Source: Chthoniobacterales bacterium (GTDB taxonomy: Bacteria > Verrucomicrobiota > Verrucomicrobiia > Chthoniobacterales > JAATET01). From it: 64,000 nt of DNA. The position numbers were made by a program, and so were the translations under genes. Of this stretch, positions 1-64,000 are shown piece by piece (within the stretch, counting starts at the first letter, position 1; each line of letters starts with the position of its first letter). The stretch covers positions 64,381-128,380 of the forward strand of contig DATCRI010000087.1 of NCBI GenBank assembly GCA_036569045.1. Direction: 5' to 3'. The notes under the pieces are model-generated. The model was given only the letters and a program-made list of their open reading frames with translations. It was not told the DNA's origin and did not search any database.

Positions 1-989
1 TCGTGAGCGTGCCCGACGCCCGCCTCGACGAGCTCGCGAAGCTCAGCAAATCCGAGAAGACGCTGCCCGCAGCCATCGAGTTCGTCGACATCGCCGGCCT
101 CGTGCGCGGCGCGAGCGAGGGCGAAGGCCTCGGCAACCAGTTCCTCTCGCACATCCGCGAGGTGGACGCGGTCGTGCAGGTCGTCCGCTGCTTCGAGGAC
201 GAGGACATTCATCACGTCTCCGGCTCTGTCGATCCCGTGCGCGACATCGAGGTCATCAACACCGAACTCATCCTCGCCGACATCGCCTCGCTCAAGAAAC
301 GCGCCGAACGCCAGACGAAGGGCGCCCGCGCCGGCGACAAGACCGCCAAGGCCGAGCTCGCCCTCATCGAAAAAATCCTGCCGCATCTCGACGGCGGAAA
401 ACCCGCGCTCACCGTCGAGCTGAGCGACGAGGAAAAGAAACTCCTCCGCGAGTTCTTCCTGCTCAGCGCGAAGCCCACGCTCTTCGCCTGCAACGTCCGC
501 GAAGACGATCTCGCCGACCTCTCCGGCGACAAACCCGCCGCCCAGCACGTCGCCGCGGTGAAGAAATACGCGACCGAGCACCTCGGCTGCGAAGTCGTCG
601 TCATCAGCGCCCAGATCGAGAGCGAGCTCGCCGAACTTCCGCCCGAGGAGGCGAAGGAATTTCTCGCCGGCCTCGGCGTGGACGACTCCGGCGTCGGCCT
701 TCTCATTCGCGCGGCCTACCATCTGCTCGGCCTGCGCACGTATTTCACGACCGGGCCGAAGGAATCGCGCGCCTGGACGATCCACGAAGGCGACAAGGCG
801 CCCGCCGCCGCCGGCGTGATCCACAGCGACTTCGAGCGCGGCTTCATCGCTGCGGAAACCGTCGCCTTCGAGGAGCTCAAGAAGTTCGGCAGCCAGGCCA
901 GGGCCCGCGAGGCCGGCCGCCTGCGCATCGAAGGCAAGGAATACGTCGTGGCCGACGGCGACGTGATGGAATTCCGCTTCAACGTCTGA
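1..989 (+). CDS. ychF: Ribosome-binding ATPase YchF (5'-truncated by window edge)
   Basis: This is the C-terminal 328 residues of YchF/OLA1, a ribosome-associated P-loop NTPase of the Obg-HflX group that prefers ATP. Relative to the usual length of about 365 residues, some 37 N-terminal residues with the P-loop lie beyond the left edge. Visible are the switch II segment ([10 protein letters not shown], then [10 protein letters not shown]), the family-typical helical insert rich in Lys/Glu, and the C-terminal TGS domain starting near the motif RAWTIHEG. The GTG at position 3 is an internal codon, not the start. It reads on the plus strand and ends 51 bp before the next gene. Family assignment is very secure. 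Confidence 0.96.
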
Positions 990-992
990 AAA

Positions 993-1016
993 ATCCCCCG
1001 TGGCGTATCGGGGGTT
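993..1016 (+). terminator. Short G/C hairpin after ychF, possible terminator
   Basis: Immediately after the ychF stop, CCCCCG (995-1000) pairs with CGGGGG (1009-1014) around an 8-nt loop. Only two T residues follow the stem, so this is a weak candidate for an intrinsic terminator. Confidence 0.35.
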
Positions 1017-1040
1017 CCGCGTCTAGAATTTCGGCCAGCC

Positions 1041-1571
1041 ATGAAAGCCCTTCTCGCCGTCCTCGCGCTCGTCCTGATTTCCGGTGCGGCCTACGCCGAC
1101 CAGCTCACCGCCGCCGTGCAGACGAAGCTCGGCAAGCTGGGCTACTACAATGGCCCGGTCGATGGTTCATGGGGCAGCCAGACCGCCGCGGCGGTGCGGC
1201 GGTTTCAGGTCGCGCAGGAACTGCGGGTGACCGGGGAATTGAACCCCGCCACGCTCAACGCGCTCGGCATCAAATCCGCGCCCGCTCCCACGCCCGAGGT
1301 CGTCGATCCCGGCAAGGCCCTGGCCGACATTTTCGTGGGCGGTCCCTATCTGAATTCCCCGCCGGAGTTCCAGGTCCGCACCGTCAAGAAGGCGCAGGAA
1401 AATCTGCGAGTGCTGCGCTTTTATCGCGGTCCGGTGAACGGCATGCCCAACGCCGCGCTCACGCAGGCGCTCGTCGATTACCAGGCCGCCAACCGCTTCA
1501 AGCGCACCGGCCGCCTCGACAAGACGACCCTTCAGGCGCTCGACCTGCTGTATCTCTCCTCCGACGATTAG
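1041..1571 (+). CDS. Secreted protein with two peptidoglycan-binding domains
   Basis: The 176-residue protein begins with a clear signal peptide (residues 1-19, cleavage likely after GAAYA). It contains two PG_binding_1-type three-helix modules. The first, around residues 23-77, has LGYYNGPVDGSWGSQT and AVRRFQ, which fit the family pattern very well. The second, about 110-172, has the weaker LRFYRGPVNGMPN. No catalytic domain is present, so it probably binds cell wall in the periplasm. The start ATG at 1041 directly precedes the signal peptide. It stands alone between ychF and a tRNA on the opposite strand. The exact role is unknown. Confidence 0.82.
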   Translation: MKALLAVLALVLISGAAYADQLTAAVQTKLGKLGYYNGPVDGSWGSQTAAAVRRFQVAQELRVTGELNPATLNALGIKSAPAPTPEVVDPGKALADIFVGGPYLNSPPEFQVRTVKKAQENLRVLRFYRGPVNGMPNAALTQALVDYQAANRFKRTGRLDKTTLQALDLLYLSSDD

Positions 1572-1585
1572 AGAAAAAAGAGAAC

Positions 1586-1659
1586 TGCACCGGGCGGGGA
1601 TCGAACCCACAACCTCTGCCTTCGGAGGGCAGCGCTCTATCCAATTGAGCTACCGGTGC
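1586..1659 (-). tRNA. tRNA-Arg, anticodon CCG
   Basis: Read on the minus strand, the sequence starts GCACCGGTAGCTCAATTGG and folds into a cloverleaf. A 7-bp acceptor stem pairs GCACCGG with CCGGTGC. The D arm is GCTC/GAGC, the anticodon stem is CTGCC/GGCAG with loop CTCCGAA giving anticodon CCG, and the T arm carries TTCGATC. The discriminator base is A at 1586, and CCA is not encoded. It lies 15 bp after the stop of the convergent peptidoglycan-binding gene. Confidence 0.96.
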
Positions 1660-1717
1660 GCGGACGGAGACTATCCGCAAGCGCCGGGGGAATTGCAAGG
1701 ACGCGCGCATCCCGTGT

Positions 1718-2959
1718 ATGTCCCTGCGGGTGAAATCCCGCCTGCGCGAAATCCTCCAACCGGCCGTCATCGTCGGCGCCCTCGGCTACTTCGTCGATAT
1801 CTACGACCTCACGCTCTTCCTCAGCGTGCGCAAGCCGAGCCTTACCGCTCTCGGCTTTTCCGGCCAGGAGCTCGTCGACCTAGGCATCCGGCTCGCGAAT
1901 GTGCAGATGCTCGGCATGCTGATCGGCGGCATCTTCTTCGGCATCCTTGGTGATCGCCGGGGCCGCGTCTCGCTGCTCTTCGGCTCCATCATTCTCTACT
2001 CGCTCGCCAACATCCTGAACGGGTTCGTGACGAACCTCTGGCAATACGAAGTGCTGCGCTTCATTGCGGGCTTTGGCCTCGCGGGCGAGCTCGGCGGCAG
2101 CATCACGCTCGTCTCGGAAATTCTCTCGAAGGAGGCTCGCGCCTGGGGCACCACGATCGTCGCCACCGTGGGCGTGAGCGGGGCCGTCGTGGGCGGCTGG
2201 GTCGCGCAGCACATGGACTGGCGCATGGCCTACTTCCTCGGCGGCGGTCTCGGGTTGCTCCTGCTGCTTCTGCGCGTGACCGTGGCGGAATCCGGCATGT
2301 TCCGCGAATTGAAGCAGCAATCCGTCGGCGTGCGGCGGGGCGATTTCTTCTCACTGTTCACGAATGGCCCCCGCTTCCTGAAATACCTGCGCTGTATCCT
2401 GATCGGCCTGCCGAGCTGGTTCGTCGTGGGCGTGCTCGTCACGTTCTCGCCGGAATTCGCCAGGCAGCTCGGCGTCTCCGGCGACGTTGCGGCCGGCTAC
2501 GCCGTCTCCAGCGTTTATCTCGGTCTCACGTTCGGTGATTTCTTCAGCGGCGCTCTCAGCCAGTTCTTCCGCTCCCGAAAGAAGATCGTCGCCGCGTTTC
2601 TCGCGCTCACCCTCGCCGCGGTGATCGCATATCTGTTCTCGCACGGGGTGAGCGCCGCGATGTTCTACCTCATCATTTTCGTGATCGGCGTCGGCATCGG
2701 CTACTGGGCGCTGTTCGTGACGATCGCCGCGGAGCAATTCGGCACGAACATCCGCTCGACGGTGGCCACCACGGTGCCGAATTTCGTGCGCGGCTCGCTT
2801 CTGCCGATCACCTGGAGTTTCGCCGCGCTGAAGGGGCCGCTGGGAATGATCCCCGCCGCTCTCGTGGTCGGCGTGGTCTGTATCGGCATCGCCGCGTGGG
2901 CCCTTGCCGGCCTCGAAGAAACGCACGGCAAGGATCTCGACTACATCGAACCGGTCTAG
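1718..2959 (+). CDS. MFS transporter
   Basis: A 413-residue inner-membrane protein with about 12 hydrophobic segments and the Major Facilitator Superfamily loop motif between TM2 and TM3 (GDRRGRVSLLFGS). The stretch LRFIAGFGLAGELGGSITLV resembles the metabolite:H+ symporter and sugar-transporter branches. A central cytosolic loop lies near residues 195-215. Substrate cannot be read from sequence. The start at 1718 places TM1 near residue 17; no strong Shine-Dalgarno is visible. It stands alone, downstream of the tRNA on the opposite strand, with the delta-60 gene 51 bp further on. Confidence 0.87.
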   Translation: MSLRVKSRLREILQPAVIVGALGYFVDIYDLTLFLSVRKPSLTALGFSGQELVDLGIRLANVQMLGMLIGGIFFGILGDRRGRVSLLFGSIILYSLANILNGFVTNLWQYEVLRFIAGFGLAGELGGSITLVSEILSKEARAWGTTIVATVGVSGAVVGGWVAQHMDWRMAYFLGGGLGLLLLLLRVTVAESGMFRELKQQSVGVRRGDFFSLFTNGPRFLKYLRCILIGLPSWFVVGVLVTFSPEFARQLGVSGDVAAGYAVSSVYLGLTFGDFFSGALSQFFRSRKKIVAAFLALTLAAVIAYLFSHGVSAAMFYLIIFVIGVGIGYWALFVTIAAEQFGTNIRSTVATTVPNFVRGSLLPITWSFAALKGPLGMIPAALVVGVVCIGIAAWALAGLEETHGKDLDYIEPV

Positions 2960-3010
2960 CCCGCGCTTCGGCGCTTGATTTCGCACCCGTGCGCCGCTGG
3001 AGTAGCGCGC

Positions 3011-3991
3011 ATGAAGCGCATCCCCGCAGGCATTCTTCTCGCCACGCTTTTCTTCACCGTCCCCCTGGTCCCCCGGACGCTCGCGGAGGAAAGCGCCAGT
3101 CAACTTGCCGACCAGGACCTTGGTCCCGACTCCGGCAATCAGGACCAAAGCGCCGAAGCGCTCGCGCAAGAGAATGGCGTCGCGGATGGCGCCAGCCAGG
3201 ATACCGACCAGAGCGCCCAGTCCCTCGCGAACCAGAACGGCCTCGCCGATCCGAGCCAGGATCCCGAGGAAAGCGCCTCCTCCCTTGCCAAACAGCAGGG
3301 CCTGAACGCCGCCTCCCCGGACGAAAGCGCCAGCAAGCTGGCCGAGCAGGCCGGCCTCGAAAAGAAATCGAAGAAGGTCGGCAGCCCCGCGCAGTCGGTC
3401 TTCAGCGGTGAAGGCATCGACGGCTCCGTCTACGCGATCGTGGCCATGGCGGACGGCAGCGCCATCGTCGGCGGCCGCTTCACCACGGTGAACGGCCAGC
3501 CCCGCGCCAACCTCGCCCGCATCAAGGCCGACGGCACGCTCGATCCCAGCTTCCTCGCCGCATCCACCGACGGCGTAAATGGCGCCGTCTACGCCCTCGC
3601 GGTCGACGGCAGCGGCAATCTCCTCGTGGGCGGCTATTTCACGAGCGCGCAGGGCCTGCCGCTCCAGAATTTCGTCCGATACCTCGCGAACGGCACCATC
3701 GATCCGAAGTTCGCCGAAGGTCAGAGCCCGAACGGCTCGGTCTACGCCATCGCCGTCCAGCCCGATGGCAAGATCCTCATCGGCGGCAAATTCTCGCAGG
3801 TCGGCTCGACCCCGCGCCAGAACCTCGCCCGGTTCAATGCCGACAGCACGCTCGACGCTCCCGTGACCGCCGCCAATTCCGGCGCCGGCACGATTCGCAG
3901 CCTCGCGGTGCTGGCCAATGGCGCGATCCTCGCCGGCGGCACGTTCGAGATTCCCGGCCAGCCCGCGCGGAACATTCTCACCGCGCCGTAA
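3011..3991 (+). CDS. Secreted delta-60 repeat (beta-propeller) protein with N-terminal SAxxLAxQ repeats
   Basis: The chosen start ATG 3011 gives a signal peptide (MKRIPAGILLATLFFTV); a start at 2975 would put 12 residues before it. After the signal comes a low-complexity acidic region of about 95 residues built from five copies of a degenerate unit ending SA-x-x-LA-x-Q-x-GL. It is followed by delta-60 type repeats recognisable from GSVYAI-x-V and DGS-x-I-x-GG-x-F-T, with NLARI-x-ADGTLDPSF. Three full repeats and a partial fourth are present, and the protein ends in mid-repeat at NILTAP, so it may be a truncated member. Delta-60 repeats are common in large surface proteins of this phylum; no function is known. 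Confidence 0.78.
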   Translation: MKRIPAGILLATLFFTVPLVPRTLAEESASQLADQDLGPDSGNQDQSAEALAQENGVADGASQDTDQSAQSLANQNGLADPSQDPEESASSLAKQQGLNAASPDESASKLAEQAGLEKKSKKVGSPAQSVFSGEGIDGSVYAIVAMADGSAIVGGRFTTVNGQPRANLARIKADGTLDPSFLAASTDGVNGAVYALAVDGSGNLLVGGYFTSAQGLPLQNFVRYLANGTIDPKFAEGQSPNGSVYAIAVQPDGKILIGGKFSQVGSTPRQNLARFNADSTLDAPVTAANSGAGTIRSLAVLANGAILAGGTFEIPGQPARNILTAP

Positions 3992-4008
3992 GGTCTCCCG
4001 CGGTTTCT

Positions 4009-4812
4009 CTACGAACTCGCGCTGCCGTAGCGGCGCACGGCGGCCTGCCAGATCAGTCGCGTGACGAGCAACAGGCCGAGCGTGACCGCCGCCAGCTGCC
4101 CGATCGCCGGCCCCGGCGTCTCGCCGAAACGCGCCAGCACCCGTGCCGGCACGTTCGTTACGAGCACGATCGGCAGCACCCAGGTGAACACGAACTTGAA
4201 CATCCCCCGGTAGATCACGTCGGGATAGCGGCCGAGATTGAAAAGGTTGTAGTAACCGTGGATGAGGCCGTCCGCGCGCACGACCCAAAAACTCACCGAG
4301 GCCAGCCCGAGCATCACGGCGTAGTGCACCGCCACGCCGCACATCACGCAGGCGAGATACAGCGCGACCTGCGCGGCGGAAATGCTCACGCCGAGTTTCC
4401 ACACCGCCGTCAGCACAAAGGCGATGCCGACCAGCGTATTCACGAGGCTATCGAGGCCGAATTGCTTCACCGACACGGCAAACTGCGCGTCGACCGGCAG
4501 CATCAGCAGAAAATCCATTTTCCCCGTGCGAACGAGTTCCGGGATGTTCGACAGGTTCATGTAGAAGAACGCCTGGAAAATCTGCGCCACGACCTGGTGC
4601 GTGCCGATCAGCAGGACCATCTCCCATTTCGTCCAGCCGCCGATGTTCTCGGTGTAACCAAAGATGACCTCGATAAAAATGATCTGCCCGAAGAACCACA
4701 GCAACTCGACGGCGAGCCACAGCAGGAAGTTCGCCTTGAAGTTCATTTCGCGGATCACCGAGTTCCGCAGCATGATGGCGTAAATCTCCGCGTAGCGGCG
4801 CAGCGTGGTCAT
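4009..4812 (-). CDS. ABC-2 family transporter permease
   Basis: A 267-residue membrane protein with six predicted helices. It resembles the ABC2_membrane_6 (DUF990) permeases in its N-terminal RNSVIREMNFKANFLLW, the soluble loop LVRTGKMDFLLMLPVD and the GRYPDVIYRG segment before the last helices. These permeases usually form exporters with a second permease and an ATPase, but no ATPase or partner is next to it here. Its start overlaps the stop of the upstream glycosyltransferase by 4 nt (ATGA, 4809-4812). That tight coupling suggests it moves or organises the product of that enzyme, possibly a glycolipid; this last point is inference. Confidence 0.8.
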   Translation of the reverse strand: MTTLRRYAEIYAIMLRNSVIREMNFKANFLLWLAVELLWFFGQIIFIEVIFGYTENIGGWTKWEMVLLIGTHQVVAQIFQAFFYMNLSNIPELVRTGKMDFLLMLPVDAQFAVSVKQFGLDSLVNTLVGIAFVLTAVWKLGVSISAAQVALYLACVMCGVAVHYAVMLGLASVSFWVVRADGLIHGYYNLFNLGRYPDVIYRGMFKFVFTWVLPIVLVTNVPARVLARFGETPGPAIGQLAAVTLGLLLVTRLIWQAAVRRYGSASS

Positions 4813-5909
4813 GCCCCGGGGAAATCGAGGACGAACCGGGCGATCCGATCCGACGCATCGGCGCGGCTGACCTGCGCGAGATTCGCCTTCCAGCCTCGCC
4901 AGATGCGGGCGTTATCCGCAAACGCGCCCTCGACAACCGCGGCCAGCCGCTCGGGCTTGCCGAAAGCCGGCTCGCCCACGCCCCGGCGCAGGAGCATCGC
5001 AATATTGCCCTCCTCCTGACCGGGCACGAGATGGCTGACGAGGAACGGACATTGCGCCGCGATGGCCTCCTGCACGATCGCGCCGCCGGCCTTGCCGATG
5101 AAGGCGTGATGCTCGCAGAGCAGGCGCGGCATGGCGTCGGTCCAGCCGATCAGGCGGCATTTCCTGTCGTTGCCGAGCCCGGCGGATTTCAGGGCCTCGA
5201 ACAGGCGCACGTGCTTCCCCGTGACGACGGTGAGCTCCACATTGGGAAGTTTGCCGAGCGTCTGGATCTGGCGCAGCGTGAGATTGAGCTGCGTGGAGGG
5301 CATGAAAAGCAGCTTCCACGGCGGTCCATCGGTCGCCGCGACGGGCGCACCGGTCGCGAAGAAACGCGAAACCGGAAATCCGAGCGCATGCACGATTTTC
5401 TCGGGGATTCCGCGACCGCGCAACAGATCGGCGGTCTCCTCGTCCGCGACGACAAACGCGTCGGAGAGGCAACGATGCCAGGCGGAGTTCACGCCCACGG
5501 AGTCCGTGATCACCGTCACGATGGGCATGTGCACGCCGAGCCGGCGCTTCTGGATGTCGCGGAAAAGATAACCGTAGAGCGGATACGTCGAGACGATGAT
5601 GTCGGGCCGGAAATCGGCGATCGCCTGGTCCAGCTCGTCGCGCAGGGCGCGGGCCGCCCACATCGTTTTTTCCATCCAACCGGGCCGATCGAGGCCGAGA
5701 AAAATCAGCCTCCAGATCCACGGTGCGCGATTGATCGCGAAGGAATAGCCCACCTTAACGGTGGAGTTCATCAGCGGCACGGCGTCTTCGTAGAGATCGC
5801 CCACGCGCACCTCGGCCTCGCCGGTGGCCTCGAGGGCCTCGCGAATCGAGCGAGCGGCGGTGTTGTGCCCTTCGCCGAAGCTCGCGGTCAGGACGAGCAC
5901 GCGCTTCAT
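4809..5909 (-). CDS. MGDG synthase / UgtP-like diacylglycerol glycosyltransferase
   Basis: A 366-residue GT28-type glycosyltransferase. The N-terminus MKRVLVLTASFGEGHNTAA is the hallmark of the MGDG-synthase N-terminal domain (acceptor-side half). The C-terminal half carries the GT-B nucleotide-sugar region (HHAFIGKAGGAIVQEAIAAQCPFL). Family members transfer galactose or glucose from a UDP-sugar to diacylglycerol at the membrane face. The gene starts 9 bp after the upstream TPR gene and overlaps the downstream ABC permease by 4 nt, at the end of a lipid-modifying run. Sugar and acceptor specificity cannot be told from sequence. Confidence 0.85.
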   Translation of the reverse strand: MKRVLVLTASFGEGHNTAARSIREALEATGEAEVRVGDLYEDAVPLMNSTVKVGYSFAINRAPWIWRLIFLGLDRPGWMEKTMWAARALRDELDQAIADFRPDIIVSTYPLYGYLFRDIQKRRLGVHMPIVTVITDSVGVNSAWHRCLSDAFVVADEETADLLRGRGIPEKIVHALGFPVSRFFATGAPVAATDGPPWKLLFMPSTQLNLTLRQIQTLGKLPNVELTVVTGKHVRLFEALKSAGLGNDRKCRLIGWTDAMPRLLCEHHAFIGKAGGAIVQEAIAAQCPFLVSHLVPGQEEGNIAMLLRRGVGEPAFGKPERLAAVVEGAFADNARIWRGWKANLAQVSRADASDRIARFVLDFPGA

Positions 5910-5918
5910 GGCCGTGCG

Positions 5919-6662
5919 CTAAAGCGCCGCCAGCGCCTTTCTCCCCCGTGCCTTGGTTTCGTCGTCATCTTTCTCGCGGGAAGGAAGGCTAAGGCCTTTT
6001 TCGAGTTCCGCGCGAGCTTCTTCCTTCCGGCCCAGCGCCGCGTAGGTGCGGCCTAGTTCGATATGATGAATCACCCGTTGGGGCCGGAGAGAAATGGCGC
6101 GCCGGAAACACTCCGCCGCCCGTTCGTTCGAGGCCTCGGGAAATTTCCCGTAGATGGCCTGCGCGAGAAATCGCAGCGCGGCGTTGAAGTTCGCGAGTTC
6201 GTAATTCCAGCGCCCAAGCACATGCCACGCGTAATCCTGCGACGGATCGAGCTGGATGGCCTTCTCGGCCTCCTCCTTGATGAGGCGCGAATAGGCGACC
6301 TTCGTGCGCGGGGACTCCATCATCGCGACCTTGCCGTAGACAATTGCCAGCGAGAGGTGCCCCTCGGCGTTGCCCGGATCCGCCGCTTCGGCGCGCTTCG
6401 CATAGTCGAGCGCCTTCGCCCCCAGTTCGCGATTCCTGGGTGACGTGGATTCGCTGACCATCTGCTGCGAATACTGCTTCGCAATGCACCGGAGGATGAG
6501 GGCGTCGTTCGGCTTCGCTGCCTCGGCCTCGAGGAAAATCACGAGCGCCTCGGCATTCCTATTCTTCGCGTCAAGGGCGTCCCCCTGCCGGATCAGGTCC
6601 GCGACGTTCTCCGCCCGAAGCAGGGCCGGCAAAAGCAGGAGCAGCCAGACGAAGCGCCTCAT
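5919..6662 (-). CDS. Exported TPR-repeat protein
   Basis: The start at 6662 gives a 247-residue product with a signal peptide ([17 protein letters not shown]) and overlaps the upstream methyltransferase stop by 4 nt; in-frame codons further upstream are unlikely. The body is helical with tetratricopeptide signatures, for example [30 protein letters not shown], and [19 protein letters not shown] followed by [17 protein letters not shown]. Two central repeats resemble the regulator-of-microtubule-dynamics (RMD1-like) TPR proteins. It probably acts as a scaffold in the periplasm for the neighbouring lipid enzymes, but nothing in the sequence shows a partner. Confidence 0.75.
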
Positions 6663-7690
6663 TTGCGGAAGCGGTAATGCGAAACGATCCATTCCTGCCC
6701 GTTGCGGTAGCCCCACAGCTCCGCGCAGGAGAGATAAAACACCCGCCAATACGCGCGCCACTTTGCCGCCTGCTCCGGGCCGTAAGTCTGTTCGAGCAGC
6801 GGGCGAATCCGGGCGTCGTTGGCATCCATGTTTGCCAGCCAGGCCTCGGCGGTGCGCTGGTAATGCGTGCCGCTTACGCGCCAATGCTCCTCGATGCGAA
6901 GATCGTCCTGAAAATAGAGCAACAGGTCATCCGACGGCATCGTGCCGCCCTCGAAGAAGTAACGCGTGATCCAGTCCGACGGATCCTTGCCCACGAAATG
7001 GTAGGCATACTCGCGATGGGTGAAGATGTGGACGAACAGCCTGCCTCCCGGCCGCAGCCACAACGCGATCTTCGCAAGCAACGCCTGGTAATTCTTCATG
7101 TGCTCGAACATCTCGACGCTCACCGCGCGATCGAACTGCTCCGCATCGAGGGCGAGATCGTTCATGTCGCACGTGATCACGGTGACGTTCGCAAAGCCTC
7201 TTGCGCGGCATGCCGCCTCGATGTGGGCACGCTGCGTCGCGGAGTTCGACACGGCGGTGATGCGCGCCGTCGGATATTTCTCCGCCATCCAGAGCGTGAG
7301 ACTGCCCCAGCCGCAGCCGAGCTCGAGGATGTCGAGGTCGTCGCTCAGCTCCGCGCGCTCGCACGTGAGCGCCAGCATCGCCTCCTCGGATTCCGCGAAC
7401 GTCGTGTCCTCGCGCGGCCAGTATCCGGAGCTGTATTTCAGCCGCGGCCCGAGACAGAGCTGGAAAAACTCCGTCGGCACCTCGTAATGCTGCTCGTTCG
7501 CCGCGGCGGTCTTGATGGCGATCGGGCTGGCCTTCAAATCATGCACGAAGTCCTGCAACGCGCGCCGCTGACTCTCGACGTCGCCGCGATTTTCCTCCCG
7601 AAGTTTTCGCCCGAGCAGGTTGCGGATGCCAAGGCGGATCGCGGCGTCGGGCAGGAGGTCCCTCGCCAGGAGTGTGTCGAGATTGATCAT
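6659..7690 (-). CDS. CFA-synthase-like SAM-dependent methyltransferase (coclaurine-type branch)
   Basis: A 343-residue class I methyltransferase. SAM-binding motif I is [19 protein letters not shown], preceded by [10 protein letters not shown], and motif post-I is [10 protein letters not shown]. The active-site stretch [10 protein letters not shown] keeps the His equivalent to the bicarbonate-binding His of CFA synthase. The sequence is closer to the coclaurine N-methyltransferase-like branch of the CFA family (HYEVPTEFF for HYD-x-x-x-FF). The start at 7690 overlaps the DUF1295 gene by 4 nt, and the stop overlaps the TPR gene by 4 nt. Acyl chains of membrane lipids are the likely substrate, by context. 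Confidence 0.85.
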
Positions 7691-8481
7691 GATTTTTTGG
7701 GGAACCACGGCACGAACACGCTCGTGGTGCGCTGGTATTCGCGATACTCGTCCCCGCGCGACTTCACCGCCTGCGCCTCGGTGGCCGGGATTCCCGTGAC
7801 CTTGAAGAGGAAGAACAGCATCAGCGCCGGGCAGAAGAAGGTCATCCACCCGTCGGGCGAGCCGAGCGCGAAGACGAAATACGCGACCCAGATCAACCAT
7901 TCGAAGAAGTAATTCGGATGGCGTGAGGCGCGCCAGAGACCGATGCGGCACGTCCGGCCCTTGTTTTCCGGCACGGAGCGGAACTCATGGAGCTGCCAGT
8001 CGGCCAGCGCCTCGCCGAGCATCGCGACCAGCCACAGCGCCACGCCCGCCCATTCCCAGGTGGAGATTCCCGCGTTCGGATTCGAAGCCGCCATGGCAAA
8101 AGGCGCGCTGAGCACCGCGAGCAGGACGGCCTGCAGCTGAAAGAAGCCAAAGAACATCAGCCACGTGTTCCGCGGGTATTGCTCACGCAGCGTGGCGTAG
8201 CGGCCGTCCTCCTCCGGATGATGCCGCGAAACCCGAATCCAGAGATAGATTCCCAGGCGCGCGCCCCACAGTCCCGCCATGCCGCAGATCAGCAAACGGC
8301 GCGTGGGATCGCCCTCACCGATGAGAAAATAGATGCCGGCCAGCACCGCAAAGCCCAGCGCCCACGCGACATCGACGATGCCGGCATTGTTGAACCATCG
8401 GGCGAGGAACCAGACCGCGACCATCATCGTCATGGCCACGGCCGCGCCCGTCGTGAGAAGGAACCAGAATGCGTCTGTCAT
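7687..8481 (-). CDS. DUF1295 membrane protein, steroid 5-alpha-reductase superfamily
   Basis: A 264-residue integral membrane protein with about six to seven helices. The C-terminal segment [22 protein letters not shown] is the signature of DUF1295 / 3-oxo-5-alpha-steroid 4-dehydrogenase-like proteins, which bind NADPH in related enzymes and reduce double bonds. It is translationally coupled to the downstream methyltransferase and follows the CFA-synthase gene by 28 bp. In other bacteria DUF1295 genes also sit beside CFA-family genes, which suggests a reductive step on modified acyl chains. That role is inference. Confidence 0.85.
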
Positions 8482-8509
8482 GCGTTTTGCGTCTTCGAGA
8501 AACGGTTAA

Positions 8510-9751
8510 TTACGAAAAGAGATCATACACGTCGGAACGGATGCCGGAATTGTCCGGGCGAGAGTAAACCGCCTGCACGACCGAGATGTGTCGCGTCGCG
8601 AACGCCGCCTCGCAATAGCGCAGGTAGTAGCGCCACTTGCGCAGGAACCACTCGTCGAAGCCAAGCGCGCGAACCTCCTCGCGCCGGGCCTCGAAACGCT
8701 CCGCCCAGAGCGCGAGCGTCTTCGCGTAATGCGGGCCGAGATCCTCCCAGTCGAAGAGGTTGAGCGTGCCGGTGCGATTGAGGGCCTGCGTCACGCGGGC
8801 CTGCGAGACGAGCAGCGAACCGGGAAAGATGTGCTTCTGGATGAAATCGACGCCGTCGCGAAGGATGCGAAACTGGCGATCCGGACAGGTGATCATTTGC
8901 AGCGCGAAGAGCCCGTGCAGCTCGAGCAGGCGCTGGCAGCAGTCGAAATATTCGTCGAGGTAGCGATCGCCGACGGCCTCGATCATTTCCACGGACACGA
9001 TCTTGTCGAAGCGCCCGGAGAGCCGGCGATAATCCTCCAGCCGCACGTCGATCCGGTCGGCAAGACCCGCCGCGGCGATGCGCGTCTGCGCCTCGGCGAG
9101 CTGGGCCTCGGAAATGGTGATCGTCGTCACGCGGCAGCCGTATTTCCGAGCGGCGTGAATGGAGAACGCGCCCCAACCCGTGCCGATCTCCAGCAGGCGG
9201 TCGCCGGCCCGGAGCTGAAGCTTGCGGCACAGGCGATCGATTTTTTCGATCTGGGCTTCTTCGAGCGAAAGCGCCGGCGGATCGAAGACGGCCGACGAAT
9301 ACGTCATCGACGGGTCGAGCCAGAGCTTGAAGAAGTCGTTGCTGAGGTCGTAGTGCTCACGAATGTTCTCGCGCGCCTTCGCCTCGCTATTCGGCCGCAG
9401 CAGGTGGCGGACGCGGTTCGCGGCGTTCAGAAGATTCAAGAACGCGGCCTTCGCACCGCCCTCGGTCTGCATCGCGCCGGAGTCCTCGGCATTGCGAATG
9501 AAAAAGGCGATCACGCGGGTGAGGTCGGGCGTTTCCCACTGGCCGTCGAGGTAGGCCTCGGCAAAGCCGATCGGCCCGAAGAGCACGCAGCGCTGGAAGA
9601 ACGCCTCGTCGTGAATCTCGATGCGGGCCGGCTGGCGCTTGTCGAGGCCGCCAAACCACTGCGCGCAGCCATCAGGTAGCACCAGCTCGAGCGATCCGCC
9701 TTGCAGCGGTCGCAGCGAATTCAGCACGAGATTGCGGAAGACGGTCTTCAC
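8510..9751 (-). CDS. cfa: Cyclopropane-fatty-acyl-phospholipid synthase family methyltransferase (variant active site)
   Basis: The GTG start at 9751 overlaps the yjbQ stop (GTGA); a longer frame exists but reads through neighbouring genes. The 413-residue product has the CFA N-terminal lipid-binding domain (about 1-130), then [20 protein letters not shown] and SAM motif [26 protein letters not shown] carries the conserved Glu. Where E. coli Cfa has LLHTIG with bicarbonate-binding His, this protein reads LQMITC, so Gln replaces His. Similar Gln-containing paralogues occur, to my recollection, in clusters with DUF1365 and FAD oxidoreductases. It could form cyclopropane rings, or methyl-branched or furan-fatty-acid precursors. 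Confidence 0.88.
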
Positions 9752-10167
9752 TCGCCAATGATCTTCACGAGCACGCGCTTGCGGCGAAGGCCGTCGAATT
9801 CCCCATAGAAAATCTGTTCCCACGGCCCGAAGTCCAGCCGGCCGGCGGTGATGGCGACGACCACCTCGCGGCCCATGATCGTGCGCTTGAGATGCGCATC
9901 CGCGTTGTCTTCGCCGGTGCGATTGTGAAGGTATTGGGCGTGCGGCTTTTCCGGCGCCAGCGCCTCGAGCCATTTCTCGAGGTCGGCATGCAGGCCGCGC
10001 TCGTCGTCATTGATGAACACGCTAGCGCTGATGTGCATGGCGTTCACGAGGCAGAGACCTTCGCGAACGCCGCTCTCGGCAAGGCAGCGCTCGACCTCGC
10101 CGGTGATGTTGAAAAACTCACGCCGTTGCCGGACGTCGAACCAGAGTTCTTTGCGGTAGGATTTCAT
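9748..10167 (-). CDS. yjbQ: YjbQ / UPF0047 family protein
   Basis: A 139-residue member of the UPF0047 (YjbQ) family, which is about 135-140 residues long and trimeric in solved structures. Some members have weak thiamine-phosphate synthase activity. Family marks are [50 protein letters not shown] and [13 protein letters not shown], which carry the conserved His and Asp/Glu metal-site residues. Both ends overlap neighbours by 4 nt, so it is co-translated inside the lipid run. Its link to lipid modification is unknown. Confidence 0.92.
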
Positions 10168-10937
10168 CGCAGGGATCGGTGGGGATTGAATACGTCACGT
10201 TGCTGCTCGCGGTTCACTTCTTTTCGATGAAACGGCACGCGCTTCAGCCACAGGCGCAGCGCCTCCCAGTGGATCGCGCCGATCACCTTGAGCGTGATGA
10301 GCGGATACTTGACCGTGAAACGCGCCAGATTTGCCGCGGTGAGCGGCACGCGGGTGCCGGTGAGCGTGCTGATGAGCTCGCGTTCTTCGCCGCGGTAGTC
10401 GTCGATGAAGATGCGCAGATGCTCGCCCGGGGCGTCGAAACGGAAGTCGAAGGCGAGATCGAGATCGGAAAACGGCGAGACGTAGAAATGCTTCGTCGCG
10501 CGACGATGGAACCCTACTTCCTTGCGCGGGACGAGGAACGGCTTGCGCTCGTGGAAGGTGTTCTCGACCTCGACGACGGACGTGTAGGGTTCGCCCGCGG
10601 CGTCGTAGAAAAAGAAGACCGAGATGGGATTGAAGGTGTAGCCGAAGACGCGCGGCAGCGTGAGCACCCGCACGGCGGCGGGCTCGCGCGTCTCGCCCTC
10701 CCGGCGCAGGAACTCCACGACGTTCTCCCGGATGCTCGAGCGGCCGAGTGAAAAGTGATCGGCATCGTGCAGGCTGTAGAGGCCGGGCTCGTTGACGGCG
10801 AAGAGCGGAATCTCCCGCTCGATCCGCTCCAGCTCGTCGAGATCGAGCCACATGAGGAAAATGCGATAGACGAACTCGTGCCGCTTCGGCGAGAGACGGC
10901 GGTGCATTACCGAGCATTCGTAGATCGCGGAGTTCAT
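10164..10937 (-). CDS. DUF1365 domain protein
   Basis: A 257-residue protein matching DUF1365 (COG3496) along its full length. Typical motifs are [12 protein letters not shown] near the N-terminus, [17 protein letters not shown] in the middle and [16 protein letters not shown] in the second half. The start at 10937 overlaps the FAD oxidoreductase by 4 nt. In many proteobacteria DUF1365, an FAD oxidoreductase and a CFA-synthase paralogue occur together, often in photooxidative or membrane stress regulons. Biochemistry of the family is unknown to me; a role in modified fatty acids is inferred from this recurring neighbourhood. Confidence 0.9.
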
Positions 10938-12193
10938 GCGGCGGCGAGATGTTCGCGCACGGCAGCGCAGGCCTCGAGCGCGGACCAGTAGGCATCCTCG
11001 TGAAAGCCGTAGTGGAAATAGCTGCCGCAAAAATAGACGCGCTGTGTCGGCGAACGGCGGTTGAGGCTGGGCAGCTCCGCCTGCGCGCGCAAAGCCTCGA
11101 GCGTGAAGATCGGGTGCTCGTATTCGGTCTCGTAGATGATCTTCGCGGGATCGACGAGGTCGCGCGAATTTAGCGAGACGAAGTAGTCGCGGCGCGGGGA
11201 CACGTTCTGCAACGCGTTCATCCAGTAGTGCAGCGACGGGCGCTCCTGCGCGTCGATCCGGTAGTTCCACGAGGCCCAGGCGATGCGGCGGCGCGGCATC
11301 AGCGAGGCATCCGTGTGCAGCGTCGCGAGGTTAGGCTGGTAGGCGAAAGCGCCGAGGAGCCTTTGCTGTTCGGCATCCGGGCGGGCGAGCATCCGGAGCG
11401 CCTGATCGCCGTGCGCGGCGATGATCACGCGGTCAAAATCCGCCGCGGCGTCGTCCGCAGTGCGAATCGTGGCTCCGGCTGGCGACTCCTCGACCGAAAC
11501 CACCGGCGAGCCCAGCCGGACATCGGTGAACTTTTCGAGAATGCGCCGCACGTAGCTGCGCGCGCCGCGGCTGACCGTGAACCACGGATGGTGCGTCTTC
11601 ACGCCGAGGAAGCCGTGGTTGTGGAAGAAGCGGAGGAGCATCGCGGCCGGAAAATCGAGCACGCCTTCGGGCTGCGAAGACCAGATCGCGGCGCTCATCG
11701 GCACGAGATAGTGTTCCAGCAGGTCGCGGCCAAAGCCGTGCTGTTCCGCAAACTGGCGCACGCTGAGGTCGCGCACGGCCGGATCGTCGAGCGAAGCATT
11801 CGCGACCTGAAAGAAACGCGTGATCTCGCCGAGCAGCCGATGAAAGCGAGGACGGAGAAGATTGCGCTTCTGGGCGAAGACCTTGCGCAGCCCCATGCCG
11901 TTGTATTCGAGATCGTCCGGCAGATGCTGAACGCTGAACGACATCTCGCTGGGCTGCGTGGCGACGCCCAGTTCCTCGAAGAGTCGGCAGAGATTCGGGT
12001 AGGTGACGCGGTTGAAGACGATGAAGCCGGTGTCGATCGGCACCTCGCGACCGTCCTCGTCGGCGACGACCGTGTTCGTGTGGCCGCCGGGGCGAGCCGC
12101 CTGTTCGAAGAGCGTGAGGCGGGCCTGCTCGCGGAGGTTCCACGCGCAGCCGAGACCGGCGATGCCAGTCCCGATGATCGCAATCCGTTCCAC
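10934..12193 (-). CDS. FAD-dependent amine-oxidase-type oxidoreductase (COG2907)
   Basis: The GTG start at 12193 lies 4 bp after the desaturase stop and places the dinucleotide-binding motif IAIIGTGIAGLGCAWNL at residue 3, as usual. The 419-residue product also has the second FAD contact region EQAARPGGHTNTV, the COG2907 stretch PIDTGFIVFN and the C-terminal FCGSYFHYGFHEDAYWSAL segment. COG2907 proteins cluster with DUF1365 and CFA genes in many bacteria and probably oxidise or desaturate an acyl intermediate. No ATG is available near the true N-terminus. Cofactor assignment is secure; the substrate is not known. Confidence 0.9.
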   Translation of the reverse strand: MERIAIIGTGIAGLGCAWNLREQARLTLFEQAARPGGHTNTVVADEDGREVPIDTGFIVFNRVTYPNLCRLFEELGVATQPSEMSFSVQHLPDDLEYNGMGLRKVFAQKRNLLRPRFHRLLGEITRFFQVANASLDDPAVRDLSVRQFAEQHGFGRDLLEHYLVPMSAAIWSSQPEGVLDFPAAMLLRFFHNHGFLGVKTHHPWFTVSRGARSYVRRILEKFTDVRLGSPVVSVEESPAGATIRTADDAAADFDRVIIAAHGDQALRMLARPDAEQQRLLGAFAYQPNLATLHTDASLMPRRRIAWASWNYRIDAQERPSLHYWMNALQNVSPRRDYFVSLNSRDLVDPAKIIYETEYEHPIFTLEALRAQAELPSLNRRSPTQRVYFCGSYFHYGFHEDAYWSALEACAAVREHLAAA

Positions 12194-12197
12194 GGTG

Positions 12198-13217
<1,020 letters not shown>

Positions 13218-14092
13218 AATACTCGATCGTGATGCTGCCCTGCTTATCGGCATGATGGATTACGACGCGCGTCGCGAGACGGTGCTGTAATAAATTCTGT
13301 AAATGCAGAACGGCGGGCGCGGTGGCCTCGGCCGTTTTTGCCCGCTTCTTCCCGGACGTGCCCTGCGTTTTCGAAAGATGCGTCGCCGCAAGCTTCTCCG
13401 CGGTGCGCACCGAGGCGGACTGCCGGATGATGACGTCGGCAAGGAGACGCTGCTCCTCCTTCGATTTCAGGGAAAGAAGGACCTTCGCGTGGCCGACCGA
13501 GATCCGGCTCTGGCGAACCATCGTCTGCACGTCGGGATCGAGATCGAGCAGACGCATGGAGTTCGCCACGGAGGCGCGGCTCTTACCGACGCGGCGCGAG
13601 ATTTCCTCCTGGGTGAGGCCGAATTCGTGGGCCAGCCGCGAGTAGGCGGCGGCTTCTTCGATCGGGTTGAGGTCTTCGCGCTGAAGGTTCTCGATGAGGG
13701 CGAGCTCGAGGACTTCCTGATCGCTCGCCTTGCGAATGATGACCGGCGCCTCGACGAGACCAACAAGCTGCGAGGCCCGCCAGCGACGCTCGCCGGCGAT
13801 CAGTTCATAGCGCTCGCCGGACTTGCGAACGATGAGAGGCTGGATGATGCCGCGCTCGCGAATGGATTCCACGAGCTCGTTGAGCTGGTCGGCGCGGAAC
13901 TCCGTGCGCGGCTGGTGCGGGCTCGGAAAAATATCCGCGAGAGGGATGGACTGGATGCGCTCGCCATCGGCCTCGGCCGGCACAGGCGCCGCAACTCTCG
14001 TATTGATGAGAGCTCCTAATCCTTTTCCGAGCGCCGGTTTTGCCATGGGGTGTCCGATCCTAGGGACCCCGTTCGTGCAAATCAACTTGAAC

Positions 14093-14782
14093 ATGCCCCC
14101 GAAAAATCCGGATCGTCCGCGCGTGCCCGACGAACCGCCCAAACTCTTCGAAAGACTCGCGATCTGGCACGTCGCTCCGGCGGCCCGCGGGGCCGGGCAA
14201 ATGGCGCTGGACGAAGTGATGCTGCGGCTCGCGGAGGAGCCCACCATGCGGCTCTACCGCTGGCAACAGCCCGAGGTGACCATCGGCTACCCTCAACATT
14301 GGGAGGATGCACAGGCCTTCGCGGGTGATCGCCCCATCACTCGTCGATGCACGGGAGGCGGATTCGTCGAACACGGCGCCGACCTCACGATTGCGCTCGC
14401 GGTGCCGGCCACGCATCCCTTCGCCCGCCTCGCGCCGGCAGAAGCGTATCGCCGCATCCACGAAGCCATCCGCGCGGGACTCGACGACGCGGAAGTTCGG
14501 CTCGCCACCGAGGCGGAGTGCACGTGCGGACCGGCGTGCTTTGCGAGCCCCGCGCTCCACGATGTGATGCGCGGCGGACATAAGATTCTGGGCGGCGCCC
14601 AGCGACGCTCGCGGGAGGGGTTTCTCTACCAGGGCAGCCTTCGGGACGCAGATTTCGCGAATGCGGCAGCGGCTTTTTCCGACGCGGTGGAACTCTGGCG
14701 ACCTCCCGCCGGCTGGGAAACCATTTTCGAGGGACTGGTGAGCACTCGCTACGGCGCGGAAGCCTGGAATCGGCGGCGCTAG
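14093..14782 (+). CDS. Lipoate-protein ligase A-like protein
   Basis: A 229-residue member of the BPL/LplA/LipB superfamily, which attaches lipoyl or octanoyl groups to lysines of 2-oxoacid dehydrogenases and GcvH. Characteristic blocks are RLYRWQQPEVTIGYPQ, RRCTGGGFVEHGADLTIAL (lipoyl-adenylate loop) and HKILGGAQRRSREGFLYQG with the catalytic Lys. The C-terminal adenylating accessory domain of E. coli LplA is absent, so it may be an octanoyl/lipoyl transferase (LipM/LipL-like) rather than a full ligase. It is divergent from parB with a 46-bp gap. Confidence 0.8.
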   Translation: MPPKNPDRPRVPDEPPKLFERLAIWHVAPAARGAGQMALDEVMLRLAEEPTMRLYRWQQPEVTIGYPQHWEDAQAFAGDRPITRRCTGGGFVEHGADLTIALAVPATHPFARLAPAEAYRRIHEAIRAGLDDAEVRLATEAECTCGPACFASPALHDVMRGGHKILGGAQRRSREGFLYQGSLRDADFANAAAAFSDAVELWRPPAGWETIFEGLVSTRYGAEAWNRRR

Positions 14783-14786
14783 GCGG

Positions 14787-15431
14787 CTAGGGCACCGGCT
14801 CGGTGGTGGCTTCGCCGCGGCCGAGCGCGTCGAAAGAAATGTCGAGCACGGGATATGTCTTCCAATTCTTCAAATCGAAGTGCCACCACTCGAAGGGATA
14901 GGGCTCGAATCCGTGGTGCGTCATCACGTCCTCGAGCTTCCGCATGTTGGCGCGCTGGAGGGGAGTCATCGCCGGAGAATTGCGGTGCGCGGCCTCGGTG
15001 AAGTCGTCGAACGAGCTGGGCATATCGAGCGCGTTGCCCATTTTGTCGACCAGCGTGACGTCGACGGCGGTGCCGCGCGTGTGCCGGCCGCGGTTTACGG
15101 CGGGATTCGAGACGTATCGCTCGTCGTGGACAAGATCCCACATTTTCTGCTGCACGGAGAGCGGCCGGTAGCCGTCGTAGATCTCGAGGCCGAGGCCCTC
15201 TTTCGCGAGATCGGCCTGCACCGCGGCAAGGGCGGCGGCGGTGTCGCGATGGACGAAGAACTTCGCCGCCGGGTAGAGCACTTCGCCGGTAAAATTATAG
15301 CGGGTGGCGTAGCGAATCTCAGGCAGCAACGGCGGCTGGATCGTCGCCCCGTCGACGAGATGATGCTCGATCGGCGCCGCCTGCAGCGAAGCCGCCAGGA
15401 CGAACAGCAACGCCAGCCCGCGACGGATCAT
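14787..15431 (-). CDS. D-alanyl-D-alanine dipeptidase (VanX/DdpX family)
   Basis: A 214-residue M15D-family zinc dipeptidase with a signal peptide (MIRRGLALLFVLAASLQAA). VanX-type zinc and catalytic elements are visible: EIYDGYRPLSVQQKMWD, SRGTAVD-like RGRHTRGTAVDVTLVD (His and Asp ligands), and the C-terminal FEWWHFD with Glu base and His ligand. The enzyme cleaves D-Ala-D-Ala in the periplasm, normally for cell-wall fragment recycling in species without vancomycin clusters; no vanHA is present. Its start overlaps the stop of the upstream lipoprotein gene (ATGA, 15428-15431). Confidence 0.92.
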   Translation of the reverse strand: MIRRGLALLFVLAASLQAAPIEHHLVDGATIQPPLLPEIRYATRYNFTGEVLYPAAKFFVHRDTAAALAAVQADLAKEGLGLEIYDGYRPLSVQQKMWDLVHDERYVSNPAVNRGRHTRGTAVDVTLVDKMGNALDMPSSFDDFTEAAHRNSPAMTPLQRANMRKLEDVMTHHGFEPYPFEWWHFDLKNWKTYPVLDISFDALGRGEATTEPVP

Positions 15432-15895
15432 CGCCGCTCGGGATAGCGCGCCAGCAGCTCGGAGAGAATTTTCTTCGCGGTGCTCGATTTTTGCGTCCGC
15501 AAGAGCGCGGCGCTTTCGGAGGGGCTGCCCCAGCGCAGAATTTCGATCGTGACCTGGCGGGTGGCGGAGTTCGGCGCGGCGGGCTTGTAGAGCAAAAGGA
15601 GGTTCTGCCCGACGATGTCGTCGGTGTAGTCGTCCACGGTGTAGATGTCGCCCGTCGCGAGCACGCGGAACTGCGTGCCGGCCGGCCAGCGGGCCCAATC
15701 CGCCGCCGCACTGGAGACGGCGCCGACCAGATAGCGACTGCCGCACGCGGTGAGGCCATTGCCGCCGGCACCCATATACGAGGTGACGTTGACCTTCTGG
15801 TAGGTGGCGCGAGGGAGCGGGTCTTCGTAAGCCGGGCCACCGGCGCAACCGGCAAGACCAAGCAGGACGGGAAAGAGAAGGGGCAGGAAGCGCAC
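15428..15895 (-). CDS. Small lipoprotein with 3D-like domain
   Basis: A 155-residue protein starting with GTG and carrying a lipoprotein signal peptide whose lipobox is LAGCAG (Cys near residue 17). The middle part, from YMGAGGNGLTACG through PAGTQFRVLATGDIYTVDDYTDDIVGQNLLLLY, resembles the 3D (Asp-Asp-Asp) beta-barrel domain found in MltA-type murein hydrolases and Rpf-like proteins. The three Asp are only partly clear, so this is tentative. It is translationally coupled to a D-Ala-D-Ala dipeptidase, which fits a cell-wall role. Confidence 0.65.
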   Translation of the reverse strand: MRFLPLLFPVLLGLAGCAGGPAYEDPLPRATYQKVNVTSYMGAGGNGLTACGSRYLVGAVSSAAADWARWPAGTQFRVLATGDIYTVDDYTDDIVGQNLLLLYKPAAPNSATRQVTIEILRWGSPSESAALLRTQKSSTAKKILSELLARYPERR

Positions 15896-15938
15896 GAGAC
15901 GTTTTCGTAGAAAATTCCCCGGCGTAACGCGAGGGATT

Positions 15939-17240
15939 TCAATCCGGCTCGACGGCCGTCGGCACGAGAATGGCGTCGCTCATGCCATGGAGGAGCTTCT
16001 TGTCCTGCGGGCAGATCGTGGCCAGTGCGCCGGCCGTTTTCACGCGACCCTCGCCGGGAAAATAATACGGGCAGAGGCGCACGCGGCCTTTCATGGTGAC
16101 GAGCGCGCCGCTCTCCTCGTCGAGCCAGGGGTGCTCGAGGACGCGCCCCCTGTGGAATTGCTGGAGCAGGTGCGGCCGGCGGTCGTAGCCGGCCAGCGCA
16201 TCGTGAAGCGCGTCGCGCCACTCGTTCTGCGGCACGTCCTGAGCGACGACCACGCCGCGTGAGCCCCACGCAGTTTCGTCGAAGCCGCTGACCTTGAGAA
16301 TCAATTCGCGCTGCTTCTGACTGAACGCGGCCACCTCGTCCCAGCTTTGCACCTCGAGGCGCGGCAGCACGGCATGCGGCGGCAGCGGGGCGGGATCCAG
16401 CAGCCACGTGTAGGGAATGACCTTCCGCAGCGCGACGAGCGTCTTCTCACCCAGCTCGCGCCGCCAGAAATCCTCGAGCGGACGCAGCCAGAACAACGCG
16501 AACCAGAGCTTCTCCTCGAGCTGGGGCTTGAACGGCGGCGTCACCCGCAACGCCCCGGTGCGCGCCCTCTCGAGCAACTGCGCGGAGTTTCGAACGTTCG
16601 CGAGATCGAACAGCTCGAAGAATCGATAGACCGTCGGCTGCCAGTCCTCGCGCGGCGCATCGTCGACGACGCGCCACGTCTTCCCGGCGCCGCGTTCATT
16701 AAGGCGCGCGGCGACCCATTCCATCTCCGGCCGATAAGTCGCGGCCTCCTCGGAAACCACGATGTCCCCACCGGGAACAATCGCCGCGAAGCCGTCGAGC
16801 ATGCCATCCGCGCCGCCAAGGATGTCTTCACCGAGCGCGGCGTATTCGCGGCCGAGCCAGGCGGTGAGGCCGATGCCGCCGGGCACGCTGTCGAGCTCCG
16901 CGATGGTGAACCCGTCGTCGGTCAGAACGAGATCGGGACGAATCACAGCCGGAATTTCGTCGCGAAACATCCGGTCACGCGCAGCTTCCACGAGTTCCGC
17001 GGGCTTGCCCCGGTCGAGCACATCGGCAATCCACGCCGGCTGCCTTCCTTCGGAACTCAGCCGGTAGAGCTGATTGCAGGCCTTGAGAAACTGGTGGAGG
17101 CGGTATCCGAGCTGGTCGAGCTCGGCCGCAAATTTTCGCGAGATCGGGAATGCCTGCGGCGAAACGCGCCACGCCTTCTCGGCAAACAGGCCGCCGGCCG
17201 GCAGCGCGGCCCGAATCCGACGCGCACGGTCGAGGCTCAT
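15939..17240 (-). CDS. Uncharacterised protein, possibly circularly permuted ATP-grasp
   Basis: A 433-residue soluble protein without signal peptide. RPDLVLTDDGFTIAELDSVPGGIGLTA in the first half resembles the ATP/Mg-binding block of circularly permuted ATP-grasp ligases such as glutathionylspermidine-synthase-like proteins. The C-terminal GALVTMKGRVRLCPYYF could be the second half of such a fold. I do not recognise a named family. It is translated directly after ruvA with a 4-nt overlap (17237-17240), which probably reflects packing rather than shared function. Confidence that it is a real gene is high; the function is open. Confidence 0.7.
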   Translation of the reverse strand: MSLDRARRIRAALPAGGLFAEKAWRVSPQAFPISRKFAAELDQLGYRLHQFLKACNQLYRLSSEGRQPAWIADVLDRGKPAELVEAARDRMFRDEIPAVIRPDLVLTDDGFTIAELDSVPGGIGLTAWLGREYAALGEDILGGADGMLDGFAAIVPGGDIVVSEEAATYRPEMEWVAARLNERGAGKTWRVVDDAPREDWQPTVYRFFELFDLANVRNSAQLLERARTGALRVTPPFKPQLEEKLWFALFWLRPLEDFWRRELGEKTLVALRKVIPYTWLLDPAPLPPHAVLPRLEVQSWDEVAAFSQKQRELILKVSGFDETAWGSRGVVVAQDVPQNEWRDALHDALAGYDRRPHLLQQFHRGRVLEHPWLDEESGALVTMKGRVRLCPYYFPGEGRVKTAGALATICPQDKKLLHGMSDAILVPTAVEPD

Positions 17241-17845
17241 CGTGTGAGGATCTTCAGCGCCCCGCGGACCAGTGCGTCACTCGCCGCCGTGGCGCCCTCG
17301 CTCTCGACCGCGAGTTTCACCGCCTTGTGCGCCTCGACCTGTTTGTAGCCGAGCGTGATGAGGGCGAGCACGGCGTCGTGCATCGCGGTCTCGGCCACCG
17401 TCGGGGCATTCTTCGCGCTCGAGGCTTCCCACTCGGCGGCGACGCCCAGCCTGTCCTTGAGCTCGAGCACGACCCGTTCGGCGGTCTTTTTGCCCACGCC
17501 GCTGATCTTCGAGATCGCCGCGACATCTCCCGCCACCACGGCGGCCTTGAAGGCGTCCACGCTCATGCCGCTCAGCACGGAGAGCGCGAGTTTCGGGCCG
17601 ACGCCCGTGACGTGATGAACGAGCAGGCGGTAGAGGTCGCGCTCCGTCCTGGTCCAAAAGCCGATGAGCAGGTGCTCGTCCTCGCGAATGACGAGATGCG
17701 TGAGAATGCGAATCTCCGTGCCGGGCGCCGGCAACCGGTCGAAACTCGAGAGCGGAATCAAAACCTGGTAGCCAACGCCCCGCACGTTAACGACAATCTG
17801 CGTGGGCAACGCCTCCTCCAATTTTCCTTCCAAAAACGTGATCAT
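17237..17845 (-). CDS. ruvA: Holliday junction DNA helicase subunit RuvA
   Basis: A 202-residue RuvA, the normal length, binding four-way junctions and loading RuvB. Domain I (OB fold, 1-64) starts MITFLEGKL and has NVRGVGYQVLIP. Domain II has two helix-hairpin-helix motifs (HHVTGVGPKLALSVLSG and KISGVGKKTAERVVLELK). Domain III (about 155-202, DAVLALITLGYKQVEAHKAV) contacts RuvB. The ATG at 17845 is the only plausible start. ruvB and ruvC are not in the window. A divergent gene probably begins at GTG 17838, so the two 5' ends overlap by 8 bp. Confidence 0.97.
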   Translation of the reverse strand: MITFLEGKLEEALPTQIVVNVRGVGYQVLIPLSSFDRLPAPGTEIRILTHLVIREDEHLLIGFWTRTERDLYRLLVHHVTGVGPKLALSVLSGMSVDAFKAAVVAGDVAAISKISGVGKKTAERVVLELKDRLGVAAEWEASSAKNAPTVAETAMHDAVLALITLGYKQVEAHKAVKLAVESEGATAASDALVRGALKILTR

Positions 17846-18497
17846 TCTTCGACGGCACACGAGTAGCAGACCCCAGAGGAAACACAAACTTCGCCGCCTC
17901 GCCGGGGCGCTGTTGTGTGTCATCGTCGCCCCCGTCGCGGCGCAGACGGAGCCGACCCCGGCGCCCGCCACCACCTGGCACCTCCTGCCCGAGCCGGCCT
18001 TCATGCGGCCCGACTTCGCGACGCCGATCGAGAAGTCGAAGGCCACCGTGCTCACCCCCGCCCTCATCCAGGGCGACGACGTGCGGTATCTCACGAAGGC
18101 GGAGGCCGGGCGGCTGAACGTCGACCTGGAATCCGTCCGCCGCATCGCGCTCGCCAACGCCAGCGCCGAGCTCGCGAAACTCACGCCCGAATACGTGCGC
18201 GACAGTCACGGCGTCGCGCTCTACGCGCGCCTCACGGCCGAAACGCCCACCGTTTCCAGCGTCGTGCTCGCCCCGGATTTCGCCCGGACCTTTGCCGACG
18301 TTCTGGGCCCCGACCTCCTCGTGGCGATCCCGAACCGCTATCGCATCTATGTCTACCCCGCACTGGCCAGCAAGTTCGACCAGACGGCCGACCTCGTGCG
18401 CCGCGATTACGAACTCTCCCCCTACCCCGTGAGCACGGAGGTCTTCCGCATCACGCCGAACGGCCTCGTGGCCGTGGGCAAGTTCGAGGAGCCCTGA
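17838..18497 (+). CDS. Exported protein with DUF1444-like C-terminal domain
   Basis: With the GTG at 17838 the product is 219 residues, with a basic N-terminus followed by a signal-like helix (RRLAGALLCVIVAPVAAQ) and a Pro/Thr-rich linker. The C-terminal half has LGPDLLVAIPNRYRIYVYP, which resembles the YtpQ/DUF1444 fold (LVAIPNRD in that family). The match is weak. The start codon lies within the first codons of the divergent ruvA; the ATG at 17802 is worse because it reaches deeper into ruvA. Function unknown; envelope location likely. Confidence 0.6.
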   Translation: MIILRRHTSSRPQRKHKLRRLAGALLCVIVAPVAAQTEPTPAPATTWHLLPEPAFMRPDFATPIEKSKATVLTPALIQGDDVRYLTKAEAGRLNVDLESVRRIALANASAELAKLTPEYVRDSHGVALYARLTAETPTVSSVVLAPDFARTFADVLGPDLLVAIPNRYRIYVYPALASKFDQTADLVRRDYELSPYPVSTEVFRITPNGLVAVGKFEEP

Positions 18498-18552
18498 AGC
18501 CTGGCCAAACTGCGGGCTTGTCTCCGTCCCGTTTTTTGGTTCGTCTCATCCC

Positions 18553-19089
18553 ATGAAGGCGATGCTTCTTGGAGCGTTTCTTTGGATGGGCGTCTGCGGC
18601 TCGGCCATCGTCCAGGCCGCCAACAATCCCCTGTATCCCTTCGTGGGAAGTTTCCCTGGCAGCACTTCCATCGACTTCGGCGGCGGCTCGGTCTCCACCG
18701 GTGCCGGGACGCTGAAGCTGACGGCCCGCAAAACCAATCCAAAGGCGAAGATCACGCTCTCGACCGTGGTCGTCGACCCGATCTTCAACGACGCCACGCC
18801 TCTCGACATCACCCTCGCCTTCGACGGCAAGGGCAAGCTCGAGGCCACCGCGGCGACCTACGCGGGCTACACGGCCTCGGGCGCGGGCAAGTATTCCCTC
18901 AAGAAAGGCAAGCTCACCTTCTCCGCGACCCTTGTGCTCTCGGACGGCTCCGTCACCGCGACCGTCACGGGCACCCTGAAGTTCACGGCCAAGGCCGCCC
19001 GGCTCGACGCCCTCGCCACGTTCGACCCCGGCCCCGGCCCGCAATCGTGGCACGTCCAGTTCAGCGGCAAGAAAAAGAAGAAGGGCTGA
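18553..19089 (+). CDS. Secreted protein of unknown function
   Basis: A 178-residue protein with a clear signal peptide (MKAMLLGAFLWMGVCGSAIVQA). The mature part is rich in Gly, Thr and Lys and seems to be all beta: strands such as GTLKLTARK, KITLSTVVVD, KLTFSATLVLSD and TGTLKFTAKA alternate polar and hydrophobic residues. It ends in a run of basic residues (SGKKKKKG). I recognise no family. It sits between another exported protein and hpt, all on the plus strand but with gaps of 55 and 81 bp. Confidence 0.62.
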   Translation: MKAMLLGAFLWMGVCGSAIVQAANNPLYPFVGSFPGSTSIDFGGGSVSTGAGTLKLTARKTNPKAKITLSTVVVDPIFNDATPLDITLAFDGKGKLEATAATYAGYTASGAGKYSLKKGKLTFSATLVLSDGSVTATVTGTLKFTAKAARLDALATFDPGPGPQSWHVQFSGKKKKKG

Positions 19090-19170
19090 CTTCGCGCGCG
19101 GTTTGCGGCGGCCGGCGGGCGGCGATTCACGCTTCCACCGCGGCGACTGTCCGCCTATTTTCACGGCCCC

Positions 19171-19710
19171 ATGCTCGACGACATCCGGAAAGTTCTCTTC
19201 CACGAATCGACGATTCTCAGCCGCCTCGACGAACTCGCCCATGAGATCACGACCGATTATCGCGACAAGGATCTCACCGTCATTGCCATCCTCAACGGCA
19301 GTTTCGTCTTCATGGCCGACCTCCTGCGTCGCATTCCGCTGCCGCTCCAGGTCGAGTGCCTCGGTGTCTCGAGCTACCACGGCACCAGGACGACCGGCAC
19401 GGTGAACTTCCGCCAGAACAGCGTCGCGGATTTCCGGAACCGCCACGTCCTGGTGCTCGACGACATCCTCGACAGCGGGCACACGCTCCACGCCATCATG
19501 GAAAAGCTCGGCAGCGGCGGCGCGCTGAGCCTTCGCACCTGCGTCCTCCTGCGCAAGAGCGTCACCCGCGCCCGCGAGGTGGATGCGGATTACGTCGCCT
19601 TCGACATTCCGAACGAATTCGTCGTCGGCTACGGCCTCGATTACAACGAGCACTACCGCAACCTCCCGTTCGTCGGCGTGCTGAACGAGGCCGCCATCGC
19701 CCGCGGCTAG
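19171..19710 (+). CDS. hpt: Hypoxanthine phosphoribosyltransferase
   Basis: A 179-residue type I phosphoribosyltransferase for purine salvage (hypoxanthine/guanine + PRPP to IMP/GMP). The PRPP-binding motif VLVLDDILDSGHTL is at residues 93-106. The N-terminal substrate loop AILNGSFVFMADLLRRI and the flexible-loop SSYHGTRTTG are typical of bacterial Hpt. The purine-specificity end YVAFDIPNEFVVGYGLDY carries the Phe and Asp that contact base and magnesium. Length and motifs are all canonical. Confidence 0.96.
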   Translation: MLDDIRKVLFHESTILSRLDELAHEITTDYRDKDLTVIAILNGSFVFMADLLRRIPLPLQVECLGVSSYHGTRTTGTVNFRQNSVADFRNRHVLVLDDILDSGHTLHAIMEKLGSGGALSLRTCVLLRKSVTRAREVDADYVAFDIPNEFVVGYGLDYNEHYRNLPFVGVLNEAAIARG

Positions 19711-19714
19711 CGCG

Positions 19715-20809
19715 TCATTCGCCGGCCTGCAGCCCGACCACCGCGCCAGCATAGCCCGTCATCTCGAGATATCCGCGGCCGGAATGCGTGCCCGTGGCCC
19801 GCACGGCGCCTTCCCAATATGCGACCGGACTCAATCGCAGCTCCTGGTCGTCCATTTGCGCTCGCACCTCGATATCGAGGCCCTGCCGCGGCACCCGCAC
19901 CCGCCACCGCGTCGGATAAACCGCGCCCGTCGCCGGGCTCTTCCACGTCGCGAGCGGCTCCAGCGAAAAATCTCCGTCCGCGATTCGCGTGACGGTGCCG
20001 TCGGGGGAAATCCAGCTCCCGCCGGACCACGGATCGCGTCCTCCGCCCTTCAACCGAAGCTGGAAAAGCATCAGCTCCGCGCCGTTATCGAATTGCAGGC
20101 TAAGCCAGTCCCAGCCGACCTGATTCGCGGCGAGCTGATTACTGGCCCATTCGTGGTCGAACCAGCTCAGGCCCGCCACGGGAATGCGCTCACCCGATCC
20201 AAGCGTGATCGTGCCGCTCGTTTCCAGGCGGGTGAGCGAATAGTAGTGGGAAGCGCGCCCGACGCCGTCGGCCTTCTGGCTCACGCCGTCCACGCCATGA
20301 ATCGTCGGCGGCTTCACTGTCCGAAGCGTCAGATCGATGGTCTTCTCCGCATCGCGCCCGACGAGGTGAAAGGTCCCGTCCGGTCGCAACTCGAGCGAGC
20401 AGCCTTCGATCCACGCCAGGCGCTTCCCGGCGTCGAATCCCGCCTCGGCAAATGCCCCTCGCCGCAGGATCTGCCCAAAAAGGAAGCGGCCGCTGGTGAG
20501 ATCGGACACCGCGAAGTGCGAAAACTTCAGGTCGTTCGTGAGAAAGCGCGAGCCGCCCTCCCGGCGCTCGGCGGGAGGAATCACGCCCTGCCGGAAGAAC
20601 GTGAGCTGGTAGCCGAAGTCGCGGGCCTTGCGGCCATCCGTGGCATGGAGGTTGCCCGTGAAATACCACCACTCGGTCTTGAAAGCGGGGTGGTTGCCGT
20701 GGTCGCGCGGGAATTCGTAGCGCCAGCCGGGTAGCGCCGGCCGCCAGTCCGCCGCGGAAAGCCCGCCGAGACCGAGAGCGAGCGCCACGAGCGCCAGCCC
20801 GGCCTTCAT
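19715..20809 (-). CDS. Exported lipocalin-like protein, CrtC/AttH family
   Basis: A 364-residue protein with signal peptide (MKAGLALVALALGLGGLSA). The motif DHGNHPAFKTEWWYFTGNL and the second-domain blocks ASHYYSLTRLETSGTI and SWFDHEWASNQL define the two-lipocalin CrtC/AttH fold, also called hydroxyneurosporene synthase or carotenoid 1,2-hydratase-like. In most bacteria such proteins are encoded after a LolCDE-like ABC transporter rather than with carotenoid genes; here neither is adjacent. The start overlaps the rmuC stop by 4 nt (20806-20809). Ligand unknown, probably a lipid. Confidence 0.86.
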   Translation of the reverse strand: MKAGLALVALALGLGGLSAADWRPALPGWRYEFPRDHGNHPAFKTEWWYFTGNLHATDGRKARDFGYQLTFFRQGVIPPAERREGGSRFLTNDLKFSHFAVSDLTSGRFLFGQILRRGAFAEAGFDAGKRLAWIEGCSLELRPDGTFHLVGRDAEKTIDLTLRTVKPPTIHGVDGVSQKADGVGRASHYYSLTRLETSGTITLGSGERIPVAGLSWFDHEWASNQLAANQVGWDWLSLQFDNGAELMLFQLRLKGGGRDPWSGGSWISPDGTVTRIADGDFSLEPLATWKSPATGAVYPTRWRVRVPRQGLDIEVRAQMDDQELRLSPVAYWEGAVRATGTHSGRGYLEMTGYAGAVVGLQAGE

Positions 20810-22029
20810 TCGGGCTCGCCGATCAGCCGGCGCGGGGCGAGATCGAGTTCCGGCGGCGTTTCCACCTCGCTGCCGCCCGACGCGGCGCCAAGCTTCTTGA
20901 GCTCGCGGGCCTTGGAAAGAACCATGCGCTCGAGGCTGCCGACGGCAGTGTTGTAGGCGGAAGTGGCGGAGTTCAAGCCGCGGCCGATCTTCGCAAAATG
21001 CTCGGCGTAGGTGGCGATGCGGTCGTGCAAATCACGGCCGACGTCGCTGATGCGGCGGGCGTTTTCGTTCATCCGCTCCTGCTTCCAGCCGTAATGCACG
21101 GCCTGCAGCAGTGCGATCAGCGTCATCGGCGAGGCCGGGATCACGCGGCGCTCGACGGCCCATTCCAGCAGGGCCGGGTCTTTCTCGATCGCGGTGGAGA
21201 ACGCCGTCTCCAGAGGCATGAACATCACGACGATCTCGGGCGAATTCTCGAACTGCGCCCAGTAGTTCTTCCCGGCGAGGGCCTCGATGTGATTACGCAC
21301 CTGGCGGGCGTGGCTCTTGAGCTGAAGGGCGCGCGCGGCGTCGTCGGTGACCTCGAGCGCGTTCAGGTAGGCCTCGAGCGCGACCTTGGAATCGACGACC
21401 ACGGTCTTGCCGCCGGGCAGGTTCACGATGAGGTCGGGACGAAGCCGGCCTCCGTCGGTTTCCACGCTGGTTTGCTGGGTGAAGTCGCAGTGTTCCTGCA
21501 TGCCGACGAGCTCGACAACGCGGCGGAGCGAAATTTCGCCCCAGCGGCCGCGCGTGGCCGGCGCATGCAGGGCGCGGACGAGGTTCGACGTCTCGGTCTG
21601 CAGGCGGACCTGCGTCTCGGCGAGCGTGCCGACCTGCTGGCGCAGCGCGGAATACGCATCCACGCGCTCCTTCTCGAGCGCCCGCACGGCGACGTCGAAT
21701 TTTTCGAGCTGCTCGCGCATCGGCTTCACAAGGCCATCGACCGCCTCGCGCTTGTGCTCGAAATCGCCGCGCGCCAGCTCGATGAAACGCTGGTTGTTCT
21801 CCTGCAGCGCGGCGAGCGAGAGCGCCTTGAATTCCTCGGAAAGCCGCTGCCGGGAGGCGTCCACGAGCGCGAGCTTCTCCGCGGTGGCGGCGCGTTCGGC
21901 CTCGAGCTGCGCTTCCAGTCGCACCCGTTCGCGTCCCGATTCCGCCAACCGCATGGCCAGCAGGATCGCCGCAATGGCGAGGGCCAGAACGAGGACGGCC
22001 AGGACGACAACGAGCGCTAAATCGGGCAT
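20806..22029 (-). CDS. rmuC: DNA recombination protein RmuC homologue
   Basis: A 407-residue RmuC with an N-terminal membrane anchor (residues 4-26), a long coiled coil (about 30-140, ESGRERVRLEAQLEAERAA onwards) and the RmuC nuclease-like domain. The domain is marked by GRWGEISLRRVVELVGM, RPDLIVNLPGGKTVVVDSKV and AGKNYWAQFENSPEIVVMFMP. The family limits inversions at short repeats and has a PD-(D/E)XK-type core. It precedes the lipocalin-like gene with a 4-nt overlap. Confidence 0.94.
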   Translation of the reverse strand: MPDLALVVVLAVLVLALAIAAILLAMRLAESGRERVRLEAQLEAERAATAEKLALVDASRQRLSEEFKALSLAALQENNQRFIELARGDFEHKREAVDGLVKPMREQLEKFDVAVRALEKERVDAYSALRQQVGTLAETQVRLQTETSNLVRALHAPATRGRWGEISLRRVVELVGMQEHCDFTQQTSVETDGGRLRPDLIVNLPGGKTVVVDSKVALEAYLNALEVTDDAARALQLKSHARQVRNHIEALAGKNYWAQFENSPEIVVMFMPLETAFSTAIEKDPALLEWAVERRVIPASPMTLIALLQAVHYGWKQERMNENARRISDVGRDLHDRIATYAEHFAKIGRGLNSATSAYNTAVGSLERMVLSKARELKKLGAASGGSEVETPPELDLAPRRLIGEPE

Positions 22030-22180
22030 GCGGGGACAAACCTATACGGCGCGCGAAAAAAAAGCGAAATTCCATCGCCGAATGGCCCGAATGCGAGCCT
22101 GCGCTCTTGCCGGATGCGCGGATTTCCTTCTACGTTCCGACATTCTCGCGGGCCGCCCCCGAGCGCACCGCTTATCACCT

Positions 22181-22582
22181 ATGAAATTGCTTGTCGTCGA
22201 CGACCAGAGTCCCGTCGGGGAGATCATCAGCCGCATTGCGCAGCAAAGCGGATGGCAGGCCATTCACACGGTTTCTCCCGACCGCCTCGACGAGATCATC
22301 CGCGAAGAAAAGGTGGATGTCCTGCTGCTGGATTTCGCGGTGAACGGGGCGCCGAGTTCCCGCCTGAACGGCCTGACGATCGCCGCCCAGCTTCGCGCCC
22401 AGGGTCTCGACACCGTGATCGTCCTTTTCACCGGCTGGCCCGATCTCGTAGACCGCACCGAGGCCACCAGGCTCAAGGTTCTTCGCGTGCTGGAGAAGCC
22501 GCTCGGCATCCAGGAACTGCGCCAGGCCCTTAACGAAGCCAAGCGAATCGTTCAGAAAGGCAGCCCGGCCGAAGGGAACTGA
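22181..22582 (+). CDS. Stand-alone response regulator receiver domain
   Basis: A 133-residue single REC domain (CheY-like) with no output domain. Acidic pocket residues are in MKLLVVDDQS (Asp7, Asp8), the likely phospho-acceptor is Asp51 in VLLLDFAVNG, the switch Thr84 is in LFTGW, and Lys106 lies in EKPLG. An insertion of a few residues after Asp51 (NGAPSSRLNG) lengthens the beta3-alpha3 loop. It converges on a hybrid histidine kinase whose stop is 1 bp away, so they may work together although they are not co-transcribed. Confidence 0.88.
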   Translation: MKLLVVDDQSPVGEIISRIAQQSGWQAIHTVSPDRLDEIIREEKVDVLLLDFAVNGAPSSRLNGLTIAAQLRAQGLDTVIVLFTGWPDLVDRTEATRLKVLRVLEKPLGIQELRQALNEAKRIVQKGSPAEGN

Positions 22583-22583
22583 A

Positions 22584-23711
22584 TCAGGCGATTTGTCGCT
22601 CGGCGAGCACGGCGGCGACCTTCGCGAGCAGCGCGTCGGGATGGAACGGCTTCGCGATGAAGTGCGCCTCGTTGAAGAGTGATTCGTCGTCCCATGCCGT
22701 GGCGAACCCACTCATGTAAAGAACCGCCACCTCGGGCCGCTGGGCGAGCACGGTCATGACGACATCGCGACCGGAGATTCCCGGCAGCACGAGATCGGAA
22801 AGCACGAGGTCGATCTCCCGCCGTCGCTGCGACCAAAGTTCGATGGCCTCCTCCCCGGTCTCCGCGGCATCCACGACGTAGCCGGCGCGAGTGAGAATGA
22901 ATCGGGTGAGGTTGCGAATGCTTTCGTCATCTTCGACGAGGAGAATGGTGCGGGTCTCCCGCGGCACGGGAGCGGTGCCGTTGACCTGCGCCGGGGTTTC
23001 CTCTTCCGCGCAGGCAGGAAGACAAATGCGCACGATCGTGCCGGCCCCGGGCGCAGCCTCGAACCCGAGCGAGCCGCGCATGCGCTGCACGATCTGGTCG
23101 ACGATGTAGAGCCCCATGCCGGTGCCCCCTTCGTTTTCGCGCGTGGTGAAAAACGGCTCGAGGACGCGCTGGCGGAGGGCGACGGGAATGCCGCAGCCTT
23201 CGTCCCGCACGGTAATCTCGACCATCGCGGCGCCGTTGCCGGCCGCGGGCTGGCAGCCGATCGTAATGACGCCGCCTTCGGGCATGGCGTCGATCGCGTT
23301 GAGCACCAGATTCATGAGCATCTGCTCGACGTCACTCGCACTCCCCCACACCCACAGCGGCGCCTCGGCCACGTTCACGCGCACCGTCGCCTTCTTCGCG
23401 ACGAAGGCCTCGAACAACCGCGCCAGATCATTCACGAGGGCATTGACGTTTACGGGACGATCCTCCACCGAGCGGCGCCGGGCGAGATCGAGGACCTTGC
23501 GGGTGAGTTGCGAGGATTGCCGGCAGGCCTGGCCGATCTGCGTGGCGCGGCCCATGATCTCCGCCTCGTCGAGCCCCCCGCCCTCGATCAGTGCGGAATT
23601 CAGCTGGATGACGGTGAGAAGATTATTCAGGTCGTGAATGACTGAACTGGAAAGACGCCCGACCATCTCCATCCGCTGGGACTGGATCGCAACGCGCGAG
23701 GGGGCACTCAT
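22584..23711 (-). CDS. Soluble hybrid histidine kinase with C-terminal receiver domain
   Basis: The start at ATG 23711 is preferred over an in-frame TTG at 23750. The 375-residue protein has no membrane segment and no recognisable sensory domain. Domains are HisKA-like dimerisation (H-box SSSVIHDLNNLLT), an HATPase_c domain (MNLVLNAIDAMPEGG, VRDEGCGIP, GGTGMGLYIVDQI) and a REC domain (ILLVEDDESIRN, LVLSDLVLPG with the acceptor Asp, KPFHPDALL). The layout matches cytosolic NtrB-like hybrid kinases. The signal must come from a partner. It faces the stand-alone REC gene tail to tail. Confidence 0.92.
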   Translation of the reverse strand: MSAPSRVAIQSQRMEMVGRLSSSVIHDLNNLLTVIQLNSALIEGGGLDEAEIMGRATQIGQACRQSSQLTRKVLDLARRRSVEDRPVNVNALVNDLARLFEAFVAKKATVRVNVAEAPLWVWGSASDVEQMLMNLVLNAIDAMPEGGVITIGCQPAAGNGAAMVEITVRDEGCGIPVALRQRVLEPFFTTRENEGGTGMGLYIVDQIVQRMRGSLGFEAAPGAGTIVRICLPACAEEETPAQVNGTAPVPRETRTILLVEDDESIRNLTRFILTRAGYVVDAAETGEEAIELWSQRRREIDLVLSDLVLPGISGRDVVMTVLAQRPEVAVLYMSGFATAWDDESLFNEAHFIAKPFHPDALLAKVAAVLAERQIA

Positions 23712-23828
23712 GGATACGGCGATTCTTGCCGGAATTTCCGCTTCTGCCAATCCCGCCGTTCAGAGTTCATTCCGGCTTGCCGACGGGGCATACCTCCTTA
23801 GACTCCCTTATCAGAATTCTCTGGTGCC

Positions 23829-24266
23829 ATGGATCCCTCCTTCGACTCCTCGGTCTACGAAGGCTTGCTGGCATTACTCCAGAACGAGTTTCCGAAGACG
23901 TGCCCGCGCTGCCGGAAAGTCTATCCCGTGCTGGAGTCCTTTGTGGACCAAACGCTGCCCGTAATGACCGGCACCGGCCTGATGGGTTACGACGTCGGCG
24001 CCTCGGAGCAAAGCGTCGCGATGATGCGGAACTGCGTGTGCGGCTCGACGATGGCGACCTTCTGCTGCGACCGCCGCGATACCACGGACGGAGGCCTGCG
24101 TCGCCGCGCGATGTTCGAAGGCCTGCTCAATCAGCTCCAGACAAACGGCGTGGACGCCCTTGATGCGCGGGATCAGCTCCTGGCTTTCCTTCGCGGAGAA
24201 CACAGCCCCTTGCTCGAACGCTTTGGCTTTCGCCAGCATCCGCACAGCCTGCAGCCGCCCTGCTGA
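23829..24266 (+). CDS. Hypothetical protein with two Cys pairs
   Basis: A 145-residue cytosolic protein that I do not recognise. Two cysteine pairs, CPRCRK near residue 25 and CVCGS near residue 70, look like half-sites of a zinc ribbon, and two further adjacent Cys follow (FCCDRRD). The C-terminal part is helical (MFEGLLNQLQTNGVDALDARDQLLAFLRG). It is divergent from the hybrid kinase (gap 117 bp) and converges with the APS reductase gene. Coding potential is supported by codon-position GC and the lack of a better frame. Confidence 0.6.
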   Translation: MDPSFDSSVYEGLLALLQNEFPKTCPRCRKVYPVLESFVDQTLPVMTGTGLMGYDVGASEQSVAMMRNCVCGSTMATFCCDRRDTTDGGLRRRAMFEGLLNQLQTNGVDALDARDQLLAFLRGEHSPLLERFGFRQHPHSLQPPC

Positions 24267-24277
24267 GGCTTTCGCAG

Positions 24278-25009
24278 CTAGATGTTGTCGCCGAGGAAGG
24301 TGTGGATGCCGCACTCCGCCTTGTCGAAGCCGGTCCAGCGCCCCGCGCGCTCGCTATCCTGCTCGCCGACCGGCCGCGTGCAGGGCATGCAGCCGATGCT
24401 GCGATAGCCGCGGGATTGCAGGACGTTGATGGGGAGATCGTGCTCGCGCAGGTAGGCCTGCACCTCGTCGCGGGTCCATGTCGCCATCGGGTTCAGCTTC
24501 AGGATGTGCTGATCGTGCAACACGTCGAACTTGTAGAGCTCGGCGATCCTGGTCTTCGTCCGCGTCTCGGACTGCTGTCGGCGCAGGCCGGTGATCCAGA
24601 CGTCGAGCGACTTCAGCTTGTTCTGCAGCGGAATGACCTTCCGCATGGTGCAGCAGAGGTCGGGATAGCGGTTCCAGAGCTCCGGGCCGTGCTCGGCAGC
24701 CTGCTCGTCGACGGTCTGCTCGGGATGGAGCGACTCGATCTGCACGCCGAGGCGCGCCTCGAGTTTGGCCTTGAGCTCCAGGGTCTCGGGAAACAGCAGG
24801 CCGGTATCGATCGTGAAGATCGGGAAGCGGAAGCCGTTCTCGTAGGCGGTGTGCATCACGACGATGCCCGCACCCTGAAAACTCGTGCCGATCGCCGCCT
24901 TCTCGCCGTAGGTCTCCCACCCCCACCGGAGAATCTCCACCAACGGGGCAGTTTCAAACTCGTCCGCCTTGCGGTGGATGACGTCGGGATCGAACTTCGT
25001 GAGTGACAT
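24278..25009 (-). CDS. cysH: Assimilatory adenylylsulfate (APS) reductase
   Basis: A 243-residue CysH family enzyme that reduces activated sulfate to sulfite. The cysteine pairs C119-C120 (DLCCTMRK) and C207-x-x-C210 (GCMPCTRP) bind the 4Fe-4S cluster that marks the APS-using (EC 1.8.4.10) rather than the PAPS-using form. The catalytic Cys233 lies in the C-terminal ECGIHTF motif. The phosphate-binding loop is IGTSFQGAG (usually SFG-x-ED-x in PAPS enzymes). No other sulfate assimilation gene is adjacent; the upstream gene is transketolase, 75 bp away. Confidence 0.95.
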   Translation of the reverse strand: MSLTKFDPDVIHRKADEFETAPLVEILRWGWETYGEKAAIGTSFQGAGIVVMHTAYENGFRFPIFTIDTGLLFPETLELKAKLEARLGVQIESLHPEQTVDEQAAEHGPELWNRYPDLCCTMRKVIPLQNKLKSLDVWITGLRRQQSETRTKTRIAELYKFDVLHDQHILKLNPMATWTRDEVQAYLREHDLPINVLQSRGYRSIGCMPCTRPVGEQDSERAGRWTGFDKAECGIHTFLGDNI

Positions 25010-25084
25010 GGGCTTTCACGCGGAGACGACGAAGCGCGGAGAAGGAATTTCCCCGCGCCCGTCGAGTCCTGGCGTGAGTCTTTC

Positions 25085-27067
25085 TTACAGCGACTTTGCC
25101 GCCGCGACAACGGTCTCCGGTGTCATACCGAGTTCCTTGAACACGGTGGCACCCGGCGCACTGAGGCCGAAACGGTCGATCGCGACCGTCTTGCCGTCGA
25201 GGCCGACATACTTGAACCAGGGCGTGGAAATGCCCGCCTCGATGCTCACGCGCTTGCGGCAGGTCGAGGGCAGGACTTCCTCCTTGTAGGCAGCGTCCTG
25301 GGCATCGAAACGCTCGAAGCAGGGGATCGAGACGACGCGCGTGCCGGCGCCGAGCTCATCGGCGGCCTTCAGCGCGTGCTGCAGCTCGCTGCCGCTGGCG
25401 AGGAGGATCGTCTCCAGCGCGGCGGTTTCCTTGCGAGCGATATAGCCGCCCTTGAAGACGCCTTCGCGACGGGTCGCGACGGGAATTTCCGTGAGCGTGG
25501 GCAGATTCTGGCGGCTGAGGACGAGCATCGTCGGCCCGGTGGTCTTCTCGAAGGCCGCGGCGAACGCGCCGGCGGTTTCCTCGGGATCCGCGGGACGGAT
25601 GACGTCGAGGCCGGGGATGGCGCGCAGGGCGGCGACGGTTTCCACGGGCTCGTGGGTCGGGCCGTCCTCACCCACACCGACGGAATCGTGCGTGAAGATG
25701 TAGACGCAGGGCAGCTTGGAGAGCGCGGCGAGACGGATCGACGGGCGGCCATAATCGCTGAAGACGAGGAACGTCGCGCCGGACGGACGGAAGATGCCGT
25801 CGTAGGCGAAGCCGTTCATGATGCCGCACATGGCGTGCTCGCGAATGCCGAAGTGGATGTTGCGGCCCTCGTGGTTCTGGCGGTCGAAGTTGCCGCCGCC
25901 CTCGATGTAGTTGAGCGTGGAGCCGTGGAGGTCGGCGCTGCCGCTGATGACGAGCGGCATGGCCTTCGCGACGGACTGCAGCACGACGCTGCCAGCCTTG
26001 CGGGTAGCGATGGATTCGTCGGGCTTGAATTCCGGAATCGCGGCAAGGAGATCGGGCACCTTGCAGGCCTTGGCGTCGGAGAGCTCTTTGGCGAGATCGG
26101 CGTTGCCGGCTTCCCACGCGGCGAATTTCTTCTGCCACTCGGCATAGGCGGCCTTGAGCGTCTCCTTGTGCGCGGCGAAATAGGCGGTCGTCTTCGGATC
26201 GACGTAGAATTTCTCAGCGGGCAGGCCGAGTCCGGCGCGGGCGCTGTCGGCAAACTTCACGCCGGCCTCGCCGTGCGCCTTGTTCGTGCCTTCCACCTCG
26301 GGAATGCCCTTGCCGATCATCGTCTTCGCGATGATGAATTGCGGCTTGCCGCTCGTGGAGGCTTTCGCCTTCTCGAAGGTCGAAATGACCTCGGCGAGGT
26401 TGTTGCCGTCGATCTGGTGGACTTCCCAGCCGATCGCCGCGTAGCGCGCAGCGGCGTCCTCGCTCTGAGAAACGGGGCCCATCGCGTCGAGGGTGACGTT
26501 GTTGGCGTCGTAGAAAAGGATCAGGTTATCGAGGCCGAGGTGGCCGGCGAGGGCCGAGGCCTCCATCGCCACACCTTCCTGGAGGCAACCGTCGCCCGCG
26601 AGGCAGACGATGTGGTTATCGAAAATGCTGTGCTCGGCGGTGTTGAACTTCGCCGCGGCCATCTTGCCGGACATCGCGTAGCCGACGGCGTTCGACACGC
26701 CCTGGCCGAGCGGACCAGTGGTCGCTTCGACACCGGGGGTCTCGAAGTGTTCGGGGTGACCGGGCGTCTTGCTGTGGAGCTGACGGAAGTTCTTCAGATC
26801 ATCGAGGCTGAGGTCGAAGCCGGAAAGGTGCAGCCAGCTGTAGAGGAACATCGATCCGTGGCCGGCCGAGAGGATGAAGCGATCGCGGTTGATCCAGTTC
26901 GGATCCTCGGGATTGACGGAGAGCGCGTAGCCATAGAGCGCGGCGCCGATTTCCGTGGCGCCGAGCGGAAGACCAAGGTGGCCCGACTTGCAGGCGGTAA
27001 CGGCGTCAAGGGCGAGACCGCGGGCGTCGCGGCAGGCCAGCGAAAGGGATTCGATATCAATGCTCAT
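25085..27067 (-). CDS. tkt: Transketolase
   Basis: A 660-residue thiamine-diphosphate enzyme of the pentose phosphate and Calvin-type carbon shuffling pathways. The N-terminal domain starts with [20 protein letters not shown], contains [12 protein letters not shown] and the ThDP/Mg motif [14 protein letters not shown], followed by NVTLDA. The central Pyr domain has [15 protein letters not shown] with the catalytic Glu, and [15 protein letters not shown] for substrate His contacts. The C-terminal domain ends with the usual ARVVSIPC-like [16 protein letters not shown]. The length is normal. Single gene, with gaps of 75 bp and 124 bp on either side. Confidence 0.97.
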
Positions 27068-27191
27068 GGGTCTGTGATTGCTGTGAACGAGAAAATGGGA
27101 CCCCCCGCCTCATGGCAAGCCCTCGTTTCCCGAAACCGCGAAACATTCACCGTCCAATGATGAATTCCGCTCATCGCGGCGTCAGTTTTCA

Positions 27192-28238
27192 CTACGGCAC
27201 CCAGAAAACGACCGCCATTCCGACCATGTAGGCCACGCTCACGATCCAGGCGGAGCGGTAGTCGATCTGGTCTGCCAGCGAATGGCTGCGTTCGTTGAGA
27301 TATTTGGCGAAGATGCTTTCCACCGCGACGATCAGCAGCACGACATACGTGAGCAGGAACGCGTAATCGATGCGGGTGAAATACGAAATCTTCGGGAGGT
27401 CGTCGTTCACCGCGAGACTTTGCGCCGTGACTGTCAGCAGGCAGGTGAGCACCTGGGCGACCCGCTCGGTGAGCGTTTCCTGATCCCAGAAAAAACAGGT
27501 GAGGGCGAAAAATGTGACCAGGCCGAGCGGAAAGATGATCCCCCAGATGTAGAACCATGGGTTGCGCTGCACGAGGATCGTCGAGGTGAAGCGCGAGTAG
27601 TTGTCGCCCGTGACATAGCGCTCCTCGGCGACGCGGGAGGTCACGGGCGAAGAGTGGTCGAGCAGCCAGCCGCTGATTTCCAGTTTCTCGTTCACGTGCC
27701 GCGGATTCTCGACGGCCACGAGCTGCACTTCGCTGGCATTCCAGAGGAAACTCTCGAGTTTCACCGAGAGCCGCTGGCGGTCGAACGGGAACCGGCTGAG
27801 TTCCATCGGCGAGCTGAAGTTCGCGGTGAGGCGCACCTCGTATTCGACCTGGCCGTCGGCGTAGATCGTGAGGGATTCCGCCTCGATCTGCGGATCGCCC
27901 GAGAGGTTCGAGACGGTGACGGCGGGCGTCCACATCTCCGCAAGCTGCTCCTGGGCCTTTGCGCCGGTGTAGAGCGCGCGGTCGGCGCCAAACGCCTTCG
28001 CATCGAAGGCCATGCGGGAGTCGCGCCATTTCACGTCGAAATACAGCGAGGCGCCGAATGTCTCTTCCGCGCCGTTCACGGAAGTGACGTCGAGCAGGAA
28101 GTAGTCGACCAGCACGGGCACGGGACCGTGGCGATCCGGCGGCAGGTCCACCATGCGACGCGCGGGATCGGGCACGAACTCCGCCAACGCGGCGCCCGCA
28201 AACAGCAGCCAGCAGCCCAACAGGACGAGGACGCGCAT
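27192..28238 (-). CDS. Pentameric ligand-gated ion channel homologue (Cys-loop receptor superfamily)
   Basis: A 348-residue protein with signal peptide (1-19), an extracellular beta-sandwich of about 200 residues and four transmembrane helices. The pro-loop replaces the disulfide loop and keeps the core motif FPFDRQ at 150-155. M1 begins at the conserved pre-M1 Arg-Asn-Pro (RNPWFYIWGIIFPLG), M2 lines the pore at about 258-278 (ERVAQVLTCLLTVTAQSLAV), M3 is 286-308 and M4 330-347. Length and layout match GLIC and ELIC. Ligand and ion selectivity cannot be read. Its ATG shares one base with the stop of the upstream EamA gene (TGATG at 28236-28240). Confidence 0.9.
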   Translation of the reverse strand: MRVLVLLGCWLLFAGAALAEFVPDPARRMVDLPPDRHGPVPVLVDYFLLDVTSVNGAEETFGASLYFDVKWRDSRMAFDAKAFGADRALYTGAKAQEQLAEMWTPAVTVSNLSGDPQIEAESLTIYADGQVEYEVRLTANFSSPMELSRFPFDRQRLSVKLESFLWNASEVQLVAVENPRHVNEKLEISGWLLDHSSPVTSRVAEERYVTGDNYSRFTSTILVQRNPWFYIWGIIFPLGLVTFFALTCFFWDQETLTERVAQVLTCLLTVTAQSLAVNDDLPKISYFTRIDYAFLLTYVVLLIVAVESIFAKYLNERSHSLADQIDYRSAWIVSVAYMVGMAVVFWVP

Positions 28239-28678
28239 CAATGCCGATTTCCGAGAAAGACCACGCCGACTCCGGAAATAATCAGCACCGCGCCAAGGAC
28301 GGTGGCGGCATTGAACTGCGTCTCGCGGAAGAAGAGCCACGCGAAGAATGCAACGAAGAGCGGATACGAAATCTCGATCAGCGAGGCGACCGTCGCGTTT
28401 TTCTCGCCGATCGCCATGTAGATGAGGAGCGCGCCAACGCCGGAGGTGATCACCGCAATGACGAGCCACACCCAGTCCTTGCCGATGCCGCGGATCTCGT
28501 CCGGAAACGTGGCGAGCCTGCCCGAGGCCGCGAGCGCGCCGAATCCCATCAGCGCGCCGACCACCGCGTAGAGCGTGAAGAAGACGATGGGAGAAACTCC
28601 GCGCTCGATGGCGCGACCGCTCGCCGCGTAGCTGATTCCCCAGATCACCGCAGCCGACAATGCGTAGACGAACCACAT
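28238..28678 (-). CDS. Single-domain EamA/DMT transporter
   Basis: A 146-residue protein that is one EamA domain with five hydrophobic helices, half the size of typical DMT permeases and similar in size to the paired-SMR-like or EamA half-transporters. ASLIEISYPLFVAFFAWLFFRET near the end is the typical EamA signature. It would have to dimerise. The start at 28678 (MWFVYALSAAVIWGIS) puts TM1 at the N-terminus; a start 18 codons upstream is unlikely. It is coupled to the pentameric channel gene downstream, an association I cannot explain. Confidence 0.85.
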   Translation of the reverse strand: MWFVYALSAAVIWGISYAASGRAIERGVSPIVFFTLYAVVGALMGFGALAASGRLATFPDEIRGIGKDWVWLVIAVITSGVGALLIYMAIGEKNATVASLIEISYPLFVAFFAWLFFRETQFNAATVLGAVLIISGVGVVFLGNRH

Positions 28679-28688
28679 GGCCGCGACG

Positions 28689-30458
28689 CTAGCTGGCGCG
28701 GCGGCGGTTGGAAAGCCGTCTCCGTCGCGCAAGCACGATCACCAGCAGCACGGCACCCAGCGCCGCGCCCCATTCGCCAGGCTCGGGCACCGCGGTCACC
28801 GTCCAGGCCAGTCCGTAAGTCTCGCTCGTGAGCGTGCCGGGCAAATCGTAAATGACGTCGTCGAAAGTCACCCGCAGCCCATAGGTGCCGACGCCAAGGC
28901 CGAAGCGCAGGAATTCCGAGTTGTTGTAAAGACTCTCCGAACTCGCCACAGGCTCGACGAACGCGCCGTCGACCACGGTCCACACGCTCAGGTCGAGATT
29001 CGCAAAACTTCCGGAGAGCGGGATCAGGTTGAGAGCGTCGAAAGTCTCGTTCACGAACCAGTTGAGCGACACGGTCAGGACGACCGGCTCGTCGAACGCC
29101 AGGTCGAAGAGGTAGGAGTTCGCGCCGCCCTTTGCCACGGCGCCGATGTCCCAGCCCTCGAGGGCGATCACGCCGCCGCCGAGCCCGGCGACGTCGGTTG
29201 TTCCGCCCACGTAGATCGCAGCCGCGTTCGCGAGATCCATCGCCCCGGCACCGACCTTGGCATCGAGCGATTGCGTCGTGATCAGCTCGCCGTCGACCTC
29301 GTGCAGGCCGTTATCCCAGCCGACCGTTTCGGCTGCGGCCGCCATCAGGACGGACTTGATCACCCGTGTATCGCGCGCCTCGGACTGGCCGACAAGATAG
29401 ACGCCGCCGTAGGAGACGTCCTTGAGCAGGGCCACCCCGCCGGCCACCACCGGGGAGGCGAAACTCGTGCCGGATGCCTCCACGAAAAACAGATCCGTCG
29501 CCGGATTTGCGGTGTCCCAGTATTCCGCGAGCGAGCCCGTCTTCCCGAGGTAGGCCGCGAGCGCGAAATCCTCGCCCGGCGCGGCGATCGAGACGGCCGC
29601 GCGCACGCCGGTGAGCGTAACCCCGGTCGCGGGATTGTAAAAATCCGCCGCGGCGCCGGAGGAGAAATCCGACGGCCGCCGGAAGGGCACGGCGTCCGCG
29701 GCGCCGCCGAGCGAACCGACGGTGATTCCGTTGAAGCCCGTGCCCGGCGCGACGGTCGGCCCTTCGTTGCCCGCAGCTCGCACGAAGGTCACCGTGGGAT
29801 TCGCCGCCGAGAGCGCGTCGAGGATGCGATTCTCCTTCGACGTGGCGGCGGGGTCCGCGAAGCCCCAGCTGCTGTTGATGACATCGGCCTTCCCACCGAC
29901 CGAGCCCTCGAAAAACGCGCGATAGGGCGTGAGAAACGATTCGTCCGAAATCTCGAAGGAGCCGATATTTTCCGGAGTGTGGTCGAAGGACGTCGCGATC
30001 GCGCCGGACCACAGCGTCGCCAGCGGCGCGATGCCCGCGCCGAAGAGCGAGAGGTTGCCGGCGCCATCATCCGCCGTGCCGGCGAGGACGTTGCCGACCA
30101 TCGTTGCGTGGTAGTCGATGTCGCCGAGATCGGGGGCCGTGACGGGATCCCGCGCCGCGTTAACGAGCACCGAAGGCGCGTTCGGCAGGCCAAAGAACGA
30201 GCGGTCGAAGACATCGTGACCACTCCAGACGTGGCCAGCCTCGACATTGGCGATGACGACGTGCGTCCCGAGATAGCCGGCGTCGTAGAAGATGTTCGCG
30301 CCAACGAGGTCATTGATGACCTGCGGGGCCGTGAAGCCGCTGCTGCTGTCGTAGGGCGAGCTGATGATCGCCCGGGCCGGATCGCCGGCAACCGCCGCCG
30401 CAATGGCGAGCGTCGTCGCCAGCAAGCGAGCCCGGAAAGAACGCACCACAACCTCCAT
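28689..30458 (-). CDS. Secreted S8 (subtilisin-like) peptidase with PEP-CTERM sorting signal
   Basis: Starting at ATG 30458, the 589-residue product has a signal peptide, an S8 domain of about 350 residues, a beta-rich domain and a C-terminal PEP-CTERM tag (VPEPGEWG, then a hydrophobic helix, then RRRRLSNRRR). His117 lies in DYHATMVGNVLAG, oxyanion Asn231 in RAAGNEGP and Ser332 in GTSFASPVVAGG. At the catalytic Asp position the sequence reads ANVEAGH, so Glu73 aligns with Asp of the usual D-[ST]-G. PEP-CTERM proteins are processed by an exosortase, and none is present here. The protease may be active with Glu or act as a binding protein. Confidence 0.86.
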   Translation of the reverse strand: MEVVVRSFRARLLATTLAIAAAVAGDPARAIISSPYDSSSGFTAPQVINDLVGANIFYDAGYLGTHVVIANVEAGHVWSGHDVFDRSFFGLPNAPSVLVNAARDPVTAPDLGDIDYHATMVGNVLAGTADDGAGNLSLFGAGIAPLATLWSGAIATSFDHTPENIGSFEISDESFLTPYRAFFEGSVGGKADVINSSWGFADPAATSKENRILDALSAANPTVTFVRAAGNEGPTVAPGTGFNGITVGSLGGAADAVPFRRPSDFSSGAAADFYNPATGVTLTGVRAAVSIAAPGEDFALAAYLGKTGSLAEYWDTANPATDLFFVEASGTSFASPVVAGGVALLKDVSYGGVYLVGQSEARDTRVIKSVLMAAAAETVGWDNGLHEVDGELITTQSLDAKVGAGAMDLANAAAIYVGGTTDVAGLGGGVIALEGWDIGAVAKGGANSYLFDLAFDEPVVLTVSLNWFVNETFDALNLIPLSGSFANLDLSVWTVVDGAFVEPVASSESLYNNSEFLRFGLGVGTYGLRVTFDDVIYDLPGTLTSETYGLAWTVTAVPEPGEWGAALGAVLLVIVLARRRRLSNRRRAS

Positions 30459-30470
30459 CACGTCACGGCG

Positions 30471-32008
30471 TCAGTTCGCCGTGCGGACTTTATGGAACAA
30501 TCGGATCGGCCAGTCGAGCACCACGCCAAGGGCGAGCAGCACGAGCGGCCAGGCCGGCGCGAAATACCGCGTGTGCTCGATGCCTACGAGGTAGGTCGCG
30601 AGCAAGGCGCCGCTCATCAGCACGACCCAGCCGCCGAGCGGCCGCAGATAGGGCGGGAAAAGCGCGAGCAGACCGCCGACCACGGTCAGCCAGCCCACCG
30701 GAGTCAGCCGGCATTGCGCGAGCGACCAGCCCGACGCCTCCGGCCGGGTGATCAATTCTCCGCCGGCGCTGTAAGTGCGCACGTAGTTCTTCAGCCAGCC
30801 CGCGGCAGCCGAGTCCGGATGCGGCGAGATCCAGCTGCGGAAGGTCGCGGCGTCCGGCAATGGAGCGTCCTTGGGCAGGCCGAACGCGAGTTTCACCATG
30901 CTCTGGGGATTGCGCGCGCGGGCCAGCTGCTCGGTGAAACGATCGCCGAAATACGTGGCGTCGAACCGGTCGTCCTTGAAGTCATCCATGTTCGCCGAGC
31001 CCGCCAGCCGCTTCAGCCCGATGTAGAGAAACAAATCCGGCCGGGCGCGGATCGCCTCGAAAGCGAGGTCGTGGTAGAGGCGGTTCAGCGCGGCATCGTC
31101 CTTCGCGAGCGCCTTCCAGAGCGGCCGCTCGGGATGATTCTCCGGCTCGCGGAGGAAGTCGTGCACCTGATCGTCCTCGTCGTTGTAAAAATCGAGCCGC
31201 GCTCGCTTTTCGAGCACAAGGTCGCGAATCTGCGCCTTGTATTCGGCGTGCTTCGGCGTGTCGACCTGCGTGAGCGGGAAGACCGTCGTGTAAAGCAGCC
31301 ACGCGCTCTGGTCGTCGTCGCCCACCGTCAGGCCCGCGAAAAACAGTGCCGCGAGCGCGACCCATTCCCGCCAGCGCAGCACGCGCCACGCCGCCACGAT
31401 CACCAGCGCGATCGCGATGCCGGGCCAGAAGAATTTCACCGACGGCTTCGTGAGCACCATGATCGCGAGCGGCACGAAGAACGCCCACCACAGCCGCCGC
31501 GCTCGCGCGAGGTCTGCCTGGCTCACCCACGCCGCCCAGCCCGCCATCGCCCACACCACGCAATCGAAGTAGATCGTGTCGGCGATGAGCTCGTGCTCAT
31601 ACCACAGGAAGACCGGCAGGCCGGCGTAGAGCACGGTGAGCGGCACGAGCAGCACCTTCCACCCCGCGAAGATGCGCCGCACGAAATACGCGAAGGCCAC
31701 GACCGTCGCGAGGCCCAGGCCAGCCTGGATCCACGCAACCGCGCGCAGCGCCGAGCCGGGAAGGATCGTGATCGGCAACAGAAAGAGCGGGTAGAGGTAT
31801 CGCCGCTTCTCGTTGAGACTGAAATACCCCTCGGTGAGCGCGCCATTCGTGAAGCCGAAATAGCTCCGCGAATCGCTGCCCCAATAGGCGTAGGGCGAGT
31901 AATGAAGCAGGATGAGTCGGAGCGCGGCGCCGAAAAGCAGCGCCGGAATGGCCCATAGCAGGGCGTCCCGCAGGAGCGGATGCCGTTGCCAGAACCGGGA
32001 GATCGCGC

Positions 32009-32012
<4 letters not shown>
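30471..32012 (-). CDS. Polytopic membrane protein, GT39/PMT-like glycosyltransferase candidate
   Basis: A 513-residue membrane protein with about ten to eleven helices, starting at ATG 32012, which overlaps the upstream GT2 stop by 4 nt. The first periplasmic loop contains YWGSDSRSYFGFTNG with acidic residues in the position of the catalytic Asp of GT-C enzymes. A large soluble loop is at about 270-400. The organisation, plus coupling to a dolichyl-phosphate-mannose-synthase-like GT2, suggests a polyprenyl-phosphate-sugar dependent GT-C transferase. There is no clear family match, so the assignment is mostly contextual. Confidence 0.65.
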
Positions 32013-32731
<719 letters not shown>

Positions 32732-32788
32732 CGGAACCCCGGAGATTGGAGGGGTTTTCGTGATTTTGCAAATTGCGTCTCATGACAA

Positions 32789-33604
32789 ATGAGTAATTAC
32801 CGCGGCCGCATCGCCCCCACCCCGACCGGCCTGCTGCACGCGGGCCACGCCGGAACGTTCCGCCTCGCCCACGACCGGGCTCGCGCCGCTGGCGGACACC
32901 TCATCCTGCGCGTGGAGGATCTGGACCCTCCCCGCTGCCGGCCGGAATTCACCGCCGCCTGTCTCGAGGACCTCGCGTGGCTCGGCCTCTCCTGCGACGA
33001 AGGTCCGATTTTTCAGAGTCAACGCCGGGAGGTCTTCCTCGAGGCATGGCGACAGCTGCGCGACGGCGGGTTCATCTATCCCTCCCCGCATTCCCGTCGC
33101 GACGTCGAGCAGGCGGCCACCGCTCCTCACGAAGAAGAACCGATCTTTCCGACCGAATGGCGCCGTCCCGCCGCCGACGCGCTGGCCTGGGAACACCCCG
33201 CTGGCACGAACTGGCGCTTCCGCGTGCCGGATGGCGAGACGATGGCCTTCGTCGATGGCCGGTGCGGCCCCACCGAGCGCGTCGCCGGCCGCGATTTCGG
33301 CGATTTCGTGATCTGGCGCCGCGACGATGTGCCCGCCTACGAACTCGCCGTGGTCGCCGATGACATCGCGATGGGAATCACCGAAGTCGTCCGCGGCGAA
33401 GACCTCCTTACCTCCACCGCCCGTCAGATGCTGATTTACCGAGCCCTCGGCGCAACGCCGCCGGCCTTCTTCCATTGTCCGCTCGTGCGCGACGCCTCCG
33501 GGCGCCGGCTCGCCAAGCGCGACGCGGCCCTCAGCCTGCGCGCCCTGCGCGAGGCCGGCTGCGATCCCCATCGATTACCCGTCGCACCGCCCGCGCAATC
33601 CTGA
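32789..33604 (+). CDS. gluQ: Glutamyl-Q tRNA(Asp) synthetase
   Basis: A 271-residue GluRS-like protein lacking an anticodon-binding domain. The HIGH motif is HAGH within GRIAPTPTGLLHAGHAGTF, the KMSKS equivalent is RRLAKRDAAL, and EDLLTSTARQMLIYRALG matches the GluQ Rossmann half. GluQ glutamylates queuosine in tRNA-Asp. The zinc-binding Cys cluster of E. coli YadB (after YPC-like motif) is missing: the segment reads YPSPHSRRDVEQA. The 3' end overlaps the convergent pxpA by 74 bp. Some neighbours in this phylum lack that zinc site too, I believe. Confidence 0.9.
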   Translation: MSNYRGRIAPTPTGLLHAGHAGTFRLAHDRARAAGGHLILRVEDLDPPRCRPEFTAACLEDLAWLGLSCDEGPIFQSQRREVFLEAWRQLRDGGFIYPSPHSRRDVEQAATAPHEEEPIFPTEWRRPAADALAWEHPAGTNWRFRVPDGETMAFVDGRCGPTERVAGRDFGDFVIWRRDDVPAYELAVVADDIAMGITEVVRGEDLLTSTARQMLIYRALGATPPAFFHCPLVRDASGRRLAKRDAALSLRALREAGCDPHRLPVAPPAQS

Positions 33605-34223
33605 GGGCGTTGGGCGAGTCCGCGTGCACGCAGATCGTATCGCCCCGCAATCCCGGCACGCGACTCGCAACCTCGCGCGGATCGAGAATCAGATCGCCAG
33701 GTTCGCCCCGCGGAACGAGCGACCCATCCGGCCGATAGCCGCGCTCGGCGAACACCTCCGCCAGGGCGCGCACTCCCGCCGTTCGCGCAGTGGCGACCAC
33801 CCGCCCACCGGCTTGCGCGACAATCGCCGTCCGTGGAAAAATTCCTCCGATGGTCTCCACGTAGACCTGCGCCAGCGTGGAAGACCTCTCCACCGCGTGA
33901 TACAGCGCACCGTGGAGCTTCACGTGGTGCAATTTCGCGCCGGCCGTCCGGCACATCGCGGCAAACCCGCCCACCTGCTGCACGAGCAGCAGCGCCAGCG
34001 CCTCGGGCGTCACATCCGCCTCTCCGCGGCCAAACTCCCCGGCGAGACCGGGGTGAGCACCAACCTTCACGCCCTCCGCCCGCGCTCGCTCGATCACGAG
34101 ATACATCGAGGCCGCCGTGCCGGCATGGCCACCACAGGCGATATTCGCAAGGTCCACGAGCCCCAGCAGCGCCCGGGTGCGGGCCATCGACTCGTCCTCT
34201 CCGAGATCGGCATTCAACGTCAT
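33531..34223 (-). CDS. pxpA: 5-oxoprolinase subunit A (LamB/YcsF family)
   Basis: A 230-residue LamB/YcsF protein, subunit of the ATP-dependent PxpABC complex that opens 5-oxoproline to glutamate. Motifs are MTLNADLGED at the N-terminus, ANIACGGHAG, VGAHPGLAGEFGRG, HHVKLHGALYH and VHADSPNALRIARAV. The start ATG at 34223 overlaps the pxpC stop (ATGA); an alternative ATG is at 34232. Shorter than the usual 245-250 residues. The C-terminal end reads into the convergent gluQ frame by 74 bp. Gene order is pxpB-pxpC-pxpA. Confidence 0.93.
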   Translation of the reverse strand: MTLNADLGEDESMARTRALLGLVDLANIACGGHAGTAASMYLVIERARAEGVKVGAHPGLAGEFGRGEADVTPEALALLLVQQVGGFAAMCRTAGAKLHHVKLHGALYHAVERSSTLAQVYVETIGGIFPRTAIVAQAGGRVVATARTAGVRALAEVFAERGYRPDGSLVPRGEPGDLILDPREVASRVPGLRGDTICVHADSPNALRIARAVRRVIDGDRSRPRAGRAG

Positions 34224-35068
34224 TGCGCGCATACCATGCGGAATCGCACGCCCGGCCGGCATTGTGCCAGCCAGGAAAGCGACTCTCCGTCGACGATGCC
34301 GATTTTCGGATAGCCGCCCACGGTCGGTCCGTCGCGCATCGTCACGATCGGCTGGCCATTCGGAGGCACCTGGATCGAGCCGACAAGCACCGGCTCGCTG
34401 CGCAGTTCGCCGGCCGGAGCATTCATCCGCGCGCCTTCCAGCCGGTAACCCACGCGGTCGCTGCGGTTCGAGACCTCCCAGTCCGCGCTGAAAAATCCGG
34501 CCCGCTCCATGCCGTCGAACCCTTCCCACTGCGGCCCGGGCCACACGCGCATCGGCGGTGGGTCGGCATAATTCCGCCGCTCGCTCCAATACACCCACGC
34601 GTCGCCGATCCTTGCACCGGTAGCCTCGCCGTTCGCCCCGAGCCGGTCGCCGGACATCAGGTCCCGTCCGATCCCACCTCGCGGATACGCGCTCACGCTG
34701 CCGAGCAGGCATTCGCCGGCAAAGCCGCCCTCGACCGCGAGATACGTCCAGAGGCCGGATTGATTCCGGGGAAAAGCCAGCCGCTCGCCAGCCTCCAGCG
34801 TGCGCGCGCACCACGCCGGCACCACCGCGCCCGCCTCCGCTCCAGCGACGGCAAATCGCCGCGTCTTCAGCACATGAAACTCCGCGCCCTGCATCAGCAG
34901 CTCCAGCACCGGAGCGCTTTCCGGATTGCCGACGAGGCGGTTCGCCCATGCGGCCGCGTGAGGGTCCATCACGCCACTGGGCGGCACGCCGAAGCGTTTC
35001 CAGCCGCGCCGGCCGAGATCCTGCAGACTCGCGCCGAGGCCCGTTTTGATGATCTCCAGCACCTCCAT
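34220..35068 (-). CDS. pxpC: 5-oxoprolinase subunit C (biotin-dependent carboxylase-like)
   Basis: A 282-residue KipA/PxpC protein, part of the allophanate hydrolase subunit 2 family. N-terminal LEIIKTGLGASLQDLGRRGWKRFGVPPSGVMDPHA is the family hallmark. Later blocks are AVEGGFAGECLLGSVSAYPRGG and the C-terminal VTMRDGPTVGGYPKIGIVD. With PxpB it forms the cyclophilin-like module that phosphorylates and hydrolyses 5-oxoproline together with PxpA. It starts 3 bp after pxpB and overlaps pxpA by 4 nt. Confidence 0.95.
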   Translation of the reverse strand: MEVLEIIKTGLGASLQDLGRRGWKRFGVPPSGVMDPHAAAWANRLVGNPESAPVLELLMQGAEFHVLKTRRFAVAGAEAGAVVPAWCARTLEAGERLAFPRNQSGLWTYLAVEGGFAGECLLGSVSAYPRGGIGRDLMSGDRLGANGEATGARIGDAWVYWSERRNYADPPPMRVWPGPQWEGFDGMERAGFFSADWEVSNRSDRVGYRLEGARMNAPAGELRSEPVLVGSIQVPPNGQPIVTMRDGPTVGGYPKIGIVDGESLSWLAQCRPGVRFRMVCAQ

Positions 35069-35071
35069 GGC

Positions 35072-35719
35072 TCAGTCGACCGGCACGAATTTCACCTGGT
35101 CGCCGGCCCGCAGCAGAAACATCGCCTCGTCGTCCGGCTCGCGCCGCGCGGGGTCGAACAGCCGCACGTCGGTGCGCCCGATCAGGTGCCAGCCGCCCGG
35201 GCTTTCGATGCTGTAGATGCCGGTGTGACTGCCGCCGATCGCCACCGATCCCACAGGCACGCGCGGCCGGGGATTTGCGCGGCGTGGCGTGTGCAACCGG
35301 GGATCGAGTCCGTCCAGATAGGGAAACCCGGGCGCAAACCCGAGCAGCGCGACATCGTAAACCGGCGTTGCATGCCGCTCGACGACCTCCTCCACGCTCA
35401 GTTCGCACCGCGCAGCCAGCTCGGCCAGGTCCTCGCCGTCGTAGCGCACGGGGATCTCGTGCCGGCGCGCCTCCCGCGCAGGCAACGGCTCCAGGGCCTC
35501 GAACTCCCGCGCCCAGCGCCTTGCGAGTTCTTCCGGATCGTCGCCATTCGAGAACTCGAGGAGCACCTTGTCGAACGCGATGGAGAAATCCGCAAACTCA
35601 GCCGGATCGCCCTGCTCCAGCCGGCGTTGGATGGCTCGACCCCGCGCCTTGGTCGCGGCGGCGTCCGCCTCCGCAAACTCGATGAGCGCGGCCCGGGGGC
35701 CGAGGGGCATCCACTTCAT
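35072..35719 (-). CDS. pxpB: 5-oxoprolinase subunit B (KipI family)
   Basis: A 215-residue KipI/PxpB protein (allophanate hydrolase subunit 1 family). The start at 35719 ([15 protein letters not shown]) matches the family N-terminus better than one 12 codons upstream. Diagnostic blocks are [43 protein letters not shown] and the [20 protein letters not shown] segment. First gene of the pxpBCA operon, divergent from the peroxiredoxin with a 60-bp gap that probably holds both promoters. Confidence 0.95.
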
Positions 35720-35779
35720 GCCGGCGAGCAAACCAGATTCGCCTTGCGAGACCAATCATTCCCGATTGAAGTCGCGTCC

Positions 35780-36256
35780 ATGGCTCTTCCTATCGGCACC
35801 AAGGCTCCGGATTTCACCCTCAAGACCATGACCCCCGACGGCCTCGCGGATCTTTCGCTGAGCGCCAGTCTCGCGGAATCGAACGTCGTGCTGCTCTTCG
35901 TCCCTGCCGCCTTCACGAGCGTCTGCACCGCCGAACTCTGCGAAGTCTCCGGCGGCCTCGGCAAATACGCGGATCTCAACGCCAAGGTCATCGGCATCAG
36001 CGTGGATACGCCGTTCGCGCAGGACGCCTGGGCAAAGAAGGAACACATCACCATCCCGCTCGCCAGCGATCTCAACAAGACGGTGACGAACGCCTACGAC
36101 GTGCTTTTCCCGAATCTCGCCGGCATCGGCGACACCTCGGCCCGCGCCGCCTTCGTGATCAACAAGGAAGGCACGATCGTCTACAGCGAGCAGACGCCCA
36201 CGCCGAAGGAGCTGCCGAGCTTCGAGAAGATCGAAGCGGCATTGAAAGCGCTTTAA
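35780..36256 (+). CDS. Peroxiredoxin (AhpC/TSA, AhpE-like)
   Basis: A 158-residue thiol peroxidase. The start at 35780 (MALPIGTKAPDFTLKT) gives the standard N-terminus. The peroxidatic Cys is in AFTSVCTAELCEVSG, where AFT-x-x-CT-x-E is the redoxin signature, and a second Cys follows five residues later as the candidate resolving residue. It resembles AhpE-type or Prx5-type enzymes in length. It reduces peroxides in the cytosol. Divergent from pxpB; followed by the vapBC module. Confidence 0.92.
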   Translation: MALPIGTKAPDFTLKTMTPDGLADLSLSASLAESNVVLLFVPAAFTSVCTAELCEVSGGLGKYADLNAKVIGISVDTPFAQDAWAKKEHITIPLASDLNKTVTNAYDVLFPNLAGIGDTSARAAFVINKEGTIVYSEQTPTPKELPSFEKIEAALKAL

Positions 36257-36274
36257 GCTCCTCGAGATCCGTCA

Positions 36275-36309
36275 AAATGATTCATTTTTTAATTTGAAAT
36301 GAATCATTT
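36275..36309 (+). promoter_or_regulatory. 13-bp inverted repeat upstream of vapB, likely autoregulatory operator
   Basis: AAATGATTCATTT (36275-36287) and its exact reverse complement AAATGAATCATTT (36297-36309) flank a 9-nt A/T-rich spacer. The site lies 18 bp before vapB and is much more A/T-rich than the surroundings. VapB-type antitoxins commonly bind such palindromes with VapC to repress their own promoter. Confidence 0.75.
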
Positions 36310-36321
36310 ATCCTCTATTAT
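36294..36321 (+). promoter_or_regulatory. Promoter of vapBC, probably leaderless transcript
   Basis: A -35-like TTGAAA (36294-36299) and a -10-like TATTAT (36316-36321) are separated by 16 bp. The vapB ATG begins 6 bp after the -10 box, so the transcript would start at or next to the start codon. The right arm of the inverted repeat overlaps the spacer, which fits repression. Confidence 0.55.
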
Positions 36322-36327
36322 TGAGGA

Positions 36328-36549
36328 ATGAGAATCAGCGTGGACATCGACGATTCGACGTTGGAGGAGGTCATGGCCTTGACCGGGGAGAAGAACAAAA
36401 GTCCCGCCATGGCCAAGGCTCTCACGGAGTTCGTGCGGCGGGCCCGGGCGCGGGAGTTCGGGCGGCTGATCCGGGAGGGTGCTTTCGATTACCCCGATCC
36501 CGAGCCCGGCGACTCCGCCAATCCCGTGCCGCCGCTGCGCCCGGAATAG
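36328..36549 (+). CDS. vapB: VapB-type antitoxin
   Basis: A 73-residue protein. The N-terminal MRISVDIDDSTLEEVMALTG is the ribbon-helix-helix type DNA-binding segment of the VapB/DUF2191 antitoxins, followed by helix KALTEFVRRARAREFGRLI. The C-terminal part (GAFDYPDPEPGD, Pro-rich) is the flexible tail that would wrap the toxin. It is 6 bp upstream of a PIN-domain gene. Only a GAGG immediately next to the ATG resembles a Shine-Dalgarno, which is too close to work normally and fits leaderless translation. Confidence 0.88.
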   Translation: MRISVDIDDSTLEEVMALTGEKNKSPAMAKALTEFVRRARAREFGRLIREGAFDYPDPEPGDSANPVPPLRPE

Positions 36550-36555
36550 AGCGTC

Positions 36556-36981
36556 ATGGTGCTGGTGGATTCGTCGGCGTGGATCGAGGCGTTCCGCCGC
36601 AAGGGACAACTCGAAGTGAAGCTCGCCATCGAGGGGCTGCTGGATGCCTACGAGGCGCAGTGGTGCTCTCCGGTGCGGCTCGAAGTGCTCGGCGGGGCCC
36701 GAAGCGAGGAGCGGGCCCGGCTCGGCCGGCATTTTTCCGTGGTGCCCTACCGCGCCTGCGCGGAGGCGGACTGGGACCGTTCCATTTCCCTTGCCTGGAA
36801 GCTGCGCGACCAAGGGCTCACCGTGCCCTGGCTCGATGTCGTCATCGCCGCGCTCGCCCTGCACGACAACGTCCGCCTCTACACGCTCGACGGTCATTTC
36901 TCCCGCATCGCCGAGATCACCGGCCTGCGCCTCTATCAGCCCGGCTACGCCGGCACGTTCGTGCCCGAAAACGAAAGCTAG
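36556..36981 (+). CDS. vapC: VapC-type PIN-domain ribonuclease toxin
   Basis: A 141-residue PIN-domain protein, partner of the preceding antitoxin. The four acidic residues that bind magnesium are present: Asp5 in VLVDSSAWIEAF, Glu43 in PVRLEVLGG, Asp94 in PWLDVVIAALAL and Asp112 in YTLDGHF. VapC toxins cut tRNA or rRNA in the cytosol when VapB is degraded. It ends 28 bp before the convergent M56/PBP gene. Confidence 0.9.
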   Translation: MVLVDSSAWIEAFRRKGQLEVKLAIEGLLDAYEAQWCSPVRLEVLGGARSEERARLGRHFSVVPYRACAEADWDRSISLAWKLRDQGLTVPWLDVVIAALALHDNVRLYTLDGHFSRIAEITGLRLYQPGYAGTFVPENES

Positions 36982-37009
36982 GTCTTCCCGCCCCCTGCTC
37001 CGGGCGCCC

Positions 37010-39364
37010 TTAATTCGTCTCCGATGGCGGGGCGATGCTGACCACCGGCTCGAAGCTGCCCTTCGCTGGGGCCAGCGATTTCGGTTCGCTCGCGTCCATC
37101 CGGGAAAGCATCCAGGCCGCGAGGGGAGCCGCCGAGCCGCCTCCGGATTTCGCGCCCTGCACGATCACGCAAATGGCGTATCGGTCCTTTTGCCGGGTCG
37201 CGAAACCCGTAAACCAGCCGTTGATATCGGCGACTCGATTTCCGGCGGAATCCATCCGCCAAATCTGCGCGGAGCCGGTCTTGCCCGCGACATCCATCCC
37301 GGGCAGCCGTGCCTTGATGGCGGTGCCTCCCGATTCATTGACCGCCCGCCACATGCCGCGCCGCACTCGCTCGATGTCATTCGGCGCAATGCCTGCGTCA
37401 GCCACGAGATCGTTGCGAACCTTTGCCGGCTCCACTTTCGCGGGTCGATCCATCGCTTCCCTGCGCTCGATCAGGCGGGGCAGGTAAACCTTGCCGCCGT
37501 TCGCGAGGGACGCGGCGACCATCGCTAGCTGCAGCGGCGACGCGAGAGTGTTGCCCATTCCGATGGAGACATTGGCCGTGTATCCCGCACTCCATTTGTC
37601 CCTGGGGTTGATTTTCGCTAGCGATTCCGGACTGCCAACCACGCCGGGATTCTCACCACTGATCGGCACGCCGGTCTTTTGGCCAAGGCCGAGCCGCCTG
37701 GCCGTGTCCGTCATGGTTTCGATCCCCGCCGCGTTTCCATATTGGTAGAAGTAGAGGTTGCACGAAACTTTCAACGCCTCCTCCATGCCCAGCGTGCCGT
37801 GGGTATGACCGCTGCCGTAGACCCAGCATTTCATCAACACATTCCCATAGCTCACACCCCCGTCGCAGGAGAATTGCTTGTCTCCCAGACCGGCGCGCAG
37901 TCCCGCCAGGGCGGTCACCGTCTTGTAGGCGGAGCCGGGCGTGTAGCCATTCACCGCGCGATTCAGCAGTGGCGCCGTTTCGTCGTTCACGAGAGCCTTC
38001 CATTCCTCGTCCTTGATTGCCGGAAAAAATCGATTCGGATCGAATGACGGCACGGACGCCATTGCGAGAATGTCGCCATTCGCGGGATCGACGATCACTG
38101 CCGCGCCGCGCGCCACCTTGCGCAACGCTTCCTCCGCCGCCATCTGCGCCCGCGCATCGATCGTCAACACCACCACTTCCCCTGGCTTGGGCAGGCGATC
38201 CCGATCGAGATTCCAAAGCAGGCTCGCCGCAAAAGCCCCCAGCGGGTAGCTCGCCAAAGGCCGCTGGTTTTCCCGAGGCCAATACTCCGCCAGCAGCACG
38301 CCGTTCCGATCAACGATCCTGCCGACGCCGGGCTCGGGCCGGATATCCGGCGTGACCGCGCGCGTGAGAAACGTCACCGCGAGCACCGCGGCGGGAATCG
38401 CCCCGATGCGCCACCAGCGGCGCGCGCCCGTCGAGAATCCGGCGATCCATTGGATACGGCGGCGCAGCTCGCTCCGGCTCTCGAAGATTCCGAGCGCCTC
38501 GGCGCCGCTGGGCGTGAAGCCGGTCGACAGCCTCAGCAGGGCCTCGCCATAAGTTCCACGCTGCGTTTCGCCCGACCGTTTGAGCACCCATTCGTCGCAG
38601 GCCAGCTCCCGGTCCGCGCGGATGCGGCGAAACGCGAACCAAAGAACGGGATTGAACCAATGCACGGCGCGCAGCACGGCCAGCAGCATATTGAGATGCA
38701 CGTCTCCGCGCACCCAGTGGCCCAGCTCATGAAGAAGAATAAGGCGGATTTCTTCGTCGTCGAACGCACGCGTAAACCCCTCCGGCAGCAGCATGTGTGG
38801 ACAGAACATCCCGGCGACAGCAGGCCCTTCCTGGCCCGGCATCTGCACCAATCTTACCCGTGCTCGTATTCCCAGCCTGGCGCGGCACTCCTCCAGCATA
38901 TCGCGCAGCCGTTCGTCTTCCGGCTCCCGCAGCCGCTTCAAACGGCGGCGGAACTCGCGATTTTCCCGCACCAGGATGGCCAGCATGACGACTGCGACCA
39001 GCCCCCAGATCACTGCGAAGGCTTCCTTCCAATGGATTGCGACCGGCACGACGCCTGTCTCCTCGGCCATTTTCGCCGGGGGTTCCGGCTCGGGGTGAAA
39101 GGTCTCGAACGGGCCGGGACCGACCCGAATTTCCGGGATCGAAACAGGCGGCGCCGGCGTGAACCAGTTGAAGACGCTGAGGCGGCTTTCCGGCAGCGCC
39201 GGCAGCACCAGCAGAGCAAGCAAAGGCAGCCAGAGCGCGTGCCGCCAGACGGCCGGCAGCCATCGGAGCAAGGCCAGCTGCACCAGCAGGATCAGCCCCA
39301 CCAGCAGGGACGCCTGCCAGGAGCGCTCGATGATCCAGTCGAAACAAGAGACGAGCGCGTTCAT
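37010..39364 (-). CDS. BlaR1-like M56 metalloprotease fused to a class B penicillin-binding transpeptidase
   Basis: A 784-residue membrane protein. The N-terminal half is a BlaR1/MecR1-type M56 domain: TM helices near 15-35, 41-58 and 115-132, the zinc motif HELGH at 212-216, the third ligand region RELACDEW at 252-259 and a fourth helix at about 320-336. The C-terminal half (about 345-784) is not the class D beta-lactamase-like sensor of BlaR1. It is a class B PBP2/MrdA-like transpeptidase with SAYK at 478-481, SCN at 534-536 and KTG at 695-697. Its start overlaps the blaI-like stop by 4 nt. It probably senses beta-lactams or wall stress and cleaves the repressor. Confidence 0.9.
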   Translation of the reverse strand: MNALVSCFDWIIERSWQASLLVGLILLVQLALLRWLPAVWRHALWLPLLALLVLPALPESRLSVFNWFTPAPPVSIPEIRVGPGPFETFHPEPEPPAKMAEETGVVPVAIHWKEAFAVIWGLVAVVMLAILVRENREFRRRLKRLREPEDERLRDMLEECRARLGIRARVRLVQMPGQEGPAVAGMFCPHMLLPEGFTRAFDDEEIRLILLHELGHWVRGDVHLNMLLAVLRAVHWFNPVLWFAFRRIRADRELACDEWVLKRSGETQRGTYGEALLRLSTGFTPSGAEALGIFESRSELRRRIQWIAGFSTGARRWWRIGAIPAAVLAVTFLTRAVTPDIRPEPGVGRIVDRNGVLLAEYWPRENQRPLASYPLGAFAASLLWNLDRDRLPKPGEVVVLTIDARAQMAAEEALRKVARGAAVIVDPANGDILAMASVPSFDPNRFFPAIKDEEWKALVNDETAPLLNRAVNGYTPGSAYKTVTALAGLRAGLGDKQFSCDGGVSYGNVLMKCWVYGSGHTHGTLGMEEALKVSCNLYFYQYGNAAGIETMTDTARRLGLGQKTGVPISGENPGVVGSPESLAKINPRDKWSAGYTANVSIGMGNTLASPLQLAMVAASLANGGKVYLPRLIERREAMDRPAKVEPAKVRNDLVADAGIAPNDIERVRRGMWRAVNESGGTAIKARLPGMDVAGKTGSAQIWRMDSAGNRVADINGWFTGFATRQKDRYAICVIVQGAKSGGGSAAPLAAWMLSRMDASEPKSLAPAKGSFEPVVSIAPPSETN

Positions 39365-39741
39365 TTCTGCCCTTCCCGCTCGCTCAGGATGCGCTTCAAC
39401 TCGCGAATCTCCTCCTTTGTGAGATCCGCCTTCGTCGCGAAGTGCACGAGCAGCGGCTTCCCGGCTCCACCGAACACGCGATTCAGAAACGACTCGCTCT
39501 CGCTATGGACGCACTGCTCGCGCCGGACGAGCGGATGGTAGAGATAGCGATTCCCGTCCGGCTTCGAGGCCAGGGCGCCCTTCTTGACCAGCCGCGCGAG
39601 CAGGGTGCGGATCGTCTGGTGCTTCCATTTCATGCGCTGCGCGAGGCGTTCGATGATCTCCGCCGCGGCCACCGGGGCCGACTCCCATGCAATCTCCATC
39701 ACGCTCCACTCGGACTCCGAGATTTTCGGTGGATTCTTCAT
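39361..39741 (-). CDS. blaI: BlaI/MecI-family transcriptional repressor
   Basis: A 126-residue winged-helix repressor. The start ATG 39741 (MKNPPKISESEWSVMEIAWE) is the canonical N-terminus; a longer frame exists but crosses the operator. DNA-binding helices are at AAEIIERLAQRMKWKHQTIRTLLARL, the wing is KKGALASKPDGNRYLYHPL, and the C-terminal dimerisation helices end ELKRILSEREG. The operon is blaI then the M56/PBP fusion with a 4-nt overlap. Two BlaI-type operators lie just upstream. Confidence 0.94.
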   Translation of the reverse strand: MKNPPKISESEWSVMEIAWESAPVAAAEIIERLAQRMKWKHQTIRTLLARLVKKGALASKPDGNRYLYHPLVRREQCVHSESESFLNRVFGGAGKPLLVHFATKADLTKEEIRELKRILSEREGQK

Positions 39742-39754
39742 AGCGCCGCACAAA

Positions 39755-39772
39755 TGACTACATATGTAGTCA
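39755..39772 (-). promoter_or_regulatory. BlaI operator 1, perfect 18-bp palindrome
   Basis: TGACTACATATGTAGTCA is a perfect palindrome containing the TACA-n-n-TGTA core bound by BlaI/MecI. It is 13 bp upstream of the blaI start codon. Confidence 0.85.
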
Positions 39773-39773
39773 A

Positions 39774-39794
39774 TGTCAACCACAAATGTAGTCA
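39774..39794 (-). promoter_or_regulatory. BlaI operator 2 (imperfect) with embedded -35 box TTGACA
   Basis: The window 39777-39794 matches operator 1 at 13 of 18 positions, with a perfect half-site TGTAGTCA. The centre-to-centre distance to operator 1 is 22 bp, two helical turns. On the minus strand TTGACA (39779-39774) sits between the two sites and is a consensus -35 for blaI; the -10 is not obvious (CATTTG at 17 bp). Confidence 0.7.
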
Positions 39795-39812
39795 CTAGGC
39801 TAATACGCCTAG
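39795..39812 (-). terminator. Short inverted repeat at the end of the ABC ATPase gene
   Basis: CTAGGC and GCCTAG form a perfect 6-bp stem with a 6-nt loop. The repeat contains the ATPase stop codon. No T tract follows. It might act as a weak terminator separating the ABC operon from blaI. Confidence 0.3.
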
Positions 39813-40621
39813 ATGTAACTGGCACGCAGTAGCTCCGCCGCGCGCTCGTCGAGCAGTTCTCGGGCGCGGATCTCGTGGAAACGGTCCACGAGGTCCTCGG
39901 GGCGCAAGCGGCGCTTGTCGGCGCCGCGAATGTCGTGGGCGACCTGTCCTTTGTGCAGCATCACGATGCGGCCGCCGAGATTCACGGCCTGCTGCATCGA
40001 GTGCGTCACCATGAGCGTCGTGAGCTTTTCGCGGCCCACGACTTCCTCGGTAAGCTGGATCACCTGGTCCGCGCTTTTCGGATCGAGCGCGGCGGTGTGC
40101 TCGTCGAGCAGCAGCAGCTTGGGCTTGAGCCAGGTCGCCATGAGGAGCGTGAGCGCCTGGCGCTGCCCGCCGGAGAGCGAACCGATGGCGTTGTCGAGAC
40201 GGTCCTCGAGCCCCATGCGCAACGTGGCGATGCGGGCCCGCAGCTCGTCCATGAGCCGGCGATTCAACGCCCAGCCCAGCCCGCGGCCGAGCCCGCGGCG
40301 CGAGGCGAGGGCGAAGTTTTCCGCGATGGAGAGATTCGGCGCGGTGCCGCTGAAAGGATTCTGGAAAACTCGGCCAATCAGCGCGGCGCGCCGATGCTCG
40401 GGCAGCCGCGTGATGTCGACGCCGGCGAGTCGCAGCGAACCGGAATCGACGTAGAACGAGCCGGCCACGGCATTGAGCAGCGTGGACTTGCCCGAACCGT
40501 TCATCCCAAGAAGCTGCACGAACGAGCCCTCCTCGACCTCGAGATCGATGCCCTGCAAAGCGCGCACTTCGTTCACGGTGCCGGCGTTGAAGGTTTTGCG
40601 AATGTTTTTGAGGGAAAGCAT
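39809..40621 (-). CDS. ABC transporter ATP-binding protein (TrpZ-like amino-acid/aromatic uptake family)
   Basis: A 270-residue ABC ATPase with Walker A GMNGSGKST, signature LSGGQRQALTLL and Walker B KLLLLDEHTAALDP, followed by the H-loop VTHSMQQAVNLGGR. The DEHTAALDP sequence and the partner proteins put it with the ATPases of TrpXYZ-type uptake systems, which use ABC_sub_bind proteins. It is separated from its permease partner by the GxxExxY cassette. No Shine-Dalgarno precedes the start; the bases before it read CCTCCTGTAAAACTG, the complement of a Shine-Dalgarno, because the cassette's repeat arm ends here. Confidence 0.93.
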   Translation of the reverse strand: MLSLKNIRKTFNAGTVNEVRALQGIDLEVEEGSFVQLLGMNGSGKSTLLNAVAGSFYVDSGSLRLAGVDITRLPEHRRAALIGRVFQNPFSGTAPNLSIAENFALASRRGLGRGLGWALNRRLMDELRARIATLRMGLEDRLDNAIGSLSGGQRQALTLLMATWLKPKLLLLDEHTAALDPKSADQVIQLTEEVVGREKLTTLMVTHSMQQAVNLGGRIVMLHKGQVAHDIRGADKRRLRPEDLVDRFHEIRARELLDERAAELLRASYI

Positions 40622-40622
40622 C

Positions 40623-41097
40623 AGTTTTACAGGAGGGAACAGAGGAAACGGAGAAGGTTATTCATTCGCTCCGGGTAACATCATGCGGTGAACACCGTCG
40701 ACCAGCTTGGCCGTTCGAAAGTTGATCAACAACCCAATCGGCACATCGACCAACTTCATGTAGCTTAAAAGCTGCGCCTTATGGATGGGAGCGATCGCCT
40801 CGACGGATTTCAATTCGAGCAGCACACATCCTTCAACGAGAAGATCGAATCTCAGGGCTTCTTCAAATACGAGGCCTTTGTATTCGACCCGAACAGCTTG
40901 CTGACTGAGCACCGCTCGATTGCGGAGTTCGAGTTCGCGCTGCATGCATTTTTCGTAAATCGATTCGATCAATCCCGGCCCTTTCAATCGATGAACCTCT
41001 ATCGCTGCGCCGATGAGATCTTCGGTCAACGAATTCGCCTTCAGAAAAAGCGGATGCATGCCTTTCCTCCCTTCTCTCCGTTGCCTCCTGTAAAACT
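40623..41097. mobile_element. 475-bp GxxExxY cassette with 14-bp terminal inverted repeats
   Basis: AGTTTTACAGGAGG at 40623-40636 is repeated in exact inverted form at 41084-41097. The similarity continues inward imperfectly as purine-rich tracts (AACAGAGGAAACGGAGAAGG against CAACGGAGAGAAGGGAGG). The segment holds one gene, the GxxExxY protein, and separates permease from ATPase in an otherwise tightly packed ABC operon; the right end starts at the permease stop codon. No transposase or target duplication is evident. I read it as a small inserted unit, not an established element type. Confidence 0.55.
40658..41059 (-). CDS. GxxExxY protein (PD-(D/E)XK nuclease-like)
   Basis: A 133-residue protein with the name-giving motif at residues 29-35 (GLIESIY). 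The pattern Asp72 (ALRFDLLVEG), Glu82-x-Lys84 (LLELKSVE) and Gln96-x-x-x-Tyr100 (HKAQLLSYM) is that of PD-(D/E)XK nuclease folds (PDDEXK_3). The family is widespread, often in multiple copies per genome, with no known function. This copy lies between inverted repeats inside an ABC transporter operon. A GGAGG at its 5' flank, in the right repeat, is 25 bp from the start; GGAAAGG is nearer. Confidence 0.9.
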   Translation of the reverse strand: MHPLFLKANSLTEDLIGAAIEVHRLKGPGLIESIYEKCMQRELELRNRAVLSQQAVRVEYKGLVFEEALRFDLLVEGCVLLELKSVEAIAPIHKAQLLSYMKLVDVPIGLLINFRTAKLVDGVHRMMLPGANE

Positions 41098-42020
41098 CAT
41101 GCCGTCCTCCGCTTCATTTTTGCGATCAATCCCGGCAGCACGAGCGCGGCGAAGACGAAGATCGCGGTGATGAGCTTGAGGTCGTTCGGATTCAGGCCCG
41201 CGCGCAGGGCGATTGCGACGAGTTCGCGGAAGAGCACCGAGCCGAAGATCGCGCCGGTCAGCGTCAGCCCGAGGCTGCGCGTGCCTCCGGTCAGCGCCTC
41301 GCCGATGATCACGCTCGCGAGTCCCCACACCACCATGCCGATGCCCATCTGCGCGTCGGCGAAGCCCTGATATTGGGCGAGCAGCGCGCCGGAGAGGGCG
41401 ATGAGTCCATTCGCCAGCGCGAGGCCGAAGATGCGATAGCCCTCCACGTTCGCGCCGAGCGCGCGGACCATCTGCGCATTGTCGCCGGTCGCGCGCATCG
41501 CGGTGCCAATTTCGGTGCGGAAGAAAAAGTAAACCGCCAGCGCCGCCAGAACCGCGCACAGCAGCGCACCGGCCAGCATGCTCAGGTCCGCGGCCGTCAC
41601 CGCCCATCCGAAAAGATTCACCCGCTCGACTCCGAGCAGCTTTTCGCCGAGCGCGCCGGCTTCGCTCGCGAGCGTGCGATCAGCCATGAGCGGCACGTTG
41701 CTCTTGCCCATGATGCGCAGGTTTACCGAGTAGAGCGCGGTCATCACGAGGATACCGGAGAGCAGTGCGTCGATGCGGAACTTCGTGTTGATCACGCCCG
41801 TGAGCGACCCGGCGAGGAAGCCTGCGACGAGTGCGGCGAGCGTGGCGAGCGACGGCGGCCAACCCATGACGATGAGCGTGGCCGCGACGGCGGCGCCGAG
41901 CGTGATCGAGCCGTCGGTGGTGATGTCCGGCACCGAGAAGATGCGGAACGACACCATCACGCCCATCGCAAGGAGCGACAGGATGAGGCCGATGGTGAGG
42001 GCGCCGAGGAGAAGGGTCAT
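41097..42020 (-). CDS. ABC transporter permease (TrpY/branched-chain amino acid type)
   Basis: A 307-residue permease with about nine helices. RIFSVPDITTDGSITLGAAVAA near the N-terminus and the BPD_transp_2 pattern (TGDNAQMVRALGANVEGYRIFGLALANGL, then IGEALTGGTRSLG) match the permeases that accompany ABC_sub_bind binding proteins. The start ATG 42020 overlaps the STAS gene by 4 nt. The usual next gene, the ATPase, is displaced by the GxxExxY cassette. Confidence 0.92.
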   Translation of the reverse strand: MTLLLGALTIGLILSLLAMGVMVSFRIFSVPDITTDGSITLGAAVAATLIVMGWPPSLATLAALVAGFLAGSLTGVINTKFRIDALLSGILVMTALYSVNLRIMGKSNVPLMADRTLASEAGALGEKLLGVERVNLFGWAVTAADLSMLAGALLCAVLAALAVYFFFRTEIGTAMRATGDNAQMVRALGANVEGYRIFGLALANGLIALSGALLAQYQGFADAQMGIGMVVWGLASVIIGEALTGGTRSLGLTLTGAIFGSVLFRELVAIALRAGLNPNDLKLITAIFVFAALVLPGLIAKMKRRTA

Positions 42021-43207
42021 GGCGTGCCGGAAACAGGCGCGACCCAGCAGGCGCCGCGCAGGAATTCGCTGTCGCCGCTGCCCTCGGGGTCGCGGGTGTC
42101 GTTGAGGAGGTGAAGCACGGCCTGCAGTCCGCCAGCCTCGAAGATCTCCCGCACAGTCTCGTCGAGAACGATGGAGCCTTTGCGGATGGGACGGTAGGGG
42201 AAGACGGCGGCATGCACATGGGCCTTCACCGTGCCGTCGGAATCGACCGAACGCAGATGAGCATCCCATTCGGTGCCCGGCCGGGCCACGACGCCGGCGG
42301 CCAGGCACACGCTGTCTCGGAAGGACCGTTCGCTTGTGAAATTCAAGCGGTCGCGGATTTCCGGGAAGCCAAACGGATCGCGCACCAATCCCGACGGCGG
42401 CTGCCGCAGCGCTGCGCCCACGAGTCCCGCGACTTCCGCCGCCAGCACGAAGGCCGCGGCCGGCGCGCCGGAGTTTTCCAGCATCGCGGCGCAGACTTCC
42501 GCCAACGGCACGCCGCGGCATTCCGGCCGCACCTCGAAGCGCAGCAGCAAGCCCGGATCGCCCTCGGCTACGAGCCCGCTCGCCAGCCAGCCCGACGGCA
42601 CATACGCCTGCTCGGCGAGCAGGAAGTCGGGCCGAAGCGCGCCATTGGTGGGCAGATGCGCCACGCAACCGGCCATGCAGAGCATTTCACCGAGGTTTGC
42701 CATCGCTTTCTCCCGCGTCTCCGCCAGGGCGCCCACGCCGAGACCGAAGCGCGGGCGGACAAAGTCGATCTTCTCCCCGCCGGAAACATCGAACGCGCCC
42801 TCGCCAATGGCACGAAGCCGCACCGGCACCGCCGATCCATGGCTTTGCCATTTTGCCGACGCGCTCTCGAAACTGCGCACCTCCCTGGCCGCACCGACAA
42901 CCGGCGCCGGCGCGGCAAGCAGCACGCCGAGACCCGACAATTCGATGACCTTGGCCACGCCGGGCTGGGCGTTGCGCAGGGAGAAGGCTCCCTTGATTGC
43001 GAGCAACTGCTTGTAGCCGGAAATGACGACGCGCAGCCCCGCGGAGCTGATGTAATCGACGCCGGCGAAATCCATCACGATGCTATGCTCGCCGCCGCGA
43101 ATCGCCGACTCCAGCGCGGCCTGCACGGGCTCGGCCCAGGCCGCATCGAGGCGGCCGTTGAGCGTGAGCACGAGCGAATCGTTTTCGTGAGCGCGGTGAA
43201 TTTCCAT
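42017..43207 (-). CDS. STAS-domain protein with a large C-terminal domain of unknown function
   Basis: A 396-residue cytosolic protein. Residues 1-100 are a STAS domain of the anti-sigma-factor-antagonist type. LVLTLNGRLDAAWAEPV and SIVMDFAGVDYISSAGLRVVIS carry the conserved Asp-x-x-x-x-x-Ser-Ser-Gly block with the phosphorylatable Ser. The remaining 290 residues (for example RFGLGVGALAETREKAMANLGEML) are uncharacterised, but PP2C-like or UspA-like features are not seen. It lies between binding-protein and permease genes of an ABC uptake operon, an unusual partner. It may gate transport or link it to a partner-switch. Confidence 0.8.
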   Translation of the reverse strand: MEIHRAHENDSLVLTLNGRLDAAWAEPVQAALESAIRGGEHSIVMDFAGVDYISSAGLRVVISGYKQLLAIKGAFSLRNAQPGVAKVIELSGLGVLLAAPAPVVGAAREVRSFESASAKWQSHGSAVPVRLRAIGEGAFDVSGGEKIDFVRPRFGLGVGALAETREKAMANLGEMLCMAGCVAHLPTNGALRPDFLLAEQAYVPSGWLASGLVAEGDPGLLLRFEVRPECRGVPLAEVCAAMLENSGAPAAAFVLAAEVAGLVGAALRQPPSGLVRDPFGFPEIRDRLNFTSERSFRDSVCLAAGVVARPGTEWDAHLRSVDSDGTVKAHVHAAVFPYRPIRKGSIVLDETVREIFEAGGLQAVLHLLNDTRDPEGSGDSEFLRGACWVAPVSGTP

Positions 43208-43209
43208 CA

Positions 43210-45222
43210 CTAGGGGCGGATCACGGTTTCCATTTCGTCGAGGTAGCCCTGCGGGAGCACGAGGCCGTTCTTCGCGGCATTCGGCAGGCTGGCTTTTTTG
43301 ACCACGTGCGGCGAGAGCAGGAACGGGATTTTCGCGGGACTCTCGCCGTCCATCACGCGCAGGACCATCTTCGCGGTCTGCAAGCCGCACTCGTGATAAT
43401 CGCGGCCGAAGGACACCGGCGCACCAAGCTCGGTGGTGGTGCTGTTGAGCGAGAAGAGCGGCTTTTGCGTCTGGTTCGCCGCGCGCGCGATGGCGGTAAA
43501 GCCCGCGCTGGTGATGTTGTCGGAAATCTGGACGATCGCGTCGATGGGCCTCCCTGCCAGCGACATCGCGGCGTCGGGCAGCTCGGTGGGCGTGCTCACG
43601 GCCACGGTCTCGACCTCGAAGCCCCGGTCGCGCGCATGCGCGACGAAGGTATCCTTGAGATCGACGGAGTTCGCCTCGGCGGGGCAGAAGAGCGTGCCGA
43701 GGCGGCGGTATTGCGGGAAGTGCTTGCGCAGCAAGTCGAGCATCTCGTCGGTGGGCGCGAGCACGGACACGCCGGTGACATTCGGGAGGTGATCGTCGAA
43801 GGATTTTCCAGCGCCGACGATGACGGGATTCGCGATGAGCGTAAAAATCACCGGGCGATCCTTCACCTTGCGGATGGCCGCCTGGAGCGACGGCGTCGAG
43901 ATGGGAATGATGATGTCAGCACCATCGGTGAGCGCGGCATCGACGAGGCTGTTGAGCGTGCCCACGTCGCCCTGGGCATTGAGCAGCTTGAACGTGTAGT
44001 CGCGACCCTCGACGAGCGGCCATTTCGCCATGCCCTCGCGCAATCCGGCAACAGCCTCTTCGGCCGGGGGCGACTCGGTATACATGATCGCGTAAAGCTT
44101 CCACGGATGATCGCGGCGCAGCTTCGGCGCCGGTTCGGCGACGGCTTTGGCCGCCAGGCCGGGCCGCTCTTTTCCGTCGGGCGCGATGATGAGCTTGGCC
44201 CGCTGGCGCACGCTTTCGGGCAGCCTCCAGCCGTTCTTTGCGAGTTCGGCGAGCGCCTGCTCGTTGATGATCACGGACTCGGGCAGATAATTGACGATCT
44301 CGACCTTCGCCGGATCGAGGCCGTCGAGGACGTCCGCCGCGAGCTCGCCCGCGTGCCGGCCGACCTCGTAATAATCGGCGCCAATGTCGAACAGCGCCCC
44401 CTTGCGCGCATTCGGCGGGATCACGCTGAACACGGCGACGCCATTCTTGTTCGCCGCGGCGATGAGCTGGTCGGCGCCGACCATCACCATCACGTCGCCG
44501 GGCAGGAAGATCGCCTCGACACCGCGCGCCACCAGCGCCGCGGCCGCCTCGCCCACGCCGGCGGAGGAATCGATCGTCGCCTCCATGAGCTCGATGCCGA
44601 GACTGGCGCACACCTTGCGCGCGATTTCGATCTGCGCTTCGGAATTGGCCTCCGCCGCATTCCACACCACGCCGACCCGCTTGAGATCGGGCTTCATCGC
44701 GCGGGCGATCTTGAAGGCCGGCTCGACCGGTTGCATCGTGCCGAAGCCGGCCATCCAGGCGGGATGATCGAGCGGGTTCTCGCGGGAAAGTCCCACGCCC
44801 GCCGCCCACGGATCACTCACCACGCCGAAGACATGCCGCTTTTGCGTGGTCTTGTTGGCATTCGCCACCGATTGCAGCGCCAGCGTGCTGACCGTGATCA
44901 GCAGGTCGGCGTCGCCATTCGCCATGTCGCGGGCAATCGCGGCGCCCGTGGCGGTGTCGCCTTCGGCGTTGGACTTCTTCAACTGCATCGTCTGTCCATC
45001 CACGAACCCGCGGTCGCCCAGCGCATCGACCACCCCGCGCACCGCATCGTCGAGCACGGCCTGCGAGGCAGGCTGCGTGAGCGAGATCTTCACCGGTCGA
45101 TCGCGGTCCTGAGCTTTCTTTGCGGCGCTTTTTCTCGATCCGAGATCAGAGACAAGCAGCAAGGCCGCCGCGCCCAGAATGAGCGCGAGACCAAGAGCAA
45201 GACGGCGGCAGACTTCCAGCAT
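43210..45222 (-). CDS. Double-length ABC_sub_bind periplasmic binding protein
   Basis: A 670-residue exported protein with an N-terminal membrane segment (RLALGLALILGAAALLLVSDL, signal anchor). Two ABC_sub_bind (TrpX-like) domains in tandem follow, about 43-345 and 375-665. Each has the family patterns: ADLLITVSTLALQSVANA and ADIIIPISTPSLQAAIRK; RVGVVWNAAEANSEAQIEIA and RLGTLFCPAEANSVDLKD; then FDIGADYYEVGRHAGELAADVLDG and VSFGRDYHECGLQTAKMVLRVMDG. Normal family length is about 320-340, so this is a fused duplication. It probably delivers an aromatic amino acid or similar solute to the permease. Confidence 0.9.
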   Translation of the reverse strand: MLEVCRRLALGLALILGAAALLLVSDLGSRKSAAKKAQDRDRPVKISLTQPASQAVLDDAVRGVVDALGDRGFVDGQTMQLKKSNAEGDTATGAAIARDMANGDADLLITVSTLALQSVANANKTTQKRHVFGVVSDPWAAGVGLSRENPLDHPAWMAGFGTMQPVEPAFKIARAMKPDLKRVGVVWNAAEANSEAQIEIARKVCASLGIELMEATIDSSAGVGEAAAALVARGVEAIFLPGDVMVMVGADQLIAAANKNGVAVFSVIPPNARKGALFDIGADYYEVGRHAGELAADVLDGLDPAKVEIVNYLPESVIINEQALAELAKNGWRLPESVRQRAKLIIAPDGKERPGLAAKAVAEPAPKLRRDHPWKLYAIMYTESPPAEEAVAGLREGMAKWPLVEGRDYTFKLLNAQGDVGTLNSLVDAALTDGADIIIPISTPSLQAAIRKVKDRPVIFTLIANPVIVGAGKSFDDHLPNVTGVSVLAPTDEMLDLLRKHFPQYRRLGTLFCPAEANSVDLKDTFVAHARDRGFEVETVAVSTPTELPDAAMSLAGRPIDAIVQISDNITSAGFTAIARAANQTQKPLFSLNSTTTELGAPVSFGRDYHECGLQTAKMVLRVMDGESPAKIPFLLSPHVVKKASLPNAAKNGLVLPQGYLDEMETVIRP

Positions 45223-45240
45223 TCCGGGAAAAGGCGGAAG

Positions 45241-46530
45241 CTAGTGATCCGCTGCGAGAGTGGCAAGGCGCGCCCGAAGCTCCGCGATGATGCTCCCCAG
45301 CCGGCTGCGAGCGATTTCCGTCGAGAAATGCCGGTGCCCGATCTCGAAATTTTCCCACGCCCACGCCGCCTGTAGCGACGGACTATCGAGCACCTGCCGC
45401 ACGCGCGCCACGACCTCGTCAGTGATCTTTCCCTCCATTTCAATGGCCTTCAGCCCGGTCGGTGCAATGTCGCTGTCATAGACCGGATAGCGGTTCACCA
45501 GCACCGGACGGCCGAAATACACCGCCTCGAGCAGCGCATTGCCGAAGCCCTCCCACGACGACGGATACGTCACGAAATCCGCGTGCGGGTAGACGTCGGC
45601 CAGCGTGTAGATCCGGCGACCATCCGCAGCCACTCCGCGCGTCTGCCCGATCCGCCCCGAGAGGAAAATCGCCCGAATGCCCGCGGCGGCGATGCCCGCC
45701 TCGACCTCGCGCAGCGCCTCCAGTCCTTCGTCGCCGGCCGGATGGGTGAGCACGAGCACGGCGCGGCGATCCGCCAGTCGCCGCACCAGCTCGATGCTGT
45801 GCTCGATGCCCTTGCGCGCAATGATCCGCGTGGGCTGCAGCACCAGCGTCTCGTCGGCGGCGACTCCGATATCCGCGCGAAAGCCCCGCGCGTAGTCATC
45901 CGGCTCCGGTAGCGGCACGTCGAAATCGAGCACGTTGGGCACGATCGTCGCAGCGATTCCGAACCGCTCGGCGAACGCATCGCGTTGCCGCGAATTAATG
46001 ACCACGTGCGCCATGCCGGGCAGGCGCGCGGGAAACGCCTCATCGAGCCAGTCCGCGCAGGCATTCACCGCGAACCGCTCGCGTTCCCAATGAAAATCGT
46101 GATGGTGCGCGATCGTCGGCAGGCCGGTCTCCGCGATCAGGTCGGCGATCGCGAGGCCGAGCGGCACGTGCATCGGAATCGCGAGCGCGTTCTGAATGAC
46201 GAGCAGATCGACTCCGAATCGCTCGACGAACGCGCGAAGCTCCGCCGCGAGGCGGCCGCGCATTTCCTCGACGCGACGCGTCGTTTCCGGGGTCCGCGTC
46301 GTCACTCCGAAGAGCTCGGCCTGAATTTCCAGCACCGCGGGGTGATTGAAAAACGCCTCCGGCGCGAGATGGCTGATGGCCGGCGGCGTCTCGAGCTGGC
46401 CCGCGGACCAGAAGCACTCCGCGCCGCGCTCCGCGAACATCCGCGCCCATTTGCCCGCCTCGAAACTCACGCCATCCGTGCCCGCGAAGCGCGTGGATAC
46501 GAAGCCGATGCGGCGGAAGGCGGGATTCAT
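45241..46530 (-). CDS. GT4 glycosyltransferase, mannosylglucosylglycerate synthase-like
   Basis: A 429-residue GT-B enzyme with the GT4 signature at the C-terminal domain (DFVTYPSSWEGFGNALLEAVYFGRPVLVNRYPVY, with the catalytic Glu in E-x7-E). The N-terminal half starts RRIGFVSTRFAGTDGVSFEAGKWARM, which matches Petrotoga-type mannosyl transferases acting on glucosylglycerate. It lies 59 bp from a divergent GpgS-like gene. Together they could make the compatible solute mannosylglucosylglycerate; a phosphatase is not in the window. It ends 18 bp before the binding protein gene. Confidence 0.8.
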   Translation of the reverse strand: MNPAFRRIGFVSTRFAGTDGVSFEAGKWARMFAERGAECFWSAGQLETPPAISHLAPEAFFNHPAVLEIQAELFGVTTRTPETTRRVEEMRGRLAAELRAFVERFGVDLLVIQNALAIPMHVPLGLAIADLIAETGLPTIAHHHDFHWERERFAVNACADWLDEAFPARLPGMAHVVINSRQRDAFAERFGIAATIVPNVLDFDVPLPEPDDYARGFRADIGVAADETLVLQPTRIIARKGIEHSIELVRRLADRRAVLVLTHPAGDEGLEALREVEAGIAAAGIRAIFLSGRIGQTRGVAADGRRIYTLADVYPHADFVTYPSSWEGFGNALLEAVYFGRPVLVNRYPVYDSDIAPTGLKAIEMEGKITDEVVARVRQVLDSPSLQAAWAWENFEIGHRHFSTEIARSRLGSIIAELRARLATLAADH

Positions 46531-46589
46531 CGGCGGTGATCCTTGCGGATTGAGCTTCCGCAGGCAAAGCCGTATCCCATGGCGAGCGC

Positions 46590-47798
46590 ATGTCCGACTT
46601 CTTCCAGACCGGCTCCGTCGCCACGCTCCACCGCCTCGGCGAGCCGGATGTCGCGCGGCTCGAGCGCGAGCTCACCGCCTTCTCCGCCGAGCGGCCCATC
46701 GCGCTCGCCCTGCCCTGCCACGTCCGCGAGATCGGCACCCCGGCATTGGAGAACATCCTCCGCCACCTGCGCGAAGTCCCCTACCTCGCCGAGATCGTCG
46801 TCGGCCTCGACGGCGCGGACGCCGCCGGCTTCCGCCAGGCCCGCCGCGCCTTCCGTGATTTCGAGATTCCCGTCCGTATCCTCTGGAACGACGGCCCTCG
46901 GCTGAAAAAACTCATCGCCCGGCTCCAGGCCGGCGGCCTTGCACCCGGCGAGCCCGGCAAGGGCCGCAACCTCTGGCTCTGCTTCGGCGCGCTGCTCGCC
47001 GGCGACCGCGCCCGCGTCGTTGCCGTGCACGACGCCGACATCCTCACCTACGACCGCGGGTTCCTTGCCCGGCTCTGCTACCCGGTCGCCAATCCCACGC
47101 TCGGCTTCGATTTCGCGAAGGGCTACAGCGCCCGCTTCTCCGACCGCCTGCACGGCCGCGTCACCCGGCTGCTCTTCACCCCGCTCGTCCGCGCACTGCA
47201 GACCATCCTCGGTCCGCACCCGTTCCTGAGCTACCTCGATGCCTTCCGCTACGCGCTCTCCGGCGAGATGTGCATCGATGCCGAAATCCTGCGCCGCATG
47301 CGCATGCCTGCCGACTGGGGCGTGGAAGTCGCCATCATCTCGGAGATGTTTCGCGTCGTCGCGCCGAAGGCCGTCTGCCAGGTCGATGTCGCCGAGCGCT
47401 ACGACCACCGGCACCACCCCATTCGCTCCCGCGCCGGCCGCCACGGGCTCGAGCGCACCGCCACCGATGTCGCCCGCTGCGTCTTCAGCACCCTTGCGCT
47501 CCAAGGCGTCGCCCTCAGCCGCGCGCACTTCGACACCCTGCTCGCCGTGTATCTGCGCACCGCCGAGGACGCCATCCGCCACCACTCCGCCGACGCGGAA
47601 CTCAATGGCCTCGCCCTCGACCGCCACGAGGAGGAAGGCATCGCCGCCCTCTTCGTGAAGAGCCTCCGCGCCGCCGCCGACGATTACCTCGCCGACCCGC
47701 TCGGCGCGCCGCTCATCCCGAATTGGAACCGCGTCGAGTCCGCCTGGCCCGGTTTCTTTGGGGAACTCCGCGCCGCCGTGGAGCGGGACAACGGCTGA
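46590..47798 (+). CDS. Glucosyl-3-phosphoglycerate synthase-like glycosyltransferase (GT81)
   Basis: A 402-residue GT-A enzyme. IALALPCHVREIGTPALENILRHL opens the fold, the metal-binding motif is VVAVHDADILTYDRG (DAD), and the C-terminal segment FEVE-like DWGVEVAIISEMFR with YDHRHHPI matches GpgS. GpgS transfers glucose from UDP- or GDP-glucose to 3-phosphoglycerate, the first step of glucosylglycerate or mannosylglucosylglycerate synthesis. The divergent GT4 partner fits the same pathway. Start ATG 46590 is supported by the normal N-terminal length. Confidence 0.83.
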   Translation: MSDFFQTGSVATLHRLGEPDVARLERELTAFSAERPIALALPCHVREIGTPALENILRHLREVPYLAEIVVGLDGADAAGFRQARRAFRDFEIPVRILWNDGPRLKKLIARLQAGGLAPGEPGKGRNLWLCFGALLAGDRARVVAVHDADILTYDRGFLARLCYPVANPTLGFDFAKGYSARFSDRLHGRVTRLLFTPLVRALQTILGPHPFLSYLDAFRYALSGEMCIDAEILRRMRMPADWGVEVAIISEMFRVVAPKAVCQVDVAERYDHRHHPIRSRAGRHGLERTATDVARCVFSTLALQGVALSRAHFDTLLAVYLRTAEDAIRHHSADAELNGLALDRHEEEGIAALFVKSLRAAADDYLADPLGAPLIPNWNRVESAWPGFFGELRAAVERDNG

Positions 47799-47840
47799 TC
47801 TCCCGCAACGACGGCGCCCCGCCGTATGTCTTTCGTGCCT

Positions 47841-47865
47841 CCGGGTGAGGAGTTACCTCACCGGG
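47841..47865 (+). terminator. Hairpin between convergent GpgS-like and fucosidase genes
   Basis: CCGGGTGAGG pairs with CCTCACCGGG around AGTTA, a 10-bp stem with one mismatch. It overlaps the fucosidase stop codon and lies 43 bp after the GpgS-like stop. It could terminate both converging transcripts; no T tract is present. Confidence 0.4.
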
Positions 47866-49612
47866 TGATTCGGAACACTGCGGCCATCGTGACATTCGGC
47901 AAATTGCCGCCGGGATACGTGATGACGAGAGCGTCTGGCTCCTGCTTCCACTTGAGGGAACCGGTGTCGCCGAGCAGCGTCACGGATTTGATCGCCTTCA
48001 CGTCGGGCGAAGCGGAGCCGAGCGACTTGATGCGGAGTTCCGTGCCAGCTTTCGGCACGGTCATGCAGAATGCGTAGAGCGCGCCATCCTTGCCCACGGT
48101 GAAGCGAAAATCCTCGGGCCCGAACGGGAAGTCCGCCTGCGCTCTGCCGAGCGCCCCGCCAGGCAGCTTCCTTGGGGGGCCGCCAGGGCCCTCGCCCAGC
48201 ACCTTCCAGGCGTGGCTGCCGTAGATGCCGGCGCCGTTCACGCGCATCCACGCACCGACGTCCTCTAGCATCTTGCGGCTGCCATCATCGATCGAGCCAT
48301 CGGGCAGCAGCGAGATGCAAATGGCCGCGCTCCCATCGCGGGAGCACGCTTCGATGATGTTGCGAATCATGGACTTCGGCTCGTGGGCCAGGCCGGGCCG
48401 GTAGAACCAGTCGCCCACCTGGGCCTCGGCGATCCATGCCTGGTCGGTCTTGATGCCGTCGGGCAGACCGCTCTCGGTGGTGTTCACCGTGCCGTTCGTC
48501 TTGTCGCGGAATTTGACGATGCTGAAGACATCGACCTTGCCGCGGGTCTTCAGCGTGTAGTTGTAGAAATCGGCGATGACGCGCTGCATGGCGTCAGCCT
48601 TGAGGCCGGTGCCCGTGCCCGTGCCGGTGAAGGGCCCCTGGGTGGTGCCGTCGGTGTAGATGAAGTCGGGATTGTAATGGTGGACGACGTCCATCATCCG
48701 CAGCGCCCACCATTTCGCATACCACTTCGCATAGTCGAGGTGGCGGGAGAAAATGCCGGGCGTCGGCGGGGCCCATGCGGAATGCGCCGCGGAGTCCACG
48801 CTCCTGTATTCGCGGAGGTCCACGCCGTAGAGCATGCGCGGATCGAGGCCCTGCCACCATTTGCCCTTGCCATCGGCGAGCGTGAGATGGCCGTCATACG
48901 GCACGCCGGCCTTCGGCCCCTCCTTGTCGCTGCTGTGGGCCGCCTGCCCCCACCACCAGGAATATTCGTGGTGGAAGGACACGCCGTAGCGGAGGCCGGC
49001 GGCCTTCGCGGCCTTCGTCCATTCGCCGAGAAGATCGCGTTTCGGGCCGAGGTTCACGGCGTTCCACGGTTGGTATTGGGAATTCCAGAGATCGAACTGG
49101 TCGTGGTGGACGCCCTGGATGATGAGATAACGGGCGCCGGCGTCCTTGTAGAGCGCGACGAGTTTCGCCGGGTCGAGCTTGTCGGGATTCCAGACGCGGA
49201 GGACGTCCTTGTAGCCGGTTTCGGAAGGATGGCCGAAATCCTTGAGGTGGTTCTTGTAGGCCGGCGTGCCAGGAATGTAGAGCCGGCGCGCATACCAGTC
49301 GCCGCTCTGGCCGGAGGCCTGCGGGCCGAAGTGGACCCAGATGCCGAACTTCGCCTCGCGCAGCCAGTCGGGCGTGCCGGGGTAGTTCTTTTCAATGGAC
49401 TCCCAGGTCGGCTGGAACGGTCCGCTGGCAATGGGCAGGTCCAGCTTCACCTCGGGGAAGCTCTTCAAGTCGCCCATCGGCACGCTATTGATCGGGGCCG
49501 GCGCGGGGATGGGCGGAATCGGGCCCAGCGGCGGCAGGTCAGCGGCGAAGGCGGGCAGCGAAAAGGCCAGGGTCAGGAAAAGGAGGGCGGTGGGTTGCGG
49601 TCGAGTTGTCAT
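47858..49612 (-). CDS. Secreted GH29 alpha-L-fucosidase-like glycoside hydrolase
   Basis: Starting at ATG 49612, a 584-residue protein with a signal peptide (LLFLTLAFSLPAFAA) and a Pro-rich linker. The GH29 barrel begins WLREAKFGIWVHFGPQA, continues LVALYKDAGARYLIIQGVHHD with substrate-binding His-His-Asp, and has FIYTDGTTQGP with the nucleophile Asp. The end is a beta-sandwich domain (residues about 470-584). The barrel contains insertions (around WWWGQAAHSSDKEGP) and belongs to the divergent GH29 forms common in this phylum. No substrate binding genes are close by. Confidence 0.88.
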   Translation of the reverse strand: MTTRPQPTALLFLTLAFSLPAFAADLPPLGPIPPIPAPAPINSVPMGDLKSFPEVKLDLPIASGPFQPTWESIEKNYPGTPDWLREAKFGIWVHFGPQASGQSGDWYARRLYIPGTPAYKNHLKDFGHPSETGYKDVLRVWNPDKLDPAKLVALYKDAGARYLIIQGVHHDQFDLWNSQYQPWNAVNLGPKRDLLGEWTKAAKAAGLRYGVSFHHEYSWWWGQAAHSSDKEGPKAGVPYDGHLTLADGKGKWWQGLDPRMLYGVDLREYRSVDSAAHSAWAPPTPGIFSRHLDYAKWYAKWWALRMMDVVHHYNPDFIYTDGTTQGPFTGTGTGTGLKADAMQRVIADFYNYTLKTRGKVDVFSIVKFRDKTNGTVNTTESGLPDGIKTDQAWIAEAQVGDWFYRPGLAHEPKSMIRNIIEACSRDGSAAICISLLPDGSIDDGSRKMLEDVGAWMRVNGAGIYGSHAWKVLGEGPGGPPRKLPGGALGRAQADFPFGPEDFRFTVGKDGALYAFCMTVPKAGTELRIKSLGSASPDVKAIKSVTLLGDTGSLKWKQEPDALVITYPGGNLPNVTMAAVFRITR

Positions 49613-49862
49613 GTGTTGATGGGCGGGGCGAAGATCGAGCTTCCCGATTTCGCTCGGATATTTGACCGCATCCAAGGCGCGGGCGCGATAAGTATCCGTT
49701 ACAGAGAAAAGGGAAAGGCGAACTCCGAGGTCGTCCCAACTGAAAAGCGTAATCGCGCGGCGAAACCGACACGGAAATCATTGGTATCGATTTCCGCCGT
49801 CGGGAGCGGCGCGGGGCAGTCCTTCCTCGGGAACGCCGGATCGAAAGGGCGGGACGGCCGGC

Positions 49863-50234
49863 TCAAGCCAGCCTCACCCCATACGGCACGAGCGGAAGGA
49901 AATGCTGTCGGTTTCCCGTGGCGAGTTGCGCTCCGCAGCGGAGGGCAATGGCGGCGATGAGACAGTCCGCCAGCGAGCGGGATCGGCGACCCGTCAGGTT
50001 GAAGAGTTCCGCGCCCTTCTCGGCATCCGCCGGCAGGAGCGGCTCCACCTCTGGAAACAACGTCCGCGCCAGCATCCGACCGCCCGCGTCGAGCGGGCCG
50101 CAATGAAATTCCGCCCACGCCACGGCCGAAATGCCCAGCGTCTCGTTCGATCCGATCCATCCGCGCAGCAAGCCTTCTTCGGCGGTCCCGGGCTGGAGAG
50201 CGCGGACCAGAAAATTCGTATCGAGGTGAAGCAT
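49863..50234 (-). CDS. PIN-domain VapC-like toxin, one acidic residue changed to Asn
   Basis: A 123-residue PIN-domain protein. Active-site residues Asp5 (MLHLDTNFLVRAL), Glu42 (AVAWAEFHCG) and Asp90 (SRSLADCLIAAIAL) are clear. The fourth position, usually Asp in T-x-D or T-x-N-x-x-D, reads TGNRQHF, so Asn108 replaces it; PIN toxins with Asn here exist and can be active. The 70-residue protein encoded 6 bp upstream is the likely antitoxin. A second TA pair besides the one at 36328. Confidence 0.82.
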   Translation of the reverse strand: MLHLDTNFLVRALQPGTAEEGLLRGWIGSNETLGISAVAWAEFHCGPLDAGGRMLARTLFPEVEPLLPADAEKGAELFNLTGRRSRSLADCLIAAIALRCGAQLATGNRQHFLPLVPYGVRLA

Positions 50235-50240
50235 GGCGAT

Positions 50241-50453
50241 TCAACGCCGCGCGTCGCGCACGGCCGCCATCCACTCGTGGCTCGCGCCCGTATCGATAGC
50301 GAGCCGGGCCTGCAGAGCCTCGAACGCCGCGAGGCGCGCCGCAACCGACTCGGGAGAAGTGTCGAGCCGGGCCTCGAGATGCGCCCGCAGAATCTCCTGC
50401 TCCCGGCGCGGGAGCCGATCCACCGCGGCCTCGATCTCGGCAAGCGTGCTCAT
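50241..50453 (-). CDS. Probable antitoxin of the PIN-domain pair
   Basis: A 70-residue, highly charged, helical protein (MSTLAEIEAAVDRLPRREQEILRAHLEARL...). The first half resembles small antitoxins with a helix pair rather than the ribbon-helix-helix of canonical VapB, for example the addiction-module type seen before PIN toxins. No DNA-binding motif is obvious. Position immediately upstream of the PIN gene (6 bp) gives the main support. No palindrome as clear as that at 36275 was seen before it. Confidence 0.7.
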   Translation of the reverse strand: MSTLAEIEAAVDRLPRREQEILRAHLEARLDTSPESVAARLAAFEALQARLAIDTGASHEWMAAVRDARR

Positions 50454-50620
50454 ACGCGGACCATACCCGCCTTCGCGCTTTGCCGCAAGGTCACCGGACC
50501 TTTGAAGGCGGATTAATACCGAGCAAGGGATTCATCTCACGCAGAGACGCCCTGCCGAGACTTCGGCACTGCAGAGGTCGATGGGCGAGGGCGACAAATG
50601 CGCGAAGAACCTCCTTTGCC

Positions 50621-50683
50621 TGTAGCGGCTTCGCCGTGCGAAGCCCCGCCCGGCAAAGCGTCGCGCACAGCACGACGGCTACA
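50621..50683. repeat. Palindromic structured element after the GFA gene
   Basis: TGTAGC at 50621 and GCTACA at 50678 are inverted ends. Inside, GGCTTCG (50627-50633) pairs with CGAAGCC (50639-50645) around a 5-nt loop. The element lies 5 bp beyond the GFA stop on its downstream side. It could be a REP-like dispersed repeat or a terminator; only one copy is seen here. Confidence 0.4.
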
Positions 50684-50687
50684 AGGC

Positions 50688-51116
50688 TCAACTACCCATC
50701 GGCGGATACTTCTCGAACTTCGGCAGCGCCGGGTCCATGGCATCGCCCGGGAGGGCGTCGCAGGTCCACACGTCCATCTGCGGGCGGAACGTGCTCGGAT
50801 CATCCATGCTCGCCGCATGGAGGGCGACGATTTGCGGCGCGATGTCGGGCTTGCCAAAGACCGGCCCGCCGCACTCGGGACAAAACGCCCGCCGCGTCAT
50901 CCCGCCCGCCTCGCTCGCCGACGCATGCCAGCGCGGCTCGCCCTGCAGCACGCGAAACGCCGCCGCCGGCACGATGACCAGCAGCGAATGCCCCCCGCCG
51001 GTCGCCCGCTGGCAATCCCGGCAATGGCAATGCAGCATCAGCGCGGGTTCCGCAGTGGATTCGTAGCGAACCGCGCCGCAAGCGCATCCGCCGTTGAGAG
51101 GAAGAGTCGTGTTCAT
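50688..51116 (-). CDS. GFA/CENP-V family zinc protein
   Basis: A 142-residue member of the GFA (Mss4-like) fold. Zinc ligands are in GGCACGAVRYE, the CHCRDCQRATGG motif near residues 30-41 and FCPECGGPVF around residue 78. Proteins of this family bind zinc and were named for glutathione-dependent formaldehyde activation, a role disputed for most members. It sits downstream of the SRPBCC/ArsR pair with a 24-bp gap and probably shares their operon, as often seen for GFA and AHSA1 genes. Confidence 0.9.
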   Translation of the reverse strand: MNTTLPLNGGCACGAVRYESTAEPALMLHCHCRDCQRATGGGHSLLVIVPAAAFRVLQGEPRWHASASEAGGMTRRAFCPECGGPVFGKPDIAPQIVALHAASMDDPSTFRPQMDVWTCDALPGDAMDPALPKFEKYPPMGS

Positions 51117-51140
51117 GATGTGTGGAGTGGGTTGCGCGGT

Positions 51141-52025
51141 TCAGGCCGCGAGGAACTTCGCCAGCCGGCCGATCCAGTTTTTCCAGCCCTCGATGTGGCG
51201 GTCGCGCCGCGCGACCTCGGTGAATTTCTCGTGCGTGAGCACCAGCTTCGTGCGCCCGTCGACCTCGTGGAATTCCACGGTGAGCCGCGTCTCGCGGCCC
51301 TCCAGCTCGCCGTATTCCGCGCCCGCGCCGTCCTTCTCCCAGTCCCACGTCGAGACCACCTTCTCCGGCGGCAGCACCTCGATGTAGCTGCCCGCCGCGG
51401 TGAAATACTCGCCCGACTCGTCGCGCATCTGGATGCGAAATTTCCCGCCCGCGCGCAGGTCCATCGTCACAGATTCGATCGTCATCTCGTCGCCCAGGCT
51501 CAGCCACTGCTCCATGCGGTCGGGCTCGGTCCACGCCTTCCACACGAGCTCGCGCGGCGCGTCGAATTCACGGCTGATCACGAGCTTGTGGCTCGTCGCC
51601 TCGAGGTAATCCCTCAACTCCTCGCCCACGATCGACGTCCAGCCCGCGAGGAAATTCTCGCGATTGAAATCCGGATGCTGCGGGAAGGTCTCCAGCCCCT
51701 CGTGCGTGAGCCTGAACCGCGTCTCCTCGCCTTCGGGAGAAAGCTCCATCGTCACGAGCGACTCGCCCGCCTCGCCCTCGTAGCGCCACGTGAAGGCGAG
51801 CTTGCGCTGCGGGATCACCTCCGTCACCTCGCAGCGGTGATCGTAGATGCGGCCCGCGTGCTCGACGACGAATTGAAATTTGAACCCGACCTCCGGCCGG
51901 AAATCCGGCAGGTCGAAATACCAGACGCGCATGGCGTCCGCGTTGGTGATGGCGTGCCAGACCTGCGAGGCCGGCGCGCGGAAGGTCCGCTCGACGACGA
52001 GCGGCGTGAGGATGGGTGTGGTCAT
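51141..52025 (-). CDS. Tandem AHSA1/SRPBCC domain protein
   Basis: The start ATG 52025 overlaps the arsR stop by 4 nt and gives a 294-residue protein with two START-like AHSA1 domains. The first, about 8-145, runs from VVERTFRAPASQVWHAITNAD. The second, about 150-294, runs from LVISREFDAPRELVWKAWTEPDRMEQWL to the typical WKNWIGRLAKFL end. Single-domain AHSA1 proteins are common partners of ArsR repressors, but a natural tandem fusion is less usual. Ligand unknown; the fold has a hydrophobic cavity. Confidence 0.88.
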   Translation of the reverse strand: MTTPILTPLVVERTFRAPASQVWHAITNADAMRVWYFDLPDFRPEVGFKFQFVVEHAGRIYDHRCEVTEVIPQRKLAFTWRYEGEAGESLVTMELSPEGEETRFRLTHEGLETFPQHPDFNRENFLAGWTSIVGEELRDYLEATSHKLVISREFDAPRELVWKAWTEPDRMEQWLSLGDEMTIESVTMDLRAGGKFRIQMRDESGEYFTAAGSYIEVLPPEKVVSTWDWEKDGAGAEYGELEGRETRLTVEFHEVDGRTKLVLTHEKFTEVARRDRHIEGWKNWIGRLAKFLAA

Positions 52026-52369
52026 GCTTTTTTCTCCTTGGCTTGGATTTGCTGCAAATATTCGTCGAGCCGGTCGAGGCTCCCCTCCCAGAACCGGCGA
52101 TACTCCTCGATCCAGAGCAGCGCGTTGCGCATCGGCGCCGCCTCCAGCCTGAGCTGGTGCACCCGGCCGTCGCGCCGCCGGCGGATCAACCCCGCGTTCT
52201 CCAGCACGCGCAAGTGCTTCGACACCGCCGGCAGCGACATGCGGTGCGGCCGAGCCAGGTCCGTCACGCACCGGTCGCCCTTCGCCAATTCCTCCAGCAT
52301 GCGTCGGCGCGTCGGATCGGCCAGCGCCGCGAAAGTGCGGTCGAGAAGGCGCGGAGAACATTTAACCAT
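52022..52369 (-). CDS. ArsR-family transcriptional regulator
   Basis: With the start at ATG 52369 the product is 115 residues and begins MVKCSPRLLDRTFAALADPTRRRML, the typical N-terminus of the SdpR/YczG-like group. The winged helix has LPAVSKHLRVLENAGLIRRRRDGRVHQL. No metal-binding Cys motif (ELCVCDL) is present, so it is a non-metal repressor of the kind paired with AHSA1 proteins. An upstream ATG at 52420 is in frame and would place the operator palindrome inside the coding sequence. Coupled to the SRPBCC gene by a 4-nt overlap. Confidence 0.9.
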   Translation of the reverse strand: MVKCSPRLLDRTFAALADPTRRRMLEELAKGDRCVTDLARPHRMSLPAVSKHLRVLENAGLIRRRRDGRVHQLRLEAAPMRNALLWIEEYRRFWEGSLDRLDEYLQQIQAKEKKA

Positions 52370-52381
52370 ATGGTTAAATGT
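52358..52381. promoter_or_regulatory. 24-bp perfect palindrome centred on the arsR start codon
   Basis: ACATTTAACCAT is followed directly by its reverse complement ATGGTTAAATGT, and the arsR start ATG is the first triplet of one half. Palindromes with TTAACCATATGGTTAA are, as I recall, typical autoregulatory sites of this ArsR group. Repressor binding would cover the translation start. Confidence 0.85.
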
Positions 52382-52520
52382 ATCGGAAATTTCCTCGCGT
52401 GCGCAATCCTTTTTTCTCATGCCCGCGCCGCGACCGGCCGGCAACGCGTCAGCGCAGCCCCAGCCCACCGCGCGATCAACCCTCCGCCATGCGTCGCGCC
52501 AGGCGCGACCGCCCCGGCAC

Positions 52521-52976
52521 TCAGGCGAACTTATGGCCCGGCGGCACTGCGAACCCCACGCTGAAGCGGTTCCAGCTGTTGATCGCCACAATCGCGAGCG
52601 TGAGCTTCACCATCTCCTCCTCGCTGAATTCCTCGCGCACCACCTCGAAATCCTCGTCGTCCACCGGCCCGTCGGACAACCGCGTGAGCGCCTCCGTCCA
52701 AAGCAGCGCCGCCCGCTCGCGCGGCGTGAAGCACGTCGCCTCGGGCCACACGCACACGAGCGCCAGCCGCTCCTCCTTCTCGCCCGCCTTTCGTGCATCG
52801 CGCGAGTGCATGTCCACGCAAAACGCGCAGCCGTTGATCTGCGAAGCTCGCAGCTTCACAAGCTCGTAGAGCGAGGGCTCCAGCCCGGTCGAGCTGGCGG
52901 CCTTCTCGAGCGCATACATGGCGTGGATGACGGGTTGCGAGGCTTTCCAATAGGCGAGGCGAGGTTCCGTATTCAT
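52521..52976 (-). CDS. AhpD-like carboxymuconolactone decarboxylase family protein
   Basis: A 151-residue protein (start ATG 52976, MNTEPRLAYWKAS). The CMD domain has the AhpD-type motif NGCAFCVDMHSRDARKAGE, where Cys-x-x-Cys and the His four residues later form the redox centre. LTLAIVAINSWNRFSVGF is the conserved end. Members reduce peroxiredoxin adaptors or act as alkylhydroperoxidases. The gene points the same way as the arsR operon and precedes it by 151 bp; relation unproven. Confidence 0.9.
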   Translation of the reverse strand: MNTEPRLAYWKASQPVIHAMYALEKAASSTGLEPSLYELVKLRASQINGCAFCVDMHSRDARKAGEKEERLALVCVWPEATCFTPRERAALLWTEALTRLSDGPVDDEDFEVVREEFSEEEMVKLTLAIVAINSWNRFSVGFAVPPGHKFA

Positions 52977-53190
52977 GGGGAAAATTCCAATCCCCGCACT
53001 GCGCCGAAGCAAGGCTCAATCCGGCCGCCGCCGCGCTCGCTTTCCCGCCTGGGCAGGATCGAGGGCGCGGGATTTTGCGGAAATCCCTTTGCGTGGCGCG
53101 GGGGGGGTTTCGTAGGCTGCCGCGCGCGCCCGCTCTCACCCGGAAGGCGCACACACCCACCGACGTCCAGTGAGGCGTCACTCTCTCGCC

Positions 53191-56373
<3,183 letters not shown>

Positions 56374-56522
56374 GGGCTTCCGACTCGCCCGATCCGCACG
56401 GGCACTCGATGGAGTCTGTGCTCGTCTGGTAAATGCAAGCCAGATGAGCATAGTCAATCTTTCCATCATTTAAACTTGTCTCCAAGTCGGGCATTCCTGA
56501 CTCTCCGCCTTCGGAGAAGAGC

Positions 56523-59500
56523 ATGCCCCCCCGAAACTTTCGCGTGCCAAGAAGATTACTTCGCAAAGAAATTCTCTTTCTTGCTGCCGGGGGATTCATA
56601 CTTACCGCCCAGGCAGGCACGCCGCCGAGCAACGATTCCTTCGCGGATCGCACGAACCTTTCTGGGCGGTCGGTCGTCGTTTCGACATACAACACGTATT
56701 CGACTACAGAGCCGGGGGAGCCCTCCATCGGCAAGTTGATTGCGACAAAATCCCTCTGGTGGTCGTGGACAGCACCCTATACCGGCCTGGCGAATTTTAG
56801 CACTTATGGCAGCGGTTCTCCGCTCGCACTCGGCGTCTTCCTCGGGAACTCCCTGAAATCGCTAAGCACCGTAGGCATCTCGAATGCCACACCCTGGACG
56901 CTGCGTTATTACTCCTCCTATCCCTTTTACTATTCCTATCAGCGCATGAACGGCGATGCTGTGAACGTGCCGGTGCGCAGCGGAGAAACCTACCAGATTC
57001 TCGTCGCGGAGCCCGTCTTCGCGAGCGATACCGCAGACTCCACAAACCACGTCGTGCTGGGCATCAATCAAGCTCCCGCCATCCTCTCCGCTGGCTCTGT
57101 GAATGGAGCATTGAGCCAGAGCCTTTCCTATCAAATCAACGCGAGCCACGCGCCTGCAAGTTACAGCGCTCAAGGCCTGCCGCCAGGCTTGTCACTGGAT
57201 GCTTACACTGGGCTTATTAGCGGAACCCCCACGGCGACCGGCGTGTTCGACGCCACGATTTCTGCGACGAATCCCGGAGGCACGGGCAGTGCAATTGTTC
57301 GCTTCGAGATCGCGAAGGCAGATACCACTGCGCGCGCGCCGGAGCTGGCCTGGGGCTACGCCGTTGCGGATGGCACGGTGGGACAAAGTTTCAGTTACTC
57401 TTCCATCAGCGCCAAAAATACACCGACGGAATTTACAACGGACTCCCTGCCGCCCGGATTGACTTGGTATGTGAGTTCCCTCGGCTCGGCGACGGCTTCT
57501 GCTTACCCCTCCGGCACGCCTACTCAAGCCGGCATTTTCAAAACTACGGTTCGCGCCGCAAACGCCGTCGGCTCCGCGGAAGCATACGTGACATACCGCA
57601 TTCGCGAAAAGCCGCCCGTGCCGGTGCTGCAAAGCGCAGCCGCTGCCTATGGCAAGGTAAGGACGTCCTTTTCCTATTCGCTGTATGGGAGCAACATGAC
57701 GGACGGCACTTACGAGTGCGGGACGCTGCCAGCTGGGCTGCAAATGTCCACACTCGGTTCCATTTCCGGGACGCCGACCGAGGCCGGCACCTTCGAAATT
57801 CCCGTCAAGGTGACCAATGCCGCCGGCTCCACAACTGGCACGCTCACTCTCAACATCGCGGCAGCGGATGCTGCTCCGCCGCCTGTCAAAGCTCCCGTCA
57901 TTACAAGCCCCGCAGGAGCCAGTGGCAATGTGGGCACCTCCTTTTATTATGCGACCAACGCCAACACCCCGGGCGCGCAATACACGGCGAGCGGCCTGCC
58001 GGACGGCCTGACGATCAACCCGACCACCGGCGTCATTTCCGGCTCGCCCAAAGCGAGCGGAAATTACACGGCGACCATCACCGCGAGCAACGAGCTCGGC
58101 ACGAGCACGACGACGCTGACTCTTTCCATCGGCATCCAGAGCCTCTTTGGCCTTAGCTCGCCGACCATGGCAAAGGGCGTCGTCGGCAAATCTTTCAGCT
58201 ACCAGCTCATGGCCGGCACTCCCTCCTATCCTGGTCCCTCATATTCTTCGAGTTCCTTTAAAACCACGGTGCCGACTGCAGCCCTACCTCCAGGCCTCAG
58301 CTACACCCCTTCCAGTTATCAATCTTATCCCTATTACAATTTTCTCGGGACCATCACCGGCAGACCGACGACACCCGGCATTTACCGCGTGCCAGTCACT
58401 ACGGTTTATCAAAATCTCACCGCTCAGGCAGTCCTTACGATTGTCGTCTCGGAGACAGTCACCCAGCCTCCGATCATCACCAGCTCGGCTTCGGCCCAAG
58501 GAAAGGTCGGTCAGAGTTTTTCCTATTCCACCAGCGTATCCAATTACGCCGGAAGCTACGCGGCGAGTGGTCTCCCAGCCGGATTGAGCATCAATGCCAG
58601 CACGGGAGCGATTTCCGGCACGCCCACACAAACGGGAACCTATGTCGTCGATCTCTCCGCAACGAACGCGGTCGGCACGAGCCACGCCAAGCTTACGATC
58701 TTCATCGGCCCCACACCCACGGGAACGTTTTACTCCAACACAGCCTACGAAGGGACTGTTGGCATCTCGCTTTCCATCTGGATCAGTTATTCCAATCCCA
58801 CTTCCGACACGCCGACCTACGCAGCCGAGGATCTGCCACCCGGGTTGCAACTCTCAGCCACCGGTTACATCTCCGGCACCCCCACTACTGCAGGCACCTA
58901 TCCTGTCACCATTTCCGCCACGAATGCCGGAGGCACGACGAGCATCGTGCAGACGTTCCTCATTCACGCTGCGCCCAAGCCGCCAGTCCTCACCAGTGAC
59001 CTCATGGCTACGGGCAATGTCGGCGCGTCATTTTCCTATTCCCCTTACACTTCCTCGGCGGGATCAGTGACTTACGAGTTCGGCCAGATGCCACCCGGCT
59101 TGACGGTCAGTAACGGCTGGATCTCTGGCAAGCCAACTCAGTCGGGGACCTACGAGATTCCCATCATAGCTGCAAACGCGGGTGGCTCGACCTCCGGCGT
59201 CCTCACGTTGAAAATCGGGCCGCCAGTGCCACCAAGCCTGTCCACAACTGTCTCTGCACTGGCGCCGCGCGGACAAAATTTTTCCAAGTCGTTTTACCCC
59301 TCCAACACCACGAGCGCCTCGGTCTCGGGCACGTTGCCGGCGGGCATCACCTTCAACGCGCAGAATTTTCAGCTCTCGGGCACGCCGACCGAGAACGGCG
59401 TCTTTCCCCTGGAAATCATACTGAACGGCCCGGGCGGCACGATCACCGTGCCCTTCACGCTCTATGTCACGCCACCGCCGCTACCAGTGGTCACCAGCTC

Positions 59501-62500
59501 GCTGATCGCGAATTTTAGCTCTTCGACTTACAGCTATTTTTATGCGGACAACTACCCGACGGCTTTTTCCGCACAGGGTCTGCCGACGGGGCTCACTTTT
59601 TCTAACGAATCCAGCTACGCCTACGCCTATAAATCCGGGGGCTTCGCGTCTCAAGGGCTGGTTCCTGCCACGATTACAGCGACGAATTTCACCGGCTCCA
59701 GCTCGGCAGTCGTCCATTTCACGAGCAACTCGAACCTTCAGTATGATTTCGGCAAGGCGATGGCGGAAGGCATCGTGGGCGAAGCCTTTTCTTATACGCT
59801 CTACTCCGGCTCGAACACCTTCATGACGGGCCGCGCGTATTTCGCGACAAACCTGCCTCCGGGCCTCGCCATCGACTCCACGACCGGAAAGATCACTGGA
59901 ACACCCACGACGGCAGGCACCTACGCCGTAAATATCACCGCCACCCACAGCTCGTATGTGTCGCTTTCGTTCACACTCATGATTCGCGTGAAAGCTACGC
60001 CCGAGCTTCTTGTCATCACGTCGAACAACGTGATCACCGCTACGCCCGGTCAGTCGATAAGTTACTGGATAGAGACATCCGGAAAGGCCACCAGCTACGC
60101 GCTCACCCCCATTCCGCCGGGCCTCACCTTTGATTCCACCACGGGAAAATTGAGCGGCACGCCCACCACGGCCGGGGAATACAAAGTTCAGGTCAGTGCC
60201 ACGAATGCCGCCGGCACGCGCTCCGCGAATGTCCTTGTGCGAATCGCCACGACACCCGCGGCGCCGATCTTTTATTCGGATCTGAGTCTCCAAGGCTCGG
60301 TCGGCGATAGCTTCAGCTCGTATCTCTCGGCGTCGGACAGTCCGACGAGCTACGCGGCAAGCGGGTTACCGCCGGGGATCACTCTCAAGACATCGACGGG
60401 CGAGCTCTCCGGCACGCCAACGGCCGCCGGAACTTATCTCGCACAAGTCCAGGCCGTGAACGCTGGCGGCACGACGACCGCGAAGCTCGCCTTCGTTGTT
60501 CTGGAGCAGCAGACCCCTATCATTTCCACCGACACCGAGCAGATCGGCACAGTGGGCGACTCCTTCTCTTGCACACTCTCGGCTTTGCACACACCGACCT
60601 CCTTCACGGCCTCAAACCTCCCACCCGGGCTTTCCCTGGATTCCGCAATAGGTAAGATATCTGGAACGCCGACTCAGGCCGGAGATTATCTCGTGCCCGT
60701 GATGGCATCAAATGCGACCGCCTCCGGAGCCGCGACGCTCACTCTGCGCATTCAACCTCGCGTTCCAGGTTGGTTGTCCTCCGCGGCGGCAGCGCAAGGT
60801 CTAGTGGGCGAAAAGCTCTCCATCTCGCTCTATGCCTCGCAGTCGAACTCGACATTTTCCGCCGAGAACCTTCCCGATGGCCTTTCGCTATCGTCCGCTG
60901 GCACGACCATTACCGGCATTCCTACGGTTGCAGGCCAATACGAAATCCCCGTTCATGTGAAGCGGGGCGACACGGAGACCACCTCGATTCTTTCTCTTAC
61001 CATCGCCGCAACGCCCACGGCGCCACCGACCATTACCAGCGCGCTCACGGCATTCGTCGGCTCCGGCTATAGTTACACCCTCTCAACCACAAACCTCCCC
61101 ACTTCTCTCGGGGTCGAAAATCTGCCGACCGGCGTCACATTCGATCCCACAACCGGCGTCATCTCCGGCACTCCGAAAACCTCTGGTGCCACGGACATCA
61201 CCATCACAGCCGACAACGCTATAGGACAAAGCACAGCGACCGTGCGACTCGTCACCATCGCGCCGCCCACATCCATCGTCACCACGAACGCGAATATTTA
61301 TGCCACCGCAAGCATGGCCTTCGCTTACCCAATAGCGTTGAGCACCGAGGTTTACGACCCTTTCTCATATTACTACTACCCACCCTACTTCCCCTACAGT
61401 GGCCCCACGGCGTTGCCTCCGACAATTACTGCGCGCGGCCTGCCGCCGGGCATGTTCTTCAACCCCCTCACGCAGCAAATCGAAGGCACCGCCACTGCGG
61501 CCGGAGATTATTCCGTGGAGCTGACCGCCAGCACGGCTCTCGCCGAGACCACCACGCATATCACGCTTCACGTCAGCGAATCTCCCTCTGCTCCCTCGTC
61601 AACACTTCAAGTTTCCTCGGGCCTGGATCTCGACACCTTCGGCGCCGTGGGCTCGACTTTCTCACTGAATATCTTCCCCGTCGGCCTGGCCACGGAGCTT
61701 GTCTCTACCGAACTGCCGCCCGGCATCGTTCTCTCGAAGGAATACGGTATCTCGAACGGCTTCCGCACGCTTATTGGAAAACTCTCCGGCAGCCCGACGA
61801 AATCCGGCGTCTATCCCGTAAAGTTCACGTTCTCGAACGCGGAGCAAAGCGCCAGCGCCATCGTGACCATTGTCATTCCCGAAGTGCCCGAACTTCCCGT
61901 CTTTTCGGGAGCTGTAGCCGCCTCCGGCACGGTCGGCAAAAACTTCTCCTACTACATCGGCGACGGCTCCGGCTATCTCCTCAACAACGCCGCCACCGCA
62001 TACGGCCTTGCCGACGCGCCGCCCGGCCTGAAATTCGATCTGCAATCTCACCAAATCACGGGCACCCCGACGCAGCACGGCACGTTTTTCGTTCCGGTCT
62101 CCCTCACAAATGCCGGCGGCACCACGGAGGCGACCCTCACGATCTCGATTGCCAGCGAAGAACCCGCAATTCCCCAGATCATCGGCTCAAGCGGCACTTT
62201 ACAGGCTGGTGAGGTCGGCTACATCGGCGAGACATTCACCCTTTCTCTTAAGGCCGACAGCCCCCTGGCCGATCTTACAATCTCGAATCTTCCCGCGGGC
62301 CTGATCCTCCAGAAAAAAGCCGATGGTTTCTGGACGCTTACCGGCACTCCGACGAAAATCGGCACGTCCCATCTTCTCCTCACGGCCACAAACGCTGCCG
62401 GCACCAGCACGATCCCACTCACGCTGAATGTCCGGAGCCTTGACGAGAGCACGCCGCTCCCTCCACCCGAGCCCAGCCCAGCCTCGACGCCGAAGCCGAT

Positions 62501-62783
62501 TGATTCGACTCCTCCCAGTTTGGTCGTTCAGAGCCCCAGCCTCGTCCTCACGAAGAAGTCGTCACTGCTCGTGCGGGGTCGCGTTCTGCACAGGAAGTCC
62601 GGAATCACGGTGACGGCACGCTGGGTCAACACTCTTCCCTGGCGGAAAATTCGCGTCTCTCCATCCGGCAAATTCTCCGTTCTTGTGAGTCCGTTACCCA
62701 AAGGTCTCTGCATATTGACGATTCGTCTGGAAAATTCGTCCGGCAGGAAAAGCGTAAAGAAAATCAAAATCTACCGCAGCTGA
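56523..62783 (+). CDS. Giant secreted protein with about 20 putative-Ig (He_PIG) repeats
   Basis: A 2086-residue protein with an N-terminal signal-like segment (LLRKEILFLAAGGFILTAQAG) after a basic start. A PPC-like domain follows (PPSNDSFADRTNLSG, KSLWWSWTAPYTG; about 30-180), then about 20 He_PIG repeats of roughly 85-90 residues. The repeat hallmark is LPPGLS-x-x-x-x-TG-x-ISGTPT-x-AG near the middle of each. After a Pro/Ser-rich linker (LPPPEPSPASTPKP) comes a basic C-terminal beta domain of about 85 residues ending IKIYRS. There is no autotransporter or sortase tag. Codon use is visibly more A/T-rich than neighbours. A Shine-Dalgarno-like GGAGAAG precedes the ATG. Probably an adhesin or matrix protein. 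Confidence 0.85.
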   Translation: MPPRNFRVPRRLLRKEILFLAAGGFILTAQAGTPPSNDSFADRTNLSGRSVVVSTYNTYSTTEPGEPSIGKLIATKSLWWSWTAPYTGLANFSTYGSGSPLALGVFLGNSLKSLSTVGISNATPWTLRYYSSYPFYYSYQRMNGDAVNVPVRSGETYQILVAEPVFASDTADSTNHVVLGINQAPAILSAGSVNGALSQSLSYQINASHAPASYSAQGLPPGLSLDAYTGLISGTPTATGVFDATISATNPGGTGSAIVRFEIAKADTTARAPELAWGYAVADGTVGQSFSYSSISAKNTPTEFTTDSLPPGLTWYVSSLGSATASAYPSGTPTQAGIFKTTVRAANAVGSAEAYVTYRIREKPPVPVLQSAAAAYGKVRTSFSYSLYGSNMTDGTYECGTLPAGLQMSTLGSISGTPTEAGTFEIPVKVTNAAGSTTGTLTLNIAAADAAPPPVKAPVITSPAGASGNVGTSFYYATNANTPGAQYTASGLPDGLTINPTTGVISGSPKASGNYTATITASNELGTSTTTLTLSIGIQSLFGLSSPTMAKGVVGKSFSYQLMAGTPSYPGPSYSSSSFKTTVPTAALPPGLSYTPSSYQSYPYYNFLGTITGRPTTPGIYRVPVTTVYQNLTAQAVLTIVVSETVTQPPIITSSASAQGKVGQSFSYSTSVSNYAGSYAASGLPAGLSINASTGAISGTPTQTGTYVVDLSATNAVGTSHAKLTIFIGPTPTGTFYSNTAYEGTVGISLSIWISYSNPTSDTPTYAAEDLPPGLQLSATGYISGTPTTAGTYPVTISATNAGGTTSIVQTFLIHAAPKPPVLTSDLMATGNVGASFSYSPYTSSAGSVTYEFGQMPPGLTVSNGWISGKPTQSGTYEIPIIAANAGGSTSGVLTLKIGPPVPPSLSTTVSALAPRGQNFSKSFYPSNTTSASVSGTLPAGITFNAQNFQLSGTPTENGVFPLEIILNGPGGTITVPFTLYVTPPPLPVVTSSLIANFSSSTYSYFYADNYPTAFSAQGLPTGLTFSNESSYAYAYKSGGFASQGLVPATITATNFTGSSSAVVHFTSNSNLQYDFGKAMAEGIVGEAFSYTLYSGSNTFMTGRAYFATNLPPGLAIDSTTGKITGTPTTAGTYAVNITATHSSYVSLSFTLMIRVKATPELLVITSNNVITATPGQSISYWIETSGKATSYALTPIPPGLTFDSTTGKLSGTPTTAGEYKVQVSATNAAGTRSANVLVRIATTPAAPIFYSDLSLQGSVGDSFSSYLSASDSPTSYAASGLPPGITLKTSTGELSGTPTAAGTYLAQVQAVNAGGTTTAKLAFVVLEQQTPIISTDTEQIGTVGDSFSCTLSALHTPTSFTASNLPPGLSLDSAIGKISGTPTQAGDYLVPVMASNATASGAATLTLRIQPRVPGWLSSAAAAQGLVGEKLSISLYASQSNSTFSAENLPDGLSLSSAGTTITGIPTVAGQYEIPVHVKRGDTETTSILSLTIAATPTAPPTITSALTAFVGSGYSYTLSTTNLPTSLGVENLPTGVTFDPTTGVISGTPKTSGATDITITADNAIGQSTATVRLVTIAPPTSIVTTNANIYATASMAFAYPIALSTEVYDPFSYYYYPPYFPYSGPTALPPTITARGLPPGMFFNPLTQQIEGTATAAGDYSVELTASTALAETTTHITLHVSESPSAPSSTLQVSSGLDLDTFGAVGSTFSLNIFPVGLATELVSTELPPGIVLSKEYGISNGFRTLIGKLSGSPTKSGVYPVKFTFSNAEQSASAIVTIVIPEVPELPVFSGAVAASGTVGKNFSYYIGDGSGYLLNNAATAYGLADAPPGLKFDLQSHQITGTPTQHGTFFVPVSLTNAGGTTEATLTISIASEEPAIPQIIGSSGTLQAGEVGYIGETFTLSLKADSPLADLTISNLPAGLILQKKADGFWTLTGTPTKIGTSHLLLTATNAAGTSTIPLTLNVRSLDESTPLPPPEPSPASTPKPIDSTPPSLVVQSPSLVLTKKSSLLVRGRVLHRKSGITVTARWVNTLPWRKIRVSPSGKFSVLVSPLPKGLCILTIRLENSSGRKSVKKIKIYRS

Positions 62784-62792
62784 GCCGGCGTC

Positions 62793-63878
62793 TTACTTCT
62801 GATACGACGCGCCGAAGTATTTCGCGCCAAGCTTGTCGAAGTAGCCGGCTTCAAAAAGGAGCAGGAGCTGCAAGTTGATCGGCTCGCGCAGCGGACTGCT
62901 CTGCGACACCGCGAATCCGTAGTTCACGGGATCGAAGACCGGGCCGACTTCGCGCACGGGAAGCCGCGGATTCATGAAATCGAAGTATTGCACCACCGGG
63001 GCGTCGCCGACCACGCATTGCACCTTGTACTTGAGCAGGTCATCGACCGCCGCATCGAGCGTGGGGAACGCCGAGTAGTTGAGATTGTGGAGCCGGGCGT
63101 AGGTCTCGCTCTGGGAACCGGTGACGAGGCCGATCGACTTGCTCGGCAAATCCTCGGGGCCATGGATGTGGCCCTGGAGCAGGTCCGCAGTCATCGATGC
63201 CGAGAAAATACTCTGCACGTAGACCACCACGAAGAGGCTGGCGACCATCCAGCCCACGAGCACGAGCCGGCCGAGCACGCCCGAAAAACCTTTGTAGGAC
63301 GATTTGCCGAGCACGAGCCCCATCACGTAGTAGAAGGACTCCGCGAGCCCCGCGCCGCGGGTTTGCGGAAAATCGGGATTGTGCCGCCGCTCGAAGGCGG
63401 CCACCACGAAGGTCGCGAGGATCACACCCAGGAAGACACCGCCGAGCACGCGCAAGTGCTCCGGCGCGCACAAGCGCGCAAAGACCTTGGCGAGGTGTCC
63501 GTGCTCTTCGTTGACCATGATCTGCAGGCCCGCGCGGTAAAAAGGCTGGGAAAACTCCACGCGCTTTTCGCGCTCGCTCGTGATGCTGGTGTCGCCTACG
63601 ACGATGTCACATTGGCCGGCGGCAAGGGCTTCGATCGCGGCGTCCATCGTCTCGAAACGCTGGAACGATCCCGCCGGCCAGCCATTCGAGGCTGCCACGC
63701 TCTGCCAAAGCTCGATCGAGAATCCCTCGAGCTGACCATCCTTTGCGGTCATCACGAACGGCGGCGAACCTGCGACCGCCACGCGCAGCGGAGCCGGCGA
63801 TGGTGACGGAGCGGGCGTCTGCGCCCGGGCGGTGAGGCAGGCAAGAAACAGGCAAAGGCAGAAAAGGCCGCGCGTCAT
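62793..63878 (-). CDS. Ionotropic glutamate receptor-like ligand-gated channel (GluR0-like topology)
   Basis: A 361-residue protein with signal peptide (1-19). Ligand-binding lobe S1 runs about 31-135 (LRVAVAGSPPFV, then GDTSITSEREKRVEFSQPF with the carboxylate-binding Arg103). TM1 is about 142-162, a re-entrant pore segment about 176-196 (AESFYYVMGLVLGKSSYKG) and TM2 about 204-226. Lobe S2 is about 245-355, with GDAPVVQYF carrying the amino-group Asp292. This S1-pore-S2 order is that of prokaryotic iGluRs. The pore lacks the TVGYG potassium filter of GluR0, so selectivity is unknown. Confidence 0.88.
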   Translation of the reverse strand: MTRGLFCLCLFLACLTARAQTPAPSPSPAPLRVAVAGSPPFVMTAKDGQLEGFSIELWQSVAASNGWPAGSFQRFETMDAAIEALAAGQCDIVVGDTSITSEREKRVEFSQPFYRAGLQIMVNEEHGHLAKVFARLCAPEHLRVLGGVFLGVILATFVVAAFERRHNPDFPQTRGAGLAESFYYVMGLVLGKSSYKGFSGVLGRLVLVGWMVASLFVVVYVQSIFSASMTADLLQGHIHGPEDLPSKSIGLVTGSQSETYARLHNLNYSAFPTLDAAVDDLLKYKVQCVVGDAPVVQYFDFMNPRLPVREVGPVFDPVNYGFAVSQSSPLREPINLQLLLLFEAGYFDKLGAKYFGASYQK

Positions 63879-63969
63879 GAATTCGGCGGCATGCTGGCGG
63901 ATTTTCCCCCGCCCGAAAAGTCGGGATTGGCGACCGCCCCTCCGCGCCCTACCCTCCAGGCTCCCCCCA

Positions 63970-64000
63970 ATGAAACTTTCACACGCCCTCCTGCTCGCGG
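63970..64000 (+). CDS. Start of a secreted protein, cut by the window edge
   Basis: The last 31 bp open with ATG and encode MKLSHALLLA, which looks like the beginning of a signal peptide. Only ten residues are visible, so nothing more can be said. The 91-bp gap to the divergent iGluR-like gene would hold its promoter. Confidence 0.4.
   Translation, partial: MKLSHALLLA

Follow-up and report, generated by a model that had tools for sequence, protein, structure and literature searches.

The textbook route for the sensing of β-lactams runs through BlaR1-type receptors. In the Staphylococcus aureus system, the zinc-site residues of BlaR1 are H201, H205, E242, and D246, and its repressor BlaI is cut at Asn101-Phe102, the Phe at P1′ being almost invariant (PMC9834060). 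Two Bacillus systems also bear comparison: PbpP of Bacillus thuringiensis is a penicillin-binding protein (PBP) proposed as a β-lactam sensor leading to the proteolysis of a regulator (PMC8092216), and in Bacillus licheniformis a wall dipeptide directly affects BlaI/MecI (PMC3305447).

The locus discussed here lies in a stretch of 64,000 nucleotides from a Chthoniobacterales bacterium, hereafter the window. Its particular feature is that the domain joined to the BlaR1-like protease is of the PBP2 type, so that the presumed sensor is a copy of the domain that the drug targets. Searches of a limited literature collection returned no description of M56-PBP2 fusions.

Architecture of the Fusion Protein

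A preliminary description of this DNA had reported, within 37010-39741, an M56 protease with an intact HELGH site, fused to an MrdA-type domain that keeps SxxK, SxN, and KTG, and paired with a BlaI repressor. All of these points hold, with the clarification that the span comprises blaI and the fusion gene together (Table 1). The protease and the MrdA-type domain are encoded in a single open frame and are recognized by Pfam and NCBIfam models, and the PF03965 repressor gene overlaps the start of the fusion gene by 4 nt. In the protease half, residues 191-278 align to the BlaR1 structure 8exp (phmmer), and H212, H216, E253, and D257 are spaced as H201, H205, E242, and D246 of BlaR1.

Table 1. 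Features of the M56-PBP2 locus (positions in the window; residues of the encoded protein)
Feature	Position	Strand	Remarks
M56-PBP2 fusion gene	37010..39364	-	784 aa, one uninterrupted frame; stop codon within coordinates
PBP2-type transpeptidase domain	37100..38191	-	residues ~392-755; TIGR03423, PF00905, best PDB matches MrdA
KTG	37274..37282	-	residues 695-697
SxN (SCN)	37757..37765	-	residues 534-536
SxxK (SAYK)	37922..37933	-	residues 478-481
Class B PBP N-terminal module relic, GRIVDRNGVLLAE	38276..38323	-	residues 348-363; seen on aligning the genome's PBP2 and further fusions
Peptidase_M56 domain	38444..39322	-	residues 15-307, Pfam 184 bits
HELGH zinc-binding motif	38717..38731	-	residues 212-216; third ligand E253, then D257
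BlaI/MecI/CopY-family repressor	39361..39741	-	126 aa; PF03965 119.6 bits; BlaI models
Operator-like perfect dyad, ACTACATATGTAGT	39757..39770	.	repeat search
Second operator-like dyad, ACCACAAATGTAGT	39779..39792	.	22 bp from first, start to start

With regard to the sensor domain, the best NCBIfam model for the fusion protein is that of PBP2/MrdA, TIGR03423, which scores 336 bits over model positions 221-588 of 593 and stays below its equivalog cut-off (455). The transpeptidase family PF00905 covers residues 420-750 with 194 bits (Pfam), and the solved structures closest to this domain in a PDB search are MrdA proteins. A class D identity was considered and ruled out, the class D β-lactamase models of NCBIfam reaching only 17-19 bits against the 336 of the PBP2 model. 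The model blaR1_generic, for its part, covers only the protease half (residues 19-327, 165 bits versus a cut-off of 400).

Is this then a complete class B PBP, as had been claimed? The transpeptidase domain is whole; the head module is missing. PBP_dimer (PF03717) was not detected by Pfam in the window fusion, and it gives 112 bits on the separate full-length PBP2 encoded elsewhere in the same genome (L002). When the two proteins are aligned, GRIVDRNGVLLAE and YPLGAFAAS are kept in the fusion, which then passes straight to LTIDARAQ, so that ~45 residues stand where the genome's own PBP2 has ~250: the dimerization/head module has been excised. The C-terminal tail is common to PBP2. By identity, the nearest relative of the transpeptidase domain is a PBP2 of the same order (57%), and the genome's own PBP2 shares 56%. 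Since the SxxK/SxN/KTG triad is intact, acylation of the window protein by β-lactams is plausible. A structure prediction of the fusion from a five-row alignment had a mean pLDDT of 34.8 and was not used.

Could an error of assembly, or the accidental joining of two genes, have produced the fusion? The assembly is a draft (91 contigs), and a frameshift between two separate genes had been named beforehand as a finding that would refute the fusion. Such a frameshift is rejected because a genome of the same genus (G001) carries a full-length, syntenic orthologue (L032:5782-8397) with 51% identity, distributed as 46% in the M56 domain, 54% in the linker, and 56% in the transpeptidase domain. By eye, the surroundings of this orthologue are also alike: upstream comes a BlaI gene of the same kind, preceded by a gene for an ABC-transporter ATPase, and on the other side a peroxiredoxin gene follows. 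Together with the single open frame in the window and 12 further fusions in other genomes, this makes an artefact very improbable. The other two genomes of the genus gave no M56 match at the search threshold.

Some side observations may be added. The G001 fusion and a second M56 protein of the window genome (L005:2-1429) share the C-terminal tail SPF...VDV...PY.GR.F.VP and are otherwise unlike. In the window, the fusion gene is separated from the peroxiredoxin gene by a VapBC-like pair (36331-36981, +), made of a VapB-type antitoxin gene (36331-36549, PF09957) followed by a PIN-domain gene (36556-36981). No such pair was seen at the corresponding position of G001 (L032), so that it looks like an insertion. 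Inspection by eye further indicated a 670-aa protein with two tandem halves resembling ABC-transporter substrate-binding proteins (43210-45222, -), close to a permease-like frame (41097-42668) and to the ATPase gene (39809-40621), and a 2086-aa frame (56523-62783, +) with LPPGL...TGxISGTPT...G repeats, like putative surface proteins with Ig-like repeats.

The Repressor and Its Operator-like Sites

The two dyads of Table 1 lie upstream of blaI, in the gap that separates it from the end of the ABC ATPase gene. They conform to the TACA/TGTA-type consensus of BlaI/MecI operators, in tandem and in front of a repressor gene. By chance, the window would hold 0.19 matches to the dyad with two mismatches or fewer, and in the whole genome (3.4 Mb) these two are the sole matches, both for the 14-mer at ≤1 mismatch and for the 18-mer at ≤3 mismatches. 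At the same place upstream of its orthologue, G001 has two TACNNNNGTA sites, again 22 bp apart. Because these deviate more, degenerate operators elsewhere would escape the search. In the window repressor, His100-Phe101 falls in the region of the S. aureus BlaI cut, as placed by eye and without alignment.

On sequence grounds, the BlaI-fusion module looks self-regulated. The earlier suggestion that the regulon may be wall synthesis found no support: apart from degenerate sites that may be missed, the genome-wide operator searches gave only the two sites directly preceding blaI. The statement that no β-lactamase adjoins the fusion was borne out, as none was seen by eye in its neighborhood. A class A β-lactamase is encoded elsewhere in the genome (C11), with STFK, SDN, EPDLN, and KTG present, and no TACNNNNGTA site was found in the 3.7 kb around it. 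No gene of the autoregulated operon is an obvious effector, which counts against the reading of the module as a switch that is given below.

Occurrence and Motif Constraint among Relatives

A survey of M56-PBP fusions had been proposed as a check on the preliminary description. The genomes searched were 213 from the order, a sample of 388 from the phylum, and 145 of one family (f15), together with 384 of the class for which a profile of nine fusions was used. These sets overlap and amount to 878 different genomes, all in the window's own phylum. Among them, 14 M56-PBP2 fusions were found, all in one class (probably Verrucomicrobiae), and they can be arranged into group A (G000, which is the window genome, and G001), group B (nine in f15), and group C (G851, G425, and G275). 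Since the PBP2 clade of family f15 includes the named record L006, this family is probably Akkermansiaceae; the window genome belongs to the same class. A BlaI-type gene is directly upstream of the fusion in every case (14/14), and, by eye, no other neighbor recurs in the other fusion loci.

The two halves of these proteins have fared differently. HExxH...E...D is intact in all 14 fusions, whereas SxxK, SxN, and KTG occur together in only three (G000, G001, and G851). In the same alignment, 67 of 70 separate, full-length PBPs have all three motifs, and the remaining three differ only by KSG. Within the 11 fusions with a damaged triad, the acylation serine is missing in two (G451 and G275) and the SxxK lysine in five. 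Groups A and B are devoid of most of the head module; the G425 and G275 fusions (L182:2100-4988 and L183:2613-5393, respectively) keep a PBP_dimer match of 61-71 bits, so that in them M56 is joined to a class B PBP that is almost entire but whose active-site motifs are damaged.

The intact protease in 14/14, as opposed to the triad in 3/14, means that sensing and proteolysis are conserved and transpeptidation mostly is not; judged by their sequences, the fusions resemble sensors of the cell wall or of antibiotics, not enzymes that build the wall. Moreover, some have no acylation serine or lysine, so that the signal cannot in every fusion be ordinary β-lactam acylation.

Head-less PBP2-like proteins also occur on their own, free-standing and without M56. 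One in G033 (L033:7382-8749, -) has an intact frame with SxxK changed to AxxL, and another in G012 (L034:6926-8071, -) likewise has AxxL, in a frame disturbed in its second half.

How many times did these fusions arise? On the M56-domain tree, the AU test rejected groups A and B as one clade (p 1.5e-4) and likewise A and C (p 1.5e-4), and did not reject B and C (p 0.16); an earlier M56-domain test with nine fusions had rejected a single clade with p 1e-11. Because of these rejections, at least two M56 backbones carry PBP2 domains. A single origin of all fusions is rejected on the M56 domain, but mostly not on the PBP domain, where one clade gave p 0.08 to 0.30, with 0.009 for one subset. One PBP donor with domain swapping would be compatible with these trees, and so would several captures.

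Proposed Function and Alternatives

What the sequences show directly comprises the domains with their intact catalytic residues, the order of the genes, the operator-like sites, the recurrence of the fusion among relatives, and the constraint that acts on the protease. The reading that we prefer, to which a probability of roughly 0.6 may be given, is that of a self-contained, two-gene switch of the BlaR1/BlaI type, in which the head-less PBP2 domain serves as the extracytoplasmic sensor and sensing, rather than cross-linking, is the main task. With BlaI dimers bound at both dyads in front of blaI, expression of the operon would stay low. Acylation of the PBP2 domain by a β-lactam would then activate the membrane M56 protease, which would cut BlaI near His100-Phe101, and the operon would be derepressed.

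Sensing and catalysis might also be combined, as the preliminary description had it when it proposed a bifunctional sensor and transpeptidase. The sensor part of that proposal stands, with a BlaR1-like architecture and an intact triad; the enzymatic part is weakened. It would imply that derepression makes more of an intact PBP2 domain, which replaces a blocked PBP2 or soaks up the drug, so that a single chain would in effect do the work of MecR1 and MecA. The window protein and its G001 orthologue do keep every one of the three catalytic motifs, and, as the only operator-like sites found in the genome precede this operon, the fusion itself would be the induced product. Nevertheless, three points make such an inducible transpeptidase or drug sink quite unlikely: the head/dimerization module is missing, the genome has a full-length PBP2 of its own (L002), and the triad has decayed in 11 of the 14 fusions, whereas every one of them keeps the protease residues. 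Sensing could instead proceed by binding of a wall ligand (stem peptide or lipid II) or of a PBP2 partner protein, with no need of acylation and with β-lactams as at most one input. Five fusions without the acylation serine or lysine (G451, G275, G425, G462, and G698) and yet with an intact protease and BlaI point in this direction, and the direct action of the wall dipeptide on BlaI/MecI in B. licheniformis (PMC3305447) is a precedent. This reading is nonetheless unlikely: the triad of the window protein is complete, and a sensor that binds non-covalently would have no obvious need of it.

Beyond the single locus, the set of fusions invites a broader and rather doubtful reading: PBP2 and a BlaR1-type protease were joined on at least two M56 backbones, most of the products shed acylation, and the signal would be the substrate status of PBP2 and not the β-lactam alone. 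If so, the ligands of PBP2 (its substrate, a partner, or the drug) would be read by a sensor that is itself a copy of the target. Such sensors, which recur on separate protease backbones and in many cases have lost acylation residues, would demonstrate that the status of wall synthesis can become the input of the M56-BlaI switch. Nature has provided variants with the triad intact or lost, and these allow testing of whether signaling needs acylation.

Comparison with Known Systems

The closest counterpart of the module is BlaR1/MecR1 with BlaI/MecI of S. aureus (PMC9834060). Both have a membrane M56 gluzincin with the same spacing of zinc ligands, a C-terminal extracytoplasmic sensor of the transpeptidase fold, and a paired gene for a BlaI-type repressor. 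TACA/TGTA-type dyads are a further point in common with the BlaI/MecI systems. The differences are that the sensor of the fusion matches PBP2/MrdA and not the usual class D-like domain, and that neither a β-lactamase nor mecA is adjacent, the only operator-like sites found being the module's own.

With PBP2/MrdA, the class B PBP of the elongasome, the fusion shares the SxxK/SxN/KTG transpeptidase domain, at 56-57% identity to PBP2 of the order, and the common C-terminal tail; it departs from it in having no head/dimerization module, in being joined to a protease, and in a triad that is mostly decayed in the related fusions. PbpP offers the parallel of a PBP as the proposed β-lactam sensor upstream of the proteolysis of a regulator. 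Unlike the fusion, however, PbpP stands alone as a PBP, carries no protease domain, and acts on the anti-sigma factor RsiP (PMC8092216).
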